DNA of 64,000 nucleotides, from positions 1 through 64,000 of the forward strand of contig CAKZPA010000040.1 in assembly GCA_937138415.1 (NCBI GenBank), read 5' to 3'. The position numbers and the translations under genes are program-made. Of the stretch, positions 1 through 64,000 are shown piece after piece; the stretch's first letter is position 1, and every line of letters starts with the position of its first letter. The notes under the pieces were generated by a model. It did no database searches. It worked only from the letters and a program-made list of their open reading frames with translations, and was not told the DNA's origin. Source of the DNA: an uncultured Nitrospiraceae bacterium (lineage in GTDB: Bacteria > Nitrospirota > Thermodesulfovibrionia > Thermodesulfovibrionales > SM23-35).

Positions 1-91
1 GTATCCTGCCAAGCACATTGTCCGTCGTCCCTTCCTTCAGCAGGTCATCAATCCCCTTGCGTATTCTCTTACTTGGTAGTATCCTTTTCAT
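1..91 (-). mobile_element. N-terminal fragment of an IS256-like transposase, cut by the window edge
   Basis: On the minus strand an ATG at 91 opens a frame reading MKRILPSKRIRKGIDDLLKE and continuing off the window. This resembles the start of IS256-family (mutator-type) transposases, which move DNA by a DDE mechanism. An AGGAGA ribosome site lies at about 104-110. The stretch 92-180 upstream has no gene and would be the left flank of the element; its outer end may be near 180, where a TGTGATGTCC-type sequence begins on the minus strand, but the opposite end is outside the window, so terminal repeats cannot be confirmed. Only about 30 codons are visible, so the family assignment is tentative. 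Confidence 0.5.
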
Positions 92-340
92 GGGCTTCGG
101 TCTAATCTCCTTTCTAAATGTGGTGATTTATTAAGGATAACCGAAGCCTCCTCCTTTTACAGGTAGTTTAGGACATCACATTCGTAGGTGACCGCTATTC
201 GGTATTACCCGGAGCGGGGGTTTTTCTATAATCGCTCTTGGTTAGATGTGAAAAGGAGGATAATCCTACCGTCGTTGAGGCGGGATGATAGCGATGATGC
301 TGACGTAAAGATGCAAAAAACTGTGGGCAGGAGATGAATA

Positions 341-796
341 ATGGATACGACGAATCGGTATGTGATGATGTGTCTGAAAGCAGAAGAGATTCAGAGTATG
401 TGGCAGCCGCGACAGTGCGACTTTTTCATCGAACGGACGGATGCCGAAGAGGGAGTGAGTTTCTGCAATCCCGCCAAGGGCATGATTCAGGTCGTTACCC
501 TTTATTACGACGAAACGGCTGGAGAACGTTACGAAGAGGAATGCAGGGAAGTGAAAGATCAGGCCGTCTGGCTGCCCCGCCAGGACCAGTTGCAGGATTT
601 CATCGAACCGGATATCGAAAAAGTTCACGACCTTATGCGGCAGGTGATCACAGCACAGTATGTCGATTATGGTACGCATACCACCGTCGACGCACCGGCG
701 CTCTTTTATTCCATGGAGCAGCTTTGGTTCGCGTTTGTCATGGAGAAACGGTTCGGCAAGGTGTGGAACGAGTCAGCGTGGATTCCTGAAGGGTGA
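341..796 (+). CDS. Hypothetical protein, 151 aa, no recognised domain
   Basis: An ATG with a CAGGAG site 7 bases upstream opens a 151-residue acidic protein without signal peptide or membrane segment. It is rich in Glu, Asp, Gln and aromatic residues (motifs such as MWQPRQCDFF and WNESAWIPEG), which suggests a compact cytosolic fold, possibly a phage- or plasmid-type accessory protein. I do not recognise the family. A TATAAT hexamer at 227-232 may be the promoter -10 box. It lies between the IS fragment and the convergent FKBP-TPR gene, so it could have arrived with the mobile element. An overlapping reading at 334-789 in another frame is a shadow. Confidence 0.55.
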   Translation: MDTTNRYVMMCLKAEEIQSMWQPRQCDFFIERTDAEEGVSFCNPAKGMIQVVTLYYDETAGERYEEECREVKDQAVWLPRQDQLQDFIEPDIEKVHDLMRQVITAQYVDYGTHTTVDAPALFYSMEQLWFAFVMEKRFGKVWNESAWIPEG

Positions 797-891
797 AAGA
801 GGGTAACGACGCTCCGCCGTCAAGTAACCCAGCGACAACCGCGACCGAGAAGAGCGGTGTGTGCGTGATCAGCCAAAATAACATAACGAGT

Positions 892-2769
892 TCATTTCAG
901 CACAGTTTTTTTCAATTCATCGGCTACACGATTTATGACCGATTCCCAGTCACCGGGGGATGTCTGCCGGAAGAGTCTCATCGTCGGATACCAGGGAGTG
1001 TCTTCGCGATTCAGCATCCATCGCCAATCAGGGACAAAGGGAAGCAGTGTCCACACGGGTTTCCCCATAGCACCGGCCAGATGAGCAATAGAGGTGTCAA
1101 CCGAGATGACCAGGTCGAGGTGTTGGATGCACGCCGCAGCATCGGCGAAGTCCTGTATGAATGGTGTGTAGTCGACAATCCCGGTCCCCGAGCAATGAGA
1201 CGCTCCCGATTCTGTGTTTTTATGAAGTTTAAAGAAAACGGTGCCTGTCGTCCCTAACAGAGGGCTGACTTGTTCCGGCCTCAACGATCGGATGCGATCG
1301 TTCCGGTACGCGGGATCACCTGACCAGGCGAGCCCGATCCTGTAAGAACCTTGCTCTTTGCTTACGAGCTGTCTCCATCGCTCTACGGCGGATGGTTCGG
1401 CCGAGATGTATGGGACATGCGACGGGATCTCGTTCAGATCGGTTGTCATTAGACGGGGCAGACTGAGGAGATGACACTGAAGATCGCTTGCGGGCAATGG
1501 GAGTTGGAGGTCGAATACTCGGCTGATCCCCTTAAGTTTTTCGAACAATGTGATCAGTTCTCTTTGACACGCAACAAAGACGGTGCCCCCTCTCTCCGCG
1601 AGGAGAGGTGCGTAACGAATGAACTGGATGGTGTCGCCGAATCCCTGCTCCGCGAGGAGCAGGATCGACTTCCCGGAGACATCCTCACCCTTCCATGGTT
1701 TTGTGAGGTGCCTTGAGGGCGAATCAGGCAATTGGAGCCGCCATTCGTATTCTTCCCATCCCTCGCTAAAATTACCAGATAAAAGGAGTACCGTAGCGAG
1801 ATTGAAATGAGCCTCGGCAAGATTCGATTGGACAACGACCGCTTTTCGAAACGCTTCCTCTGCCTCCGCGAAGTGTGCTTTTTCCCGGAGTGCCACGCCA
1901 AGATTATTCAGAGCTTCGGCGAACTGCGGGTCCATGTCTATGGCTTTTCGATACCATGCAATGGCCGTGTCAAGGTCATCCCGGTCTTTATAAACGGCGC
2001 CGAGCGTATTGTACGTTGAGGCATGATCGGGCCTTGCCTCAGCCGCACGTTTTAAAAGAGCCAACGCTTCGTCGTGCTCGCCCTTTACGCGGAGGATGTT
2101 TCCGAGGTTTATCATTGCTTCGACGTGGTCGCTTCTCAGCGAGAGGGCACGCCGGTAACATTTGATCGATTCATCTGCGTTGCCTCTGACCTGCTCGAGA
2201 ACCCCCAGTCTGAACCACGCCTCGGTGAAATCGGGATCGATCTCGGTTGCGTCATGGTAGTGATCGCGTGCTTCGTCGAGGAATCCTTGTTCCTGGAGCG
2301 TTGCCCCCAACGCAAAATAGGCATCTGAGCTCGGCCCCGGCTTTATAATGTCGACGAGCGTCACATCGAACGTGAGATCCTTGCCCGCGAATTCATGATT
2401 GGCATCGAGCGTCACGGTCGCTTCGGTCACTTCGACTACTCTAAAAACCTTCTCTTCATTCTCCTGTTTTATTCTGATCTGCATGCCGACTTCTGGCTCG
2501 ATATGAGCAGGAAATGATTCCCGACTCACGATGTGCTTGAGTTCCTCCTGATAGGGTCCAAATGCCTCTTCTGCCCGCAGGACGACAGTTTTGTGCTCGC
2601 CGGGCGACATACCGATACATGCTCTCTCGAAACCCCTGATCAATCCGCTTTTCCCAATAGTCAACTGGAGAGGAGGCCTTCCATCCGAGCTATCCACAAT
2701 CATTCCGTCCTCGCTCCGGCATACAAAATGCACAGCTATCATATCGCCGAACTTCGCGCGCGTGTTCAT
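892..2769 (-). CDS. SlyD-like FKBP domain fused to TPR repeats and a GT9-like glycosyltransferase domain
   Basis: A 625-residue protein with three parts. Residues 1-143 form a SlyD/FKBP-type peptidyl-prolyl isomerase: the FKBP core is interrupted at about 70-125 by the insert-in-flap chaperone lobe, and the typical LVDI ending is present. Residues 148-345 are about six tetratricopeptide repeats (LGVLEQVRG, NLGNILRVKG, TLGAVYKDR, NLGVALREK). Residues 365-620 resemble the heptosyltransferase-like domain of many bacterial TPR-glycosyltransferases (LLLAEQGFGDTIQFIRYAPL, IGLAWSGDP, DLVISVDTSIAHLAGAMGKP). TPR-GT proteins usually modify protein or surface glycans. The FKBP domain at the front is unusual. 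There is no signal peptide, so it is probably cytosolic. It is followed upstream on the same strand by gspC-like and panB genes 26 and 36 bases apart, suggesting one operon. Confidence 0.85.
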   Translation of the reverse strand: MNTRAKFGDMIAVHFVCRSEDGMIVDSSDGRPPLQLTIGKSGLIRGFERACIGMSPGEHKTVVLRAEEAFGPYQEELKHIVSRESFPAHIEPEVGMQIRIKQENEEKVFRVVEVTEATVTLDANHEFAGKDLTFDVTLVDIIKPGPSSDAYFALGATLQEQGFLDEARDHYHDATEIDPDFTEAWFRLGVLEQVRGNADESIKCYRRALSLRSDHVEAMINLGNILRVKGEHDEALALLKRAAEARPDHASTYNTLGAVYKDRDDLDTAIAWYRKAIDMDPQFAEALNNLGVALREKAHFAEAEEAFRKAVVVQSNLAEAHFNLATVLLLSGNFSEGWEEYEWRLQLPDSPSRHLTKPWKGEDVSGKSILLLAEQGFGDTIQFIRYAPLLAERGGTVFVACQRELITLFEKLKGISRVFDLQLPLPASDLQCHLLSLPRLMTTDLNEIPSHVPYISAEPSAVERWRQLVSKEQGSYRIGLAWSGDPAYRNDRIRSLRPEQVSPLLGTTGTVFFKLHKNTESGASHCSGTGIVDYTPFIQDFADAAACIQHLDLVISVDTSIAHLAGAMGKPVWTLLPFVPDWRWMLNREDTPWYPTMRLFRQTSPGDWESVINRVADELKKTVLK

Positions 2770-2795
2770 TGATTCATAATCCTTTCTTTATTCAC

Positions 2796-3506
2796 CTATT
2801 TCCCTATATTGAAGTGATCATAGACCACTGATTCGAGATTGCTTCGGGGCGGCGGTATCGACACGGGTTTCTCCTTCGAAGGTGTCGATTCGGCTTGAGC
2901 AGCCTGTTGCGCTTTCTGAATGGGGACGCTGCGCCGAGGAGCATCTGCACCCACGGGCTGCTGAGGTTCAGCAGGCTGAGCAGAGTCGCGCATTTTCGAT
3001 TTCCGTTTGTCGATCACGTGCACGAAAAGGTATTCTTCACCGCGCGTCATGAAAATTTTATCTGGCCCGACCTCCTTGAGCGTGAATCCGCTCAACGTAT
3101 CGCCTTTCTTTAACGCGATCTGCCGTTTGCCGCGTCCCGGCGTGGTCCGGGGAGCTTTCAGATCCTCCAGATACGCTACTTGCTGCTCGTCGGAGACCAT
3201 CGTCCCATAAAGCACAAAGTCGGGCCTCGGCAGTTCCGGCTCACCCTTCTTCTCGGGCGGAATTATTCGGTCAGGATGAAAAACATTGTCGTCTCCTATG
3301 CTCGCGTAATCTGAAGCAGAGGGTGGAGAGAATTCGCGGTAAGATAGAGCTCCAGCAGCGTCGACTTTCTTTTGTTCGGGAAGGATAAAGGCGACGTCCG
3401 TCGAGATGACCGGTGCTAGAACATATCTTACTATCAGCATGACAAGACACAAAAGAATGACATTCAGTACGGTAATGTGTCTGAAAAGATGTTTAGTCTT
3501 CGTCAT
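2796..3506 (-). CDS. GspC/PulC-like type II secretion protein, orphan
   Basis: A 236-residue protein with one membrane anchor at about residues 13-32 (VLNVILLCLVMLIVRYVL), a periplasmic linker, and an HR-type domain at about 70-170 with the expected pattern LYGTMVSDEQQVAYLED followed by a KKGDTLSGFTLKEV segment and a VKxVxxDxI-like strand. The tail is Pro/Gln/Ala-rich and disordered. GspC proteins link the inner-membrane platform of type II secretion to the outer-membrane secretin. No other gsp gene is present here, so it serves a system encoded elsewhere or has another role such as pilus assembly. The C-terminal PDZ domain seen in longer GspC is absent. It sits between panB and the FKBP-TPR gene on the same strand. 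Confidence 0.7.
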   Translation of the reverse strand: MTKTKHLFRHITVLNVILLCLVMLIVRYVLAPVISTDVAFILPEQKKVDAAGALSYREFSPPSASDYASIGDDNVFHPDRIIPPEKKGEPELPRPDFVLYGTMVSDEQQVAYLEDLKAPRTTPGRGKRQIALKKGDTLSGFTLKEVGPDKIFMTRGEEYLFVHVIDKRKSKMRDSAQPAEPQQPVGADAPRRSVPIQKAQQAAQAESTPSKEKPVSIPPPRSNLESVVYDHFNIGK

Positions 3507-3542
3507 ATCAGGATAGAATACACAATCGCTGCGAACGCCCGG

Positions 3543-4343
3543 CTATTTGAAACTCTGATCCTCGGTCGGGAAGAGACCACCTTCGACCTCTTCTCTGTAA
3601 CGCGAAATCGCTTCGAGGGCGAGGCTCCTCAGATTGACATACTGCTTCGCGAACTTCGGCAAGAACCGCTCGAACAGGCCGACGACGTCGTGGAGGACGA
3701 GCACCTGCCCGTCGCAGTAGGGACCTGCGCCGATGCCGATCGTGGGGATCGAGATCTCGTCCGTTATCTGTTTCGCGAGACCCATCGGAATGGCTTCGAG
3801 GAGAAGGAACGCCGCTCCGGCATCCTCCACGACGCGGGCGTGTTCGAGAAGCCGCTTGGCTGACTCCTCGGTCTTTCCCTGCACTTTGTAGCCACCCATG
3901 CGGTGGATCGACTGCGGTGTGAGGCCAATGTGTGCCATCACCGGGATATCCGCTTTCGCCATCGCTCTGATACGGTCCGCGACCTCCGCTCCGCCTTCGA
4001 TCTTGACCGCCGACGCGCCGGCTTCCTTGAGGAATCTTCCCGCATTCCGAACTGCGTCTTCGATGCTCGCCTGGTAGGACATGAAGGGCAGATCGCCGAT
4101 GACGATGGCGTTCCGCACAGCGCGTGAAACGATCCTCGTATGGTAGACCATCTCGTCCATTGTCACCGGGAGCGTATTCTCGAGACCCTGCACGACCATC
4201 CCGACGGAATCCCCGACGATGATGCCGTCGATCCCGGCTTCGTCGACGATTTTCGCAAAAGGGTAGTCGTACGCCGTGAGCATCGAGATTTTCTTTTTCT
4301 CTCTCTTCTTTTTCAGAAGGTCATGAATGGTTATCTTTGGCAT
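3543..4343 (-). CDS. panB: 3-methyl-2-oxobutanoate hydroxymethyltransferase (PanB)
   Basis: PanB transfers a hydroxymethyl group from methylenetetrahydrofolate to 2-oxoisovalerate, giving ketopantoate for pantothenate and CoA synthesis in the cytosol. The 266-residue protein has normal family length and its signature segments: [17 protein letters not shown] at the start, the metal-binding GDSVGM near residue 45, [14 protein letters not shown], and HIGLTPQ near residue 140. The ATG at 4343 is preceded by a GAGAGGAAG-like ribosome site. panD, a second pantothenate gene, lies only 1.6 kb away on the other strand, so this end of the window contributes two steps of the pathway, with panC not seen. 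Confidence 0.95.
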
Positions 4344-4407
4344 TTTTATTTCTTCCTCTCAACAGCCATCATAGCGATTTTTACCACAAAGCGCGCACCG
4401 TCTCGCA

Positions 4408-4655
4408 TCATTTGCATCGCTCTTCGTGTTCTTCGGTCGGGATGAAGTCTTCATCTCCGTGAAAGGCGAGCTCGCGCTCGTTCCTCAATTTGTTCGAGAT
4501 GCGGGCGATCTTCCCAATGTCGCAGTCAGATTCCGGCGTTGCCGTCCCGCGGGCGAACGAACCGAAGAGGACGAGACTGACGAGACGGTCCCGTAGTAGT
4601 TGCGTATCCTCTTTTTCAAGGCCCGAACGAGTTTCTTTTCCCTTCGTTTAGTCAC
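4408..4655 (-). pseudogene. Decayed MNT-type nucleotidyltransferase
   Basis: Two minus-strand frames together read as a minimal nucleotidyltransferase. A GTG at 4655 starts MTKRREKKLVRALKK; after a one-base slip in an AAAAA run near 4617 the second frame continues EDTQLLRDRLVSLVLFGSFA and then TPESDCDI. The nucleotide-binding GSFARG and first catalytic Asp are visible, but the sequence then jumps directly to a C-terminal-like tail ending at 4408, so the middle of the domain, including the rest of the DxD motif, is deleted. It stands immediately next to an intact MNT/HEPN pair, so it is likely a dead second antitoxin-type gene. Confidence 0.7.
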
Positions 4656-4658
4656 ATC

Positions 4659-4994
4659 TCATACAAGTCGCACGGCGGTTCTCAGCACTTCGACGATAAA
4701 GGGGTTTTTCGAACGCTTCATGTCTTCGAACTCGTCGACCGTGTAAACGAGCGGTTGGATCGGGAGATCGGTCAGATCGAGAATTTTACCGATGCGGTCA
4801 AAAAAGCGCTCTCTGAAGTCCCCGACGATCAGAAGGTCGATATCGCTCCCCTCGTGGATTTCTTTTTTCGCGAAGGAGCCGTAGAGGTACACTTCACGGA
4901 CAGGGAGAGTGTCTTTCAGCGTCGAAAGAAACTCTCTCAATCGCGCAAAGATTTTTTCGTATTCTCCAATATTGATTCTGCGGAGCGTATGCAC
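4659..4994 (-). CDS. MNT-domain nucleotidyltransferase, partner of the HEPN gene (antitoxin-like)
   Basis: A 111-residue minimal nucleotidyltransferase. The catalytic signature GSFAKKEIHEGSDIDLLIV at about residues 40-58 has the Gly-Ser pair and the Asp-x-Asp that hold Mg-ATP. In known MNT/HEPN toxin-antitoxin pairs the MNT protein adds AMP to the HEPN ribonuclease and silences it. Here the gene overlaps the 3' part of the upstream HEPN gene by 58 bases, the usual sign of coupled translation. A function in phage defence or stress response is inferred from the pair, not shown by the sequence. The gene is followed by the remnant of another nucleotidyltransferase. Confidence 0.85.
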   Translation of the reverse strand: MHTLRRINIGEYEKIFARLREFLSTLKDTLPVREVYLYGSFAKKEIHEGSDIDLLIVGDFRERFFDRIGKILDLTDLPIQPLVYTVDEFEDMKRSKNPFIVEVLRTAVRLV

Positions 4995-5335
4995 CGTGCG
5001 GCATCCTCACTTTCGTAGAACTCGGCAGGGGCAAGGTCTCCCCCTAAACCGTTCGGATATCTTGTCGGTATATAATACATGTCGAGCGTCCTCGCATCAG
5101 TCGAAAGACTCATGAACGAGGCTTCAAGCTTTGCGCATTCCGTCAACAGTTCTTTGAGCGAGTGCGTCATGATGGAGGCGAACCCCTTTTCGTACAGGTA
5201 CGCTTTCAGCGCTTTCTCGCCGCTCTGCTGTGCCTGGAAACAGCTCCACTCGTAATTGCCGGCCTGAAAACTATCCCTGGAAGCCTTAAGGTCGGCTTCG
5301 GCTTGCCTCATCCATTTGCGCGTTATCCTTCTCAT
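4937..5335 (-). CDS. HEPN-domain protein (toxin-like), paired with MNT
   Basis: A four-helix HEPN protein of 132 residues, with the family pattern of an N-terminal WMRQAEADLKASRDSF helix, a CFQAQQSGEKALKAYL helix, a MTHSLKELL segment and a conserved YIPTRYPNG loop. HEPN proteins are often metal-independent RNases. The typical R-x4-6-H catalytic motif is not obvious here, so nuclease activity is uncertain. I chose the ATG at 5335 because homologues begin just before the first helix; a GTG at 5356 would add seven residues. No clear ribosome site precedes either. It precedes and overlaps the MNT gene on the same strand. Confidence 0.8.
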   Translation of the reverse strand: MRRITRKWMRQAEADLKASRDSFQAGNYEWSCFQAQQSGEKALKAYLYEKGFASIMTHSLKELLTECAKLEASFMSLSTDARTLDMYYIPTRYPNGLGGDLAPAEFYESEDAARCIRSAESILENTKKSLRD

Positions 5336-5486
5336 CGTCGCATCGGGAGGTGACACGATCGCTAAGCATATTATACCGGAACTCGGCCTGATAGGCGCAC
5401 CGTCGGTACACGGTTTTTAAAGGACGAGAATGGTTAAACGGTAAAATCCATGCTCGGCACCGCAGCCCCATCGAATGCGCGGGCTG

Positions 5487-5517
5487 TTGACACGGAGAAT
5501 GAAAGATATGGTATGGT
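5487..5517 (+). promoter_or_regulatory. Putative promoter of tRNA-Ala
   Basis: A perfect TTGACA at 5487-5492 is followed by overlapping TATGGT-type hexamers at 5507-5512 and 5512-5517, made by a short TATGG tandem repeat. The second lies 19 bases from the -35 box and would start transcription just before the tRNA at 5528. The spacing is slightly long, so the exact -10 box is uncertain. Confidence 0.45.
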
Positions 5518-5524
5518 ATGGATC

Positions 5525-5603
<79 letters not shown>

Positions 5604-5948
5604 ATTCTTATGAATGGAAGGAGCACGACAGGCGAACCGTCGTGTCCCGCAGTGTGAGGCTTCCATGAACACTATCGCGAAGGGAGTGCGTTCAGCGGTA
5701 ACGAGCATCTTCGCTCGTTCCGTGCAATGAAACGCACCTCCATCGTTCGTTTCTCGTAATTGTTACGCATCTTTCCGTTCCGCAGTGCGCTCGCACGTCT
5801 TGCAACCAATGAGCGCTGAGCGCTCGACTTCGCGCGTTTCCTCTATGAACGTCCTTTTCACACGGATGACTCTGCGCCACCTGCCGATGTGGCAAGGCAA
5901 AGCACGGCGGGTACCGCGAAGCAGGAGAAAAAAAGCGGCGCCGTGAGC
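5604..5948. other. Intergenic region with a nested hairpin, no gene recognised
   Basis: No convincing coding region is seen between tRNA-Ala and panD. The stretch 5692-5743 holds a nested inverted repeat: an outer GTGCGTT/AACGCAC pair encloses a perfect 7-bp inner stem AACGAGC/GCTCGTT with loop ATCTTC. No T-run follows, so it is not a normal intrinsic terminator. A second smaller inverted repeat, CACGAC/GTCGTG, lies near 5622-5643. Possible roles are tRNA processing, an RNA element or a REP-like repeat. Confidence 0.45.
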
Positions 5949-5960
5949 TATAATGATACC

Positions 5961-6311
5961 ATGCTGAGGAGTTTTCTCAGAGCGAAGATCCATAACGCGA
6001 CGGTCACCGAATCGAACCTTTCGTACGAGGGGAGCATTACGATCGATGCGGCGATCATAGAGGAGGCTGGGATCCTCCCATACGAGCAGGTCATGATCAG
6101 CAACCTCAACAATGGGGAGCGCTTCGAGACGTACGTCATCCCTGGCAAAAGCGGGGAGATCTGTCTCAACGGTCCGACCGCCCGAAAAGGGGTCGTCGGC
6201 GACAAAATCATTATTTTCAGTTACGGGTATCTCGACGACGCGAGAACCGAAGGCTTTCGACCGAAGATCGTCCGCCTGGACGAAAAGAATCGCATTGTAA
6301 AAACGACGTGA
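5961..6311 (+). CDS. panD: Aspartate 1-decarboxylase (PanD)
   Basis: PanD converts aspartate to beta-alanine for pantothenate synthesis. It is made as a proenzyme that cleaves itself at Gly-Ser to form a pyruvoyl cofactor. The predicted 116-residue product begins MLRSFLRAKIHNATVTESN, has the cleavage site in YEGSITID near residue 24, and shows the conserved NNGERFETY and NGPTARKG segments. The start at 5961 fits the family; the open frame extends to 5889 but that extra part is not PanD-like. No ribosome site precedes the ATG. A TATAAT lies at 5949-5954, six bases upstream, so the transcript may be leaderless, although no clear -35 box was found. Confidence 0.95.
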   Translation: MLRSFLRAKIHNATVTESNLSYEGSITIDAAIIEEAGILPYEQVMISNLNNGERFETYVIPGKSGEICLNGPTARKGVVGDKIIIFSYGYLDDARTEGFRPKIVRLDEKNRIVKTT

Positions 6312-6559
6312 TGCCCCTTCGGCGTCGGACGCGGGAGATATCCTGCGATCTGTCTTCGGCTGGCACCGCGACACAGTCCGCGCTGCAGGAGACCTTTCGC
6401 CATCTGGGACGTTCTCTCCTTTTTGTTCCGACCCTCTGCCGTCTGGCCCGGAGTATTCAGACGCTCAGTGTTCGGAGATCGGCACAATAAACCCGCCCGT
6501 ACGCTCTGTCCCGTCAGTATCCCCATGAATTCATGAATGTCACAGGCTAAACATTTTTC
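6312..6559. other. Intergenic region, no feature recognised
   Basis: Between panD and the TetR promoter there are about 250 bases with no supported gene, RNA or terminator. Small open frames exist on both strands but have no ribosome site or family resemblance. Confidence 0.4.
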
Positions 6560-6617
6560 TTGACATCGCGATCCACCCGTCGTAAACTGAACGTACGTTC
6601 ACATGAACAAACGTTCA
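6560..6617 (+). promoter_or_regulatory. tetR promoter with two tandem palindromic operators
   Basis: TTGACA at 6560-6565, a 17-base spacer and TAAACT at 6583-6588 form a sigma70-type promoter. Two related palindromes follow: the perfect TGAACGTACGTTCA at 6588-6601 and the near copy TGAACAAACGTTCA at 6604-6617, centres 16 bases apart. The first covers the predicted transcription start and the second overlaps the annotated start codon at 6603. This layout fits autorepression by the TetR protein encoded immediately downstream; that is inferred. Confidence 0.75.
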
Positions 6618-7190
6618 GGTATGAAATCGAGGGAGCGGATCATGAGAGCCGCCATGGATGTTTTTCTCCGGAAGGGGTATGCGAAGGCGAGCATCCGCGA
6701 GATCGCGCGGTCGGCCGGCCTCAGCGTCGGGGCCGTCTACCTCTATTTCCGGAACAAGGAGGAACTGTACAAGAACCTGATCCTCGAGAAGATGAGAGAT
6801 CTGGAGAGCAGGACGGCACGGCTGTTCGAGACGATAGGATCGGCGCCGGAGGCGCTGTCCGGGATACTCGGTATGCACCTCGAACATGCGATTAAGCACC
6901 GGGAGTTCATTCTCCTCCACATCAGGGAGCACGGCTTTACGTTCGGTGCTCAAGAGAAGAGGAAATTTTTCGAGCACCAGAAGGAAATGGTCGAGAACAT
7001 TATCCGGCGGGGAATCCTCTCGGGAGAATTCAGGAAGTGCAATCCCGGGGATATGGCGACGATGATCATGGGGTCCTTGAGAGGGATCATCCTGACCGTT
7101 GCCCTCGACGACACGCGCATCAGTGCGAAGATGCTGAATGACTACGTGTTGAGCGGCCTCCTGAAGACTTCGAAGGAGGGATCACTATGA
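6603..7190 (+). CDS. TetR/AcrR-family repressor of the adjacent efflux operon
   Basis: A 195-residue regulator. Residues 7-55 are the TetR helix-turn-helix: RIMRAAMDVFLRKGYAKASI, then REIARSAGLSVGAVYLYFRNKEE is the recognition part. The remainder is a ligand-binding helical domain. Such proteins repress efflux genes until a toxic ligand binds. The gene overlaps the TolC gene by 4 bases (ATGA), so regulator and pump are one operon. Start choice is uncertain: ATG 6603 lies inside the second operator and only about 8 bases after the predicted transcription start, without a ribosome site; ATG 6621 (MKSRERIM) gives a longer leader. Confidence 0.9.
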   Translation: MNKRSGMKSRERIMRAAMDVFLRKGYAKASIREIARSAGLSVGAVYLYFRNKEELYKNLILEKMRDLESRTARLFETIGSAPEALSGILGMHLEHAIKHREFILLHIREHGFTFGAQEKRKFFEHQKEMVENIIRRGILSGEFRKCNPGDMATMIMGSLRGIILTVALDDTRISAKMLNDYVLSGLLKTSKEGSL

Positions 7191-8542
7191 AGTGCATCGT
7201 CTCTTTTCTCCTTGTCGTCCTTGCGGGCGCTACGCATGCGTACGCAGAACCATCCGCTCCGCTTTGGTCGGACCCGGAGGAGAGCGTCCCTCTTTACGGA
7301 CTCGTCGATTTGTGCCGCATCGGGCTCCGGAGTGCGGAACCGGTGAGGATTTCGGAAGAAGAAGTATTCATCGCGGAAAGGGAAAAAGAGAAATCGAGGG
7401 CGGCGTTGCTGCCTGCGCTCACGGCGTTCGGGCAGTACACACGCTACAGCGAGGAAAAGAGCGCGGCCTCTTCTTTCGGAAGCATGGCAATACAACCGGA
7501 AAGCGCGTTGTCGTGGGGAATGCGTCTCAGCCAATCCTTCTCTTTGGGGGGCAAGGAAGTGACGGCTCTCAAGATCGCGAAGAAGGGAATCGAGTTTCGC
7601 AGGTACGATCTCTACGCAATTCGGGAAGAATACGTCCTCAAGATAGCGGAATCGTTTTACGGGGTCTTGAAGGCGAAGAAGGGCGTCGATATCGCGAAAG
7701 CGAACGTCGCGCGGCTTGAAAAATACAGAGATGAAGCGAATCTGCGGCTTCGCGTCGGCGAGGTATCGAAGACCGCGGTTCTCAGGGCGGAAGGAGAGCT
7801 CTCGGGAGCCCGAGCGGAATTGATCAGGGCCGAGAATATCCTCAGTCTCGCAAAAGCGACGCTCGCGCGGGTGGCCGGAATCGAAGGACCGTACGATGTT
7901 GAGGAGACGGGTGCCGAAGGCGCACTTGCCGCTCCCGCTATCCCGGACTCGCTCGAATCCCTGAAGCAGAGGGCTTTTTCGGAGAGGGCGGATCTCGTGT
8001 CGGCCGGTATTCAGAAGAGCGCCGCGGAGGACCGGATCAGAGGTGCGAGGAGCGCGTACTGGCCTGCGCTGTCGTTCGAGGGAGTCTTCCTGAAGCGTGA
8101 CGAAGAACCCTCCTCTTCTTTCTTTGTCGGAGAGAGCATATACGGATTGTTCCGCATCGATGTTCCTCTGTTCGAAGGGGGGTTGCGGCAGGCAGAGGTA
8201 AGGGTATCGGAAGCGCGGAAGCGGCAGGCGGAGTGGTTGTATGACGATCTGAAGAAGACGATATCGGTGGAGGTGGATGCCGCGTACCTCGACCTGCGAA
8301 CACAGGCGGGCATCCTCGCGTCTCTCGAAGATCAACTGCGCTTTGCGCGGGAAAATTTCGACGCGGTGAGCAAACAGTTTGCGGCGGGTCTCGCGAGCAG
8401 TATCGACGTGATCGATGCGAATACGCTTCTGGTTGATTCCGAGAGGCAACTCTCGCGGGCGCAGTATGATTACCGGATTGCGGTGCTCCGTTTGAAACGC
8501 GCGACGGGAACCCTGCTGAAGATGGTGGACGGGATGAGGTGA
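7187..8542 (+). CDS. TolC-family outer-membrane efflux protein
   Basis: A 451-residue protein with a cleavable signal peptide (about residues 1-20, ending THAYA) and two repeated halves of long coiled-coil helices separated by short beta segments, the plan of TolC/OprM channels. Typical segments are the SLGGKEV strand, RVGEVSKTAVLRAEGELSGA and AGLASSIDVIDANTLLV near the end, each in the position expected for the second helical pair. It would trimerise in the outer membrane and provide the exit duct for the downstream RND pump. An AAGGAGG site precedes the ATG, and the start overlaps the tetR stop. Confidence 0.9.
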   Translation: MKCIVSFLLVVLAGATHAYAEPSAPLWSDPEESVPLYGLVDLCRIGLRSAEPVRISEEEVFIAEREKEKSRAALLPALTAFGQYTRYSEEKSAASSFGSMAIQPESALSWGMRLSQSFSLGGKEVTALKIAKKGIEFRRYDLYAIREEYVLKIAESFYGVLKAKKGVDIAKANVARLEKYRDEANLRLRVGEVSKTAVLRAEGELSGARAELIRAENILSLAKATLARVAGIEGPYDVEETGAEGALAAPAIPDSLESLKQRAFSERADLVSAGIQKSAAEDRIRGARSAYWPALSFEGVFLKRDEEPSSSFFVGESIYGLFRIDVPLFEGGLRQAEVRVSEARKRQAEWLYDDLKKTISVEVDAAYLDLRTQAGILASLEDQLRFARENFDAVSKQFAAGLASSIDVIDANTLLVDSERQLSRAQYDYRIAVLRLKRATGTLLKMVDGMR

Positions 8543-8656
8543 ACGCTGCCGCGCACGTGAGAGACGTGACCGGGATGCACGAATAGTCGGGGAAAGGCCG
8601 GGGACGGGAGGCGGGATCCGATAATTCCTTATGGGACGAAGACGAGGTGTGAGACG

Positions 8657-9853
8657 ATGAAAAGGACTATTGTTTTTATCTGTGGAATGCTCTCCGCTCT
8701 GTGCTGTCTGCCCTTCTTGACGGGCTGCGGGAAAAAGGAAGCACAGACCGTTGTCGAGCGCGTCGTCGCCGTGGCGGTACACCCGGTCGAGAAGCGGTTG
8801 CTCCGGCCGTTCGTGCAGTCCGTCGGCACGCTCCTCCCGAATGAAGAGGTGGTGTTGAGCGCGGAACTCGACGGTATCCTGAAAGAGCTTCGCGTCAAAG
8901 AGGGTTCCCTTGTCTCGAAGGGGCAGCTCCTCGCCATCATCGACGATGCCGACTACGTTCTGGAGGTGAAACGCGCAGAATCTGCCGTACGACAAGCGGA
9001 GGCGACGCTCGCACATGCGAAGGCGGAGTTTCAGAGGAAAGAGGCTCTCTACAAGGAGCAGCTGGTGACCCAGCAACAATTCGACGACATTTCGACGAGG
9101 GTCTCGCTCGCAGAGGCGGAGCTCGAGCGGGCGAAAGCGTCCCTCGCCCTCGCCCGGCAAAAGCTTTCGAAGACGAGAATCCTTGCGCCGCTGTCAGGCG
9201 CGGTGAAGGAAAAGAAGGTGGAGCGCGGTAATTTTGTGAAGAACGGCACCCCTCTCCTGACGGTCATCAACAGCGATCCGATCAAGCTCACCTTCACGGT
9301 GACGGAGCGTGACCTGAGCAGACTGAAGAAGAATCAGGAGGTCATCTTTACGGTCGCCGCCTATCCGGCGAAAGAATTCACGGGAAAGGTGAGGACGATT
9401 TACCCGAGTCTCGCCGAGGATACCCGCTCGCTCCAGGTGGAAGCGCTCGCGCCGAACCGGGACGGGCTCCTCAGACCTGGGCTTTTCGCGCAGGTTGTCG
9501 TGTACACCGGTGAGGAACGGGAGACGATTGTCGTGCCCGCGACATCGCTGCTGTACGAAGGCGAGAGCGTGCGCGTGTTCGTCGCGGATGGCGAGCGCGC
9601 GCGAGAGCGAGTCGTGCGGATAGGACAGCAGTACAAATTGCAGGTCACGGATTCCGCATCCGGGACGCGGAGCGCTGGAGAAAGGAGCGCGGACGGTCGT
9701 CACGCGGCCGGGCCGGGGAAGGAAACGCGGGAGTTTACGGAAGTGACGGAGGGAGTGTCGCCCGGTGAACAGGTCATCACGGTAGGACAACAACATCTTT
9801 TCGATGGCGCAAAGATCGGGATCGTGAGCGGCGCGGCGGTCGGGAACTTATAG
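8657..9853 (+). CDS. RND efflux periplasmic adaptor, lipoprotein
   Basis: A 398-residue membrane-fusion protein of the AcrA/MexA type. The N-terminus is a lipoprotein signal with lipobox LTGC at about residue 24, so it is probably anchored by lipid. It then has the first half of the lipoyl domain, an alpha hairpin (about 105-160, Ala/Glu-rich coiled coil), the second lipoyl half with the ILAPLSGAVKEKKVERGNFV segment, and a beta-barrel (ITFTV-like strands; LRPGLFAQVVV). A Ser/Gly/Arg-rich insertion at about residues 330-355 is unusual. It lies 114 bases after the TolC gene and ends one base before the pump gene. Confidence 0.92.
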   Translation: MKRTIVFICGMLSALCCLPFLTGCGKKEAQTVVERVVAVAVHPVEKRLLRPFVQSVGTLLPNEEVVLSAELDGILKELRVKEGSLVSKGQLLAIIDDADYVLEVKRAESAVRQAEATLAHAKAEFQRKEALYKEQLVTQQQFDDISTRVSLAEAELERAKASLALARQKLSKTRILAPLSGAVKEKKVERGNFVKNGTPLLTVINSDPIKLTFTVTERDLSRLKKNQEVIFTVAAYPAKEFTGKVRTIYPSLAEDTRSLQVEALAPNRDGLLRPGLFAQVVVYTGEERETIVVPATSLLYEGESVRVFVADGERARERVVRIGQQYKLQVTDSASGTRSAGERSADGRHAAGPGKETREFTEVTEGVSPGEQVITVGQQHLFDGAKIGIVSGAAVGNL

Positions 9854-9854
9854 A

Positions 9855-12800
9855 ATGTGGCTCGCTGATACGTCCATACGGAGACCCGTTTTTGCCACGA
9901 TGGTGATCCTCGCTCTGGTGGTTCTCGGCGCCGTGAGTTATCCGAGGATCGGCGTCGATTTATTCCCGAAAGTCGAATTCCCGATCGTGAACATCACGAC
10001 GGTTCTCAGAGGAGCGAGCCCCGAGATCATGGATATCGACGTGACGGAACAGATCGAAGGCGCGGTCAATACGATCAACGGCGTGAAGAGCATTGTCTCG
10101 TCGAGCACCGAGGGCGTCTCCGTCGTTTCCGTCGAATTCGTGCTGGAACGCGATATCGAGCAGGCGGTTCAGGACGTTCGTGAGAAAGTAGCCGTCATAC
10201 GCGGAAAGTTGCCGAAAGATATCGACGATCCGATCATCGAAAAGGTTGACCCGGATGCGACGCCGATCATGTGGTTCGGGCTTTCCGGCGAGAGATCCAT
10301 CAGGGAAATTTCGACGTACGCGGACGAGGTCTTGAAAGAGCAGTTCCAGAAAATAACCGGCGTCGGCGCGGTCCGCACGGGAGGACTGAGGTTGCGGCAG
10401 GTGAGGGTCTGGCTCGACCGTGATCGTCTGAAGGCCTACGGCATCTCTCCTTCCGATGTGATGCGCGCCCTCGAACGACAGAACATCGAACTCCCCGGGG
10501 GGCGGATCGAGAGCGATACGAAAGAGTACACGGTGAAGATCAAGGGAGAGTTTCCCACGGTCCGCGACTTCAACAGTCTTATCGTTGCCTATTCGGGAGG
10601 CGTCCCGGTCAGAGTGAGCGACATCGGCAGGGCCGAGGACTCGATGCAGGAGAAGCGCTCCATCGTGCGGTTCAACGGTATGCCCGCGGTAGGCCTCGGA
10701 ATTCAGAAGCAGTCGGGCACGAATACGGTGGAGGTCATCGACCGCATCAAGAGGGAGCTACCGTCCATCCGCGAATCGCTGCCTCCCGGCATGCACCTCG
10801 AGATATCGTTCGATCAGTCCGATTTCATCCGCCGTTCGATACGGGAAGTGCAGCACCACATGATTTACGGCGGACTGTTGGCGATCTTCATTGTCTTCAT
10901 ATTTCTGAAGGACGTGCGGACGACGCTCATCAGTGCGCTCGCTATTCCGACGTCGGTCGTCGCGACGTTCACGCTCATGAATGTGTTCGACTTCACCTTC
11001 AATAACATGACCATGCTCGCGCTCTCTCTTTCGATCGGCATCCTCATCGATGATGCGATCATCGTCATCGAGAACATTCGCAGGCACATCGACAGGGGGA
11101 TGGCGCCGAGAGAGGCGGCTTCTTTTGCCACGCGCGAGATCGGCCTCGCGGTCATGGCGACCACGCTTGCGATCGTCGCGATATTTCTGCCGGTCGCGTT
11201 CATGAAAGGGATCGTCGGGAGATTCTTTCTCCAGTTTGCCTTGACCGTCGTTTTTTCGGTTATGGTGTCTCTCTTCGTTTCGTTCACATTGACGCCGATG
11301 ATGGCGTCACGTTACCTCAAAGCCGGCGCGGGCAGCGAACGATCACCGCACTCGAACGCGGATGGCCTCTCCGGCTCCGGAGCGTCAGGCAATCCAGGCG
11401 GCGCGAGAAGGCTCCTCTCCGCCGTCTCCGCCTCGCTCGAACGGTGGTACCACAAACTTGAGGTTTCGTACGCCGCTGTGCTCGCGATTGCGCTGCAACA
11501 CCGGGCACTCACGGTCAGCCTCGCGGGTGCCGTCTTTCTCGCGAGCATGGCGCTGACGTTTTTCCTCGGAAAGGAATTCGTTCCCCAGGAGGATCAGTCA
11601 CGATTTCTCGTGCGGTTGAAAGCTCCGGTCGACTATTCGGTCGATGAGATCGACAGGCTCTTCAGGAAGGCCGAGGATATCGTCCGGTCAACCCCGGAGG
11701 TGAAAACCTGCTTTTACGCACAGGGGCTCACGTCAGGCCAGGTGAACAGGGGCGTCATGTTCATCTCGCTGAAACCCAAGTCGGAGCGCCAGAAAACGCA
11801 GCAGGAAATCATGGCGGAAGTGCGAAAGAAGATGCGAAACATCGCGGGGCTCGACGCAACGGCTGAAGATGTCTCTCTCATCGGCGGCGGAATCAGGAAT
11901 GTGCCGATCCAGTATTCCGTGAGGGGGAGCGACCTGAAAGCGGTTCAGGAGTATTCCCAGCGGATTGTATCCGAATTTGCGAAACTGCCGGGCATCGTGG
12001 ACGTGGACACCTCGCTCGAGTCCGGGAAGCCGGAAATCCGTGTCTTCATCGACAGGGATAAGGCTGCGGATTTGGGAGTCGATATCGCAACTGTGGCGGA
12101 GGCGGTGAATTTTCTGATCGGCGGCGAAGTGGACGTGACCAAATACAAAGATGAGGCAAAAGGTCGGCGGTACGACGTCAGAGCCAGATTGACGGCGGAG
12201 AACAGGGCTAACCCCGAGGACATCCGAAGACTGTACGTCCGGTCGCGCGACGGGAAACTGGTGGAACTCTCCAATATCGTCTCGATCCAGGAGGCTGGGG
12301 GGCCGAGCGTGATCAACAGGGTTGATCGGCTCAGGGCGGTGACCGTTTTCGCGAATCTCGAAGGGAAGCCGCTCGGTCAGGCGAAAGCGGAACTCGATGC
12401 GCTCGCACAGAAGGTGTTGCCGCCCGGCTATTCCGGTGTTTACAAGGGGGCGGCCGACGTCATGGGGGAGACGTTCTCCTATCTCATGTTCGCGATCGTG
12501 CTCGGAGCCGTACTGGCGTACATGATCCTCGCGGCGCAGTTCGAAAGTTTCGTCCACCCGGTGACGGTTCTCGTGTCGATGCCGCTTTCTTTCATCGGGG
12601 CTTTTGGGGCGCTCCTTCTCACGGGCAATACCATCAACCTCTTCAGTTTCATCGGCCTCATCCTCCTCATGGGGCTCGTGAAGAAGAACGCGATCCTCCT
12701 TATCGATTACACGAATACCTTACGCACCCGCGGAATGGGCAGGAGGGAGGCGATACTGGCAGCGGGACCGGTCCGGCTGCGGCCTATCCTCATGACGACG

Positions 12801-12995
12801 TTTGCGATCGTCTTCGGCATGTTGCCGATCGCGCTGGGCATCGGGGAGGGTGCGGAGACGAGGGCGCCGATGGCGATCGCGACGACCGGCGGTCTCATCA
12901 CGTCCCTCCTTCTGACCCTCGTCGTCGTGCCGGCGATGTACGACATCTTCGATGAATGGCAGGAGAAGTTGACGAGGCGGACATCGGTAACGTGA
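9855..12995 (+). CDS. RND efflux permease, HAE1 type
   Basis: A 1046-residue proton-driven pump of the AcrB/MexB superfamily with twelve membrane segments and two large periplasmic loops. The proton relay is intact: adjacent Asp residues in GILIDDAIIVIENI (TM4), Lys in GLVKKNAILLIDY (TM10), and Arg in VRLRPILMTTFAIVFGMLPI (TM11). The cytosolic link between TM6 and TM7 holds a Gly/Ser-rich low-complexity insert (about residues 490-520). It begins one base after the adaptor stop. The substrate cannot be read from sequence. A truncated macA starts directly after its stop, which suggests a deletion removed whatever lay between. Confidence 0.95.
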   Translation: MWLADTSIRRPVFATMVILALVVLGAVSYPRIGVDLFPKVEFPIVNITTVLRGASPEIMDIDVTEQIEGAVNTINGVKSIVSSSTEGVSVVSVEFVLERDIEQAVQDVREKVAVIRGKLPKDIDDPIIEKVDPDATPIMWFGLSGERSIREISTYADEVLKEQFQKITGVGAVRTGGLRLRQVRVWLDRDRLKAYGISPSDVMRALERQNIELPGGRIESDTKEYTVKIKGEFPTVRDFNSLIVAYSGGVPVRVSDIGRAEDSMQEKRSIVRFNGMPAVGLGIQKQSGTNTVEVIDRIKRELPSIRESLPPGMHLEISFDQSDFIRRSIREVQHHMIYGGLLAIFIVFIFLKDVRTTLISALAIPTSVVATFTLMNVFDFTFNNMTMLALSLSIGILIDDAIIVIENIRRHIDRGMAPREAASFATREIGLAVMATTLAIVAIFLPVAFMKGIVGRFFLQFALTVVFSVMVSLFVSFTLTPMMASRYLKAGAGSERSPHSNADGLSGSGASGNPGGARRLLSAVSASLERWYHKLEVSYAAVLAIALQHRALTVSLAGAVFLASMALTFFLGKEFVPQEDQSRFLVRLKAPVDYSVDEIDRLFRKAEDIVRSTPEVKTCFYAQGLTSGQVNRGVMFISLKPKSERQKTQQEIMAEVRKKMRNIAGLDATAEDVSLIGGGIRNVPIQYSVRGSDLKAVQEYSQRIVSEFAKLPGIVDVDTSLESGKPEIRVFIDRDKAADLGVDIATVAEAVNFLIGGEVDVTKYKDEAKGRRYDVRARLTAENRANPEDIRRLYVRSRDGKLVELSNIVSIQEAGGPSVINRVDRLRAVTVFANLEGKPLGQAKAELDALAQKVLPPGYSGVYKGAADVMGETFSYLMFAIVLGAVLAYMILAAQFESFVHPVTVLVSMPLSFIGAFGALLLTGNTINLFSFIGLILLMGLVKKNAILLIDYTNTLRTRGMGRREAILAAGPVRLRPILMTTFAIVFGMLPIALGIGEGAETRAPMAIATTGGLITSLLLTLVVVPAMYDIFDEWQEKLTRRTSVT

Positions 12996-13450
12996 GGGAG
13001 GGCAGCGCGTGGAATTTACGGTCGACGCTTATCCGGAGCAGGCTTTCACCGGCGCCGTCAGTCAGGTGAGGAACGCTCCGATGACGTCCAGAATGTCGTG
13101 ACCTACGATGTGGTGATCCGGGTATCGAATCCGGAACTGAAGCTGAAGCCCGGGATGACCGCAAATGTATCCATTATCATCGCGACGAAAAGAGACGTCC
13201 TCAAGATCCCGAGTGCGGCGCTCCGTTTCAAACCTTCCGAAAGGACGGCAGTCCTCCCGGACAGGAAAGGGCCGGGCGTGTGGGCGCTCGACGGTGGCGC
13301 GCTGAAGAGGGTTCCCATCTCCCTCGGAATAAGCGATGAGAATTCGACGGACTCGTCGCGGGAAACGTGCGCGAGGGCGAAGAACTGATCGTCGAGTCGC
13401 TCGCGAAGAAGAAAACGCAGACAACCGCAGGCCCGCCGAGAACGTTCTGA
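12996..13450 (+). pseudogene. macA: macA remnant: C-terminal third of a MacA-like adaptor with two frameshifts
   Basis: Three frames read in sequence give the last third of a MacA adaptor: VEFTVDAYPEQAFTGAVSQV, then after a slip near 13086 QNVVTYDVVIRVSNPELKLK with LKPGMTANVSII, then after a second slip near 13340 [20 protein letters not shown]. MacA proteins normally have about 400 residues; the N-terminal two thirds, including the membrane anchor, hairpin and lipoyl half, are missing. The remnant begins immediately at the stop of the RND gene, consistent with a deletion ending there. It is followed after one base by the macB ATPase remnant, the normal order. Confidence 0.85.
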
Positions 13451-13451
13451 T

Positions 13452-14143
13452 ATGGATGTGATCGTCGTGCGCGAGGTGACAAAGGTCTACCAGATCGGCG
13501 ACATTCGGGTCAAAGCGCTCGACGCGGTCTCCCTGTCGATCGCGAGGGGAGAGTTCGTCGCGGTCATGGGACCTTCCGGTTCCGGGAAATCTTCCTTTAT
13601 GAATATTTTCGGCTGTCTCGACACGCCAACACAGGGGGACTATTTTCTCGACGGTGTCAAGGTCAGCGGTCTTGACCGTGACGAGAGGGCCGAGATCAGG
13701 AACAAGAAAATCGGGTTTGTGTTCCAGAGGTTCAACCTCCTCCCGAGGGCCTCCGCACTTGAAAATGTCGAACTCCCCTTACTCTATAACGGGCAGCCGT
13801 CGGAGGAGAGGAGAAACGGGCGAGGGAAGCGCTCGCTGTCGTCGGCCTCGCGGGGAGAGAAGACCATCGTCCGACGCAGCTTTCGGGAGGGGAACAACAG
13901 AGGGTGGCGATCGCTCGCGCGCTCGTCAACAGGGCACCGATTCTCCTCGCGGACGAGCCGACCGGGAATCTCGACACGAAAGCGAGCGCCGGTATCATGG
14001 AACTCTTTACCGCGTTGAACGAGGAGGGGAAGATCACGATCGTGCTGGTGACGCACGAGGTCGACATCGCCGCATACAGCCGTCGGATTATCCGTTTCCT
14101 GGATGGCCGGATCATAAGCGACGAGGCGAGGGCGACGCAATGA
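13452..14143 (+). pseudogene. macB: MacB/LolD-type ABC ATPase with a frameshift
   Basis: The first frame (from ATG 13452) has the Walker A motif in [12 protein letters not shown] and the Q-loop VFQRFNLLP. It ends wrongly after residue about 120. A one-base loss near 13812 restores the frame, which continues [18 protein letters not shown] and holds the ABC signature [14 protein letters not shown], Walker [13 protein letters not shown] and the H-loop VTHE. The total length, 692 bases, is one short of a multiple of three. As it stands the ATPase would lack its signature and Walker B and be inactive. No ribosome site precedes the ATG. In intact systems this ATPase powers MacAB-TolC export of macrolides or lipopeptides. 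Confidence 0.85.
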
Positions 14144-15194
14144 CGACCTGTCTTCGACCGTACGGATATCCCTGAGAGCGCTGCGTGCCAACACGATGCG
14201 GTCAGCGCTCACGATGCTCGGTATCATAATCAGGGTGGGGGCCGTCATCACGATGCTCGCCGTGGGAAGCGGTGCGAGCAGGAGGATTGCCGAACAGATG
14301 TCGACGATCGGCAGCAATCTCGTCATGGTTCTTCCGGGGGCGACGCCCGGCATGCTCATCGTGCGGGACTGGCCCCTCTCCTCCGGCAGGCCCTTCACGG
14401 AGCAGGACGTGAAGAGCGCGTCGAAGGTCTGCCTCCTCGGGCAGACCGTTGCGGACAATCTGTTCAGCGATATGAATCCCATCGGGGAGGTCGTCCGCAT
14501 CAAGAGGGTGCCGTTCACGATCGTCGGGATCCTTTCGGTGAAGGGGCAGTCGCCTCAGGGACAGGATCAGGACGATACGATTTACGTCCCCGTGACGACG
14601 GCCCAGAAAAAGCTCTTCGGGACGCCCTTGCCGGGCATGGTGCGGACGATCATGGCGAAGGCGAGAAGCACCGACGATCTTCCCGCGGCCGAGAGGCAGG
14701 TGGCGGATTTGCTGAAGCAGAGGCACCATATCGGTCCGAAACAGGAGAACGACTTTACGGTGCGAAACCTGACGTCGATAATGCAAACCGCGGAGCAATC
14801 GACGAGGATCATGACGATCCTGCTCGGTGCGATCGCTTCGATATCGCTCGTCGTGGGCGGGATCGGCATCATGAATATCATGCTCGTCTCGGTGACGGAG
14901 CGGACGAGGGAGATCGGCATCCGCATGGCTACCGGCGCGAAGACGTGGAACATCAGACTGCAGTTTCTCATCGAGTCGGTTCTGCTCTCGTTCATCGGAG
15001 GGGTTGCGGGGATCGCCCTCGGTATCCTCGCGTCCCGCGTCATTTCGGCCATTGTCGGCTGGCCGACCGTCGTGTCGCTCTTCTCGGTCGTTCTCGCCTT
15101 CGGGTTCTCAGGGCTCGTCGGCATCTTCTTCGGGTTTTACCCGGCGTACAAGGCGTCGCTCCTCGATCCGATCGAGGCGCTCCGCTATGAATAG
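14144..15194 (+). pseudogene. macB: MacB-type ABC permease, damaged: start frame broken and internal deletion
   Basis: The open frame from ATG 14196 (332 residues) encodes MRSALTMLGIIIRVGAVITM, a periplasmic domain and three C-terminal membrane segments with the typical GIMNIMLVSVTERTREIGIR and the ending DPIEALRYE. Family members have about 400 residues. Homology extends upstream in frame (STVRISLRALRAN) without any start codon, because the likely original ATG at 14141 is now one base out of frame. In addition the periplasmic domain jumps from LPGATPG directly to IVRDWPLSSGR, which removes about 60 residues present in homologues. An Arg replaces the usual Gly in GIIIGVGAVI. With its ATPase and adaptor also broken this system is dead. 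Confidence 0.75.
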
Positions 15195-15317
15195 GGACAT
15201 GGCTCTTTCGTATGCGCGTATTGGGGCATGCGGCGTGAACGACGGGTATGCCGGCCTTCGTTCGCTCGTCCGCCGATGTAGTAACATATAACACCGATAA
15301 CACCGAAGGCAGGAACT

Positions 15318-16424
15318 ATGGAAGAGGCGAAGACAGACGCAAGACCGTCGCATAACGCGAGGAGGAAGAGGGTAGGCCTCCTCATCCTCGGCGTCACTGT
15401 TCTGATCGGTATCGTGGCACTCCTCGTGTATCTCCGGTACAAAGCGACCCATATCACGACCGATAACGCGTTTATCGAGGGTCGCGTCCATACGATATCC
15501 GCAAAGATCAGGGGGTCTGTCATCGGTGTACACGTCCAGGATAATGAGGGGGTAAAGAAGGGCGACCTCCTCATCGAAATCGACCCTGCTGATTACGCCG
15601 TGAGAGTGAGCGAGGCGCGCGCAGGCGTAACCGCCGAGCAGTCGAAGCTGAGCGAGGTGGAGGCGCGCATCCGGGTGGTGTCCGTGCAGAGGGAAGAGCT
15701 GAAGGCCTCGGTGGAAGCGGCACGTGCGCAGCTTGCCCTTCAGGAAGCGAACCTGGAGCAGGCGAAGAAGGACGCGGCGCGCGCGGAAAATCTCTTCGCG
15801 CGCGGGACGATTTCCAAAGACCGGTACGAGAAAGCGCAGACGGCGTACTCGGTCGCCGCGGCACAGGCGAAGGCGGCTCGAGAGCAGTTAACGCAGGCCG
15901 AGAAGGCGCTCGAGACCCAGATGGAGGTCCTGAAGCAGACGGAGGCGCTTCGCAATGCCCAGCGCGCGGCGATCAAGGAGAAAGAGGCGAAGCTCGCTGC
16001 CGCTGAGCTCAACTACGGATATACCAAAATCTTCGCTCCCTCGGACGGTTACGTCACGAAGAAAGCCGTCGAGCTCGGGAACCACGTGGAAGTCGGTCAA
16101 CCCCTCATGGCGATCGTGGATCTCGACGACATCTGGGTCGTCGCGAATTACAAGGAGACACAGCTCGAAAAGGTTCGTCCGGGGCAGAAGGTACGTTTCA
16201 CGGTCGATTCGTACCCGGGAAGGACGTTTACAGGAAGGGTGGAGAGCATCATGTCGGGAACCGGGGCTGTTTTTTCCCTTTTCCCCCCGGAGAACGCAAC
16301 GGGCAATTATGTCAAGGTGGTGCAGCGGATACCGGTGAAGATCGTTCTCGACCAAGGAGCAGACCGGGATTGCGTCCTCAGAATCGGCATGTCGGTCATT
16401 CCGACGATCCTCGTCAACGAATGA
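15318..16424 (+). CDS. emrA: EmrA/HlyD-family adaptor for an MFS efflux pump
   Basis: A 368-residue membrane-fusion protein with one N-terminal membrane segment (about residues 20-41), then DNAFIEGRVHTISAKIRGSV and a split lipoyl domain, a long coiled-coil hairpin (about 95-215, Glu/Ala/Lys-rich), the second lipoyl half (IFAPSDGYVTKKAVELGNHV) and a beta-barrel with VKVVQRIPVKIVL, the EmrA signature. EmrA links the inner-membrane EmrB transporter to a TolC duct. The ribosome site is GGCAGG. The next gene is the matching MFS transporter, 174 bases downstream. The gap before it, 15195-15317, has a duplicated ATAACACCG near 15289-15308. Confidence 0.92.
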   Translation: MEEAKTDARPSHNARRKRVGLLILGVTVLIGIVALLVYLRYKATHITTDNAFIEGRVHTISAKIRGSVIGVHVQDNEGVKKGDLLIEIDPADYAVRVSEARAGVTAEQSKLSEVEARIRVVSVQREELKASVEAARAQLALQEANLEQAKKDAARAENLFARGTISKDRYEKAQTAYSVAAAQAKAAREQLTQAEKALETQMEVLKQTEALRNAQRAAIKEKEAKLAAAELNYGYTKIFAPSDGYVTKKAVELGNHVEVGQPLMAIVDLDDIWVVANYKETQLEKVRPGQKVRFTVDSYPGRTFTGRVESIMSGTGAVFSLFPPENATGNYVKVVQRIPVKIVLDQGADRDCVLRIGMSVIPTILVNE

Positions 16425-16598
16425 GGGTACCGAGGGGATGGGGCCTCGATGATTCGGGCGGAGAAGCACCGGATAGGGAAGGCTGTCCGCTCCGATACGT
16501 TCTCTCGATCCACTCGGATGTCGTGCGACGTTCACATCCTGCACGCCGTTCGCCCATGGTAACGTGAATCCTCCGAGCCCCGAATTCTGCCTCTCTCC

Positions 16599-18128
16599 AT
16601 GAATAAATGGGTCATCGCTTTTACCGTCATGCTCCCGACCCTCATCGAGATTGTCGACACCTCTGTTGTCAACGTCGCACTCGATCACATTCGGGGCAGT
16701 CTCTCCGCGGGCGTCGACGAGTCGACGTGGACGATCACATCGTATCTCGTTTCGAATGCGATCGTCATCCCCATGACGGGGTGGCTGAGCAGACTCTTCG
16801 GCAGAAAGCGCTACCTCATTTTCTCGATCGCGATGTTCACGGTCAGTTCGTTTCTGTGCGGATCGGCCTGGAATCTCCAGAGCCTCGTTTTCTTCAGGGT
16901 GCTTCAAGGACTCGGAGGAGGCGCTTTGCAGCCGATCTCGCAGGCGATCCTCCTCGAGACATTTCCGCCCCATCAGCACGGCATTGCGATGGCGATCTTC
17001 GGCGTCGGGATCATGTTCGGACCGATCATCGGTCCCCTCCTCGGTGGATGGATCACGGATAATTGGTCCTGGCACTGGATATTCTTTATTAATGTCCCGA
17101 TCGGCATCATCTCGATTCTCCTCACAATTCTCTTCATTTCGGATCCACCCTACCTGAAGAGAGTGAAGATGAAAATAGACTACTGGGGACTCATGCTCCT
17201 CGCACTCGGTCTGGGCTGTCTCCAGATTGTTCTCGATAAGGGGCAGCAGGAAAATTGGTTCGATTCGAGCTTCATCGTCTGGCTGACCATTATTTCGGCG
17301 ATCTCCCTCATTTTGTTCGTCTTCGTGGAGCTTGTAGCTGAATATCCGATCGTGAACTTGAAGGTCTTCAGAAATCGCACCTTCGCCGCGGGCAATGTCG
17401 TCATGTTCCTCGGTTTTTTCAATCTCTTCGCGAGCATTGTCCTCCTTCCCATTTACCTCCAGACGCTCATGGGCTACTCGGCGTTTCTCGCGGGGCTGGT
17501 CCTCGGACCGGGCGGCATCGCGACCATGATGGCGCTCCCCATCGCCGGGAATCTCGTGAACCGGATCAACCCGAAGTATCTCCTCGTGTTCGGTATCATG
17601 GTGAATGCCTATGCGACGTATCTCATGTCACATTTCAATTTGTATGCAGACTTCCGTACCGTGATATGGCCGCGAATCGTCCTTGGCATCGGGATGGGTT
17701 TTTTCTTCATTCCGCTCACGACGATGACGATGGCCGGCGTCCGGAGGGAGGATATGGGCAATGCCTCCGCCATTTACAATCTGCTCAGAAATCTCGGGGG
17801 GAGTGTCGGCGTCGCGTTCGTGACGACCATGCTCTCGCGGCGGGCCCAGTTCCACCAGAATCACCTCGTGGAACATCTCACGCCGTTCGATACTGCCTAT
17901 CGGTTGTTCTCTGAACAGGCCGCCGGGTTCCTGCAGTATCGGGGCTTGCCGGATGCGATCTCCGAGCAGGGCGGGCTCTCGATGATTTACAGGGAACTTC
18001 TCCGCCAGGCTTCCATGAGGGCGTTCAATGACGCGTTCTTTATGACGTGTATAATAATGATATGCGTCCTGCCGCTCGTCTTCTTGATGAAACGGGGCAC
18101 ATCCGGCACAGCCCCGGGGATGCACTGA
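16599..18128 (+). CDS. emrB: DHA2-family MFS multidrug transporter (EmrB-like)
   Basis: A 509-residue, 14-segment drug:proton antiporter. It starts with VMLPTLIEIVDTSVVNVALDHI, the EmrB/QacA signature of the first membrane segment, followed by WTITSYLVSNAIVIPMTGWL and the loop motif LSRLFGRKRY. TM5 has the antiporter motif around GVGIMFGPIIGPLLGG. It is the partner of the upstream EmrA protein and probably shares the TolC channel. No ribosome site is visible before ATG 16599, but family alignment supports this start. The gene ends one base before the metallophosphoesterase gene, so the two are likely co-transcribed. Confidence 0.93.
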   Translation: MNKWVIAFTVMLPTLIEIVDTSVVNVALDHIRGSLSAGVDESTWTITSYLVSNAIVIPMTGWLSRLFGRKRYLIFSIAMFTVSSFLCGSAWNLQSLVFFRVLQGLGGGALQPISQAILLETFPPHQHGIAMAIFGVGIMFGPIIGPLLGGWITDNWSWHWIFFINVPIGIISILLTILFISDPPYLKRVKMKIDYWGLMLLALGLGCLQIVLDKGQQENWFDSSFIVWLTIISAISLILFVFVELVAEYPIVNLKVFRNRTFAAGNVVMFLGFFNLFASIVLLPIYLQTLMGYSAFLAGLVLGPGGIATMMALPIAGNLVNRINPKYLLVFGIMVNAYATYLMSHFNLYADFRTVIWPRIVLGIGMGFFFIPLTTMTMAGVRREDMGNASAIYNLLRNLGGSVGVAFVTTMLSRRAQFHQNHLVEHLTPFDTAYRLFSEQAAGFLQYRGLPDAISEQGGLSMIYRELLRQASMRAFNDAFFMTCIIMICVLPLVFLMKRGTSGTAPGMH

Positions 18129-18129
18129 G

Positions 18130-19290
18130 GTGACGCTCTTTCTCCTCGCGTTCTTTTTCCTCTACGGCCTCCTCCATGCGTACGCATTCCTGAAGCTGCG
18201 CGCGGCTTTTCCACTCGGCGTCGCGACGTCGCTCGGTATCGCAGCGTTCATGTTCGCAATGGTCACGGCACCAGGTATCGTACGGTTGGCGGAGAAGACG
18301 GGCTTTGAACTTATCGCGCGCATGCTTTCCTGGGTCGGCTATTCGTGGATGGGGATCCTCTTTCTCTTCGTGGTGTGTTCCATCCTCGTGGGCCTCTATC
18401 GCCTCTGCATCGTCGGGGTTGAGCTCTTCGTACGAAGGGACCTGACTCCCCTTCTCGTCTCGAGCCGGCGGGCATTCCTCCTGGCCGGAGTCGCTTCTCT
18501 CGCGATCGCCCTCTACGGCGCCTTTGAGGCGATGAATGTCCGCCTGGAGAAAATTACGGTCCGAACCCCGAAGATAACTCTCGAGACGGGGCCGGTGAGA
18601 ATCGCCCAGATTTCTGATGTCCACCTCGGTCTGATCGTGAGAGAAGATCGGTTGAGGCGTATACTCGATGAGGTCGCGAAGGCGGAGCCGGACGTTCTCG
18701 TCTCGACAGGAGATCTCGTGGACGGACAGATCGACAATCTCTCTCTGCTTGCAGAGATGCTGCGGGCGATCGATCCGCCGTACGGCAAATACGCGATCAC
18801 GGGGAACCACGAATTCTACGCGGGGATCGAGCAAGCGACGCGGTTCGCCGAACAGGCGGGATTCAGGCTGCTCAGGGGCGAATGGGTGGATGTGGGCGGC
18901 GTGCTCGCGATCGCGGGTATCGACGATGTGCAGGCACGCGCGTTCGGGTTGTATCGCGGGAAGCCGGAGGAAGAGCTGCTCGCAGAGGTGCCTCGGGAGA
19001 GGTTCATCGTTCTCCTTAAGCACAGACCGATCGTCGAGGGAAGATCGCACGGCCGGTTCGATCTCCAGCTCTCTGGCCACACACACAAGGGACAGATCTT
19101 CCCTTTCAGCATCATCACAGGATTGTACTTCGTGAGGCAGGCTGGATTCGTTCCCTTGCCGAACGGTTCCGCTCTCTATGTGAGCAGAGGTTCGGGGACG
19201 TGGGGGCCCCCGATTCGGTTTCTCTCACCTCCCGAGGTGACGCTGATCGAACTCGTGCCGGAGGACGTGCGGGAAGAACGACCCTCGTGA
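18130..19290 (+). CDS. Membrane-anchored calcineurin-like metallophosphoesterase (YkuE/YaeI type)
   Basis: A 386-residue protein with about four N-terminal hydrophobic segments (residues 1-145) followed by a metallophosphoesterase domain. The metal-binding motifs are in order: QISDVHLG near residue 162, STGDLVDG, AITGNHEFYAG, LLKHRP and LSGHTHKGQIFPF. Enzymes of this group hydrolyse phosphodiesters or pyrophosphates, some of them lipid intermediates at the membrane; the exact substrate here is unknown. It starts with a GTG one base after the emrB stop. Confidence 0.9.
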   Translation: MTLFLLAFFFLYGLLHAYAFLKLRAAFPLGVATSLGIAAFMFAMVTAPGIVRLAEKTGFELIARMLSWVGYSWMGILFLFVVCSILVGLYRLCIVGVELFVRRDLTPLLVSSRRAFLLAGVASLAIALYGAFEAMNVRLEKITVRTPKITLETGPVRIAQISDVHLGLIVREDRLRRILDEVAKAEPDVLVSTGDLVDGQIDNLSLLAEMLRAIDPPYGKYAITGNHEFYAGIEQATRFAEQAGFRLLRGEWVDVGGVLAIAGIDDVQARAFGLYRGKPEEELLAEVPRERFIVLLKHRPIVEGRSHGRFDLQLSGHTHKGQIFPFSIITGLYFVRQAGFVPLPNGSALYVSRGSGTWGPPIRFLSPPEVTLIELVPEDVREERPS

Positions 19291-19306
19291 GGCATTTCGG
19301 AGGACG

Positions 19307-19330
19307 TTCGATATAAAATTCGATATAAAA
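19307..19330 (+). repeat. Perfect tandem 12-bp repeat in front of the NtrC-like gene
   Basis: The unit TTCGATATAAAA occurs twice in direct tandem (19307-19318 and 19319-19330) and ends one base before the TAGGAGC ribosome site of the NtrC-like gene. Each copy holds a TATAAA hexamer, so it could be a doubled -10 region or a binding site. Confidence 0.7.
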
Positions 19331-19337
19331 TAGGAGC

Positions 19338-20645
19338 ATGCGCAGCATTCTCCTTTTGGCACAGCACGCCAAAGAAATCGCTCCTCTCTTCAGGTCGATT
19401 AGGATTAAGCCCGAGGCGAGCGATCCGAAAGAGAAGCAGAAGGGCATCTTTGTCGGGACCGATCCGCTGAATCTGCTCCAGTACGACATCGCTTTTCTCG
19501 ATTTGGATAGCACCGACTGGCAGAAGTGGCTGCTCGATCTGCGCCATCGCATGCCGGTCATCGCCTTCGGCGATGCGGACATCCAGAGGGCGGTCGAGGC
19601 GATGAAGCTGGGAGCGAGTGATTTTCTGGAGAAGCCACTCAGGGCTGACGCGATCGGTTCCCTTCTTGCTCGGTACAAGAAGAAAGAACATGACTCCGAG
19701 TGGGGGTTCGATGAGACGATCGGCACGAGCGTCCTCATGCAGGAGGTGTTCGGTCTGATCAAGAAGGCTGCGGCCAGCGAGAGCAACGTCTTGATAACCG
19801 GTGAAAGCGGTACCGGCAAGGAGCTCGTCGCGCGCGCCATTCACAAATTCAGCCCGAGGAAAGAGAAGCCTTTTGTGGTCATCAACTGCAGTGCGATTCC
19901 GGATACCCTCCTCGAGTCGGAACTCTTCGGATTCGAGAAAGGCGCCTTCACGGGAGCGAATTATACGAAGAAAGGCCTCCTCGAGATGGCTCACAAGGGA
20001 ACGGTCTTTTTCGACGAGATCGGCGATGTCTCTCCTCTCTTCCAGACGAAGATATTGCGGGTCATCCAGGAGGGCGAGATTTTGCGTATCGGCGGCATGC
20101 AGCCGATACGGATCCACGTTCGTTTTATCGCTGCCACGAACAAGGATCTCCGCCATGCGAAGATCAGGGGGGTCTTCCGCGACGATCTCTACTACCGGCT
20201 CAACGTCATCAATATCGATCTTCCGCCTCTCCGGAACAGGATGGAGGACGTGCCGCGGCTGATTGAACACTTTATCAGCAAACACGCGGCGAAGAGAAAG
20301 GATATCCTCATTAAGGACATTAGTGAAGAAGCCCTGCTGATTCTGAAAGACTATTCCTATCCTGGCAATGTGCGCGAACTCGAAAACATTATCGAGCGGG
20401 CGATTTCGTTCAGCAACAGTCCGATCATACTCCCGACCGACCTCCCGTCATACCTCCTTCAGGCAACGTCGCGGAAAGTAGCGCCGAACGTGAAGCTCAA
20501 AAGTGCTCTCGCGGATCTCGAAAAGGAGCTTATCTGGACGGCACTCCAGCGATCCGGAGGGAATATCTCGAGGGCTGCGGACACACTCGGAATCTACCGC
20601 CAGCAGCTCCAGAGAAAACTGAAAAAGATCAATAGCAACAAATAA
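19338..20645 (+). CDS. NtrC-family sigma-54 activator with a degenerate receiver domain
   Basis: A 435-residue transcription activator. Residues 1-125 resemble a receiver (AFLDLDS strand, GASDFLEKPLRADAI end) but the N-terminal acidic pair that binds Mg is replaced by LLLAQHAKE, so normal phosphorylation is doubtful. Residues 135-370 are the AAA+ domain: Walker A GESGTGKE, the sigma-54 contact loop GAFTGA, Walker B TVFFDEIGD, and RNVRELENIIERAI-like sensor region. Residues 390-435 form a Fis-type helix-turn-helix. It activates sigma-54 promoters that are not identified here. A TAGGAGC site precedes the ATG, behind a 12-bp tandem repeat. No cognate kinase gene is adjacent. Confidence 0.92.
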   Translation: MRSILLLAQHAKEIAPLFRSIRIKPEASDPKEKQKGIFVGTDPLNLLQYDIAFLDLDSTDWQKWLLDLRHRMPVIAFGDADIQRAVEAMKLGASDFLEKPLRADAIGSLLARYKKKEHDSEWGFDETIGTSVLMQEVFGLIKKAAASESNVLITGESGTGKELVARAIHKFSPRKEKPFVVINCSAIPDTLLESELFGFEKGAFTGANYTKKGLLEMAHKGTVFFDEIGDVSPLFQTKILRVIQEGEILRIGGMQPIRIHVRFIAATNKDLRHAKIRGVFRDDLYYRLNVINIDLPPLRNRMEDVPRLIEHFISKHAAKRKDILIKDISEEALLILKDYSYPGNVRELENIIERAISFSNSPIILPTDLPSYLLQATSRKVAPNVKLKSALADLEKELIWTALQRSGGNISRAADTLGIYRQQLQRKLKKINSNK

Positions 20646-20833
20646 TGTTTCCGCATCATTGTGTTGCATCTTTACTAATCTTCCTTATTAACAAGGATGG
20701 GTGTTTTTGCTCGCAGCAGAGGTATGCATTCTGTGCGAAAAAAATTGAAATACTCTTAAATAGTGCTGCCTTACTAAGCTGCCACGTGCGCTGCGAAATA
20801 ATTAAGGTTATAAAGACATGAACTAATAAGCAT

Positions 20834-21655
20834 ATGATGATTGAGAAAACGGTCGATAGGGGGAGCAAGGAAAAGCTGTACGTGCAGGTGTACGCTATTT
20901 TCCTCGAGAAGATCGAGAGTGGCGAGTGGCCGGACGGTTCACAAATTCCTCCCGAAGCCGAGCTGTGCAGAATGTACGACGTGAGCAAAGTGACGGTCAG
21001 GGAAGCCATCCAGCAGCTAATGAGGGAGGGGTATCTGAGGCATCAGCGAGGTCGTGGCACCTTCGTCACGTACACGGCGCCACGTGCTGGTATCATGATG
21101 AAGGTATGGCTTTCCGAGTACGATCTATTAGGGGAGAGGGTGAAAATCAGCAAAAAAGTTATCGAAAGAGGGGTTCGCGCATCACCGGACGAGCTGAAGG
21201 GCATATTGAAGAGGGGGGAACTCTACTTCATGATGATCGCTATGGCGGTGCAAAGCGACCGGTTCGCAGAAGAGTTCTCTCTGCCGGTTTTTCTCGTTTC
21301 GGGTCTGCAGGCTCAGCGATTGTCGAATGCATCGACCTACGATCTGATTGAAGCGAAGGGAACGAAAAAAGTCTTCCGAGTCATGCAGACGACCGAGATC
21401 GGAGCATTGGACGAGAAAGTGGCGTCAATTGTGGGGGCGACGGTGGGCGCTCCTGCGCTCATTGCGACCGTCCACAAGAAGCTCGAAAACGTGGCGGTCA
21501 ATCTGACGATCGCATTCCTCGTCGGATCCGCAGGGGGGACGTTCATCGGTGGCTGGATCAACAAAACGCTCTATAACAAAGACCCACTTCTCAGTGAAGC
21601 GTTTATCAGTACCGTGTACGCCGTCCTTCTCGGTTTCTCGGTTTTTACGCATTAG
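20834..21655 (+). CDS. GntR/HutC regulator fused by deletion to part of a TauE/SafE permease
   Basis: A 273-residue open frame with two unrelated parts. Residues 10-80 are a GntR winged helix (IPPEAELCRMYDVSKVTVRE, GYLRHQRGRGTFV). Residues 90-215 are a UTRA-type ligand domain (YDLIEAKG, VGAPALIATVHKK). From about residue 217 the sequence changes to membrane segments, VNLTIAFLVGSAGGTFIGGW and STVYAVLLGFSV, which belong to a TauE/SafE permease that continues, frameshifted, downstream. The UTRA domain loses its last strands, and the permease loses its beginning, so a deletion probably joined two genes. DNA binding may survive, but the product would carry a stray hydrophobic tail. The region 20646-20833 upstream is AT-rich and holds a TATAAA at 20809-20814 but no clear promoter. 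Confidence 0.8.
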   Translation: MMIEKTVDRGSKEKLYVQVYAIFLEKIESGEWPDGSQIPPEAELCRMYDVSKVTVREAIQQLMREGYLRHQRGRGTFVTYTAPRAGIMMKVWLSEYDLLGERVKISKKVIERGVRASPDELKGILKRGELYFMMIAMAVQSDRFAEEFSLPVFLVSGLQAQRLSNASTYDLIEAKGTKKVFRVMQTTEIGALDEKVASIVGATVGAPALIATVHKKLENVAVNLTIAFLVGSAGGTFIGGWINKTLYNKDPLLSEAFISTVYAVLLGFSVFTH

Positions 21656-22338
21656 GCGATTTCATAAAATCGACGAGGAAGACCGTCGCGGCGGGCAAGG
21701 GCGGTGAACACGGCGCGCACGCGGCGGCCCCGCGGGAATGACAAAGCTTGCCATCAATATCCAGAAGATCCATAGCCCGCCGATGCTCACCTTTGACGAA
21801 GACTTCGGCGGCCGGAAGATTTCATGGTTGTTTCTCGCGTTCAGGAGACTTATTGTCGGCATGCTCGCGTCGATCATGGGCGTCGGCGGCGGCGATATCA
21901 CCTTCCCGATGTTTGTGTATATCTTCGGCGTCTCGACGACCACGACCGTCGGCACCGACATTCTCCAGATCATCTTAACGGCGGGACTCGCGTCGATTGC
22001 CCAGTACGCGATTTATGGATACGTCTTCTACACCCTCGCGATGGGCATGCTCATCGGGTCGCTCATCGGTATTCAGGTCGGCGTGCTCACGACGAAGGTG
22101 GTCAAAGGCATCCACATCAGGGGGTTCAACACGGTGTCCATTATCGCCGGATTCATCAATAGAGCGACGACACTTCCAAAAAATGACGGAGGTGGAATAC
22201 CTCCATCTGTCAAAATCGACCTATACGCTCATCGAGACGATCGGCAACTACGTCTTCTGGATCGTCATCACATTCTTCGGATTCTGGGTCTTGAGCAAGT
22301 TCTTCGCAAATATCCGCACTTTGAGAGAGGAGGGGTAA
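21490..22338 (+). pseudogene. TauE/SafE-family permease, truncated and frameshifted
   Basis: Four successive frames give one permease sequence: the tail of the GntR frame, then GFYALGDFIKSTRKT with VAAGKGGEHGAHAAA, then from ATG 21738 TKLAINIQKIHSPPMLTFDE with SIMGVGGGDITFPMFVYIFG, IDILQ-type helices and GIHIRGFNTVSIIAGFINRA, and finally MTEVEYLHLSKSTYTLIETI to the stop at 22338. Frame slips lie near 21635, 21735 and in an AAAAAA run at about 22179. TauE/SafE proteins export small organic or sulfur anions. The N-terminal half is missing. Only a 5' part (21738-22200) remains as a sizeable open frame. It is followed after three bases by the next membrane-protein gene. Confidence 0.8.
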
Positions 22339-22341
22339 GAG

Positions 22342-23079
22342 ATGGCACAGGCAAAGAAACATATGGGACTCGGAATCGTGCTCGCTGTTTCCTTTTTCGT
22401 GATCCTGTTCCTGATGGTTTCGCCGATTTTCCCGAAGACAGCCGACGGGGAACCGCTGAACGGACTCCAGTGGGCTGATGAACTGTTCAATGAACTCGCG
22501 AAGGGATTGTCCTACTTCATCCCCAAGGTGCAGAAGAATGCAGAAAAATTTAAGGGCAGGGAGTTTGCCGTCACGATCAACGTCAGCAAAGAGGGCGACA
22601 AGCCTGGAGATGCGGAAGCGAGGGCAGAGCGCGCATCGAAGCTCTTCATTGTCAACCCCGGCGCTCAGGTCGAAGTCAATGGTGCAGATTTGAAGGTAAG
22701 CGGCGACCTCGGGATAATCTTGATGGCTGCCCTTGACGACGCGCATGTCATGTTCAGGAACGACGGCGAGACGATTAAACAGAAGTATGCGGAAGCGATG
22801 GGGACGACTGACGAGAAGCAGATACTGAGGCAGTGGTACAATGTGCTGCCGAAAATCGACAAGATCTTCAAGAGGGAGAAGTTGATCGAGGAATCGAAGA
22901 TCGTCTCCGATGTGACGAAGAAAGCGATAGAAGCCGCGTACAATTTCTACAAGGTCAACCCGAAAAAGGTGAAGGAAGAGGTAGGGTTGATGACGTTCCT
23001 GCTGGTTTTCTACGTGGCGTACACGATGTGGAGGGGCTGTGCGATCTTCTTTATCTTCGAGGGACTGGGCTCAGCATGA
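22342..23079 (+). CDS. Membrane protein of unknown function, TauE-Usp operon
   Basis: A 245-residue protein with one membrane segment at each end (about residues 9-30 and 212-240) and a soluble, lysine-rich middle. The middle has an AVTINVSKEGDKPGDAEARA segment and DDAHVMFRNDGETIKQKYAE. I do not recognise a named family. Because it lies between a TauE/SafE permease and a universal stress protein, and starts three bases after the permease stop behind an AGGAGGGG ribosome site, it may be an accessory subunit of that transporter. It is the only undamaged member of the three. The protein ends just before a short lysine-rich gap leading to uspA. Confidence 0.75.
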   Translation: MAQAKKHMGLGIVLAVSFFVILFLMVSPIFPKTADGEPLNGLQWADELFNELAKGLSYFIPKVQKNAEKFKGREFAVTINVSKEGDKPGDAEARAERASKLFIVNPGAQVEVNGADLKVSGDLGIILMAALDDAHVMFRNDGETIKQKYAEAMGTTDEKQILRQWYNVLPKIDKIFKREKLIEESKIVSDVTKKAIEAAYNFYKVNPKKVKEEVGLMTFLLVFYVAYTMWRGCAIFFIFEGLGSA

Positions 23080-23118
23080 AGAAGGCGAAAGTGAAGAAGG
23101 ACGTGTAAGGAGGGGAAA

Positions 23119-23552
23119 ATGAAAATACTTGTTCCTGTCGACGGGTCGGACTTTTCGATGGGAGCCGTCAAAGTAGCGCTGAAGTTCGCGAAGGCGACGA
23201 AGACGGACATCCACCTCATGACGGTGACGCCTTTATATCAGGACTCGACCTCGAGATCTCCGCGGGTGCGATTCATAGACTGAAGGAGAAGATGGACGCC
23301 TGTGGGGAAGAGGTGCTTGCGAGGGCGGCTGCGATTTTAAAAGCTGAAGATGTGCCCGCAAAGAAGGTCGTCGCCTCTTCCATCTCTGCTGCCGATGAGA
23401 TCCTCGATTTTGCGGAGAAGGAAAAAATCGACCTCATCATCATAGGGAGCAAAGGGCTCGGCGGAAAAGCGACACGCGTTGTCATGGGGAGCGTCGCCCT
23501 GAAAGTCGTGAGCAACGCGCCGTGCAATGTGTACGTGGTGAAGAAGGCGTAA
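23119..23552 (+). pseudogene. Universal stress protein (UspA family), one frameshift
   Basis: ATG 23119 follows an AGGAGG site and encodes MKILVPVDGSDFSMGAVKVA, the typical UspA start. The frame fails after about 40 codons. A one-base loss in the TTT at 23232-23234 explains it: the other frame continues ISGLDLEISAGAIHRLKEKM and holds the ATP-binding loop IGSKGLGGKATRVVMGSVA and the ending CNVYVVKKA. The 434-base length is one short of a multiple of three. Usp proteins bind ATP and help cells survive stress. An alternative is a sequencing error in a homopolymer. Confidence 0.8.
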
Positions 23553-23589
23553 GGACTGTGTGAAAGCTGGCGGAGCTTTTATGCAGACG

Positions 23590-23618
23590 GGGCCTCTCCG
23601 AGGAGAGGCCCTTTTTTT
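23590..23618 (+). terminator. Intrinsic terminator after uspA
   Basis: GGGCCTCTC (590-598) pairs with GAGAGGCCC (603-611) around the loop CGAG and is followed by seven T residues. It closes the GntR-TauE-Usp operon. Confidence 0.92.
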
Positions 23619-23799
23619 GCCGAGTCGGCGTGCCCGGCTGTATTCTTTCTGATCCCTATCGGGATGAAACGTTGGCGATACTGGCGGGTCGAGGTATGCG
23701 GCGGTGCCGGAGAACACTGTCTCTTCTGCCTCGTCTGATCGGACGCTTCCGACACACCGTCTGCTCTTTCGCAGCGTACTTTTTGGGTATACTAATCCG

Positions 23800-24633
23800 A
23801 TGAAAAGAATCCCTCTCCTGCACATCCTCCTCTTTTGCCTCACGGTGCTTTCCACGTTGGTGGTTGGCGCCCTCCAGACAGGTGCGGATATCCTGAAGGA
23901 GCCCTCGCACATTTCCCGTGGGGTGCCGTTTGCCCTGTCGCTCATGGCGATACTCCTGACCCATGAGCTGTCGCACTACTTCGCGTCGAAGCGCCACGGC
24001 GTAACGGCGACGCTCCCGTACTTTATCCCCGCTCCGACGATCATAGGAACCTTCGGCGCCTTCATTAAAATGAAATCGCCGATCGTGACGCGGAGTGCCC
24101 TGATCGACATCGGCGCATCGGGGCCGATCGCGGGATTCATCGTGTCGGTCGCCGCCGCTACCATAGGCCTCGGGATGTCGGAAATCGTGCCGTCGGCAGA
24201 GGCCAAAGGCGTTCTCAAGCTCGGGGATTCCCTTATGTTCTCTTTTCTCTCGAAGGCGGTTTTCGGCCCGGTGCCGGCAGATTCTGACGTTCTCCTGAAC
24301 CCGATCGCATTCGCCGGGTGGATCGGGCTCTTTGTCACTTCGATCAATCTGATCCCCGTCGGACAGCTCGACGGCGGCCACATCGCCTATGCTTTTTTGG
24401 GGGAAAAGCACGCGAGGCTTTCATTTTTCCTCGTGATCGGCATGAGCGTGCTCGGCGTGTTCCTATGGGAGGGCTGGCTCGTGTGGGCCCTCCTCTTATC
24501 CGTGCTCGGGTTCCGGCACCCTCCCGTCCTTTATTGGGAGCCGGTGATCGGCAAAATGCGGAAAACAGTCGGCGCGGTGTCCTTCTTCATTCTCGTGCTC
24601 ACGTTCATCCCCGTACCGTTCGCTATCATATAG
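23800..24633 (+). CDS. Site-2 protease-like M50 membrane metallopeptidase
   Basis: A 277-residue integral membrane protein with about seven hydrophobic segments. The zinc site is LLTHELSHYFAS (HExxH) near residue 50, and the third ligand is in SINLIPVGQLDGGHIAYAFL near residue 190. This is the rhomboid-unrelated S2P/FtsH-type M50 family that cuts membrane proteins; the substrate is not known. I chose ATG 23800 (MKRIPLLHIL) although the frame is open to 23704, because the extra residues look non-coding. A TATACT at 23788-23793 lies six bases upstream and no ribosome site is present, so it may be read from a leaderless RNA. Confidence 0.88.
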   Translation: MKRIPLLHILLFCLTVLSTLVVGALQTGADILKEPSHISRGVPFALSLMAILLTHELSHYFASKRHGVTATLPYFIPAPTIIGTFGAFIKMKSPIVTRSALIDIGASGPIAGFIVSVAAATIGLGMSEIVPSAEAKGVLKLGDSLMFSFLSKAVFGPVPADSDVLLNPIAFAGWIGLFVTSINLIPVGQLDGGHIAYAFLGEKHARLSFFLVIGMSVLGVFLWEGWLVWALLLSVLGFRHPPVLYWEPVIGKMRKTVGAVSFFILVLTFIPVPFAII

Positions 24634-24724
24634 GGCAGGAAGCTGCACGCGGACTCTCATGCGATGTCATCCCGTGGTTCTCCTGCGTCTCGGCGTGCTT
24701 CCAAGCATTTCGGGTTGCGATCTG

Positions 24725-24733
24725 TGCTATACT
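24725..24733 (+). promoter_or_regulatory. Extended -10 promoter for rplI
   Basis: TGCTATACT at 24725-24733 is an extended -10 element (TGn plus TATACT). No good -35 box is seen 17 bases upstream. It lies 76 bases before rplI, which has its own AAGGAGAT ribosome site, so the leader would be about 70 bases. Confidence 0.55.
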
Positions 24734-24808
24734 AATGTGTCACCGTCCCCCGGGAATTTCTGCGAGACTCTCATTGGGATAACATATTGATAATAAAGGA
24801 GATATCAG

Positions 24809-25252
24809 ATGAAAGTTATTTTGAAGGAAGACGTGAAAAAGCTGGGTGCCATGGGGCAGATCGTGACCGTGGCGGACGGTTTCGCTCGGAATTTTCTCCT
24901 GCCGAGAGGCCTCGCGATCGAGGCGAGCGGAAAGAACCTTAAAGCGCTCGAGCACGAGCGGAGAGTTATCCAGGAGAGGGCGAAGAAACTGAAACAATCG
25001 GTGCAGGAGTTCGGGGAGAAGCTGTCGACGATGACGATCGTGGTGAAGGCGAAGGCAGGGGAAGAGGGCAAGCTATTCGGATCGGTCACGAGCATGGACA
25101 TCGCCGAACACTTGAAGAGTGAAGGAATCGAGATCGACAAGAAAAAGATATCGATAGACGAGCCGATCAAGCGGCTTGGGACGTACACGGTCACGGTCCA
25201 TCTGCACCCGGAAGTGAATGCGAAGATGACGGTGCAGGTGGTCGAAGAGTAG
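24809..25252 (+). CDS. rplI: 50S ribosomal protein L9
   Basis: L9 is a two-domain protein that binds 23S rRNA at the base of the L1 stalk. The 147-residue product has the N-terminal rRNA-binding domain ([20 protein letters not shown], then [19 protein letters not shown]) joined by a long helix to the C-terminal domain ([29 protein letters not shown]). The length is normal. An AAGGAGAT site precedes the ATG. dnaB follows 24 bases later, a common bacterial arrangement. Confidence 0.97.
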
Positions 25253-25276
25253 GAATCGCCGAGGAGCGAGGCAGGG

Positions 25277-26644
25277 ATGCCGGAGACCGATCTCCAGATC
25301 AATAAATTGCCGCCGCAGAATCTCGAAGCGGAACAGTCGGTCCTCGGGGCTGTTCTCATCGACAACAATGCGCTCACGAGGGCGCTCGAAATCCTCGACC
25401 CCGAGGATTTCTACAAACTTGCCCACCGGAAGATTTTCTACGCGATGACGGAACTCTTCGAAAAGAACGAACCGATCGACTTCATCACGCTGACGGATCA
25501 GCTCAAGAAGAACGACGATCTCGAAGCGGTCGGCGGCATAGCGTACCTCTCTCTGATCGTCAATATGGTCCCGACCGCTGCCAACGTGAAGTACCACTCG
25601 CACATCGTCCGGGAGAAGGCGCTCCTGAGAGGTCTCCTCCGGTCGGCGAACGAAATCGCGAGCAAGGTGTACGAGGATAGCCATGACGCGGAAGATCTCG
25701 TCGATTTCGCCGAGAGGTCGATCTTCAAAATTTCGGACAAGCGGATCAAGGCATCCTTCGTAACGCTCAGAGAGGTGATTCGCGACAGTTTCGAAATGAT
25801 CGAGCACCTCTACGACAAGAAGGAAACGGTCACGGGGGTGCCCTCCGGCTTCCGGGATCTCGATGACCTGACGACCGGCTTTCAGAAAGGGGATCTCATC
25901 ATCGTCGGGGGGAGACCGTCGATGGGGAAGACCGCTTTCGCGCTCAATATCGCGCAGCATGTCGGGCTGGAATTGAGGGAACCGGTCGCTATCTTCAGCC
26001 TTGAGATGGCGCGCGAACAGCTCGCCATCAGGATGCTCTGCGCGGAGGCCATGGTGAACTCCAACAGCATCAGGAAAGGATTCATCAAGAAGGAAGACTG
26101 GCACAAACTCACGAGCGCGGCGAGCAATCTCACGAGCGCGCCGATCTTCATCGACGACACGTCGGGGATCACCGTTCTCGAACTGCGTGCGAAGGCGAGG
26201 CGCCTCAAGGTCGAGCACGGGCTGAGCCTCATTATCGTCGACTACCTCCAGCTTATGAGGGGAAAGGGCTCCTTCGAGCGGCGCGAGCAGGAGATTTCGG
26301 ATATCTCCCGTTCGCTCAAAGCGCTCGCGAAGGAATTGAGCGTGCCGGTCATTGCCGTGAGCCAGCTCAACAGGAGCGTCGAGCAGCGCCGCCCGCCGAA
26401 GCCGATCCTGGCGGACCTTCGCGAGTCCGGCGCCATCGAGCAGGACGCGGACGTCATCCTGTTCCTCTACCGTGACGAAGTGTACAACAAGGATGCGAAG
26501 AAAGGGCTTGCGGAAGTGATCATCGCGAAACAGAGGAACGGTCCCACGGGGTCCGTGAACCTCACGTTCCTGTCGAACTGCACGCGGTTTCTGAATACGT
26601 TCGACAGGCCCACGGACGAGATAGGCGAGGAGGACGTGTTTTGA
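25277..26644 (+). CDS. dnaB: Replicative DNA helicase DnaB
   Basis: DnaB is the hexameric helicase that opens the replication fork. The 455-residue protein has the N-terminal primase-binding domain (LPPQNLEAEQSVLGAVLIDN) and the RecA-like motor: Walker A GGRPSMGKTAFALN near residue 212, Walker B LIIVDYLQLM near 320, and the arginine finger region. There is no intein. It forms an operon with rplI and overlaps the next gene (Memo-like) by 4 bases. Confidence 0.98.
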   Translation: MPETDLQINKLPPQNLEAEQSVLGAVLIDNNALTRALEILDPEDFYKLAHRKIFYAMTELFEKNEPIDFITLTDQLKKNDDLEAVGGIAYLSLIVNMVPTAANVKYHSHIVREKALLRGLLRSANEIASKVYEDSHDAEDLVDFAERSIFKISDKRIKASFVTLREVIRDSFEMIEHLYDKKETVTGVPSGFRDLDDLTTGFQKGDLIIVGGRPSMGKTAFALNIAQHVGLELREPVAIFSLEMAREQLAIRMLCAEAMVNSNSIRKGFIKKEDWHKLTSAASNLTSAPIFIDDTSGITVLELRAKARRLKVEHGLSLIIVDYLQLMRGKGSFERREQEISDISRSLKALAKELSVPVIAVSQLNRSVEQRRPPKPILADLRESGAIEQDADVILFLYRDEVYNKDAKKGLAEVIIAKQRNGPTGSVNLTFLSNCTRFLNTFDRPTDEIGEEDVF

Positions 26645-27444
26645 AGAGAAGCCCGTCCGTTGCCGGGCAGTTTTACTATGGAACGGCACCGAAGTTGACC
26701 CAGCAGGTGACGTCGTACATCGATCTTTCCGCGAGAAAAGAGAAGGTCATCGGCGCTGTCTGTCCCCATGCGGGATTGATGTATTCGGGCGCCGTCGCCG
26801 GCGCCGTCTACTCGGTCATCGACATGCCCGAGACATTCGTCCTCATCGGTCCGAACCATACCGGGCTGGGAGCGCGTATTTCGCTCATGGAATCGGGCGA
26901 GTGGGAAATTCCGACTGGTACGTTCGGCATCGACGAGCGGTTGGCCCAGAAGATCGCGATGAACGTGCCGGGAGTCACAAAAGATGCGAAGGCCCACATG
27001 TTCGAGCATTCCCTTGAGGTGCAACTGCCTTTTATCGCGTACTTCTCGCGGCACGCGAAGATCGTTCCGATCTCGATTCTGTCGGCGTCCGTCGACGAGT
27101 GCCGTTTGCTGGGCGAAGGGATCGCGGGTGTAGTGGCGTCGTCCGGATACTCGATCGTCCTGATCGCGAGTTCCGATATGAGCCACTATGTGCCCGATAC
27201 CGCTGCGCGGCAGAAGGACAGGAAGGCGATCGACAAGATTCTCGCGCTCGACGCGGCCGGATTGTACGATGTCGTGGTGAGAGAGAGAATCTCGATGTGC
27301 GGCTACCTCCCTGTGACGACGCTCCTCTTCGCGGCAAAGGCTCTTGGCGCCGTTTCCGCGCGACTTGTCAAGTACGCTACCTCTGCGGAAGTGAGTGGCG
27401 ACTATGACCATGTTGTCGGCTATGCCGGCATCATCGTGAAGTGA
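26641..27444 (+). CDS. amrB: Memo-like protein (AmmeMemoRadiSam system protein B)
   Basis: A 267-residue protein of the Memo family, related to extradiol dioxygenases. It begins SVAGQFYYG, and has the conserved CPHAGLMYSGAVAGA, IGPNHTGLG, FEHSLEVQLPFI, SSDMSHY and the ending VVGYAGIIV, including the three His/Asp-type positions of the metal pocket. In AmmeMemoRadiSam clusters it accompanies an AMMECR1 protein and a radical SAM enzyme, but neither is present here. Its reaction is not known. The start is a TTG at 26641 overlapping the dnaB stop, so it is translated with dnaB. Confidence 0.9.
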   Translation: MKRSPSVAGQFYYGTAPKLTQQVTSYIDLSARKEKVIGAVCPHAGLMYSGAVAGAVYSVIDMPETFVLIGPNHTGLGARISLMESGEWEIPTGTFGIDERLAQKIAMNVPGVTKDAKAHMFEHSLEVQLPFIAYFSRHAKIVPISILSASVDECRLLGEGIAGVVASSGYSIVLIASSDMSHYVPDTAARQKDRKAIDKILALDAAGLYDVVVRERISMCGYLPVTTLLFAAKALGAVSARLVKYATSAEVSGDYDHVVGYAGIIVK

Positions 27445-27482
27445 GCGGTCGTCCGCGGGGGTCGATCGGCGAGGCAGAGGGC

Positions 27483-27869
27483 ATGGTCCACGTCAATGAT
27501 CGCAGGCGATGCCCGCGGAGTGCGGGGGACGGAATCGAAGGGGGCATTCTCAATTCGAACGATCTGAGAGTCCTCAATATCAGCGTCGAGGGGGCCGCGA
27601 TCGAGACGACGAGGAGAGTCGAGTTGAACAGGGAATATGTCATTCGGCTCCGTCGCGAAGGCGCCTCCTGCAGGGTGAGGGCGGTTATCGTGTGGGCGTC
27701 TCTCGTGTCGCGCGAACGCGAAGACGGATCGCTCGTCCCGACGTACCGTGCCGGAATCAGGTTTCGGGATATCTCACCGAACGAGGAGCGGCTCATACGC
27801 GATTGGTCAGGGATGGCGGGCGACGGCGGGCATTCGGAGAGTGAGTCGAGAATAACCTATTGTTTTTAA
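27483..27869 (+). CDS. PilZ-domain c-di-GMP-binding protein
   Basis: A 128-residue protein consisting of one PilZ domain. The two nucleotide-binding motifs are present: an Arg-rich RRRCPR segment close to the N-terminus (RxxxR) and NISVEGAAI (N/DxSxxG) near residue 38. Such proteins bind cyclic di-GMP and switch motility, secretion or biofilm machinery. I chose ATG 27483, which has an AGAGGG site; the frame is open back to a GTG at 27441 that overlaps the amrB stop. A HD-GYP gene lies 4 kb downstream on the same strand. Confidence 0.82.
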   Translation: MVHVNDRRRCPRSAGDGIEGGILNSNDLRVLNISVEGAAIETTRRVELNREYVIRLRREGASCRVRAVIVWASLVSREREDGSLVPTYRAGIRFRDISPNEERLIRDWSGMAGDGGHSESESRITYCF

Positions 27870-27907
27870 TATGGTTTCTATGATATAGTATCCGAGCGGA
27901 GGTGAGC

Positions 27908-28225
27908 ATGAACGCGATTGTCGAAAGTGGCGGTAAACAATACAGGGTCGCACCCGGCGACGTGATACGGGTGGAAAAGCTATCGTTCGAGGCCGGGACG
28001 GACGTGACGTTGGATCGCGTCCTCCTGGTCACGAAGGACGGGACGGTAACAGTCGGTTCTCCCTATGTGGAGGGCGCGAAGGTCCTGGCGTCGGTCGAGA
28101 AGACGGGAAAGCTGCCGAAGGTTGTGATCCACAAGCAGAAACCTCGTAAGGTCTACCGGAAGACCAACGGCCACAGGCAACCGTTTACGTCGCTCAGAAT
28201 CAAAGAAATACTTTTTGGAGGATAG
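27908..28225 (+). CDS. rplU: 50S ribosomal protein L21
   Basis: L21 binds 23S rRNA near L20. The 105-residue product starts [14 protein letters not shown], has the [10 protein letters not shown] and [10 protein letters not shown] motifs and the basic end [17 protein letters not shown] with TSLRIKEI, all normal. The ATG at 27908 is preceded by GGAGGTGAG. Upstream 27870-27900 is AT-rich (TATGATATAGTAT) and probably holds the promoter of the rplU-rpmA-obgE group. rpmA follows two bases later. Confidence 0.98.
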
Positions 28226-28227
28226 GA

Positions 28228-28488
28228 ATGGCACATAAAAAAGGCGTCGGAAGTTCGAGAAATGGACGGGACAGCGAGTCGAAGCGACTCGGCGTCAAGA
28301 GATTCGGGGGGCAGATCGTGCGCGCGGGGAACATCCTCGTGAGGCAGCGGGGAACGAAATTTCACCCCGGCGCGAACGTCGGGAAGGGAGCCGACGACAC
28401 CCTGTTCGCGCTCGTCGACGGGGTCGTCAATTTCGAGCGCAAGGACAGGGCACGTCTTCAGGTGAGCGTCTACCCGGTTTCGCAGTAG
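28228..28488 (+). CDS. rpmA: 50S ribosomal protein L27
   Basis: L27 lies at the peptidyl-transferase centre. The 86-residue protein starts [20 protein letters not shown], the exact family pattern, so there is no N-terminal extension to be trimmed as in Firmicutes. It also has the [15 protein letters not shown] segment and the FERK-type end. It is followed by an intrinsic terminator. Confidence 0.98.
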
Positions 28489-28511
28489 GGAGCAGTTTTT
28501 CGAGATTCCAC

Positions 28512-28539
28512 AGAGGCGGGCGCCTGCCCGCCTCTTTTT
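28512..28539 (+). terminator. Intrinsic terminator after rpmA
   Basis: AGAGGCGGGC (512-521) pairs perfectly with GCCCGCCTCT (526-535) over a GCCT loop and runs into five T residues. It would partly separate rplU-rpmA from obgE. Confidence 0.93.
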
Positions 28540-28578
28540 GTTTTCAGGAGCGTCGGACGCGATCCGAGGCGGTGAGCG

Positions 28579-29598
28579 ATGCATTTCGCTGACTATGTGA
28601 CAATACGGGTTAAAGCCGGCGATGGCGGGAGAGGGTGTGTCAGTTTCCGGAGGGAAAAATACGTCCCGAGAGGCGGTCCCGACGGGGGCGACGGCGGGCG
28701 GGGCGGACACATTGTCATTAGGGCGACCAAAGAGCTCAATACGCTCATCGACCTTCGGTATCGGCGTGAGTATCGCGCGCTGAGAGGCGGGCACGGAAAG
28801 GGGAAGAAGATGCACGGCAGGGACGGCGAAGACCTTGTGATCGCGGTCCCTGTCGGGACGATCGTCAAAGACGCGGATTCGCAGGAAGTCCTCGCCGATC
28901 TCGATACGGACGGGAAAGAAGCTCTCATCGCGAGGGGTGGACGGGGCGGGCTCGGTAACGCTCACTTCACGACATCGGTGAAACAGGCGCCTCGGTTCGC
29001 TCAGCCGGGGGAGAAGGGGGAACAGCGGCGTCTCGTGCTCGAACTCAAACTTCTCGCCGATGTGGGGCTGATCGGCTTGCCGAACGCTGGCAAGTCCACG
29101 TTGTTGTCCGTCATTTCCGCCGCACGGCCGAAAACCGCCGCGTATCCGTTTACGACGCTTACGCCGGTCCTCGGCGTCGTAAAGGTGTCCGACTACAGGA
29201 GCTTCGTCGTTGCCGATATCCCGGGTCTCATCGAGGGGGCACACAGGGGGGCTGGTCTCGGATTTCAGTTCCTCCGCCACGTCGAGAGGACGGCGTTGCT
29301 CCTCCACCTCGTCGACGTTTCGGAATCGGCGCCGGGAGACCCTGTCGCTGACTTCGAGACGGTTCGCAGGGAGCTCGAACTCTACAGCGTCGAGCTCGCA
29401 CGTAAACCCCATGTCGTGGCCTGCACGAAGATCGATATCGCCGGTACGGGCGAGAAGCGCGGGAGAATGGAGCGATATTGCCGGGAACGAGGCCTCGAGT
29501 GCTTTCCGGTGTCGTCGATAACCGGTGCAGGGATCCCCGAGCTGCTCGCGCACCTTGCGCGGAGGCTGAAGACGGCCACCCGGCTTCTGCCCCCGTGA
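28579..29598 (+). CDS. obgE: Obg GTPase
   Basis: Obg is a ribosome-assembly GTPase. The 339-residue protein has the glycine-rich Obg domain (about 1-158; HFADYVTIRVKAGDGGRGCV, RGGRGGLGNAHF), then the G domain with P-loop GLPNAGKSTLLS near residue 165, switch region TTLTPVLGVV, DIPGLIEGAH, and the base motif TKID. The optional C-terminal domain is missing, as in many bacteria. The ATG follows GGCGGTGAG. The order rplU-rpmA-obgE is widely conserved. Confidence 0.98.
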   Translation: MHFADYVTIRVKAGDGGRGCVSFRREKYVPRGGPDGGDGGRGGHIVIRATKELNTLIDLRYRREYRALRGGHGKGKKMHGRDGEDLVIAVPVGTIVKDADSQEVLADLDTDGKEALIARGGRGGLGNAHFTTSVKQAPRFAQPGEKGEQRRLVLELKLLADVGLIGLPNAGKSTLLSVISAARPKTAAYPFTTLTPVLGVVKVSDYRSFVVADIPGLIEGAHRGAGLGFQFLRHVERTALLLHLVDVSESAPGDPVADFETVRRELELYSVELARKPHVVACTKIDIAGTGEKRGRMERYCRERGLECFPVSSITGAGIPELLAHLARRLKTATRLLPP

Positions 29599-29649
29599 AG
29601 CGTTCGCGCGCATACCGCTGAGGGGAGAATTTTTTTCCCTTGAGCTTCT

Positions 29650-31806
29650 GTGGTAATTTATATCGTGGCTGAGAACGCCGACAGAATTCCGCTCGATGCC
29701 CGATTGCTCGGTGATGCCATTATCGAGCTGAATATCTCGCGACGCAACGTCTCGATCTACCCCCGTGATCATCCTTCGGTCGACAAATCGCTCGGTCGCG
29801 CCTTCGCCTTCATGGAGAAGCTTTTTGAGTTGAGACCCGAAATAACGCTCGCTGTCGCGAAGGACACGCTCATCATCGATGATTACTATCTCGACAAGAA
29901 GAACCCGGTCTACCGCGAGTTCGCTCTCCATCTGAGCGACATGAGCATTTCTCACGTCACCTTCGTCACGGGTCTCGGCAAAGAAGAACTCTACGCATTC
30001 CACCGCTTCATTTCGGAAAAGAGAGACAGTGCCTCGGTCGCGGATCTCGAGAATTCTTTCAGGGAACTCAACCTCCTGCACATCAGGGCCGGTTTCATCG
30101 ACTACGGTGCCTTTCGGTTCGTCGAGGGGGCATCCGAGACCGCTGCGAAGGACCCGTCTCTGTGGGAGCGGTACGTTTACGGGCTCCTCGAAGGGACCCT
30201 GCAGACGAATGATATCGCGGACGGGATCGTTGAAATCCCCCCCGATATGCTCGCCCGGTTTGTCAACAGGATGGTCGTTGCGGAGCACAAAGAGGAGACC
30301 TACGATAGCGTCATCACGTCCTATGTGAGACGTTCGACCGAGAGCGCGTTTACGAGCAGGGATCTGCGGCGGCTCCTCGATTTCATCAACGGACTGAGAC
30401 CGGAGTTGAAGAAGCAGTTCCTCACGTCGACGGTGAGGGTCGTTTCGAAAGACCTCGATGCAGCGTACAAGTCTCTTCGCGGGGTTTCCGTCGATGAGAT
30501 CATCGAACTGCTCGGTGTCATCAATGAGCAGAAGGTGGTCATCCCGGACGCGTTGAAAAACCTCCTCGACAAATTCTCTCTCCTCCCGTGGGAAGGCGTC
30601 GCGACTCCTCTCTTCGGCGGCGGTCTCCTCGTCGATGACATATTCCTGTCGCCCGATATCGTGAATCTTCTCAGGGAGGATCAGTTCGGCGCCTTCATCG
30701 ACTCGACCTATCACAAGGAGATACAGAAGGTGATGGCGTTCAAGGCACCGAGGGTCGGTTCCGATACCGCCGCATGGGAGCAAGAATTCAGTGAAGAGGC
30801 GATAGAAAGGGATTTCAATCGGGCGGTTCTCGAAGTCCTCCGCTCGGATGTGATCAGCTCGGAAGAGTATCAGGAATTCGTCGATTTGATGAGGGAGCAG
30901 ACCGAGCAGTTCGTGTGGACCGGGCAGTACGGCCGACTTATCGATATTGTCCGCCTCCTTTCAGAACACGAGAAGGACGAGCGGTTTTCCGAAAAAGCGA
31001 GCGAGGCACTGGCGGAGTACTACTCGGATGCGTTCGTCGGCGGTCTAATCGAGTCGTTCAGGGTCGTGGGGAGGCAGGTACGGGAAGAGGCCTGGAAGCT
31101 CTGCGATTTCTACGGAGAACGGATCATCCCCAAGCTCATCGATGCGCTCATCGACGATTCATCGCAGGTCAACCGGCGTTTCTTCATCGGCATCCTCAAA
31201 GAGTTCGGAGACAGGATCATACCCGAGGTGCTGAGAAAGCTCGGTGACAGCAGGTGGTATGTGAAGAGGAACATGCTCTACATCCTCGGTGATTGCCAGA
31301 CGCCCGACATCGTGCCCCACATCCGGCCGTACTGTCGGCATGAGAACCGCAAGGTGAGCATCGAAGCGATAAAGTGTCTCCTGAATGTCGGCGACAGGTA
31401 TGGGATCGACGCCCTCAAGGATTACATCCGTTCAGAATCTGGCGAAGCGGCCCGGGAATGGATTGCGCTCGCGGGGGCTTACCGCGTGAGGGAACTGGTC
31501 CCCGATCTCCTTGCCGTCCTGAGGAAGCGAGCGTTGACCGGCAGCGATCTCTACGAGAAGATTCCCGTGGTGAAGGCACTCGGGGAAATCGGCGACCCGC
31601 GCGCGCTCGATGCGCTTCGGGATCTCGTCCTCGGAAAGAGTATTTTGTTCCGGAACGTCGCCGAGAGAGTGCGGGAGGAGTTCTACCGCACGCTGAAACA
31701 GTATCCGCTCCCCTCCGTGAAAGATTTTATCGAGGCCGGCTTGAAATCGAAGAACAAGCTGATACGAGAAGAATCCGAGCGGCTGAGCACGAAGGATCAG
31801 GGGTAG
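29650..31806 (+). CDS. HEAT-repeat protein sharing an N-terminal domain with the adjacent HD-GYP protein
   Basis: A 718-residue soluble protein of unknown role. Residues about 15-120 form a domain (SIYPRDHPSVDK, LAVAKDTLIID, HVTFVTGLGKEELYAFHRFI) that also occurs in the next gene. The middle (150-430) is all-helical, and the C-terminal part (about 480-710) has HEAT-like repeats (KLIDALIDDSSQVNRRF, KLGDSRWYVKRNMLYILGD, VVKALGEIGDPRALDALRD). HEAT solenoids usually bind proteins or RNA. The start is uncertain: GTG 29650 and GTG 29665 are both possible, neither with a ribosome site. The next gene starts six bases after the stop, so the two are co-expressed. Confidence 0.8.
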   Translation: MVIYIVAENADRIPLDARLLGDAIIELNISRRNVSIYPRDHPSVDKSLGRAFAFMEKLFELRPEITLAVAKDTLIIDDYYLDKKNPVYREFALHLSDMSISHVTFVTGLGKEELYAFHRFISEKRDSASVADLENSFRELNLLHIRAGFIDYGAFRFVEGASETAAKDPSLWERYVYGLLEGTLQTNDIADGIVEIPPDMLARFVNRMVVAEHKEETYDSVITSYVRRSTESAFTSRDLRRLLDFINGLRPELKKQFLTSTVRVVSKDLDAAYKSLRGVSVDEIIELLGVINEQKVVIPDALKNLLDKFSLLPWEGVATPLFGGGLLVDDIFLSPDIVNLLREDQFGAFIDSTYHKEIQKVMAFKAPRVGSDTAAWEQEFSEEAIERDFNRAVLEVLRSDVISSEEYQEFVDLMREQTEQFVWTGQYGRLIDIVRLLSEHEKDERFSEKASEALAEYYSDAFVGGLIESFRVVGRQVREEAWKLCDFYGERIIPKLIDALIDDSSQVNRRFFIGILKEFGDRIIPEVLRKLGDSRWYVKRNMLYILGDCQTPDIVPHIRPYCRHENRKVSIEAIKCLLNVGDRYGIDALKDYIRSESGEAAREWIALAGAYRVRELVPDLLAVLRKRALTGSDLYEKIPVVKALGEIGDPRALDALRDLVLGKSILFRNVAERVREEFYRTLKQYPLPSVKDFIEAGLKSKNKLIREESERLSTKDQG

Positions 31807-31812
31807 CGGACG

Positions 31813-32922
31813 ATGGTCAGGTCGTTTCTGTCGATAGCGATGTCAGCGGTGTCGAACTGCTCGCTCTATTCGAAGGATCACGCGTCAGTTGAGGAACTCG
31901 GACGGAAGGCGTTCTCGATCCTGAACACGCTCCTCGAGGAATCGGAACGGCTCGAACTGATGATCGTCGGTGAAGATCTTATCGTCAACAAATCTCCGCT
32001 CAAGGATATCGGCATTCAGGGGAAGAATTTGCTGAAACGTTTGCGCAAGAAGGGCATCACACGCGTCGATATCCTGCGCGGGGTATCCTATGCAGAAATG
32101 AAACAGTGGATCGCGGGCATCGCGTCCGTCCACGAGGAGATCAAAGGGTCCGCTCATATCAAGGTGGGTACCGTCGATGTGCGCATCGGCGGATTGAGGG
32201 TTGACGGCGAGTTTGTGGCCGATATGGCGGTACCCCCGGGACTCCCGTCGGTCCAGGTCGAAAAAGTGAAAGACCTCTACCAGGGCGTGTCGCCTTTCAA
32301 GAAATTGAACATGACAGGGCTCGAAGACATTGTCGTGAACTTTATCCTCACGTTCAAGAGGGAAGTCAATATCCTGAAGCTCATCAGCCCCGTGAAGTCG
32401 TACAGTGAGTACACGTACACGCACGCAACGAACGTGACCGTGCTCTCCCTGTTCCAGGCCGAGTCGCTCGGCTTCAAGGACGATCTCTTGCGGGATATCG
32501 GGATCGCCGCTCTCCTGCACGATGTGGGGAAGCTCTTCATGTCGAAAGAACTCCTCGAAAAGAAGGTCGCGCTGGACGAGTGGGAACGGAGCGAAATACG
32601 GCTGCATCCCGTTTACGGTGCTAAATTCCTCGCGAAGATGGACGGCGTGCCCCGACTCGCGACGATCGTCGCGATGGAGCACCATCTCAGATACGACGGC
32701 ACGGGGTACCCCGTCTACGCGATGGGGAAGAAGCAGCACCTGTGCAGTCAGATTGTTGCCATCGCTGACTTTTTCGATGCGTTGCGGAGCCAGAGGCCGT
32801 ATCGGAAAGCGCTCGAGGTCAAGGAGGTTCTCGCCCTCATCAAGAAGGATGCGGGGAGCGCGTTCAACCCGTTTCTCGTCGATAATTTTCTGCGTTCGAT
32901 GCAGGCGGCCCTATCGGAGTGA
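31813..32922 (+). CDS. HD-GYP domain phosphohydrolase
   Basis: A 369-residue protein. The N-terminal domain (about residues 15-110) resembles that of the upstream HEAT protein: SLYSKDHASVEELGRKAF, LMIVGEDLIVNKSPL and VDILRGVSYAEMKQWI. The C-terminal HD-GYP domain has the metal pair in AALLHDVGKL near residue 235, the HH of AMEHHLRYDGTGYP near 295, and AIADFFDALRSQRPYR. HD-GYP enzymes hydrolyse cyclic di-GMP, and a PilZ receptor lies 4 kb upstream. The conserved HHExxDGxGYP has HHLRYDG instead, a small change. It overlaps the next gene's start region by translation coupling. Confidence 0.9.
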   Translation: MVRSFLSIAMSAVSNCSLYSKDHASVEELGRKAFSILNTLLEESERLELMIVGEDLIVNKSPLKDIGIQGKNLLKRLRKKGITRVDILRGVSYAEMKQWIAGIASVHEEIKGSAHIKVGTVDVRIGGLRVDGEFVADMAVPPGLPSVQVEKVKDLYQGVSPFKKLNMTGLEDIVVNFILTFKREVNILKLISPVKSYSEYTYTHATNVTVLSLFQAESLGFKDDLLRDIGIAALLHDVGKLFMSKELLEKKVALDEWERSEIRLHPVYGAKFLAKMDGVPRLATIVAMEHHLRYDGTGYPVYAMGKKQHLCSQIVAIADFFDALRSQRPYRKALEVKEVLALIKKDAGSAFNPFLVDNFLRSMQAALSE

Positions 32923-32927
32923 AGGGA

Positions 32928-33254
32928 ATGGCGAAGAAATGCGGTGATTCCGCCGTTCCCATTCCGAGCAGGGAAACGGTGAGACAGAAGATCGTATCCC
33001 TCCTCGAGGGAGGACGCCTCACCGCTCTTGAACTCTCTCTCGAATGCGGTATCCCGGAACGTGATGTGTTCGACCACCTCGGACATATCCAGAAGAGCAT
33101 CGGCAGATCCGGTCAGTCTCTCGTGGTAACTCCTGCGGCGTGCAGGAGGTGCCATTTCGTTTTTCGGAAGCGGGAACGGCTGAAGAAACCGGGACGATGC
33201 CCTGTCTGCCGGAGCGAAACGATCCGCGACCCCGTCTTTTCGATCAAAAAATAA
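32928..33254 (+). CDS. Winged-helix and zinc-ribbon transcription regulator
   Basis: A 108-residue protein with a helix-turn-helix (TVRQKIVSLLEGGRLTALEL, ECGIPERDVFDHL) and a C-terminal zinc ribbon: Cys pairs CRRC and CPVC about 20 residues apart, in AACRRCHFVFRKRERLKKPG. This is the plan of small predicted transcription regulators related to COG3357, otherwise common in archaea. I chose ATG 32928; a GTG at 32919 overlaps the HD-GYP stop. The 3' end overlaps the converging CysRS-like gene by 11 bases. The target is unknown. Confidence 0.8.
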   Translation: MAKKCGDSAVPIPSRETVRQKIVSLLEGGRLTALELSLECGIPERDVFDHLGHIQKSIGRSGQSLVVTPAACRRCHFVFRKRERLKKPGRCPVCRSETIRDPVFSIKK

Positions 33255-34458
33255 CCTGCAGAACCTCGTCTATCTCTCTGAGTGCGTTGATGATGCTGCG
33301 CGCTTCGTGAGGGTGAAGAGACGCCGCGTTCACCGAGGAAATGACGTTCACGACGCCGTCGAATCCGTCGCGGACGCGGAGATCGTTGTCCATGTGTCGG
33401 GCGAAGGCATGCCGGATGGCATCTGCCATGCCGTGCTCCCGTGTGTACCGTTTCCCTGCCCGACGGCGGATGCGACCGACCAGTCTCCTGCAGTTCCTCA
33501 GTCTCTGTACCGCGAGATCCATCAGAGCGTCATCGTAGTCCATCTTTTCCCGGTAGTGGCCGTCGATGAGGAAGAAACGCACGTCCCGGTTATCGTACCC
33601 CTTCGCGCAGAGAGTGTCCGTGTAGATCACGTTCCCCTCGCTCTTCGACATCTTTTCCCCGCGGACGAAGAGGTGGTTGCAGTGCAGCCAGTATTTCGCC
33701 ATAGGAGCCCCCCGAACGGACTCGAGGATCGCTTTCGTATAGTCGTGGTGCCGGTAGAGATTGTCGATGCCCCCGCAGTAGATCGAGAGCGTTTCATCGA
33801 AGAAGTGACTGATCATGCTCGCATCCTGGATATTCCACGCCGGTCGTCCTCTCCCGATCTCGGTGTCCCAGAAACAGGGATCGCCAGGCTTGTAGCCGTG
33901 CCAGAGGATAAAGTCTCCCCGATTCCACTGAACGCCCGGGTATGTGTCGCGGTGGAAACGCCTCTTCTTGCGCGGCCAGCGCGACATGTCGAGTCCGAAG
34001 AGCCTGCCGAAATCCGGAAACGTGAGAGGATCGAAATAGGCGTTTCCGCCGTGCCAATAGGCATAGCCTTTTTGAACGAGCGCGCGCGTGAGGCGCGCCG
34101 CGTCTTCGACGTGTTCCGACGCCCGCGGCAAAAAATCCGGCTCCTTCATTCTGAGGAAGTTCATCTCCCGGAGGAAGTCTTCGATGTTCCTCGACGTGAG
34201 TTGAAGGAGGGTCATCTTCTTCCTCTCGGCTTCGGCAATCGCCTTGTCTTCCACATCGGTGAGACTCATTCCCCTCTGAACGCGGTAACCCGCATACATG
34301 AGGTAGCGCACGAGGATATCCTCGAACAGGAACGTTCTGAAATTGCCGATATGGGCTCTTTGATACACGGAGGGACCGCACGTGAATACGGTGACCATGT
34401 CTCTCCGCACGGGAGAGAACGGTTCCATGTGTCTGCCGAGGGTGTTGAACAGGTGCAT
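33244..34458 (-). CDS. CysRS-like class I ligase lacking two zinc ligands and the anticodon-binding tail
   Basis: A 404-residue protein clearly related to cysteinyl-tRNA synthetase. It has VFTCGPSVY with the first zinc cysteine, the HIGH-type HIGNFRTFLF, GMSLTDVEDKAI, and the KMSKS motif in GEKMSKSEGN. The usual IECSAM motif, which carries the second zinc cysteine, reads NIQDASMI, and the PHHENE motif reads RHHDYT, so the Glu ligand is replaced by Thr. The HGGGIDL motif reads YCGGIDN. The protein also ends after the helical linker, about 55 residues short of E. coli CysRS (461), so it lacks the anticodon-binding domain, as MshC does. It may be a divergent CysRS or an amino-acid ligase acting on a non-tRNA substrate. 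It converges with the zinc-ribbon gene. The ATG at 34458 has no clear ribosome site. Confidence 0.8.
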   Translation of the reverse strand: MHLFNTLGRHMEPFSPVRRDMVTVFTCGPSVYQRAHIGNFRTFLFEDILVRYLMYAGYRVQRGMSLTDVEDKAIAEAERKKMTLLQLTSRNIEDFLREMNFLRMKEPDFLPRASEHVEDAARLTRALVQKGYAYWHGGNAYFDPLTFPDFGRLFGLDMSRWPRKKRRFHRDTYPGVQWNRGDFILWHGYKPGDPCFWDTEIGRGRPAWNIQDASMISHFFDETLSIYCGGIDNLYRHHDYTKAILESVRGAPMAKYWLHCNHLFVRGEKMSKSEGNVIYTDTLCAKGYDNRDVRFFLIDGHYREKMDYDDALMDLAVQRLRNCRRLVGRIRRRAGKRYTREHGMADAIRHAFARHMDNDLRVRDGFDGVVNVISSVNAASLHPHEARSIINALREIDEVLQVIF

Positions 34459-34581
34459 CGGTTAAGGATGCCCGGGACTGCGCAGTGCGGCCGCAAACCT
34501 GGCGGCATTCATTTTATCACAATCGAGGGGGTTGGGGGTTCTCCTGTTTCGCTTCTGTTTTCTGTATCATATACGTGACCG

Positions 34582-35040
34582 ATGGCGACCGACAAAGTGA
34601 AGAGTCTCGTCGACGAGGGAAAAAGCGCGCTCGGTCGGGGAGACACGCTGACGGCGCTCTCCCTCTTTGAAAAAGCGGCAGAGACCCCGGGTGATCTCTC
34701 GGCGCGCTCCTTTCTCGCGTATTGCATGGCGAAGGAGCGCGGACTCGCGGCGCGCGGGATCGCAGTGTGCAGGGAATGTCTCGAGAGGGAACCCGATAAT
34801 GCTCTTCACTACCTCAACCTCGGAAGGATTTATCTGATCATGAGGAAGCGCGGAGAGGCGATCGCGGTCTTCAGGGAAGGTTTGAAGCGCGAACGAAATG
34901 AGGATATCGTTGCCGAACTGAACCGGCTCGGCGTGAGGAGCGCACCTGTTCTCCGCTTTCTGAGCAGGAACAATCCGATCAACAAATATCTCGGCATTCT
35001 CCTCACGATGCTGAAGATTCGCTCGTCGTCCTGCCGTTGA
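34582..35040 (+). CDS. TPR-repeat protein, 152 aa
   Basis: A small helical protein with two to three tetratricopeptide-like repeats (LVDEGKSALGRGDTLTALSL, ALHYLNLGRIYLIMRKRGEA and a partial one) and a hydrophobic, basic tail (INKYLGILLTMLKIR). It has no signal peptide. Such proteins act as scaffolds; the partner is unknown. It lies between the CysRS-like gene (divergent) and tyrS. The start has no ribosome site. A TATACG lies six bases upstream, similar to the leaderless-type starts noted for dnaE and tyrS, but no -35 box is obvious. Confidence 0.75.
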   Translation: MATDKVKSLVDEGKSALGRGDTLTALSLFEKAAETPGDLSARSFLAYCMAKERGLAARGIAVCRECLEREPDNALHYLNLGRIYLIMRKRGEAIAVFREGLKRERNEDIVAELNRLGVRSAPVLRFLSRNNPINKYLGILLTMLKIRSSSCR

Positions 35041-35066
35041 CGCGCGTCGGCTCCGCATTTTAGTAT
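35037..35066 (+). promoter_or_regulatory. tyrS promoter, predicted leaderless
   Basis: TTGACG at 35037-35042 (inside the TPR gene's stop region), an 18-base spacer and TAGTAT at 35061-35066. The ATG of tyrS begins seven bases after the -10 box, at the predicted transcription start, and there is no ribosome site. Confidence 0.6.
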
Positions 35067-35073
35067 AAATGTT

Positions 35074-36285
35074 ATGGTGAAGCCGGAAGAACAGCTTGCA
35101 ATCATCAAGCGGGGTGCCGTGGAGATCATCGTCGAGGAAGATCTCCTCGGAAAGATCGAGAAGTCGTATCGCGACGGCAGACCGCTCAGGATCAAAGCGG
35201 GATTCGATCCGACCGCGCCCGACATCCATCTCGGCCACACCGTGCTCCTCGAGAAGATGCGGCAATTCCAGGAACTCGGACACGAGGTGATCTTCCTCAT
35301 CGGTGATTTTACGGGTATGATCGGCGATCCGAGCGGGAAGAGCGAGATGCGGAAACCGCTCACGCGCGAGGAAGTGATCGAGAACGCGAAGACGTACCGT
35401 GTGCAGATCGCGAAGATTCTCGATCCCGAGAGGACGAGGGTTGCGTTCAACTCGGAGTGGATGGAGACGATGACCGCATCGGAGATGATCCGGCTCGCGA
35501 GCAGGTACACCGTCGCGCGCATGTTGGAACGCGAGGATTTCAGAACGCGTTGGGTGAACCAAAACCCTATCGGTATCCACGAATTCCTCTATCCATTGAT
35601 ACAGGGGTACGACTCCGTGGCGTTGCATGCCGATGTCGAATTGGGCGGGACAGATCAGAAATTCAACCTTATGGTCGGTCGGGAACTCCAGAGAGAGTAC
35701 GGACAGGAAGCGCAGTGCATCGTCCTCATGCCTCTCCTCGAGGGTCTGGACGGCGTCAAGAAGATGAGCAAGAGCCTCGGCAATTACATAGGCATCACCG
35801 AGCCCCCGTCCGAAATGTTCGGAAAGATCATGTCGATCAACGATGACCTGATGCTCAGGTACTACGAACTGCTGAGCCACATTTCGCTCGAGGAGTTCGA
35901 GACGCTCAAAAAGGGGCTGGGCGACGGGACGGTCCATCCTAAAGCGGCGAAGGAGACCCTCGCGTTCGAGATCGTGGAGCGATACTGGGGGAGGGACGAG
36001 GCGGTGCGTGCCAGAAACGAGTTCGAGCACGTCTTCCGCGGAAAAGGGCTCCCCGATCACGTCCCGACGGTCTCGCTCCGATGGGAAGAAAAGGAAATGT
36101 GGGTACCGAAGATCATGAAGCTCTCCGGTCTCACGGCGAGCACAGGTGAAGCCCTCAGATTGATCAGACAGGGCGGGGTGACGGTGAACGAGAAGAAGAT
36201 CGAGGACCCGGACACCGCGCTGCCGGCGGGCCGCTACCTCTTCAAGGTCGGAAAGAGAAAATTTCTCTCGGTGCAGGCGGTCTAG
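35074..36285 (+). CDS. tyrS: Tyrosyl-tRNA synthetase
   Basis: TyrRS charges tRNA-Tyr. The 403-residue protein has [20 protein letters not shown] with the HIGH-equivalent HLGH near residue 50, tyrosine-pocket segments [25 protein letters not shown] in [13 protein letters not shown] near 230, and a C-terminal S4 domain ([19 protein letters not shown]). It belongs to the longer TyrRS class (TyrZ-like). The start at 35074 has no ribosome site; see the promoter. It converges with the Nudix gene with a 3-base gap and no terminator between them. Confidence 0.97.
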
Positions 36286-36288
36286 CGA

Positions 36289-36837
36289 TCACGCATTCAT
36301 TTTCCTCGCCGCGAGCGCGAGGAACCCGAAGATTTTCACGTCAACCAGATTTCCCTCGGACTGCATGGCCGAGAGGAATTCGAAGACGGCAGGGAGCGGC
36401 ACCCTCATCACCTCGATCTCCTCGGACTCGTCTGGCTCCGGAGGACCCGTGTAACGAAGGTCCTGAGCGAGGTAGACCGTGAGAATTTCTCCTGACGCTC
36501 CCGAGGACAGAGGTCCTTCCGCGAGAAACGTCAGTCGTCCGGCGGAGTAGCCTGTTTCCTCACGGAGTTCCCGTCTCGCCGCGTCCTCGAGGGACCCTCC
36601 TTTGTCGTTCAGGCCGGCGGGGAACTCCACCACGTAGCCGTCTACCGCAGGACGAAACTGGCGGACCAGGATGACCTCATGGTCATCGGTGATCGGAACG
36701 AGCGCGACGATGCCTTCGCAGTTGATCCGTTCCACGTATTCCCAGTCACGGAGGAAGCCGTTTTTGTCTGCATAGCGTGCCGTTACGAGCCTCAGGAACG
36801 AACCCTCGTGGACGATGCGTCTCTCGACGACTCTCAT
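36289..36837 (-). CDS. Nudix hydrolase, ADP-ribose pyrophosphatase-like
   Basis: A 182-residue Nudix protein. The Nudix box matches G-x5-E-x7-REUxEExGU: GLNDKGGSLEDAARRELREE followed by TGY, at about residues 78-100, with the upstream strand VRQFRPAVDGYVVEFPAGL typical of ADP-sugar pyrophosphatases. It probably hydrolyses ADP-ribose or another nucleoside diphosphate sugar. It overlaps the histidine kinase gene by four bases on the same strand, so they are co-translated. Confidence 0.92.
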   Translation of the reverse strand: MRVVERRIVHEGSFLRLVTARYADKNGFLRDWEYVERINCEGIVALVPITDDHEVILVRQFRPAVDGYVVEFPAGLNDKGGSLEDAARRELREETGYSAGRLTFLAEGPLSSGASGEILTVYLAQDLRYTGPPEPDESEEIEVMRVPLPAVFEFLSAMQSEGNLVDVKIFGFLALAARKMNA

Positions 36838-38660
36838 GACTCCTGTGAGGGGGACCGATGGAGGGGCAGCAGTATGCGAAAAGTGGTCGTCGAATCGTCC
36901 GTGGAGACTTCCAGTTTTCCACGGTTGGCCTGGATGAAACGATAGATGATATTCAGACCGCGACCTTTCACGTCGCCTCTCTTTATCTGTTCCACGTTCT
37001 CCGCAGATATCTTCCCGGAATTGCGGATTTCGCAGACCGCCATGTTTCCTTCGCGGTAACTCGCGACCGCGAGTTCGCCGCCTTCTTCGGGGATCGCCTT
37101 CGTCGCGTTGTCGAGCAGGTTATCGAGGACCCTTTCGAGGCCGATAGGCGAACAGTAGACGATGAGACCCGGCTCGCGTGTCTCGTCGATGAGACGGATA
37201 TTGCGGCGTTGCTGCTCCCTGATCGCCTCCTCATTGATCCGGAACCGCCGTTCCACGACTTCCGAGAAGTTGACCTCCCGCTCTCTCCCCTCGACCGTGG
37301 AGTAAATCGCCAGTTCCTGGAGCCGCGAGCTCTCCTGAACGACGATGTCGAGGTATTCGGACAGCCGCGCTCTCGCGTTCTCGAGATCCCCACCGTCGAG
37401 GAGCTTCTTCGTCCTCTTTGCAAAGCCGGCGATCGCGATCGCGGGATTCTTGAAATCGTGGAGGACGTCATCCAGTTTCTCGATCCTCAGCGCTTTCATG
37501 ATTTCCTTGCCGAAAAACGTGAGGAGTTCGATTTCGTGTCCCGAGAATTGCTGGCGCCGATCTTTCGCATAGAACACGAGTATGTAATTGATCTGTTCGT
37601 CTGCTCTCAATGGAATGACGAGGACGGAGTTGACATTTTGACGAACAGCGTAACGTTTCAGTTCGTCGTTCGATAGCCTGCTTCTGAGGGGATCTTTGAT
37701 GAGGAGGTATGAGTAGGTGATTCGCTCGTGCTCGTAATCGCCCATCTTCTCGGTGTCGTAGAGGAGAGCGCGGAGATACGGGTACTCGTTCACGGGTAAG
37801 ACGCAACAGATTTCGTAAATCGCCTGATCTTGCGGATACTCGAGTTCGATCCATACCGACTGCCGATCCTCCGAGACCGACAGAAGGGTGCAGCTCTGCA
37901 CCTGAATGATCGGAACGAGTTCCGGTATCATCATTCCGAAAACGTCTTTCATCTTGATGCCTTCGCGGTGGCTCAGTTTGACGAAGATCTTTTCCACGAT
38001 CTTTTCTTTTTGGATATTCAGCTTTTGAAGATCGATGATGCGTTTCCGCGCCAGCACGTAACTCACTCGCCTCGCCATCAGTTCCGCATTCGAGACCTCG
38101 AGCGGATCGAACCGCCGGTCTGTTTCCCGGTAGTAGATTTGGATACTTCCGTGGATATCGTGCTCGCCGTCGACGAAGGCAGGAATAAGGAGCGGAACCG
38201 CCAAGAGGGAGTTGAAACCGAGATCTCTCACGACGTCCTTGTTTGTGTAATCCGGCTCGAGGAGGATATTCGGAACGAGATAACTCTTGCCGCTCTTTAT
38301 GACTTTGCCGGCGACCGACTTATCGACCGGAATGCTCCTCTCTCGCCCGGCCTCCGCATAGTACTGGAAGGAACCGAACGCAACGAGACCATCAGCATCC
38401 CGATCGAAGATACGAATCGACGCCCCCGCCGCGTGCAGAAAAGAGACAATCTTTCGGGCAGCTTGTTCGAGAATCTCCCTCCATTCGAGGTGGGGATCGA
38501 TACGGATGACATCTTCGACCATCTGGACAACCTGCTCCACGTGGGGTGAGATGCACTCTTTTCTGAGGAGGTCCGCGAGGTGTTCCATCTCCTGCGCGGA
38601 GAGGCGGCACCGTCCGATAATCGGATTCGTTCGAAGGAATTGTATAACGGCGTCATCCAT
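36834..38660 (-). CDS. GAF-domain sensor histidine kinase
   Basis: A cytosolic kinase of about 608 residues without membrane segments. It has two GAF-like regions, about 60-200 (SIPVDKSVAGKVIKSGKSYL) and 230-400 (SVLVIPLRADEQINYILVFY). The phosphoacceptor is His in VLHDFKNPAIAIAGFAKRTK. The ATPase domain has the N box in NLLDNATKAI and a G2-like GRGLNIIYRFI, but the first G box is altered (EIRNSGKIS instead of DxGxG). I chose ATG 38660 because the promoter -10 box covers the first ATG at 38684. No response regulator is next to it; the NtrC-like protein has no matching partner either. Confidence 0.85.
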   Translation of the reverse strand: MDDAVIQFLRTNPIIGRCRLSAQEMEHLADLLRKECISPHVEQVVQMVEDVIRIDPHLEWREILEQAARKIVSFLHAAGASIRIFDRDADGLVAFGSFQYYAEAGRERSIPVDKSVAGKVIKSGKSYLVPNILLEPDYTNKDVVRDLGFNSLLAVPLLIPAFVDGEHDIHGSIQIYYRETDRRFDPLEVSNAELMARRVSYVLARKRIIDLQKLNIQKEKIVEKIFVKLSHREGIKMKDVFGMMIPELVPIIQVQSCTLLSVSEDRQSVWIELEYPQDQAIYEICCVLPVNEYPYLRALLYDTEKMGDYEHERITYSYLLIKDPLRSRLSNDELKRYAVRQNVNSVLVIPLRADEQINYILVFYAKDRRQQFSGHEIELLTFFGKEIMKALRIEKLDDVLHDFKNPAIAIAGFAKRTKKLLDGGDLENARARLSEYLDIVVQESSRLQELAIYSTVEGREREVNFSEVVERRFRINEEAIREQQRRNIRLIDETREPGLIVYCSPIGLERVLDNLLDNATKAIPEEGGELAVASYREGNMAVCEIRNSGKISAENVEQIKRGDVKGRGLNIIYRFIQANRGKLEVSTDDSTTTFRILLPLHRSPSQES

Positions 38661-38682
38661 GAAGTGTTCCGTATTCCTCTTC

Positions 38683-38712
38683 ATAATATCAGAGCGGCGT
38701 ACCGGGCATCAA
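38683..38712 (-). promoter_or_regulatory. Promoter of the GAF histidine kinase
   Basis: On the minus strand TTGATG (at 38712-38707), an 18-base spacer and TATTAT (38688-38683). The -10 box overlaps the ATG at 38684, so transcription would begin near 38676, and the next in-frame ATG at 38660 is the probable start. Confidence 0.6.
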
Positions 38713-38797
38713 CGGAAGGCGGGGACCGGATCGTCGCAAAAAGGGAGAAAGCGGGCCTCTGCACGCCGGTAGAGACCCTCTTCCGGAAAAGACCTGG

Positions 38798-39454
38798 TCA
38801 GTGCGCGGGATGACTTTCTCCTGTCTTCGGAAGGTCGATCAAGCGGACGGTGCCTTTTTCGATGTCGTACTCTCCCGCGACGATCTTCAACGTGCCTTCT
38901 CGAGCGAGATGGCTGACGATCGTGCTTCTCTTCATGATGTCTGCGTAGACGTTCTTGATGTTTTCGTGGATGGCCGTCTCGAGCATTTCATCCTCGGTCC
39001 CGCCTTTTTTCTTTGCGGCTTCAGCGGCAGGCGCGATCTTCTTCACGATTGCGCCGATATTCCCTTCGGGTTCCTTCTCAGCCTCGAGTGTCGCTTTCAC
39101 GGCACCGCACTTCGTGTGGCCGAGGATGAAGAGGAGCGGTGACTGCAGGTGCTCCGCAGCATATTCGATGCTCCCGAGTGCGATAGGATCGACGACATTG
39201 CCGGCGACCCGTATCACGAATATGTCACCGATCCCTTGATCGAAGAGGATTTCGGGCGGTATCCTCGAATCGGAACAGGTGACGACTATTGCGAAAGGTT
39301 GCTGGCCTTTTCCGAGTTCCATCCTCTTTGAAGGGCCGATATCCTTGCCCGCGATTTTCCCTTCTACGTACCGCTTGTTGCCGTCCATCAGCTTCTGCAG
39401 GGACTCGTCCCCGGCGCTCCCGGCAAGTGCGACCAACAACCTCATCTTCTTCAT
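38798..39454 (-). CDS. Beta-class carbonic anhydrase
   Basis: A 218-residue beta carbonic anhydrase, which interconverts CO2 and bicarbonate. The zinc ligands are visible: Cys and Asp in VTCSDSRIPPEILFDQ, and His and Cys in LGHTKCGAVKA. The family segments VIRVAGNVV and DGNKRYVEGK are also present. The ATG at 39454 follows CAGGAGG; an upstream in-frame ATG at 39472 lies inside the ribosome site. Homologues often have a signal peptide; here only MKKMRLLVALAGSAGDES precedes the domain, too short to be a clear one. It ends a minus-strand gene series after rnfB, 66 bases away. Confidence 0.93.
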   Translation of the reverse strand: MKKMRLLVALAGSAGDESLQKLMDGNKRYVEGKIAGKDIGPSKRMELGKGQQPFAIVVTCSDSRIPPEILFDQGIGDIFVIRVAGNVVDPIALGSIEYAAEHLQSPLLFILGHTKCGAVKATLEAEKEPEGNIGAIVKKIAPAAEAAKKKGGTEDEMLETAIHENIKNVYADIMKRSTIVSHLAREGTLKIVAGEYDIEKGTVRLIDLPKTGESHPAH

Positions 39455-39520
39455 ACATATACCTCCTGACATTTAGAGGGTGAGATGTGACAGCCCTCGA
39501 AGAGGGCATGGAATGCGATG

Positions 39521-40645
39521 TCAGCCTGTTCTGTTCGTATCGGCCGAAACACCGAGAGCATTGAACGTACCGCTTATTGCGCTGACTGGACATTGAACAG
39601 CACACAGTCCGCAGCCGATGCAGCGCGAGGGATCGACGGTATGCGTCCTGCCTCGTTCGCATGAGACGGCGTTGACAGGACATACCATACCACAGATTCC
39701 ACATCCGGTGCAATGGTCAAGGACGGTCGCCGGGGGGCGGAGCGGCAGAAAGTCTTTGATCGCATTCGTGGGGCAGCGGCGGACGCAGAGCCCGCAGCGT
39801 GTGCACTTCCGCGGATCGATTCGGGAGAGATTCTCGCTGATAGACGCCGCATCGAAGGGACAGATCTTTACGCAGACGGTACAGGCAATGCAGCCAACGC
39901 GGCAATGCTTCCTCGTTTCACCGCCTTTGTCCCGCGAGTGGCAGGCGACGAGCACGAGCGCCGACGCAGGCACCACTTCGATGACTTTGACCGGGCACGC
40001 CGCTTCGCACTTTCTGCATCCAGTGCACGCCTCGGCATCGACGAGGGGCAAATGATCGTCGGACATCCTGATCGCGCCGAAGGGGCATACGCGCGCGCAG
40101 GTTCCGTAGCCGAGGCATCCGTAGCGACATGCCTTGTCGCCGCCGGCAAGCATCACGGCTCTGCAGTCATGCACGCCCTCGTACATGCATTTCTTCTCGG
40201 ATGCACTCAAGCCGCCTTGACACACGATGCGGGCGACGAGTTGTTCGCGCGCCTCGGCTTTTTTCCCCATCAGTGTGGCGATTAAGTCGGCAGCGCGGGA
40301 GCCGGCTGGTATGCAGAGGTTCGGCGGAACGTTCGGATCCCTCACGACGGCTTCGGCGTATTGCTCGCACCCGGCGAACCCGCATGCGCCACAGTGCGCG
40401 TGCGCGAGGACCGCTTTCACCTGTTCCACACGCGGATCGATCGTGACCGTGAACTTCTTTGCCGCCACGGCGAGCCCGAGCCCGAAGAGCGCCCCGATGC
40501 CCGCGAGGAAGAGGAGAGTCGCGACGAGTAAGGGGCCGAACGCAATGTGCTCCCGGGCTTCGATCCCACCGCCGACACCGACGTGCGGGGTGAGCGCCTG
40601 AAAGAGATCGGGCAGCTGCAGGAGCTGGGTGAGATCTGTCAGCAT
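39521..40645 (-). CDS. rnfB: Rnf complex subunit B (iron-sulfur)
   Basis: RnfB takes electrons from ferredoxin and passes them to the membrane subunits. The 374-residue protein has an N-terminal membrane segment (about 35-60), then HCGACGFAGCEQYAEAV holding the first cluster, and a variant Cys set CRYGCLGYGTCARVCPF. Five further CxxCxxCxxxCP motifs follow: CTGCRKCEAACP, CIACTVCVKICP, CTRCGLCVRRCP, CTGCGICGMVCP and CIGCGLCAVQCP. That gives about seven clusters, as in the long clostridial-type RnfB or more. A GAGAGGT site precedes the ATG. It is the last gene of rnfCDGEAB. Confidence 0.96.
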   Translation of the reverse strand: MLTDLTQLLQLPDLFQALTPHVGVGGGIEAREHIAFGPLLVATLLFLAGIGALFGLGLAVAAKKFTVTIDPRVEQVKAVLAHAHCGACGFAGCEQYAEAVVRDPNVPPNLCIPAGSRAADLIATLMGKKAEAREQLVARIVCQGGLSASEKKCMYEGVHDCRAVMLAGGDKACRYGCLGYGTCARVCPFGAIRMSDDHLPLVDAEACTGCRKCEAACPVKVIEVVPASALVLVACHSRDKGGETRKHCRVGCIACTVCVKICPFDAASISENLSRIDPRKCTRCGLCVRRCPTNAIKDFLPLRPPATVLDHCTGCGICGMVCPVNAVSCERGRTHTVDPSRCIGCGLCAVQCPVSAISGTFNALGVSADTNRTG

Positions 40646-40660
40646 AGGTGACCTCTCATG

Positions 40661-41248
40661 TCACATCCTGAGGAGTCCCGTGAACCCGGAGAAGGCGAGT
40701 GCGAGCAGGCCGGTGACGATAAACGCGATCGGGGTGCCCCGGAACGGTCCGGGGACGTCCGCAAGTTCGAGTTTCTCGCGAATGCTCGCCATGATGACGA
40801 GCGCGAGCGCGAACCCGAGTCCGGAACCGAGGGCGAAGGCGAGGCTCTCGGGAAGACTGTACCGTTCCCCTGCGTTGATGAGGGGAACGGCGAGAATGAT
40901 GCAGTTGGTGGATATGAGGGCAAGGTAAATCCCCAGCTTGTGGTAGAGGCTCGGAGCGACTTTTCTCATTATCGTATCGGAGGCCTGGACGAATCCTGCG
41001 ACGATCCCGATGAAGACAATGATCTTGAGAAAGGTGATGTCGAGCGGTACCATGACGTAACGGAACACGAGCCAGCTCAGCGCGGCACTGATCATCATAA
41101 CCGCGGTGAACGTGATGCTCATGCCGACAGCCGTCTCCATCCGCTTCGAAACCCCGAAGAAAATACAGAGGCCGAGGAAGCGGGTGAAGACGAAGTTGTT
41201 GATCAGAGAGGCCGAGACGATGAGTTCGAAAAGTTTCGAAAATTCCAT
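40661..41248 (-). CDS. rnfA: Rnf complex subunit A
   Basis: RnfA is an integral membrane subunit with six membrane helices, related to RnfE and NqrE, forming the iron-sulfur-containing membrane core of the complex. The 195-residue protein shows the typical start SKLFELIVSASLINNFVFTR and the FLGLCIFFGVSKRMETAVGM segment that carries the conserved Cys, and a second half with TNCIILAVPLINAGERYSLP. The gene lies 15 bases before rnfB and four after rnfE. Confidence 0.97.
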   Translation of the reverse strand: MEFSKLFELIVSASLINNFVFTRFLGLCIFFGVSKRMETAVGMSITFTAVMMISAALSWLVFRYVMVPLDITFLKIIVFIGIVAGFVQASDTIMRKVAPSLYHKLGIYLALISTNCIILAVPLINAGERYSLPESLAFALGSGLGFALALVIMASIREKLELADVPGPFRGTPIAFIVTGLLALAFSGFTGLLRM

Positions 41249-41252
41249 TATC

Positions 41253-41873
41253 CTATCGACTCCGTGCCTTTTTCCTCATCCTCGCGCCCAAGCAATTGAA
41301 GAATCCCATCAGTATGCCTACCGCGAAAAACCCCCCCGCAGGCAGGATCATGATGAGGAGTGGTTTTGCGTGGAGGACCGGAACACCCCATACGGACCCC
41401 TTGCCGAGGAATTCCCTGAAAAGGCTGATGACCGTGAGCGAGAAGAGAAATCCGAGACCCATGCCGATTCCGTCGAAGAGGGAAGGCATGACCGGCTGTT
41501 TACTCGCGAACATCTCGGCCCGCGCGAGGATCGACGCGAACGCGACGATGAGCTGAATGTAGAGGCCCATCTGCTTGTACGCGTCCTGCGCATAGGCAGC
41601 CATCACGAGATCGGTGACGGTCACCCACCCTGAAATGACGAGCATGAAAATGGGCAGACGGATCCTCGGGTGGATGATTCCTCTCATGAGAGAAATGGTC
41701 ACGTTGACCATTACCTGGACAAAGAGGACGGCGGTTCCCATCAGAACGCCGTTCCGGACGTTATTCGTCACCGCAATCGAAGGGCAGAGGCTGAGGGCGA
41801 GCTTGAAGATCGCGTTGTCCTTGAAAATACCGTCTTTGATCAGCCCGAGAGAGGAATTCATGCGTTCAGCCAT
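41253..41873 (-). CDS. rnfE: Rnf complex subunit E
   Basis: RnfE is the inverted-topology partner of RnfA. The 206-residue membrane protein has six helices and the matching Cys-containing segments NAIFKLALSLCPSIAVTNNV and FFNCLGARMRKKA. No ribosome site is obvious, and a second ATG at 41861 is possible. A 122-base gap separates it from rnfG, the only sizeable break in the rnf cluster; it holds Gly/Ala-rich GC-rich sequence and no gene. Confidence 0.96.
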   Translation of the reverse strand: MAERMNSSLGLIKDGIFKDNAIFKLALSLCPSIAVTNNVRNGVLMGTAVLFVQVMVNVTISLMRGIIHPRIRLPIFMLVISGWVTVTDLVMAAYAQDAYKQMGLYIQLIVAFASILARAEMFASKQPVMPSLFDGIGMGLGFLFSLTVISLFREFLGKGSVWGVPVLHAKPLLIMILPAGGFFAVGILMGFFNCLGARMRKKARSR

Positions 41874-41995
41874 GGTAATGGAGACCCGGATTTACGTGCA
41901 GCGTCGACGCGTCGGAGCCCGGAAGGCGCCGAGAGAGCCGGCGGCTGCCGGCGCGCCGTGAATGAGAAGGCAACAGCGCGGCCCCGTCAATGCCC

Positions 41996-42631
41996 TTATT
42001 GCATTTCACCATCGAGGACACGTTGTCCTTTCTCATCGTCCCCCTTGCGGACGGACGTTTGCGTCTCATCCTGCGCCTTTATCGCTTGGATCAGAAACTC
42101 CACGCCGGACCTGACCGCGTCCTCCGCGACGGCGCGTGACGAAATCGTCGCCCCCGAAATAGCCTGAATCTCTTCGGTCGTCTCCGTCGTGACGACGTTC
42201 AGAGACCGCGCCCCTTTCCCGACAAACTGTCTTCGAAACGCTTCGGTCTCGATCTCGTCCCCGAGCCCGGGTGTCTCTGCGTGCCCGAGGATGTCGATCT
42301 CGCGGACCGTGAAGTCAGGGTTCACCGCGATCAGCGTGTCAATGTAGCTGGAATAGCCTTTCCCGAACGACCGGATAATGTATCCGATGACCCGGTCTCC
42401 CTGGTACGCGACGTAGTACTCTGCCCGTTTCTCGTGCACGGACCAGTCACCAAGGGCGCGAATGTGGTCCGCTTCCGGTATGAGCTTCCGCACAGCTCTC
42501 TCTTTTTCCGCCTGCGCATTGTGGTACATGATCGGCGACGTCTTGGCATAGACCACCGCGAGGATGAGTCCTCCCGCGACGTAAATCGCAACGAGGGTGA
42601 GAGCAATCTTGAATACCTCTTTCGCGGTCAC
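41996..42631 (-). CDS. rnfG: Rnf complex subunit G (covalent flavoprotein)
   Basis: RnfG is anchored by one N-terminal helix (about residues 8-30) and carries a covalently bound FMN on the outer side. The 211-residue protein has the flavinylation motif SGATISS, the Thr being the attachment site. The middle holds the DFTVREIDILGHAETPGLGD segment typical of FMN-binding domains. The start is a GTG at 42631 overlapping the rnfD stop; an open frame continues upstream to 42937 but that is not RnfG-like. The ending is hydrophilic (Lys/Asp-rich). Confidence 0.95.
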   Translation of the reverse strand: MTAKEVFKIALTLVAIYVAGGLILAVVYAKTSPIMYHNAQAEKERAVRKLIPEADHIRALGDWSVHEKRAEYYVAYQGDRVIGYIIRSFGKGYSSYIDTLIAVNPDFTVREIDILGHAETPGLGDEIETEAFRRQFVGKGARSLNVVTTETTEEIQAISGATISSRAVAEDAVRSGVEFLIQAIKAQDETQTSVRKGDDEKGQRVLDGEMQ

Positions 42632-43632
42632 GGGACCCCGCCGCTCTTCTGTTTCTTGGCGCCGAACGTCCTCGGGTGGAACTTTCTGTCGATGAGGGGT
42701 GCAAAGGCATTCATAATCAGAATTGCGAACATTACGCCTTCGGGATACCCCCCTTTGAGACGAATGAGCATCGTGAGAAAACCGCATCCGCAACCGAAGA
42801 CGATCTGTCCGCTCTTGAGCGATGGGCTCGTCACATAGTCCGTCGCCATGAACCAGGCGCCGATGAGCATGCCGCCGCTGAGGAGATGGAGGAGCGGATC
42901 TCCCGAAAACAGAGCGCCTTTCCCGCCGAAAACCCACGCCATGAAGGCAGCAGTGCCGAGGAACGACAGAGGGATGTGCCAGGTGATGTACCTCCGGCAG
43001 AGAAGGAAGGCGGCACCGATGAGGAGGGCGATCCCCGACGTTTCACCGATCGAACCTCCACGATGACCTATGAGGAGTTCGGAGTAGAGGGTGAGCCGGT
43101 CCCCGAATACCTCGACGAGTTTCTCGTACCCCTGTTCTTTCAGGATGCCGAGCGGCGTCGCTGTCGTCCGCGCGTCGAAGAGGAGAAACGCGGAAGCCGG
43201 TTCCCTCCACGAGGTCATGAGTTTCGGAAACGAAACGAGGAGAAAAGCTCTCCCGATGAGGGCGGGATTGAAGATGTTGAAGCCCAGTCCGCCGAACAGC
43301 TGTTTCGTGACAATGATCGCGACGAATGAGCCGATGACCGGCACGTAGAAAGGAACAACCGGGGGAAGAGTGAGCCCGAGGAGGAGTCCGGTGAGGAATG
43401 CGCTGCCGTCGCCCACGGTCGAGCGTCTCTTCAGGGCCTTCTGATAGAGATGCTCGCATAAGACCGCGGACAGAATGGAGAGGGCGACGGTGATCACCGC
43501 ACGGGGTCCGAAGAAGTACGCTCCCATGAGGGTCGCCGGAAAGAGCGACGCGGAGACCGACCACATGATCCTCGCCGTCGTCACGTCGCTTCTTATGTGG
43601 GGACTGACCGATACGATGAGGGGATCGTTCAC
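42628..43632 (-). CDS. rnfD: Rnf complex subunit D
   Basis: RnfD is a membrane subunit of the NqrB/RnfD family with nine or ten helices. The 334-residue protein starts at GTG 43632 (NDPLIVSVSPHIRSDVTTA), which overlaps rnfC by four bases; the frame is open further upstream without family resemblance. The covalent-FMN region reads DARTTATPLGIL, with the attached Thr in the ATPL motif. Further conserved parts are GGLGFNIFNPALIGRAFLLV and DYVTSPSLKSGQIVFG. The 3' end overlaps rnfG. Confidence 0.95.
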   Translation of the reverse strand: MNDPLIVSVSPHIRSDVTTARIMWSVSASLFPATLMGAYFFGPRAVITVALSILSAVLCEHLYQKALKRRSTVGDGSAFLTGLLLGLTLPPVVPFYVPVIGSFVAIIVTKQLFGGLGFNIFNPALIGRAFLLVSFPKLMTSWREPASAFLLFDARTTATPLGILKEQGYEKLVEVFGDRLTLYSELLIGHRGGSIGETSGIALLIGAAFLLCRRYITWHIPLSFLGTAAFMAWVFGGKGALFSGDPLLHLLSGGMLIGAWFMATDYVTSPSLKSGQIVFGCGCGFLTMLIRLKGGYPEGVMFAILIMNAFAPLIDRKFHPRTFGAKKQKSGGVP

Positions 43633-44936
43633 GGTTTCACCTGCGATTTTGCGAGCCTGATGAGCTGGACGATGGGCCGCTTCGAGGGGCAGGCGAACGT
43701 GCAGCATCCGCACTCGAAACAGTCGAACAGTCCGTAATCCTTTGCCCCCTCGTAGAAGCCTTTTTCCGCGTAGATGCTCAGCATCGATGGCATCAATCCC
43801 ATGGGGCAGCGATCGATGCAGCGGCCGCACCGTATGCACGGTTCAAAAGACTCCGCGTGGGCGATGGATCCGGCGGTCATCGCCACGATGCCGGATGTCC
43901 CCTTCGTCACGGGCACGTCGAGCGAAGGGAGGGCGAATCCCATCATGGGGCCGCCGGCGATCACCTTCGCGGTATCTTCTCTCAGTCCGCCGCAGTCTGC
44001 GATCAACTGAGAAATGAGCGTTCCCACCTTTGCCAGAAGATTCTTCGGTTCACGGACACCCTCTCCGGTGACCGTCACGACCCGCTCGATGAGCGGCTTT
44101 CCGAAACGCACGGCTTCGAAGATGGCGCAGGCGGTGCCGACGTTGTGCACGACGACCCTGACATCCATGGGGAGGGCGCGTGGCGGCACCTCCCGGCCCG
44201 TGATCGTTTTGATGAGCATTTTTTCGGCACCCTGAGGATATTTCGTGGGAAGAGTGCACACTCTTATCGACGGGAGTCCTTCGACGGCCTTCGCTATGGC
44301 ATGGATTGCCCGCGGTTTGTTGTCCTCTATTCCCACGAATCCGCGTTCGACTCCCAGGACCTTCATGATGATCCGGAGACCGGAAATAACGTCGACCGCT
44401 CGTTCCAGCATAAGCCGGTAATCGGCGGTCAGGTACGGCTCGCACTCCGCGCCGTTGATGATGACCGTGTCGATCGGTTTTTCCTTCGGCGGGGAAAGTT
44501 TCACTATGGACGGGAAGGCGGCACCGCCGAGTCCGACGATGCCCGCGGCTCTGATTTTCTCTCGCATTTCATCGGGAGAAAGGCTCATGTAATCAGGATT
44601 GTCGCTCAGGATGGCCCACTCTTCTTTGAAATCGTTCTCGACGGTGACCGATGGGACGAGTTTCCCCGTCGCAGTCGGAAACTCTCCTATGGCGACCACC
44701 GTGCCGGAGACCGAAGAATGGACCGGCGCCGAGACGAACCCCGTCGGCGCGCCGATCACGTCGCCTTTCTTCACGGACTCTCTCACCTTGACGACCGGTT
44801 TGCACGGCGCCCCGATGTGCTGGATGAGCGGAATGACGAGGCGGGCCGGGGGCGACGCTCCGGTGATCGGTTTGTGCGCGGAGAGTTCTTTCTTCTCCGG
44901 AGGGTGTATGCCGCCTTTAAACGACGTGACCGTCAT
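43629..44936 (-). CDS. rnfC: Rnf complex subunit C
   Basis: RnfC is the NADH-binding peripheral subunit. The 435-residue protein starts FKGGIHPPEKKELSAH, has the quinone/FMN-type Rossmann-like region (GIVGLGGAAFPSIVKLSPPK, INGAECEPYLTADYRLML), a lipoyl-like piece, and two [4Fe-4S] motifs near the end: CIRCGRCIDRCPMGLMP and CFECGCCTFACPSKRP. The gene lies 36 bases after hemH and opens the rnfCDGEAB cluster. Rnf couples ferredoxin oxidation to NAD reduction and Na+ or H+ export. Confidence 0.97.
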   Translation of the reverse strand: MTVTSFKGGIHPPEKKELSAHKPITGASPPARLVIPLIQHIGAPCKPVVKVRESVKKGDVIGAPTGFVSAPVHSSVSGTVVAIGEFPTATGKLVPSVTVENDFKEEWAILSDNPDYMSLSPDEMREKIRAAGIVGLGGAAFPSIVKLSPPKEKPIDTVIINGAECEPYLTADYRLMLERAVDVISGLRIIMKVLGVERGFVGIEDNKPRAIHAIAKAVEGLPSIRVCTLPTKYPQGAEKMLIKTITGREVPPRALPMDVRVVVHNVGTACAIFEAVRFGKPLIERVVTVTGEGVREPKNLLAKVGTLISQLIADCGGLREDTAKVIAGGPMMGFALPSLDVPVTKGTSGIVAMTAGSIAHAESFEPCIRCGRCIDRCPMGLMPSMLSIYAEKGFYEGAKDYGLFDCFECGCCTFACPSKRPIVQLIRLAKSQVKP

Positions 44937-44972
44937 GTGGCCGGTTCATCCTCTTTGAGCGGAGCGGGATCA

Positions 44973-46037
44973 TCAACCCCACCGTGCGTCCCGGAGTGCT
45001 TTCAGCACGAGATCGCGCAAAGCCGCGATGAAGAGGGGGTGCGTGTTGAGCGATTCCGTCCTTTTCATGTTGATGCCGAGTTTACCTGCAAAGTTCATGT
45101 AGAGAATGTCTATCTCGTAGAGCGTTTCGACGTGATCGGAGACGAAACTGATGGGGACGATGAGGACCTTTCGGATGCCGTCGCGGGCCAGATCCTCGAG
45201 TTTCTCCTCGGTCGACGGCTCGAGCCACGCGACCGGCCCGCTCTTCGATTGGTAGCTGAGGTGCCACGTGATGGGGATATTCTTCTCGACTTCCTTGATC
45301 GTCCCTATCGTGTGTTCGACGTACGGGTCGCCTTCCTCGACGACCTTTTTAGGGAGGCTGTGGGCGCTGAAGAGGATGTGGACATCCCCGGAAACGAGTG
45401 CGTCAGACGATGCGGCGGAACGATTGTCCGCGGCAAGGCCGTCGCGGAAAGAACGAAACGCTTTTTCTATGACGTCGACGAGCGCCGCAATGTAGAGGGG
45501 GTGGGTATGCCATGATGGAATCATGGTCGTCTCTATCCCGTACCGGCGCGCGCTTTCTTCGAGGTTCGCTATCGACGAGCCTGAGGTCGTGACCGAGTAC
45601 TGCGGGTACAGGCTCAGTCCGATGATCTTCCGAATGCCTTGCTTCGCGATCCGGTCCACGACGTCCTCGATGAACGGGTGCCAGTATCGCATGCCGACGT
45701 ATACCTTGAAGAGAGGGGAGCGACTGGGCTGACGTGCGCACCCTCCGCGGGTAATGGTATCGAGCCATTCACGCGGCGCTTCGTTGAGTGCTGTTTCGAG
45801 GGCCTGGGCCTGTGCGGCCGTGATCTCCAGTATGGGCGATTTGCCCCCGATCTGACGATAAATCTCTTTCGTTTTCGCCGAGCGGAGGGTCGCGATGAGA
45901 CGCGCCAACGGCTTTTGGAGAAAAGGGGGTCCGAGGCGAATGATCTTTCTGTCCGAAAAGAGATTGTAGAGAAAAGGGCGAATAGCCTGCAGGGAATCCG
46001 GGCCGCCCAGATTGAGGAGAACGACCGCGATCGCCAT
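44973..46037 (-). CDS. hemH: Ferrochelatase
   Basis: Ferrochelatase inserts Fe2+ into protoporphyrin or coproporphyrin. The 354-residue protein begins AIAVVLLNLGGPDSLQAIRP, has GLSLYPQYSVTTSGSSI and the active-site His in LFSAHSLPKKVVEEGDPYV, and QSKSGPVAWLEPSTEEKLED. An insertion of about 15 residues (DTITRGGCARQPSRSPL) precedes the usual AMRYW-type GMRYWHPF segment. The ATG at 46037 lies 12 bases after the hemE stop; an upstream open frame is not family-like. Whether the substrate is proto- or coproporphyrin cannot be decided by eye. It is one of three heme genes in a row. Confidence 0.95.
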   Translation of the reverse strand: MAIAVVLLNLGGPDSLQAIRPFLYNLFSDRKIIRLGPPFLQKPLARLIATLRSAKTKEIYRQIGGKSPILEITAAQAQALETALNEAPREWLDTITRGGCARQPSRSPLFKVYVGMRYWHPFIEDVVDRIAKQGIRKIIGLSLYPQYSVTTSGSSIANLEESARRYGIETTMIPSWHTHPLYIAALVDVIEKAFRSFRDGLAADNRSAASSDALVSGDVHILFSAHSLPKKVVEEGDPYVEHTIGTIKEVEKNIPITWHLSYQSKSGPVAWLEPSTEEKLEDLARDGIRKVLIVPISFVSDHVETLYEIDILYMNFAGKLGINMKRTESLNTHPLFIAALRDLVLKALRDARWG

Positions 46038-46048
46038 CGAAGAAGCGA

Positions 46049-47080
46049 TTACCCTCTTTTCCCGAATGTGTGGACGGTATCGACGAGGGCGATGACCTGC
46101 TCCACAGGCGTCTGGGGAAGGACCCCGTGCCCGAGGTTGAAGATATGGCTTTTTGCGGCTTCGCCCTTCCAGAGGATCTCCTTGACTTTCTCCTCCAGTT
46201 TCTCCCTCGGGAGGAACAGGGCGCACGGATCGAGGTTTCCCTGAATCGTCACTTTTTTCCCGAGCTTCTTGATCGCGTCCGCAATGTCGATTCTCCAGTC
46301 GACACTGACGACGTCCGCACCTGCGTTCTTCACTTCTTTCAGGATCCCGGCACAGTCGTTCACGAAATAGATGACGGGCACTTTTTCCTTCTTTACCTCG
46401 TGGATTACTCTCCGGACCGAGGGGAGGGCGAATTTTTTGTAGTCAGCCGGCGCAAGGATGCCGGCCCAGGAATCGAAGATTTGCACAGCCTGCGCACCCG
46501 CGCGAATCTGGCCGATGAGGTACGGAACCAGCATGTCCGTCACCTTTTCCATCAGATAGTGGAAGACGGCGGTATTCTGGAACATCATCCTCTTCGTATT
46601 CACGAACGTTCTCGACGTCCCGCCTTCTATCATGTACGTCGCGAGGGTGAACGGCGCACCCGCGAAACCGATGAGGGGAACTCTCTGCTGCAGTTCTTTC
46701 CGGAGAATCCGGATCGTCTCGAAGACGAAAGGGAGGTCATCTTCGACGTCGGGGATGACGAGCTTCTCCACGGCTCCCCTGTTCCGAATCGGTTCACTCA
46801 GAACGGGACCGTCTTTTTCGGAGAATTCGAGACGCATCCCCATGGCTTCGACCGGGATGAGGATGTCCGAAAAAAGAATCGCCGCATCGACGCCGAGGAT
46901 ATCGACGGGCTGCAATGTCACCTCCGCCGCGAGTTTGGGATTCTTGCAGAGGGTGAGAAAATCGACGTGGGAACGCACGGACTGATATTCAGGCAGATAC
47001 CTGCCGGCCTGACGCATGAGCCACACCGGCGTATAGTCCACCGCTTCACCGCGGCACGCTCTAAGAAACGTATCGTTCAT
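46049..47080 (-). CDS. hemE: Uroporphyrinogen decarboxylase
   Basis: HemE converts uroporphyrinogen III to coproporphyrinogen III. The 343-residue protein has the start motif PVWLMRQAGRYLPEYQ, the conserved ILFSDILIPVEAMG, GFAGAPFTLATYMIEGG, and FDSWAGILAP, and the ending FNLGHGVLPQTPVEQV. All are normal. A GGGGGTT site precedes the ATG, and a TATACT lies 35 bases upstream without a good -35 box. It lies 74 bases after the ahbD-like gene and 11 before hemH. Confidence 0.98.
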   Translation of the reverse strand: MNDTFLRACRGEAVDYTPVWLMRQAGRYLPEYQSVRSHVDFLTLCKNPKLAAEVTLQPVDILGVDAAILFSDILIPVEAMGMRLEFSEKDGPVLSEPIRNRGAVEKLVIPDVEDDLPFVFETIRILRKELQQRVPLIGFAGAPFTLATYMIEGGTSRTFVNTKRMMFQNTAVFHYLMEKVTDMLVPYLIGQIRAGAQAVQIFDSWAGILAPADYKKFALPSVRRVIHEVKKEKVPVIYFVNDCAGILKEVKNAGADVVSVDWRIDIADAIKKLGKKVTIQGNLDPCALFLPREKLEEKVKEILWKGEAAKSHIFNLGHGVLPQTPVEQVIALVDTVHTFGKRG

Positions 47081-47154
47081 GGAACCCCCAATAGGAACTG
47101 CATGTATGTGACAGTATACAGCAAACGGGCCGAATTTTTTGCGCCCTCGGTTTA

Positions 47155-48249
47155 CTATTTCTGCGCGGCTGATCTAGGGCCATCGCGTCCCTTTCTTCTC
47201 GGGATATAACTGCAGAAGGGTTCTTCGGCAAGGTAGTCGCCGTGCACAGCGTAGGCCCTTGCCCGACACCCCCCGCAGAGGGATACAAATTCGCACGAAC
47301 CGCATTTGCCCTTGTACTGTTTGAAGTCCCGGAGTTCCCTGAAAAGCGTCGAATGTTCCCAGATGTCCTTGAAGGATTGGGTGCGAATGTTGCCCGCAGG
47401 CATCGGGAAGTAGCTGCAGGGGAGCACGTTGCCGTCGACGTCGATGAGCGCGATCACCTGTCCGGCGATGCACCCCTTCGACCCGCCGGTCGAGAATTTG
47501 AGCGTTCTCCTCTCGAAATGCGCACCCTCTTCTTTCGACTTCTGGAGCACGATGCGGTAGTAGTGGGGCGCACACGTGGGCCTGACGAGGATATCCTTCT
47601 CGTTCTTCTCCATGTGGTAATGCCAGTCGAGAATTTCTTCGTAATCCTCCTTCGAGATCAGTTCGTTCATGATCTCTTCGCCCCTGCCGGTCGGCACGAT
47701 CATGAACATATACCATGCGGTCGCGCCGAGTTCCTTTGCGAGCGCGTATACCTTCGGAATCTCCTCCTGGTTTCTCTTCGTGAAGGAGGAGTTGATGATG
47801 AATTCGATGCCGTGCGTTCGGAACAATCGGGCGGCGCGGATCGATCCATCGAATGCGCCGGCCTGCCCCCTAAAATTATCGTGCACCTTCTCTTCCGAAC
47901 CGTCGAGGCTGAGAGACACGATCCTGATTCCCGACTCCTTGATCTTTGTGCAGGTCTTATCGTCGACGAGCGTGCCGTTTGTTGCAAGGCACATCCTCAG
48001 TCCCTTGTCCGTTCCGTACCGCGCGATCCGGAAAACGTCCTCCCGCAGGAGAGGCTCTCCGCCGGAGAGGACCATGACGGGATGCGCGTAGCTCGTGATA
48101 TCGTCGATGATCCGAAACGCTTCATCTGTGGAGAAGTCGGGATGCGCCTTCACTTCCACGTCGGACGACGAGCGACAGTGAACGCACCGGAGGTTGCACC
48201 TCCTCGTGATTTCCCACGCGATCCATTTGGGGACGAATTCCGTAATCAC
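47155..48249 (-). CDS. ahbD: Radical SAM protein with SPASM domain, AhbD/AhbC-like heme synthesis enzyme
   Basis: A 364-residue radical SAM enzyme. The [4Fe-4S] site is CNLRCVHC (residues 18-25). It has [20 protein letters not shown], and the C-terminal SPASM part with [38 protein letters not shown] and CSYIPR. This sequence plan ([35 protein letters not shown]) matches the AhbC/AhbD/NirJ group, which in anaerobes removes side chains from siroheme or coproheme. Next to hemE and hemH, conversion of coproheme to heme b (AhbD) seems most likely. Start GTG 48249 abuts the hflX stop. Confidence 0.82.
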
Positions 48250-49791
48250 TCAGACCTCCGCGCCGACGAGGGTTTCACTCCACATATGGTCTTCGATCGC
48301 CTTAAGGAGAGGGCCGAAGGTCGAGGGATCGAGGGCGCAGATTGCAACGGCGTGGTAGCGGGAGAGCAGGTGTTCTTTCTCCTCTTCGTCGATCTTGTCG
48401 ATCTTGTTGAGCACGAGGATCCTCGGCTTGTCGCCGAGGTGGAGTTCCCGGAGAATCGCTTCGACCGATTCCCGCTGCTGTTCGAGACGGGGACTGGAGG
48501 CGTCGACGAGATGGACGAGGAGGTCCGCGTCCTCGAGTTCTTCGAGCGTCGCCCTGAACGCGGCGAAGAGATCTTTCGGGAGATCGCGGATGAAACCGAC
48601 CGTATCGGTCACGATAACGTCGCGTTCACGGGGGAATCGCAACCGGCGGCTCGCCGTATCGAGGGTCGCAAAGAACCTGTCTTCGACGAATACCGAACTC
48701 TGCGTGAGCGAATTGAGGAGCGTCGATTTCCCTGCATTCGTATATCCGATAATGGAAACGATCGGGAGGCCGGCCGCGATCCGGCGCCGCTTTCTCTGCT
48801 TGCGGGCTTCCCCGAGCGATCGCAGTTCGCGTTCGAGGAGGGCGATGCGGTCTCGTACCCGGCGCCTGTCGATTTCGAGCTTCATCTCACCGGGGCCCCT
48901 GCCGCCGATCCCTCCCATGAGGCGCGACATCGCGCTCCCTTTTCCCGTCAAACGGGGGAGCCGATACTTCAGTTGAGCGAGTTCGACCTGCACTTTCCCG
49001 TCCCTGCTGTGGGCGCGACGCGCGAAGATGTCGAGGATGAGCTGGGAACGGTCGATGACTTTCAATTCGGTCATCTCGCTGATGGATTTGACCTGCGAAG
49101 GAGTGAGTTCCTGATCGAAGACGAGGATCGTCGCTCCTCTGCTGAGGGCGTTGATAACGAGTTCTTTGACTTTGCCCTCTCCCATGAGATATCGAGGGTT
49201 GATCTCTTTGGGCCTCTGAATCACGGTATCGAGGACGAGTAGGTCGCTCGAACGCGCGAGTTCTTCCAGTTCGGCAATCGACTCCTCCTGTTCGTATTTG
49301 GGCAGCTTCGAAACGCTGACGAGGATCGCCCGCTCTCTCCGGTCGCCGGGATGGAAATGCCTCCCCCGTTCCATCTGTTCTTCGAGAGATTCGATAAAGG
49401 GGATGAAGTCGAGTTCGAAGCGATGAAACTGCGGGCTTTCCAGGAGTTCGAACTGTTTGGCGCCATCCGGGAGGAGGTGCGCCGCGAAGAGAGTACCCGG
49501 GAGGCCGTCCCTGACGCCGATCGCTGCGACAATGTCCAGGCGGAGCAACGCGAGGTCCGTGAGGTCATCCTGGGTGAGGGGCTCCTCATGGAGATGCGTG
49601 TGAATCAGGCGCAGGCCCCGCAGCGCCTTTCTCCCGAGGGGATAGTCTTCGAGCGGCGGTATCACTATTGCTTTCGCATCCCCGACGATCACATGGGTGA
49701 CCGTGCCTGCACGGCTCACGAGAATACCGATCTGACGATTGATCTCCTGCGAAAGCGAGACCAGATAGCGTGCAAGCTCGCTGCTGATCAA
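48250..49791 (-). CDS. hflX: GTPase HflX, N-terminus uncertain
   Basis: HflX is a ribosome-binding GTPase that rescues stalled or split ribosomes. The open reading frame has the HflX domain with GRGPGEMKLEIDRRRVRDRI, P-loop GYTNAGKSTLLNSL near residue 347, DTVGFIRDLPKDLFAAFRAT, and base motif NKID. The first usual start codon is a TTG at 49791, but the frame continues upstream for 30 codons with clear HflX sequence (HGNLTGLKTSYLHALERIYR), so the true N-terminus is near 49881. No ATG, GTG or TTG exists there, but an AGGAGG site stands five bases before an ATC codon at 49881-49879. The gene opens the minus-strand series that runs to carbonic anhydrase. Confidence 0.93.
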   Translation of the reverse strand: MISSELARYLVSLSQEINRQIGILVSRAGTVTHVIVGDAKAIVIPPLEDYPLGRKALRGLRLIHTHLHEEPLTQDDLTDLALLRLDIVAAIGVRDGLPGTLFAAHLLPDGAKQFELLESPQFHRFELDFIPFIESLEEQMERGRHFHPGDRRERAILVSVSKLPKYEQEESIAELEELARSSDLLVLDTVIQRPKEINPRYLMGEGKVKELVINALSRGATILVFDQELTPSQVKSISEMTELKVIDRSQLILDIFARRAHSRDGKVQVELAQLKYRLPRLTGKGSAMSRLMGGIGGRGPGEMKLEIDRRRVRDRIALLERELRSLGEARKQRKRRRIAAGLPIVSIIGYTNAGKSTLLNSLTQSSVFVEDRFFATLDTASRRLRFPRERDVIVTDTVGFIRDLPKDLFAAFRATLEELEDADLLVHLVDASSPRLEQQRESVEAILRELHLGDKPRILVLNKIDKIDEEEKEHLLSRYHAVAICALDPSTFGPLLKAIEDHMWSETLVGAEV

Positions 49792-49881
49792 CTCGTCGTG
49801 GAGCTTCCTCCGGTAGATCCGCTCGAGTGCGTGGAGATAACTGGTCTTGAGACCGGTCAGATTACCGTGGAGCGCTGGGAT

Positions 49882-50212
49882 GAAGTCCTCCTAACATCTT
49901 TTCCATCTTTGTTTTATTCTATCATAGGAAGCTCGCGAAGGTTCAGGGAGAGCGTCGGCAGGCGCATACGTGCCCACAATAGGAGAACCGGTATCGTCGA
50001 ATACCTCATCGACGCCACGGCGCGACGGGAGGCTTTTATGGCGCGACTCGTTTTGATGACGAGCGGATTCCTGTTGACGTTCATGATCCGTATCGTGGAA
50101 GGAGTCGTCGGTTAGCAGCTTATTTCATATATCCGGGTGAGTCGTCATGGTGTTTCTTCGGCATCCAGCCGTATCCTGACGTGTTGCGGACAACAGTGAG
50201 AAGGAGGACCGT
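49882..50212. other. Intergenic region between hflX and the macro-domain gene
   Basis: This 331-base stretch has no supported gene. It contains the hflX ribosome site and possible AT-rich promoter boxes (TATGAT or TAGAAT on the minus strand near 49917-49927). A small open frame at 50038-50115 would encode about 25 residues with a hydrophobic centre, but has no ribosome site and was not called. Confidence 0.4.
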
Positions 50213-50761
50213 ATGAAAACCGTGAAGGAATGCGTGGTCGGCGAGACGACATTTCGCCTCGTGCAGGGCGACATAACCGAACGGGATGTGGACGCCATCG
50301 TCAATGCTGCCAATTCCCGCCTGCAGCACGGCGGTGGAGTCGCGGGCGCGATCGTCCGGAAAGGGGGACAGGTTATTCAGGAGGAGAGCGATGCGATCGG
50401 GTTCGTGCCTGTCGGTCAAGCGGCGATTACGGGAGCGGGAAGGCTCAGGGCAAGATTCGTCATCCACGCCGTCGGACCGAGAATGGGGGAAGGGGACGAA
50501 GATCGCAAGCTGAAGAGCGCCGTGCGAAGCAGTCTTCAGCTCGCTTCCGAGAAGGGTCTCACGAGCATCTCCCTCCCCGCCATCAGCGCGGGTATCTTCG
50601 GGTTTCCGAAGGACCGGTGTGCGGCGATCCTCGTTGCGGAAGCGGTGAGCTACGCGAGGGAGCATCCCGGTTCGAGTCTCGCTGTCGTCGAGTTCTGCGT
50701 TGTCGACGACGAGACGGCCGGCTTTTTCGAGCGGGAGTTCGAAGGGATATGCGCACCGTGA
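50213..50761 (+). CDS. Macro-domain protein (ADP-ribose binding)
   Basis: A 182-residue Appr-1"-p processing type macro domain. It starts with VQGDITERDVDAIVNAANSR-type sequence (GDIT then NAANSRLQHGGGVAGAI), and has GFVPVGQAAITGAGRLRARF, HAVGPR, and SLPAISAGIFGFPKD for the diphosphate loop. Such proteins bind or hydrolyse ADP-ribose or O-acetyl-ADP-ribose. An AGGAGGA site precedes the ATG. It stands alone, divergent from hflX. Confidence 0.94.
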   Translation: MKTVKECVVGETTFRLVQGDITERDVDAIVNAANSRLQHGGGVAGAIVRKGGQVIQEESDAIGFVPVGQAAITGAGRLRARFVIHAVGPRMGEGDEDRKLKSAVRSSLQLASEKGLTSISLPAISAGIFGFPKDRCAAILVAEAVSYAREHPGSSLAVVEFCVVDDETAGFFEREFEGICAP

Positions 50762-50811
50762 CGGTTGGTGGGGCATGCGTGCCCGGTGCTCGGGCGTCGC
50801 GTGCGCACGAT

Positions 50812-50843
50812 AAAAAAGGGGCAGGAACTTCCCGCCCCTTTTT
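50812..50843. terminator. Bidirectional intrinsic terminator
   Basis: AAAAAAGGGGC (812-822) pairs with GCCCCTTTTT (834-843). Both strands end in a T-run, so it can stop the macro-domain gene from the left and atpE from the right. Confidence 0.9.
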
Positions 50844-50861
50844 CTTCGAAGAGAGATCGTC

Positions 50862-51218
50862 CTACTGGAGGAGTTTTCCGAACGGGTTCACGAAGATCAG
50901 GATGAGGACGACGACGAGGGCGTAAATCGCGAGGGACTCGATCATCGCGAGACCGATGATGAGGGTCGTCGTGATCTTTCCGGATGCTCCCGGATTCCTT
51001 GCCACGCCTTCGCACGCGCCACCCAGACCGGTACCCATACCGATACCCGTCCCGAGAGCGGCGAGCCCCATGCCAACAGCGCATCCGAGGGCTGCCAGTG
51101 CGTAGTAGAGAATGTTCGATGTCGCTTTCGGAGCTGCTGCTTCCTCCGCGAAGCATACGGGCGCGAGGACGACGATGAGTGCGACTGCCAGAAGAACAGC
51201 GGTCACAGACTTCTTCAT
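50862..51218 (-). CDS. atpE: F-type ATP synthase subunit c
   Basis: Subunit c forms the rotating membrane ring. The 118-residue protein has an extra N-terminal signal-like segment (residues 1-24, ending VCFAEE), then two helices joined by the polar loop ARNPGA. The ion-binding Glu lies in [11 protein letters not shown] of the second helix, with Ser and Tyr following as in Na+-type rings, but the Gln of helix 1 in those rings (GxGxGQG) is Met here (GTGIGMG). The coupling ion is therefore unclear. An AAAGGAGGAAG site precedes the ATG. It lies 33 bases after atpB. Confidence 0.96.
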
Positions 51219-51251
51219 TCCTCTCTTCCTCCTTTCATAGAAGTATGGTAA

Positions 51252-51944
51252 TTAATGTGCCTCTTCAACGGCACCAGCGAAATAGCATGTCGTGAGCAGG
51301 GTGAAAACGAGCGCTTGGACGACGCTCACCAGGAGACCGAGGCCGAGAATGACCGATGGAATGACTGCAGGAGCGATAATACCGAGAACGAGGAGGAGGA
51401 TGTGTTTTCCCGTCATGTTCCCGAAGAGCCGGACGGTCAGCGTGAGCGGACGGACAAAATGACCGATGATTTCGATAAAGAACATCATGATCATGAGGGG
51501 CAGGCCGGCGAGGGAGCGGATCGGCCCGAGGAAGTGATTGATGTAGTGCACGCCGTGAACTTTCATCCCGTAGTAATGGTAGGTCAGGAAAACAGGGACC
51601 GCCATGGCGGCGTTCGTGTTGACGTTAGCCGTCGCCGCGGTGAAGCCCGGCACAAGTCCGAGGAGATTCGCAACGAGGATGAAGAGGAATATCGTGCAGA
51701 TGAACGGAAAGAGCGATCGGCTCCACTTGTGTCCGATCGTATCGTCGACCAGTTTGAGGATCTGTTCGATGATCAGCTCCATGAAATTCTGGAACCCTCG
51801 CGGCACAAGGCGCAGGGATCCCTTCACGACGAGGGCAGCGATGATGAGCAGGATGGAGACGAGAAATGCATGGGTGACGTTATGGGGGATGTCGTCCGGA
51901 TTCACGATGACATCCATCAGCAGTACTTCGTGCAAACCTTCCAT
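51252..51944 (-). CDS. atpB: F-type ATP synthase subunit a
   Basis: Subunit a holds the two ion half-channels beside the c-ring. The 230-residue protein has five or six helices, the essential Arg in LTLTVRLFGNMTGKHILLLV, and the conserved NLLGLVPGF and QALVFTLLTTCYFAGAV segments. A CAGGAGGC site precedes the ATG, and a strong promoter lies about 30 bases upstream. Only atpB and atpE are here; the b, delta and F1 genes must lie elsewhere, a known split layout. Confidence 0.97.
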   Translation of the reverse strand: MEGLHEVLLMDVIVNPDDIPHNVTHAFLVSILLIIAALVVKGSLRLVPRGFQNFMELIIEQILKLVDDTIGHKWSRSLFPFICTIFLFILVANLLGLVPGFTAATANVNTNAAMAVPVFLTYHYYGMKVHGVHYINHFLGPIRSLAGLPLMIMMFFIEIIGHFVRPLTLTVRLFGNMTGKHILLLVLGIIAPAVIPSVILGLGLLVSVVQALVFTLLTTCYFAGAVEEAH

Positions 51945-51973
51945 GGGGGCCTCCTGATCAAAAAAGTGTCGTT

Positions 51974-52002
51974 ATAATACATGACCCCAAACGAAATGTC
52001 AA
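51974..52002 (-). promoter_or_regulatory. Strong sigma70-type promoter of atpBE
   Basis: On the minus strand TTGACA (52002-51997), a 17-base spacer and TATTAT (51979-51974), then a leader of about 25 bases with a ribosome site before atpB. Confidence 0.85.
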
Positions 52003-52034
52003 CAGGCGATAAGGGCGCAAAGAAATTGGATTTT

Positions 52035-52340
52035 TTACCTCTCCATCGCAGGGGAAATACCCGGATCAAGCATGTAGGCCGCCTGAAAGTATCTCAATGC
52101 TTCGGCGTGCCTTTTCTGCTTGTAAAGCGCGTAACCGAGAAGATAGTACGCCGAAGGATCGGGTTTCTTCTCCACGTGTTCCTTGAGCAGGTGGACAGCG
52201 GTCTTGAAATCTCCTTTCTTGTACGACGCGACGGCCATACTGAAGGACGCGTCGTCTGCGAGGAGGAAGGCCGGGGTGAGCAGGATGCAGATGACGATAG
52301 CCGGTATCCCATATCGCGTGCTCCTCTTTACGATCCCCAT
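52035..52340 (-). CDS. Small secreted or membrane TPR protein
   Basis: A 101-residue protein with an N-terminal signal or anchor (GIPAIVICILLTPAFLLADD, about residues 9-28) followed by two TPR units (FSMAVASYKKGDFKTAVHLL and YYLLGYALYKQKRHAEALRY). It is probably periplasmic. The ATG at 52340 is chosen because an AGGAGG site stands eight bases before it. It starts 12 bases after the PBP1A stop, so it may assist cell-wall synthesis. Confidence 0.8.
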   Translation of the reverse strand: MGIVKRSTRYGIPAIVICILLTPAFLLADDASFSMAVASYKKGDFKTAVHLLKEHVEKKPDPSAYYLLGYALYKQKRHAEALRYFQAAYMLDPGISPAMER

Positions 52341-52352
52341 AGTCATCACCTC

Positions 52353-54662
52353 CTAATCGAAGTTGAGATTGGTTTCTGTTTCCTTCGCTCGTGGTGCGGA
52401 AAGCGATGGCGAATACTGATTCGGTGCGGTTCCTTCCCTGAAATATTCACGAACGCCTGATACCTCATCGTGCGCGAGGAGGCCCGTCGACGGATCGATC
52501 GTGCAGGCGACGATGCCGTCCGGAACGGCGAATTCCTCCGGCGGTCCGCTGACGACATCTTTCATAAAGCGCACCCAGATCGGCGACGCGGCCCGCGCTC
52601 CTGTCTCGAGGGAACCGAGAGATCGCGTATCGTCGAAGCCCACCCATACCGCAGCGGTCAGATGCGCCGTATAGCCCACGAACCAGGCGTCACGGTATTC
52701 ATTGGTTGTTCCCGTTTTGCCCGCGACCGGTCTCCCGAGTGCCTTGGCCCTCCACCCCGTTCCGCGCCGCACGACATCTTCCATCATTGACGTTATGAGG
52801 AATGCCGTCGCGGAGCTGATGACCTGTTCCGCCTCGGGTTCGTTATCCTCGATCACCGTTCCCTGCGCGTCCAGAACGTATTTCACGGCGATCGGCTTGA
52901 CTTTGAGGCCGCCGTTCGCGAACACGCAGTACGTGAGAGCGAGTTCGAGCGGCGTGACGCTCAGCGATCCGAGCGCGAGGGTCAGGTTTCTCGGCAATTC
53001 TCCCTGAATGCCGACCGTCCGCGCGAAATCTAAAACCTTCTGAACGCCGACGGCATCCACCAGCTTGACGGTGACGACGTTCCGCGAATATGCCAGCGCA
53101 TCGCGCAGTGTCGTCGGCCCGTAGTATGTGCGGTCCGCGTTCTCCGGCGACCAGGTGCCGCCGCCGGCGCCGGGATACGTGACCGGTTCGTCGACGATGA
53201 TGGTCGCGGGGGTGAAGCCGCTGTCGATCGCTGCCGCGTAGATGATCGGTTTGAATGCGGAACCCGGCTGGCGCCGCGCGTAGAGGACTCTATTGTAATC
53301 GCTCTTGACGAAGTCGTATCCGCCGATCATTGCACGAATGTAACCGGTATCGTGGTCGATTGCGACGAGCGACGCTTCCGCTTCCGGTTCCTGTTCGAGA
53401 GCGAGCCGCACCGCTGACCCCTTAATGCTCTTAATGCTCACTTTGACAACGTCGCCCGGCTTCAGGATCTGCGCCAGCGTGAACGGCTTTAGCGTGCGTG
53501 TCGCACCGCTGCGGGGGTCTATCACCTTCGAGGCCCACTGCGCGTCGTCGATGCTGAGTTTCCCGGTGATTCCTTTGACCTTGACGATTGCTTCCCGTTC
53601 CTGCACTTTCAGTACGATACCGCTCGAGAGATCGCCGGGGTTCGTGACGACGATGGATGACGATTCAGGATTCTTGAGTTCGCGCGCGACATCGATGTCC
53701 TTTTTGTGGTCGATCGGACCGCGCCAACCCCTTCGTTTGTCGAGATCGCGGAGACCCTCCTGCACTGCTCGTGCCGCTGCAATCTGTGCCTGACGATCGA
53801 GCGTCGTATAGACGCGGAGGCCCCCCTTATAGACTGTCTCGACGCCGTACTTGTCCTCGAGATATTTGCGGACGTACTCGACGAAGTAATTGTGCGCCTC
53901 GAGACCCTTTCTCTTGCTCGAGAGGTAGACGGGCTGTTTGAGCGCATGGTCTCGCTCCGCCGGAGTGAGATACCCTTCCTCGACCATGCGGCTGAGGACG
54001 ATCTTCTGGCGGTCGCGGGCCCTCGAGAGGTTATTGAACGGCGAGTAGAGGGTGGGGGCCTTAATGAGGCCGGCGATAATGGCAGCTTCCGAGAGAGACA
54101 GTTCTCTGACCGTCTTCCCGAAGTACGTTCGGGCTGCCATTTCGACACCGTAGGCGCCGTGCCCGAAATAGATTTTGTTGAGGTAGAGTTCCAGAATTTC
54201 TCCCTTGGTGAGGTTCTTCTCCATCTTGACGGCGAGAGCCGCCTCGCGTATCTTCCTCTGAAGCGTCTTCTCGGGAGTGAGGAAGACCACTTTAGCGAGC
54301 TGCTGGGTGATCGTGCTGCCGCCCTCTTTCAGTTCGACATGGATGATATCTTTGATGAGGGCCCTCGCGATGGCGACGTAGTCGATTCCCTTGTGCTTCC
54401 AGAAACGCGCGTCTTCGACCGCGATGACGGCGTCGATCATGTGCCGTGGAATGCTCTGGAGAGGCACGAAGATCCCCTTGTCGACCTTGAGTTCGCCGAT
54501 GAGCACGTCGTCGTCTGCGTAAATCTGCGTGCCGGCCGTCGGTTTCCGCTGTTTGATGTCCTCGATGGAAGGGATTCCCATGCTGTACGCGGCGAGACCG
54601 CCGGCGGATATGCCGGCGAGGATGGCGGCGAGAGCGATGACGAGAATGATGCGGCGGCTCAT
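52353..54662 (-). CDS. mrcA: Bifunctional penicillin-binding protein 1A
   Basis: PBP1A polymerises and cross-links peptidoglycan at the inner membrane. The 769-residue protein has a membrane anchor (residues 4-26), a GT51 transglycosylase domain with the catalytic Glu in VEDARFWKHKGIDY and GGSTITQQLAKVVFL, an OB-like insert, and the transpeptidase domain with the active Ser in PGSAFKPI, then YSRNVV and KTGTTNEYRDAWFVGY. The promoter boxes lie 11 bases upstream and no ribosome site is present, so the mRNA is nearly leaderless. Confidence 0.97.
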   Translation of the reverse strand: MSRRIILVIALAAILAGISAGGLAAYSMGIPSIEDIKQRKPTAGTQIYADDDVLIGELKVDKGIFVPLQSIPRHMIDAVIAVEDARFWKHKGIDYVAIARALIKDIIHVELKEGGSTITQQLAKVVFLTPEKTLQRKIREAALAVKMEKNLTKGEILELYLNKIYFGHGAYGVEMAARTYFGKTVRELSLSEAAIIAGLIKAPTLYSPFNNLSRARDRQKIVLSRMVEEGYLTPAERDHALKQPVYLSSKRKGLEAHNYFVEYVRKYLEDKYGVETVYKGGLRVYTTLDRQAQIAAARAVQEGLRDLDKRRGWRGPIDHKKDIDVARELKNPESSSIVVTNPGDLSSGIVLKVQEREAIVKVKGITGKLSIDDAQWASKVIDPRSGATRTLKPFTLAQILKPGDVVKVSIKSIKGSAVRLALEQEPEAEASLVAIDHDTGYIRAMIGGYDFVKSDYNRVLYARRQPGSAFKPIIYAAAIDSGFTPATIIVDEPVTYPGAGGGTWSPENADRTYYGPTTLRDALAYSRNVVTVKLVDAVGVQKVLDFARTVGIQGELPRNLTLALGSLSVTPLELALTYCVFANGGLKVKPIAVKYVLDAQGTVIEDNEPEAEQVISSATAFLITSMMEDVVRRGTGWRAKALGRPVAGKTGTTNEYRDAWFVGYTAHLTAAVWVGFDDTRSLGSLETGARAASPIWVRFMKDVVSGPPEEFAVPDGIVACTIDPSTGLLAHDEVSGVREYFREGTAPNQYSPSLSAPRAKETETNLNFD

Positions 54663-54672
54663 ACTGTTACCA

Positions 54673-54702
54673 ATTATACTCTCGCGGAAAAAGGACTGTC
54701 AA
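54673..54702 (-). promoter_or_regulatory. PBP1A promoter, predicted near-leaderless
   Basis: On the minus strand TTGACA (54702-54697), an 18-base spacer and TATAAT (54678-54673). The predicted start is near 54666 and the ATG begins at 54662, leaving about four bases of leader. Confidence 0.8.
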
Positions 54703-54750
54703 AGGATCGGGAGCGGGATATGTGCGTGTCGTTTCGCGTTTTTCCGGCGA

Positions 54751-54780
54751 TTGACTAAAAAAGAAGCGTGGGGGTAATAT
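54751..54780 (+). promoter_or_regulatory. dnaE promoter, predicted leaderless
   Basis: TTGACT at 54751-54756, an 18-base spacer and TAATAT at 54775-54780. The dnaE ATG begins at 54788, about where transcription should start, and no ribosome site is present. Confidence 0.7.
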
Positions 54781-54787
54781 CTCTATT

Positions 54788-57700
54788 ATGTTCCAACACG
54801 CGGACTACGTTCCCCTCCACCTCCATTCAGAGTACAGCCTTCTTGACGGTGCGATTCGGCTCAGGGAACTCGTCGACGAGGCGGCCGCGCACAAAATGCC
54901 CGCGGTGGCCGTGACGGATCATGGGAACCTCTTCGGTGCGATCGAATTCTACCGACTGGCGACGAAGGCGGGAATAAAGCCGATCATCGGCTGCGAGGTG
55001 TACGTGGCGCCGGGGAGCCGTTTCGAGAAGCGGCACGGCCACGAGGATACGTCCTACCATCTCGTTCTCCTCGCGCAGGATAACCGGGGCTACCGGAATC
55101 TCGTGACGCTCGTCACGAAGGCCTATACCGAAGGGTTCTACTACAAGCCGAGAATTGACGACGACCTGCTCGAGCAGTACTCGGGCGGGCTCATCGGACT
55201 CACATCGTGCTTGAAGGGTGAAATCCCGGTGTTCCTGCAGCGGGGAATGGTCGAGCGGGCGCGGGAGAAAGCGCTTAAGTACAAGCATATCCTCGGACCG
55301 GAGAATTTTTACATCGAACTGCAGGACAACGGGTTGGCGGAGCAAGAGTTGCTAAACCGTCAGCTCTATGATCTTGCGAATGACCTCCACATAGGCATCG
55401 TCGCGACGAACGACTGTCACTACATGAAGCGGGAGGACGCACGCGCACACGACATTTTGCTGTGCATTCAAACCGGAAAGACGATCAACGAAAAAGAACG
55501 CATGCGAATGGGGTCGGATGGGTTTTACTTCAAGTCGCCCGATGAGATGAAACGCGCGTTCCAGGAACTCCCGGAGGCGATTCGCGCGACGAGGGCGATT
55601 GCCGAACGGTGCAGCGTCGAGTTTACGCTCGGGGCGAATCTCCTGCCGAAATATCCGCTCGAGGGAAAGTCGCCCGACGCGTTCCTCGAGGAGCTGGCGC
55701 GCGCCGGCTTGGAGCGCAGACTCGGCGGCGCGGCGAATGAGCTCTACCGGAAGCGACTCGACAGTGAGATCGACATTATCAGGAAGATGGACTACGCGTC
55801 GTACTTCCTCATCGTGTGGGATTTCATCCGCTTCGCGAAGGAACAGGGCATTCCCGTCGGCCCCGGCAGGGGGTCGGCAGCGGGCAGTCTGGTATCCTAC
55901 TGTCTTGGCATAACGGACCTTGATCCGGTGAAGTACAATCTCCTCTTCGAGCGGTTTCTGAATCCGGAGAGGATCAGCATGCCCGATATCGATGTGGACT
56001 TTTGCAAGGACAGACGGTCGGAAGTGATCGCGTATGTCGCGGACAAATACGGAAAGGACCGTGTCGCGCAAATCATCACATTCGGGACGATGGCGGCGAA
56101 GGCGGCGATACGGGACGTCGGGAGGGCGTTGGACATGCCTTACGCGGAGGTCGACCGGATCGCGAAGCTGATTCCGGGCACGCTGCACATCACGCTCGCG
56201 GAGGCGGTCCAGTCGGACGCGCAGCTCAAGGCACTCTACGAGAGCAGTCCGCGGATTCGGGATCTCGTCGACACGGCGATGCGCCTGGAAGGGCTCTGCC
56301 GGCACGCATCGACGCACGCCGCGGGGGTGGTCATCTCTCCGGTGCCGTTGACGGAGTACACGCCGCTCTACCGAAATCCGGCGGACGGTTCGATCATGAC
56401 GCAATTCGACATGGTATCGATCGAACGGATCGGCCTTCTGAAATTCGACTTTCTCGGATTGAAGACGCTCACCGTGATCAATAAGACGCTCACGTACATC
56501 AAGGAGAACGGAGGCGACTGCTCCCTCCACGATATGTCGTTCGATGACGCGAAAACGTATGAGCTGCTCAGTTCCGGCAACACGACGGGCATATTCCAGC
56601 TCGAGAGCGCGGGGATGCGCGACCTCCTCGTCAAGATATCGCCGAGCAGATTCGAGGATCTCATCGCGATCGTCGCTCTGTACAGGCCCGGTCCCATGGG
56701 GAGCGGCATGATCGATGAGTTTATCAAGCGGAAGAAGGGGAAAATACCCGTCAAGTATGCGCTTCCGCAACTTAAGGACATTCTCGACGAAACGTATGGC
56801 GTCATCCTCTACCAGGAACAGGTGATGAGAATCGCGAACACCCTCGCCAACTTTACGATGGGACAGGCCGACATTCTCAGGAAAGCGATGGGAAAGAAGA
56901 AACCGGAAGAGATGGAGAAACAGAAGGAGACGTTCATACAGGGAGCCGTTGCCAACGGCATTCCCGAACGGAAAGCGCTGCGCATCTTCGATCTCATGGC
57001 CTATTTCGCGGAATACGGGTTCAACAAATCCCACTCCGCAGCCTATGCGTACGTCGCCTACCAGACCGCGTATCTCAAGGCGCATTACCCTGTGGAGTTC
57101 ATGGCGGCAACGCTGAGCGCCGATATGGACAACACGGACAAGATCGTCAAGGGGATCGCCGGATGCCGGGAGATGGGAATAGAGATTTTGCCGCCTGACA
57201 TAAATCTTTCGGGGAAGGAGTTCACGGTCGTCGGCGGATCGATTCGTTTCGGCCTCGAGGCGGTGAAGGGCGTCGGTTCGGCTGCCATCGAGTCGATCAT
57301 CGAGACGCGCGAAGCGACCGGACCGTTTCGTTCGGTTGACGATTTCCTGGGACGCATTGACCAGCGCAAGGTGAACAGGAAGGTCGTCGAAGGTCTCATT
57401 AAGGCGGGTGCATTCGACTCGATCGCCGCATCGCGTGCACGGGCGATGGAAGACGCGACGGCGGTCCTCGGGGACGGACCCAGGGGTCACGCGGGGAGGA
57501 TCCCGGGACAGCCGAGCATTTTTGGGGATATGGACGGACCGGATGCGCAGGGCATCACCGAGTGGTGCGAGGACGAACTGCTCAAATATGAAAAGGAGTC
57601 CCTCGGATTCTATATCACCGGTCATCCGCTGACGAAGTACGCGGCTCTATTGAGCAAGGTCGGGACGAAGAGAATTCCGGAACTCGAAGAAATGGATGAC

Positions 57701-58198
57701 GGCGCGGAGGTGAAGATCGCGGGCATTCTCACGGCCGTTCGAAAGCTGCAGACGAAGTCGAAATCGGGGATCATGGCGTACTGTACGCTCGAAGATCCCG
57801 AGGCGAACATCGAGGTCCTCGTTTTTCCCGAACTGTACACATCGAGCATCGCGATCCTCCAGAAGGATTTCCCGCTGCTCGTGCGCGGCACGATTGACCG
57901 GACCGAAAAGGGTGTCAAGATCGTCGCGAACGAGATTTCGCGGGTGACCGATCTCGAGGCGGCCCAGGCGAGAAAGGCGGAGTTGATTCTCCGTCTGCCG
58001 CTGCCGGACGCCATGCACCTGAGGACGCTCTGTTCTCTCGTAAAATCCGATACCTCGGGTCTCTATCCGCTCTACCTGCGCGTCAGGCTGCGGGACACGG
58101 AGACGTTAATCGAGACGAGCATGAAGATATCGAGCAACGCAGATCTCATCACGCGGATCGAAGCGATTGCCGGCAAAGGGGCGGTCGTTTTCCAATGA
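54788..58198 (+). CDS. dnaE: DNA polymerase III alpha subunit
   Basis: DnaE is the replicative polymerase. The 1136-residue protein has the N-terminal PHP domain ([28 protein letters not shown]), the palm with catalytic Asp residues in [13 protein letters not shown] near residue 400, the finger segment with [13 protein letters not shown] and [20 protein letters not shown], a helix-hairpin-helix, and a C-terminal OB fold ([20 protein letters not shown]). It is of the DnaE1 class. It overlaps accA by four bases, a pairing seen in many bacteria. Confidence 0.98.
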
Positions 58199-59175
58199 TA
58201 CGGTATTACCTCGAATTCGAGAAACCCATCGAAGAGCTGGAACTCAAGATCGAGGAGCTGAAACGGGTCTCCGACGGCAAGGATATTGACATATCGGGGG
58301 AGATCAGGAAGCTCGAGAAGAAGGTCAGAGACCTCCGCACGGAGATCTTCACTTCTCTCACCCCGTGGCAGAAGACCCTCCTCGCGCGGCATCCCGACAG
58401 GCCGTACACGCTGGATTACGTGAGCATGATGATGACGGACTTCGTCCAACTGCACGGGGACAGACGGTTCGGGGACGACCCCGCCATCGTCGCGGGTCTT
58501 GCGAAGTTCCGCGAGACGCCGATTGCCGTGGCCGGACATCAGAAGGGACGCGGTACGAAAGAGCGGATCTTTCGCAACTTCGGGCAGCCTCAGCCAGAAG
58601 GATACCGGAAGGCGCTCAGGGTGATGAAGCTCGCGGAGCGCTTCGGGCGATCCGTGGTGACGTTCATCGATACGCCGGGTGCGTTTCCGGGAATCGGTGC
58701 CGAGGAGAGAGGGCAGGGGGAGGCAATCGCGGTGAACCTCATGGAGATGTCGCGCCTGAAGACGCCGATTGTCTCGTTCGTGATCGGCGAAGGCGGGAGC
58801 GGCGGCGCGCTGGCGCTCGGTGTTGCGGATCGGATCTATATGCTGGAGCACGCCTGCTATTCGGTCATCTCGCCGGAAGGGTGCGCCGCGATCCTTTGGA
58901 AGAAAGAGGGTGATCTCGGTGCCCCCGATTTTTCGAAGGCGGCGGATGCCCTGAAACTGACGGCACAGGACTTGTTGAACTTCAAGATCATCGACGGCAT
59001 CATCCCCGAGCCGCACGGCGGGGCGCACCGCGATCCGGAGGAGACCGCGAGGAGTGTCGCCGAATATCTCGCGTCTGCGCTCGACGAGTTGAAGGGCAAG
59101 ACGGCGGCGAAGCTTCTCGAGGAGCGTTACAGGAGATTCCGGCGGATCGGGAGCTTCATGGAAGAGGTGGAATAG
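58195..59175 (+). CDS. accA: Acetyl-CoA carboxylase carboxyltransferase alpha subunit
   Basis: AccA and AccD transfer carboxyl from biotin to acetyl-CoA to make malonyl-CoA. The 326-residue protein starts [20 protein letters not shown] (a coiled coil), has [55 protein letters not shown], and [20 protein letters not shown]. It is of usual length and intact. The start overlaps the dnaE stop (ATGATA). Confidence 0.98.
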
Positions 59176-59198
59176 GAGCGCGGCCTCCGGCATCTCCA

Positions 59199-60983
59199 GT
59201 GAACACGTCTCGATCATTCTCAGCGATTCCCCCGAAGCCCGGCGTCTATCTGTTCAAGGACTCGCGAGAGAAGGTCCTCTACGTCGGAAAAGCAAAAAAC
59301 CTCCGAAGTCGCGTCCGGTCTTATTTCGCGGAGCGCTCGGCGCTCGACCCACGAAAGTCCTCGATGATGAAGCACGTCGCCGATTTCTCCTATGTGGTCA
59401 CGGCGAACGAACTCGAGGCCTACGTCCTCGAGGCGAACCTGATCAAGCAACACAGGCCGCGGTTCAACATCGTCCTGCGGGACGACAAGAATTACCCCTA
59501 CCTGAAACTCACCGTGCGGGATGAATGGCCGTATATCGACGTCGTGCGGAAAATCAAGGACGATGGCGCGCTCTATTTCGGGCCGTATGTGCCCGCGGGC
59601 GCCATGCGTGACATTCTCGACTTCGTGAGGAGGAACTTCCAGATACGCCATTGCCGCTTTTCACTCGAGAAGGCGATGAAGCCGTGCATCCAATTTCAGA
59701 TGGGGCGATGCTGTGCGCCGTGCACGGGGCGGGTGCGCCGAGAAGAGTACGCGAGAGTAGTCGAGGAAGTGCGGCTCTTCCTGAAAGGAGCGAAGCGAGA
59801 TCTGCTCAGGGCCCTCGAAGAGAAGATGACGGGGCTCTCGGAAGAGATGCGCTACGAGGAAGCGGCAAAGGTGCGCGACAAGATACGTGCGATCGAGAGA
59901 GCGATGGAATCCCAGAAGATCGTCGCGCCGGAACTGCGGGACAGCGACGTGATCGGCTTTTACCGGGGGGAGCGCGTCGCGGCCTTTACGGTCTTCTTCG
60001 TCCGCCATGGCGCGATGGTGGGATCCGCAGACTTCCGGGTGCACGTCTCGCCCGCTTTCACGGACGGGGAAGCGCTCCGCATGTTCATGCAGCAGTTCTA
60101 TTCAAGGGATGTGGTGCCTCCTGCCGAAGTGCTCGCGCCTCTTGTCCCGGAGGATGTTCGCGGACTGGAGCGCTGGCTTTCCGGGCGGGCGGGAAGGAAC
60201 GTGATCATTGCGAGGCCGCAGAAGGGAAAGAAGAGAGAATTGGTCGAAATGGCGGGAGAGAATGCATTCTTTGTCCACGTGCGCACCGTCCCCTCGCCCG
60301 AAGAGGTTCTGAATGAGGTACGGCATCGTCTCCGTCTCACGCGCAGTCCTCGCAGTATCGGCGCCCTCGATATCTCGAACATAGCGGGCAGCGAGGCGGT
60401 CGGTGCGTTCGTCCGCTGGGAGGACGGCGCATTCACGAGAGACCGGTACCGGAGGGTGCGGATCAGAACAGTGAAAGGGATCGACGACTATGCCATGATG
60501 CGCGAGGTGACGGAACGCATGATCGCACACCTCGGTGGCAACCTTCCCGATGTGCTTGTCATAGACGGCGGGGCAGGACACCTCGATGTGGTGGAGAAGG
60601 TGATCGCGGCGCATCGGAGCGCACTGGAGAGCATCCCTGATCTCGTCGCGATCGCGAAAGGGCCTGATCGCGCCTTCGTTCCGGGATCCAATGAGGCGAT
60701 CGATCTCGAAGACCGGAGCGCCTCGTCGCTCCTCCTCAAGAGTATTCGTGACGAAGCGCACCGCGCGGCTGTCGGCTACCACAGAAAAGTGCGGGGTAAG
60801 GCGCTCCTGACGTCGCGCCTCGAGGGGATCAAAGGCATCGGGAAAAGGAGGAGGCTGGAACTCCTGCGGGCGTTCGGTAGCATCGGGGAGATCAAAAATG
60901 CTACCATCGAAGCCATCGCCGGTCTCAAAGGATTCAACAGACGTCTTGCGGAACATCTCATGAAAGAATTGGAGAGTGGATGA
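59199..60983 (+). CDS. uvrC: Excinuclease ABC subunit C
   Basis: UvrC makes both incisions in nucleotide excision repair. The 594-residue protein has the GIY-YIG nuclease at residues 10-95 (GVYLFKDSREKVLYVGKAKN), a Cys group CCAPCTGRV for a cluster, a UVR motif near 205-240 (EMRYEEAAKVRDKIRAIERA), the RNase H-like C nuclease (ALDISNIAGSEAVGAFVRWE, VIDGGAGHLDVV), and an HhH tail. The start is a GTG at 59199 without an obvious ribosome site. It overlaps the next gene by four bases. Confidence 0.97.
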   Translation: MNTSRSFSAIPPKPGVYLFKDSREKVLYVGKAKNLRSRVRSYFAERSALDPRKSSMMKHVADFSYVVTANELEAYVLEANLIKQHRPRFNIVLRDDKNYPYLKLTVRDEWPYIDVVRKIKDDGALYFGPYVPAGAMRDILDFVRRNFQIRHCRFSLEKAMKPCIQFQMGRCCAPCTGRVRREEYARVVEEVRLFLKGAKRDLLRALEEKMTGLSEEMRYEEAAKVRDKIRAIERAMESQKIVAPELRDSDVIGFYRGERVAAFTVFFVRHGAMVGSADFRVHVSPAFTDGEALRMFMQQFYSRDVVPPAEVLAPLVPEDVRGLERWLSGRAGRNVIIARPQKGKKRELVEMAGENAFFVHVRTVPSPEEVLNEVRHRLRLTRSPRSIGALDISNIAGSEAVGAFVRWEDGAFTRDRYRRVRIRTVKGIDDYAMMREVTERMIAHLGGNLPDVLVIDGGAGHLDVVEKVIAAHRSALESIPDLVAIAKGPDRAFVPGSNEAIDLEDRSASSLLLKSIRDEAHRAAVGYHRKVRGKALLTSRLEGIKGIGKRRRLELLRAFGSIGEIKNATIEAIAGLKGFNRRLAEHLMKELESG

Positions 60984-61915
60984 TGGATGTGTACGTTTCG
61001 GGCTCGCTGGCCTATGACAGGATCATGGATTTTCCGGGTAAGTTTTCCGATTACATCCTCCCGGACAAGATACACATTCTCAACGTCTGTTTCAATGTGA
61101 ATGGAATCGCGGAAAAATTCGGCGGCACGGCGGGCAACATCGCGTACACACTTAGTCTCCTCGGTGTGACGCCGCTTATTCTCGCGACGATCGGCAGGGA
61201 CTACGAACAGTATTTCTCGTGGCTCCGTCGACACGAGATACCGGTCGACACGATTCGGGTGATACCGAACGAACTGACCGCCGGAGCGTACATTACCACG
61301 GACATGGCGGACAACCAAATTACGGGGTTCAATCCGGGAGCGATGAGACATCCTTCAGGCTTTCGGTTCGACGGGGAGGACCCCACACAATCCATCGTCT
61401 TGATCGCGCCCGGCAATCTCGATGACATGGCTGATTACGCGGCGCAATGCAGGTCGCGCGGGATCCCGTACATCTGCGACCCCGGCCAGTCTCTCACGAA
61501 ATGGGACGGTGACTCGCTGAAAAACTGGCTCGGCGGCTCCATGGTGCTCATCACGAATGATTACGAACTCGAAATTATCATGAAATTAAGCGGTTTGGGC
61601 AAAGTTGAACTCCTCGGACTGACGGGCTGCGTGATTACGACGGTGGGGGAAAAGGGGGCGATCGTCACGACGCGTTCGGAAGAAATACGTATTCCCGCGG
61701 TTCCCGCGGAGCGCGTCGTCGACCCGACAGGTGCCGGCGACGCATTTCGCGCTGGCTTACTGAAGGGGATCGTCAGCGGTAAGGATATCCAGGCGTCTGC
61801 CCGCATTGGCGCCGTCGCTGCGGCCTACGCTGTCGAACAGTACGGTACGCAGGAGCATTACTTCCTGTACGAAGAGTTTCTCGAACGGTACAGGAGACAC
61901 TTTGGTAAGTTGTGA
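60980..61915 (+). CDS. PfkB-family sugar or nucleoside kinase, adenosine kinase-like
   Basis: A 311-residue ribokinase-fold kinase. It has YVSGSLAYDRIMDFPGKFSD at the start, GGTAGNIAYTLSLLG for substrate binding, and the catalytic/ATP motif VDPTGAGDAFRAGLLKG near residue 250, with the base Asp. The pattern is closest to the adenosine kinase-like members of bacteria. The substrate could be adenosine, ribose or another sugar. It overlaps uvrC and the next kinase-like gene by four bases each, so all three are co-translated. Confidence 0.88.
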   Translation: MMDVYVSGSLAYDRIMDFPGKFSDYILPDKIHILNVCFNVNGIAEKFGGTAGNIAYTLSLLGVTPLILATIGRDYEQYFSWLRRHEIPVDTIRVIPNELTAGAYITTDMADNQITGFNPGAMRHPSGFRFDGEDPTQSIVLIAPGNLDDMADYAAQCRSRGIPYICDPGQSLTKWDGDSLKNWLGGSMVLITNDYELEIIMKLSGLGKVELLGLTGCVITTVGEKGAIVTTRSEEIRIPAVPAERVVDPTGAGDAFRAGLLKGIVSGKDIQASARIGAVAAAYAVEQYGTQEHYFLYEEFLERYRRHFGKL

Positions 61916-62982
61916 TCAACGAGAATGCGATAAAATCGTACCTGCTCCGCGCTTTTCCGCAAGCGCGCTCGATCGATATCAGAAGGCTCGGGTCCGGTGT
62001 CCAGGGCTCCGGGTTCCTCGTGGAGGTGGAGACTCCTGAAGGCATCGTGCCGTATGTCGTCAAAACGTTGCTCTCCGAAGGACTCGGGCATGACTATCCC
62101 TCCGACAGAGCGGCCGTATTCCTCCTCGATCTCGATGAATTCAAGAATTTACCGAGGCACGTGAAGGCGATCGACGTTTTTTCCGAAATGGAGGATGGCT
62201 CCATTCGCTCGATTGGCGGCGGTCGAGAATACTACTTGCTGATGGAGCGAGGGGAGGGCATTTCGTATTTCGAGGACTTGAAATCGTTTGCGCAGAAAGA
62301 CCGCCTTGGCGTGCTCGACAGAGAGAGGATTGTTGCGATGGCCGCCTACCTTGCCGGCATCCATAGCGTCAAAAAAGATTCACCGACGCTCTACAGGAGG
62401 AAGCTGCGGGATACGGTCGGCCACGGAGAGTGCCTGATGGGTGTCTTCGACACATATCCTGACGGGGTGCTCGACGACGGAACAATGTCACTTATTATAA
62501 CAAAATCAATTGAGTGGATAATAAGACTTAAACCAAAATATAATCGTTTATCCCAGATCCATGGGGATTTTCATCCCGGCAATATCTGGTTCAAAGACGC
62601 AACAACTGATTCGGGTTCCACGGATGCGGTGGACTTTATCCTCCTCGATAGGAGTCGCGGCCCGTGGGGAGAGCCTGCCGATGACGTCACCGCGCTCGCC
62701 ATCAATTATATTTTCTTCTCCCTCCTCAACCATGGGGACGTGAGAGGCGCCTATGGCGAAGGCTTCCGTCTCTTCTTCGATGAGTATATCACGCGAACCG
62801 GCGACCGAGAGATTACGTCCGTAGTGGCGCCCTTCTTCGCGTTTCGAGGTGCAGTTATCGCAAATCCCATATTTTATCCCGAAGTATCGCCATCCCAGAG
62901 GGAGTCCATTTTTCGCTTTGTGCTGAATGTGCTCGATGACGAGGCGTTCCGGTACGAATCGGTGGATGCGTATTTACGGTGA
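61912..62982 (+). CDS. Aminoglycoside phosphotransferase-like kinase
   Basis: A 356-residue APH/CotH-like kinase fold. The catalytic loop is IHGDFHPGNIWFKD near residue 218, and the metal motif appears as LLDRSRGPWGEPADD (D-R-S in place of D-x-E). The N lobe has GSGVQGSGFLVEVETPEG. It probably phosphorylates a small molecule, not certainly an antibiotic. The start is a GTG at 61912. A 70-base patch at 62481-62550 is very AT-rich (23% GC by my count) within the otherwise GC-rich gene. It converges with the exonuclease gene with a 9-base overlap. Confidence 0.82.
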   Translation: MINENAIKSYLLRAFPQARSIDIRRLGSGVQGSGFLVEVETPEGIVPYVVKTLLSEGLGHDYPSDRAAVFLLDLDEFKNLPRHVKAIDVFSEMEDGSIRSIGGGREYYLLMERGEGISYFEDLKSFAQKDRLGVLDRERIVAMAAYLAGIHSVKKDSPTLYRRKLRDTVGHGECLMGVFDTYPDGVLDDGTMSLIITKSIEWIIRLKPKYNRLSQIHGDFHPGNIWFKDATTDSGSTDAVDFILLDRSRGPWGEPADDVTALAINYIFFSLLNHGDVRGAYGEGFRLFFDEYITRTGDREITSVVAPFFAFRGAVIANPIFYPEVSPSQRESIFRFVLNVLDDEAFRYESVDAYLR

Positions 62983-63648
62983 GAAGCGGATATAGTTTTC
63001 CCAGTAGGACAGGAGTTCGCCCGTCGCTCTGAGATCGCGAACACAGTATCGCGCGATATCGAGGCATCTCCCGGACTTAAACAAGTCCTTTACCTCAAGA
63101 CCCGTAACACCTTCTGATTTTGGGCTTTTTATTCCGAAAGCCTTGCACCACATGTCGAGGCTGAACTTTCGCCGAGAAGCACCGTAAAAAGTCAACTGAT
63201 CCAACAGATCTATGTGTATGTCCGCGTACCGGTTGGGCATCAGGTCGCGCGTGGGTTTTATCTTATTGATGGCACTCCGAACGAGGATAAAGGGGCAGTC
63301 AAAACTCCTGCCGTTGAATGTAATGAATTGTTTGTATCGGGGTATGATATCCCAGAATTTTCCGATGATCTCCGCTTCCGTTCCGGTTTCGAACACGATA
63401 CCGTCTTCCTCGAAGGGGAGCAAGGGCTCGCCAGTGGTTTGGAAAAAGACGAAACCTTTTTGCGAGTCGGGTTCGAGGAGACCGATCGCCACGATTTGGG
63501 CGGTGAGGGGATAAAAGGATAAGCGATCTTTCATTTCCTCTTTTTCGTCGTCCGTTTCCGCGTATTTGAGGAAGTATTCCTGTGTTCGCCTATCGAGGGA
63601 TTCGAAATCTTGAGCGTAGGTCTCGATGTCAACGATAACTTTCGACAT
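62974..63648 (-). CDS. DEDDy 3'-5' exonuclease, PolB-like predicted
   Basis: A 224-residue ribonuclease H-fold exonuclease. The catalytic set is Asp-x-Glu in VIVDIETYAQDFE, Asp in FNGRSFDCPFILVRSA, and Tyr-x3-Asp in IARYCVRDLRATGEL, the DEDDy pattern of DNA polymerase B-type proofreading nucleases. The family is often annotated as a predicted 3'-5' exonuclease related to the PolB exonuclease domain. I chose ATG 63648 (MSKVIVDIE) although the frame is open to 63741. Its role may be RNA or DNA repair. Confidence 0.88.
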   Translation of the reverse strand: MSKVIVDIETYAQDFESLDRRTQEYFLKYAETDDEKEEMKDRLSFYPLTAQIVAIGLLEPDSQKGFVFFQTTGEPLLPFEEDGIVFETGTEAEIIGKFWDIIPRYKQFITFNGRSFDCPFILVRSAINKIKPTRDLMPNRYADIHIDLLDQLTFYGASRRKFSLDMWCKAFGIKSPKSEGVTGLEVKDLFKSGRCLDIARYCVRDLRATGELLSYWENYIRFSP

Positions 63649-63857
63649 GCAATTGATATTATATAGGGAATGCGCTGCGGTTTTCCAAAAAAGGGAGTCT
63701 ATCCCGAAAAGAGGAGCGGAGTGAAGCGACATTGCGCTCAATGCATTGAAATATCATCAAAATATGGTATGGCATGGAAACTGCTTATGTGGTGACGACG
63801 CATAGCAGAACGGAGAATGGAAACGGTGACCAAAAGAACGCGATGGGGAGGTCGGAT

Positions 63858-64000
63858 ATGAAAAAGTGGAAATGGATAGGAATCGGTCTCGTCTTTTTGA
63901 TTCTCGCCGCGTCGTTCCCGGCCGCTGCGGAGGAAGTCGGGACCGCGCGTCTCAGTCTGATCGAAGGAGACGTTGTCGTCCTTACCCCGGATACCGACGA
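63858..64000 (+). CDS. Partial secreted protein, FecR/DUF6600-like, cut by the window edge
   Basis: ATG 63858 behind a GGGGAGG site encodes a signal peptide (WIGIGLVFLILAASFPAAAE, cut after about residue 25) and then GTARLSLIEGDVVVLTPDTD, which resembles the start of FecR-like or DUF6600 envelope proteins. Only 47 codons are in the window. A possible promoter, TTGAAA-N16-TATGGC, lies at 63746-63773. Confidence 0.65.
   Translation, partial: MKKWKWIGIGLVFLILAASFPAAAEEVGTARLSLIEGDVVVLTPDTD

Follow-up and report, generated by a model that had tools for sequence, protein, structure and literature searches.

An apparently undescribed family of proposed CysRS-derived ligases, probably acting outside translation, with an altered zinc site

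The zinc ligands of CysRS are C28, C209, H234 and E238 in E. coli numbering. GluQ-RS, which has no anticodon-binding domain, glutamylates queuosine in tRNA-Asp. To our knowledge, MshC is so far the well-characterised CysRS-derived amide ligase. Aravind et al. (2010) asked whether MshC is a one-off, and MetRS paralogues accompanied by a cupin and a lysine 6-monooxygenase have been proposed from gene context as a non-ribosomal amide ligase (PMC2922099). In Desulfobacterales, the gene for CysRS* accompanies selB* and selC*; the enzyme has no anticodon-binding domain and works with an opal selC* (PMC7609411). Zur-regulated CysRS paralogues exist in which the zinc ligands are kept (PMC2770081). Here we describe a CysRS-derived, probably non-translational ligase family that is apparently undescribed; no description of it was found in the open-access literature searched, which does not by itself prove novelty.

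The window analyzed is a 64,000-nucleotide stretch of DNA from an uncultured Nitrospiraceae bacterium, whose genome assembly (2.11 Mb, 57 contigs) is 100% complete. At 33244..34458 on the minus strand it carries a CysRS-like ligase gene encoding 404 aa, a single-gene unit supported by its open reading frame, Pfam/NCBIfam matches and 44 orthologues; the first-pass annotation had placed this reading frame correctly, without giving its strand. The protein matches Pfam tRNA-synt_1e (E=1.7e-72) and scores 298.1 bits against TIGR00435 cysS, below the equivalog cut-off of 340. That profile is covered only at 1-401 of its 466 positions, indicating that the C-terminal anticodon-binding domain is missing, and the alignment to E. 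coli CysRS (1li5) stops at residue 391 of 461. The shortfall of about 55 residues estimated at first reading is close to the difference of about 57 residues from E. coli CysRS (461 aa) but too small for that from the canonical copy in the same genome (about 80 residues). A search for a second canonical cysS, proposed at the same time, located this copy on contig 11; it encodes 484 aa with all four zinc ligands and the C-terminal domain. The lack of any other cysS, on which the first-pass annotation had made the refutation of its own reading depend, is thereby ruled out. In many genomes of the order (L015, L025 and others) canonical CysRS carries an N-terminal hexapeptide-repeat acyltransferase fusion that looks like serine acetyltransferase (CysE); the cysS of the window genome is unfused. 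Upstream of the ligase gene, and divergent from it, are a TPR gene (34582-35040) and tyrS (35074-36285). Downstream is a convergent PF0610-like winged-helix/zinc-ribbon gene (32919-33254), preceded by an HD-domain gene and overlapping the end of the ligase gene by ~11 bp. A 423-codon open frame antisense to the ligase gene (33307-34578, plus strand) is most likely a codon-use effect in a G+C-rich gene and no gene itself.

The family's 44 members, from two phyla, share 43-61% identity with the window copy. Twelve of 60 relatives, spanning four families of one order, have an orthologue with 53-61% identity. Of the 396 genomes of the phylum, 26 contain a 39-base degenerate motif, and these all belong to the same order; in a second phylum the motif was found in 9 of 297 genomes, the two phyla being distinguished by non-overlapping genome handles. 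A protein search of one class of the second phylum yielded six further members. Full-length members are all about 401-419 aa. No relative was found in viral contigs. Plasmid matches were all below 60% identity and, where the gene was named, nearly all were cysS; in the 502 Klebsiella records of the plasmid collection, a CysRS-like gene ~32% identical to the query was seen on many large plasmids, often with no gene listed. Judging from the sequences, databases probably list genes of the family as a second cysteine--tRNA ligase.

To compare the active sites, residue equivalences were taken from a phmmer alignment to E. coli CysRS (1li5). The motifs TCGPSVY, HIGNFRT and KMSKS of a CysRS-type core, together with NIQDASMI and RHHDYT, are all present as first quoted. 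The ATP-binding signature HIGN (34342..34353; this and the following positions are on the minus strand) and the KMSKS signature (33640..33654) are invariant in the family apart from I/V/L at one place in the former and S/T at one in the latter. Two of the four zinc ligands are changed, as the first-pass annotation had stated: C209 is replaced by Asp212 (33823..33825; D in 44/44 readable members) and E238 by Thr241 (33736..33738), a position occupied in the family by S, T or N, with one L and one unreadable residue as exceptions. Kept are Cys27, the equivalent of ligand Cys28 (34378..34380; C in 43/43 readable members), and His237, the equivalent of ligand His234 (33748..33750; H in 44/44). What the first reading of this site had missed is the replacement of CysRS His224 by an invariant Cys228 (33775..33777; C in 44/44), which is also present in members recovered through protein search instead of the motif pattern. 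The search motif includes C228 and H237 and excludes C27 and D212, and six members came from protein search alone, so the invariance is not circular.

Because C27, D212, C228 and H237 are invariant wherever they could be read, the CysRS-like metal site looks rewired, not lost. The change of C209 to Asp and that of H224 to Cys would fit a swap of metal ligands, and with a new invariant Cys at 224 beside the altered C209, a rewired site fits as well as a lost one. The MshC and CysK fusion sequences that were read retain the Cys209 equivalent and have at position 224 Gln, His or another residue, never Cys. The E238 change alone is not diagnostic, since MshC, a genuine cysteine ligase, has Ser there; a Ser or Thr at this position is MshC-like and thus no argument against cysteine. 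The earlier step from a changed zinc set to another amino acid is therefore not borne out, the E238 change being shared with a cysteine-using enzyme and the C209 change being accompanied by a new Cys. A metal is probably still held at the site, and the amino acid is most likely cysteine or one with another metal-binding side chain.

That 44 orthologues keep these residues argues that the change is neither chance nor decay. This bears on the idea that the protein is a non-catalytic relic or a regulatory protein derived from CysRS, for which one member could be cited: the copy at G017:C372:9956-11163 is interrupted by in-frame stops in its assembly, reflecting either a pseudogene or an assembly error. 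Against this, the 44 members, which come from two phyla, have kept HIGN, KMSKS and the pocket, and mean identity is 59-77% in the catalytic regions versus 33% in the helical domain, which makes such a relic or regulatory protein very improbable.

An AlphaFold model built from the window's own family alignment (pLDDT 87.9) most closely matches CysRS in the PDB (8qhp, TM 0.88), with MshC at 0.81-0.84, and retains the helical bundle. Its least certain loop, residues 167-177, lies within the family's most conserved stretch (77% mean identity) and includes the family-specific RFHRDTYPG sequence (33934..33960, minus strand), where model confidence is lowest. The coincidence of lowest model certainty with highest conservation suggests that this loop may be substrate-dependent. 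In a quick ML tree the family is recovered as a single clade (SH-aLRT 100) whose stem is 1.76 changes per site long. Its nearest group is the CysK-CysRS fusion proteins (99), and it is clearly separated from its hosts' own canonical CysRS; MshC groups with canonical CysRS on a very long branch, and with branches this long the deeper placement is unsure. In the second phylum, a CysK-CysRS fusion of ~780 aa is often found as the second CysRS (L151 G403:C1:1709146; L153 G404:C12; L201-L214). These fusions have lost E238, and the G403 copy KMSKS as well; they may be another non-standard family. The protein is not MshC, and direct kinship with MshC is not supported: the window protein scores 167 bits against TIGR03447 (MshC), below the cut-off of 485; the second Cys of the MshC zinc ligand set (Cys, Cys, His) corresponds to Asp212; and a search for MshA in the window genome gave nothing above cut-off (best 68 of 462.5 bits).

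Gene context provided a link to export. In 20 of 46 loci, from both phyla, the gene immediately upstream of the ligase gene encodes a MATE transporter and shares its strand; the gap between the two is mostly ~100 bp at most. The MATE neighbour in G002 scores 237.7 bits against TIGR00797 matE (cut-off 147.4), and the next best named family, YeeO/EmmdR, is below its own cut-off. When 48 genomes were searched with the MATE protein (E<=1e-40), the subfamily was present in 11 of 25 ligase-bearing genomes and in none of 23 ligase-free order-mates (one-sided exact p about 2e-4, worked out by hand and uncorrected for kinship). In 5 of the 11 MATE-bearing ligase genomes the MATE gene is located away from the ligase gene, and among bearers without an adjacent MATE, 5 of 19 have one elsewhere versus 0 of 23 (p about 0.014, likewise by hand and uncorrected). 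MATE without the ligase was thus never seen (0/23) and the ligase without MATE is common, so dependence on the partner is stronger for the exporter than for the ligase. Phosphohexomutase (7 loci), RibD and receiver-SPOR neighbours were rejected as functional partners, as they occur only in the window's family (f1); this neighbourhood looks like inherited gene order, not function. In three members of a distant subfamily (L172, L173, L178) a small ferritin-like gene that resembles encapsulin cargo follows the ligase gene; three distant members are too few for it to be taken as a partner.

We consider a CysRS-derived ligase acting outside translation to be the best reading, with its chances of being right and wrong about evenly balanced. 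The ATP-activation motifs are intact and a separate canonical CysRS is available. At least 43 further bacteria share the protein, and its gene often forms an operon-like unit with that of an exporter; it therefore probably makes a small molecule instead of taking part in protein synthesis. Of the first-pass annotation's proposal of an undescribed amino-acid ligase, the ligase part is supported by the canonical cysS, the conserved family with its altered pocket, the MATE link and the lack of a description in the literature searched; the step to another amino acid goes beyond these results. Against a non-translational ligase, the MATE subfamily was not found in the window genome (E<=1e-40) and is absent from about half of the other ligase-bearing genomes, comparison of the family loci found no acceptor-making gene shared across them, and the protein is basic where MshC is acidic.

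This difference in charge is pronounced: the family has a median pI of 9.5 and a net charge of +16, compared with pI 5.8 and -9.5 for canonical CysRS cores and pI 5.0 and -22 for MshC. A high pI would be less suited to a small sugar as partner than to RNA or an acidic carrier protein, and leaves a nucleic-acid, phospholipid or acidic carrier-protein acceptor possible. The protein could accordingly be pictured as a truncated synthetase that, like GluQ-RS, aminoacylates its target with no anticodon recognition; the target could be a special tRNA, a tRNA-like RNA or a modified nucleoside. Its basic charge and retained helical bundle would be in keeping with such a role; however, the distant subfamily has a neutral median pI of 7.6, the link to an exporter suggests a small product, and the family loci were found to share neither an RNA gene nor a tRNA-modifying gene. 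On balance we regard an RNA substrate as fairly unlikely.

It is also conceivable that the protein is a second CysRS still making Cys-tRNA, either as a CysRS* for a selC* tRNA-Cys or as a back-up during zinc shortage. The Desulfobacterales CysRS* likewise lacks the anticodon-binding domain (PMC7609411), and the window genome has a selC* tRNA-Cys, with a GCA and not an opal (UCA) anticodon. Neither a SelB-type GTPase motif nor selC* was found beside the ligase gene at the 39 family loci checked, and selC*-GCA is frequent in order-mates without the ligase gene (e.g. G004, G013, G026, G028, G043). As selC*-GCA occurs in genomes both with and without the ligase, selC*/CysRS* was rejected as a dedicated partner. 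Zur-regulated CysRS paralogues offer a precedent for a zinc-shortage back-up, but those reported retain their zinc ligands (PMC2770081), and on this ground that role was rejected; in the present family two core CysRS ligands are replaced throughout. A second CysRS is therefore quite unlikely. Regarding the tRNAs themselves, Rfam tRNA-Sec searches of 67 genomes gave 20 second hits that were read, all of them selC*-type tRNA-Cys(GCA), and twenty genomes of the order have such a tRNA. One with a GCA anticodon and U73 lies at 1501-1598 of L077, minus strand (G000:C36:119382-119479), and was missed by ARAGORN; a true tRNA-Sec is also present (G000:C35:24649-24742).

Returning to a ligase that acts outside translation, the enzyme would activate an amino acid as aminoacyl-adenylate and then, in the way MshC works, transfer the aminoacyl group to something other than an ordinary tRNA. 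Where a MATE protein is present, it would export the resulting conjugate. In the window genome, with no MATE found, the product would stay inside or leave another way. A more specific version, a new ligase class in which the rebuilt site (Cys27, Asp212, Cys228, His237) selects a non-cysteine amino acid and joins it to a small acceptor, with the product secreted through a dedicated MATE protein, is tentative and on the unlikely side. If the ligase assignment is true, the family would be the second, apparently independent, case of a CysRS-derived ligase. The rebuilt metal pocket would bear directly on amino-acid choice by class-I synthetases, and the gene would provide a handle on a probably secreted metabolite of uncultured, poorly known anaerobes.

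Compared with canonical CysRS (TIGR00435; 1li5, 8qhp), the family shares the catalytic fold, the HIGN and KMSKS signatures, Cys27, His237 and the helical bundle, and differs in having no anticodon-binding domain, in its C209 to Asp, H224 to Cys and E238 to Thr, Ser or Asn changes, in its low identity (31-36%) and basic charge, and in a new conserved loop, R-F-x-x-D-T-Y-P-G. MshC (TIGR03447; 3c8z, 8hfm) is similarly CysRS-derived, of similar length and without an anticodon-binding domain, and has a non-Glu residue (Ser) at the E238 position, whereas it keeps the Cys209 equivalent, has Gln at 224, is acidic and appears elsewhere on the quick tree. CysRS*, which also comes from anaerobes, is likewise a second CysRS-like protein lacking an anticodon-binding domain; its linkage to selB*/selC* was seen at none of the family loci checked, and it is set apart here by its description and not by sequence. 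The CysK-CysRS fusions are nearest on the quick tree and have also lost the E238 ligand, but are fused to cysteine synthase and keep the C-terminal region and Cys209. The MetRS paralogues, too, are class-I synthetase paralogues, differing in their MetRS ancestry and in their gene neighbours.
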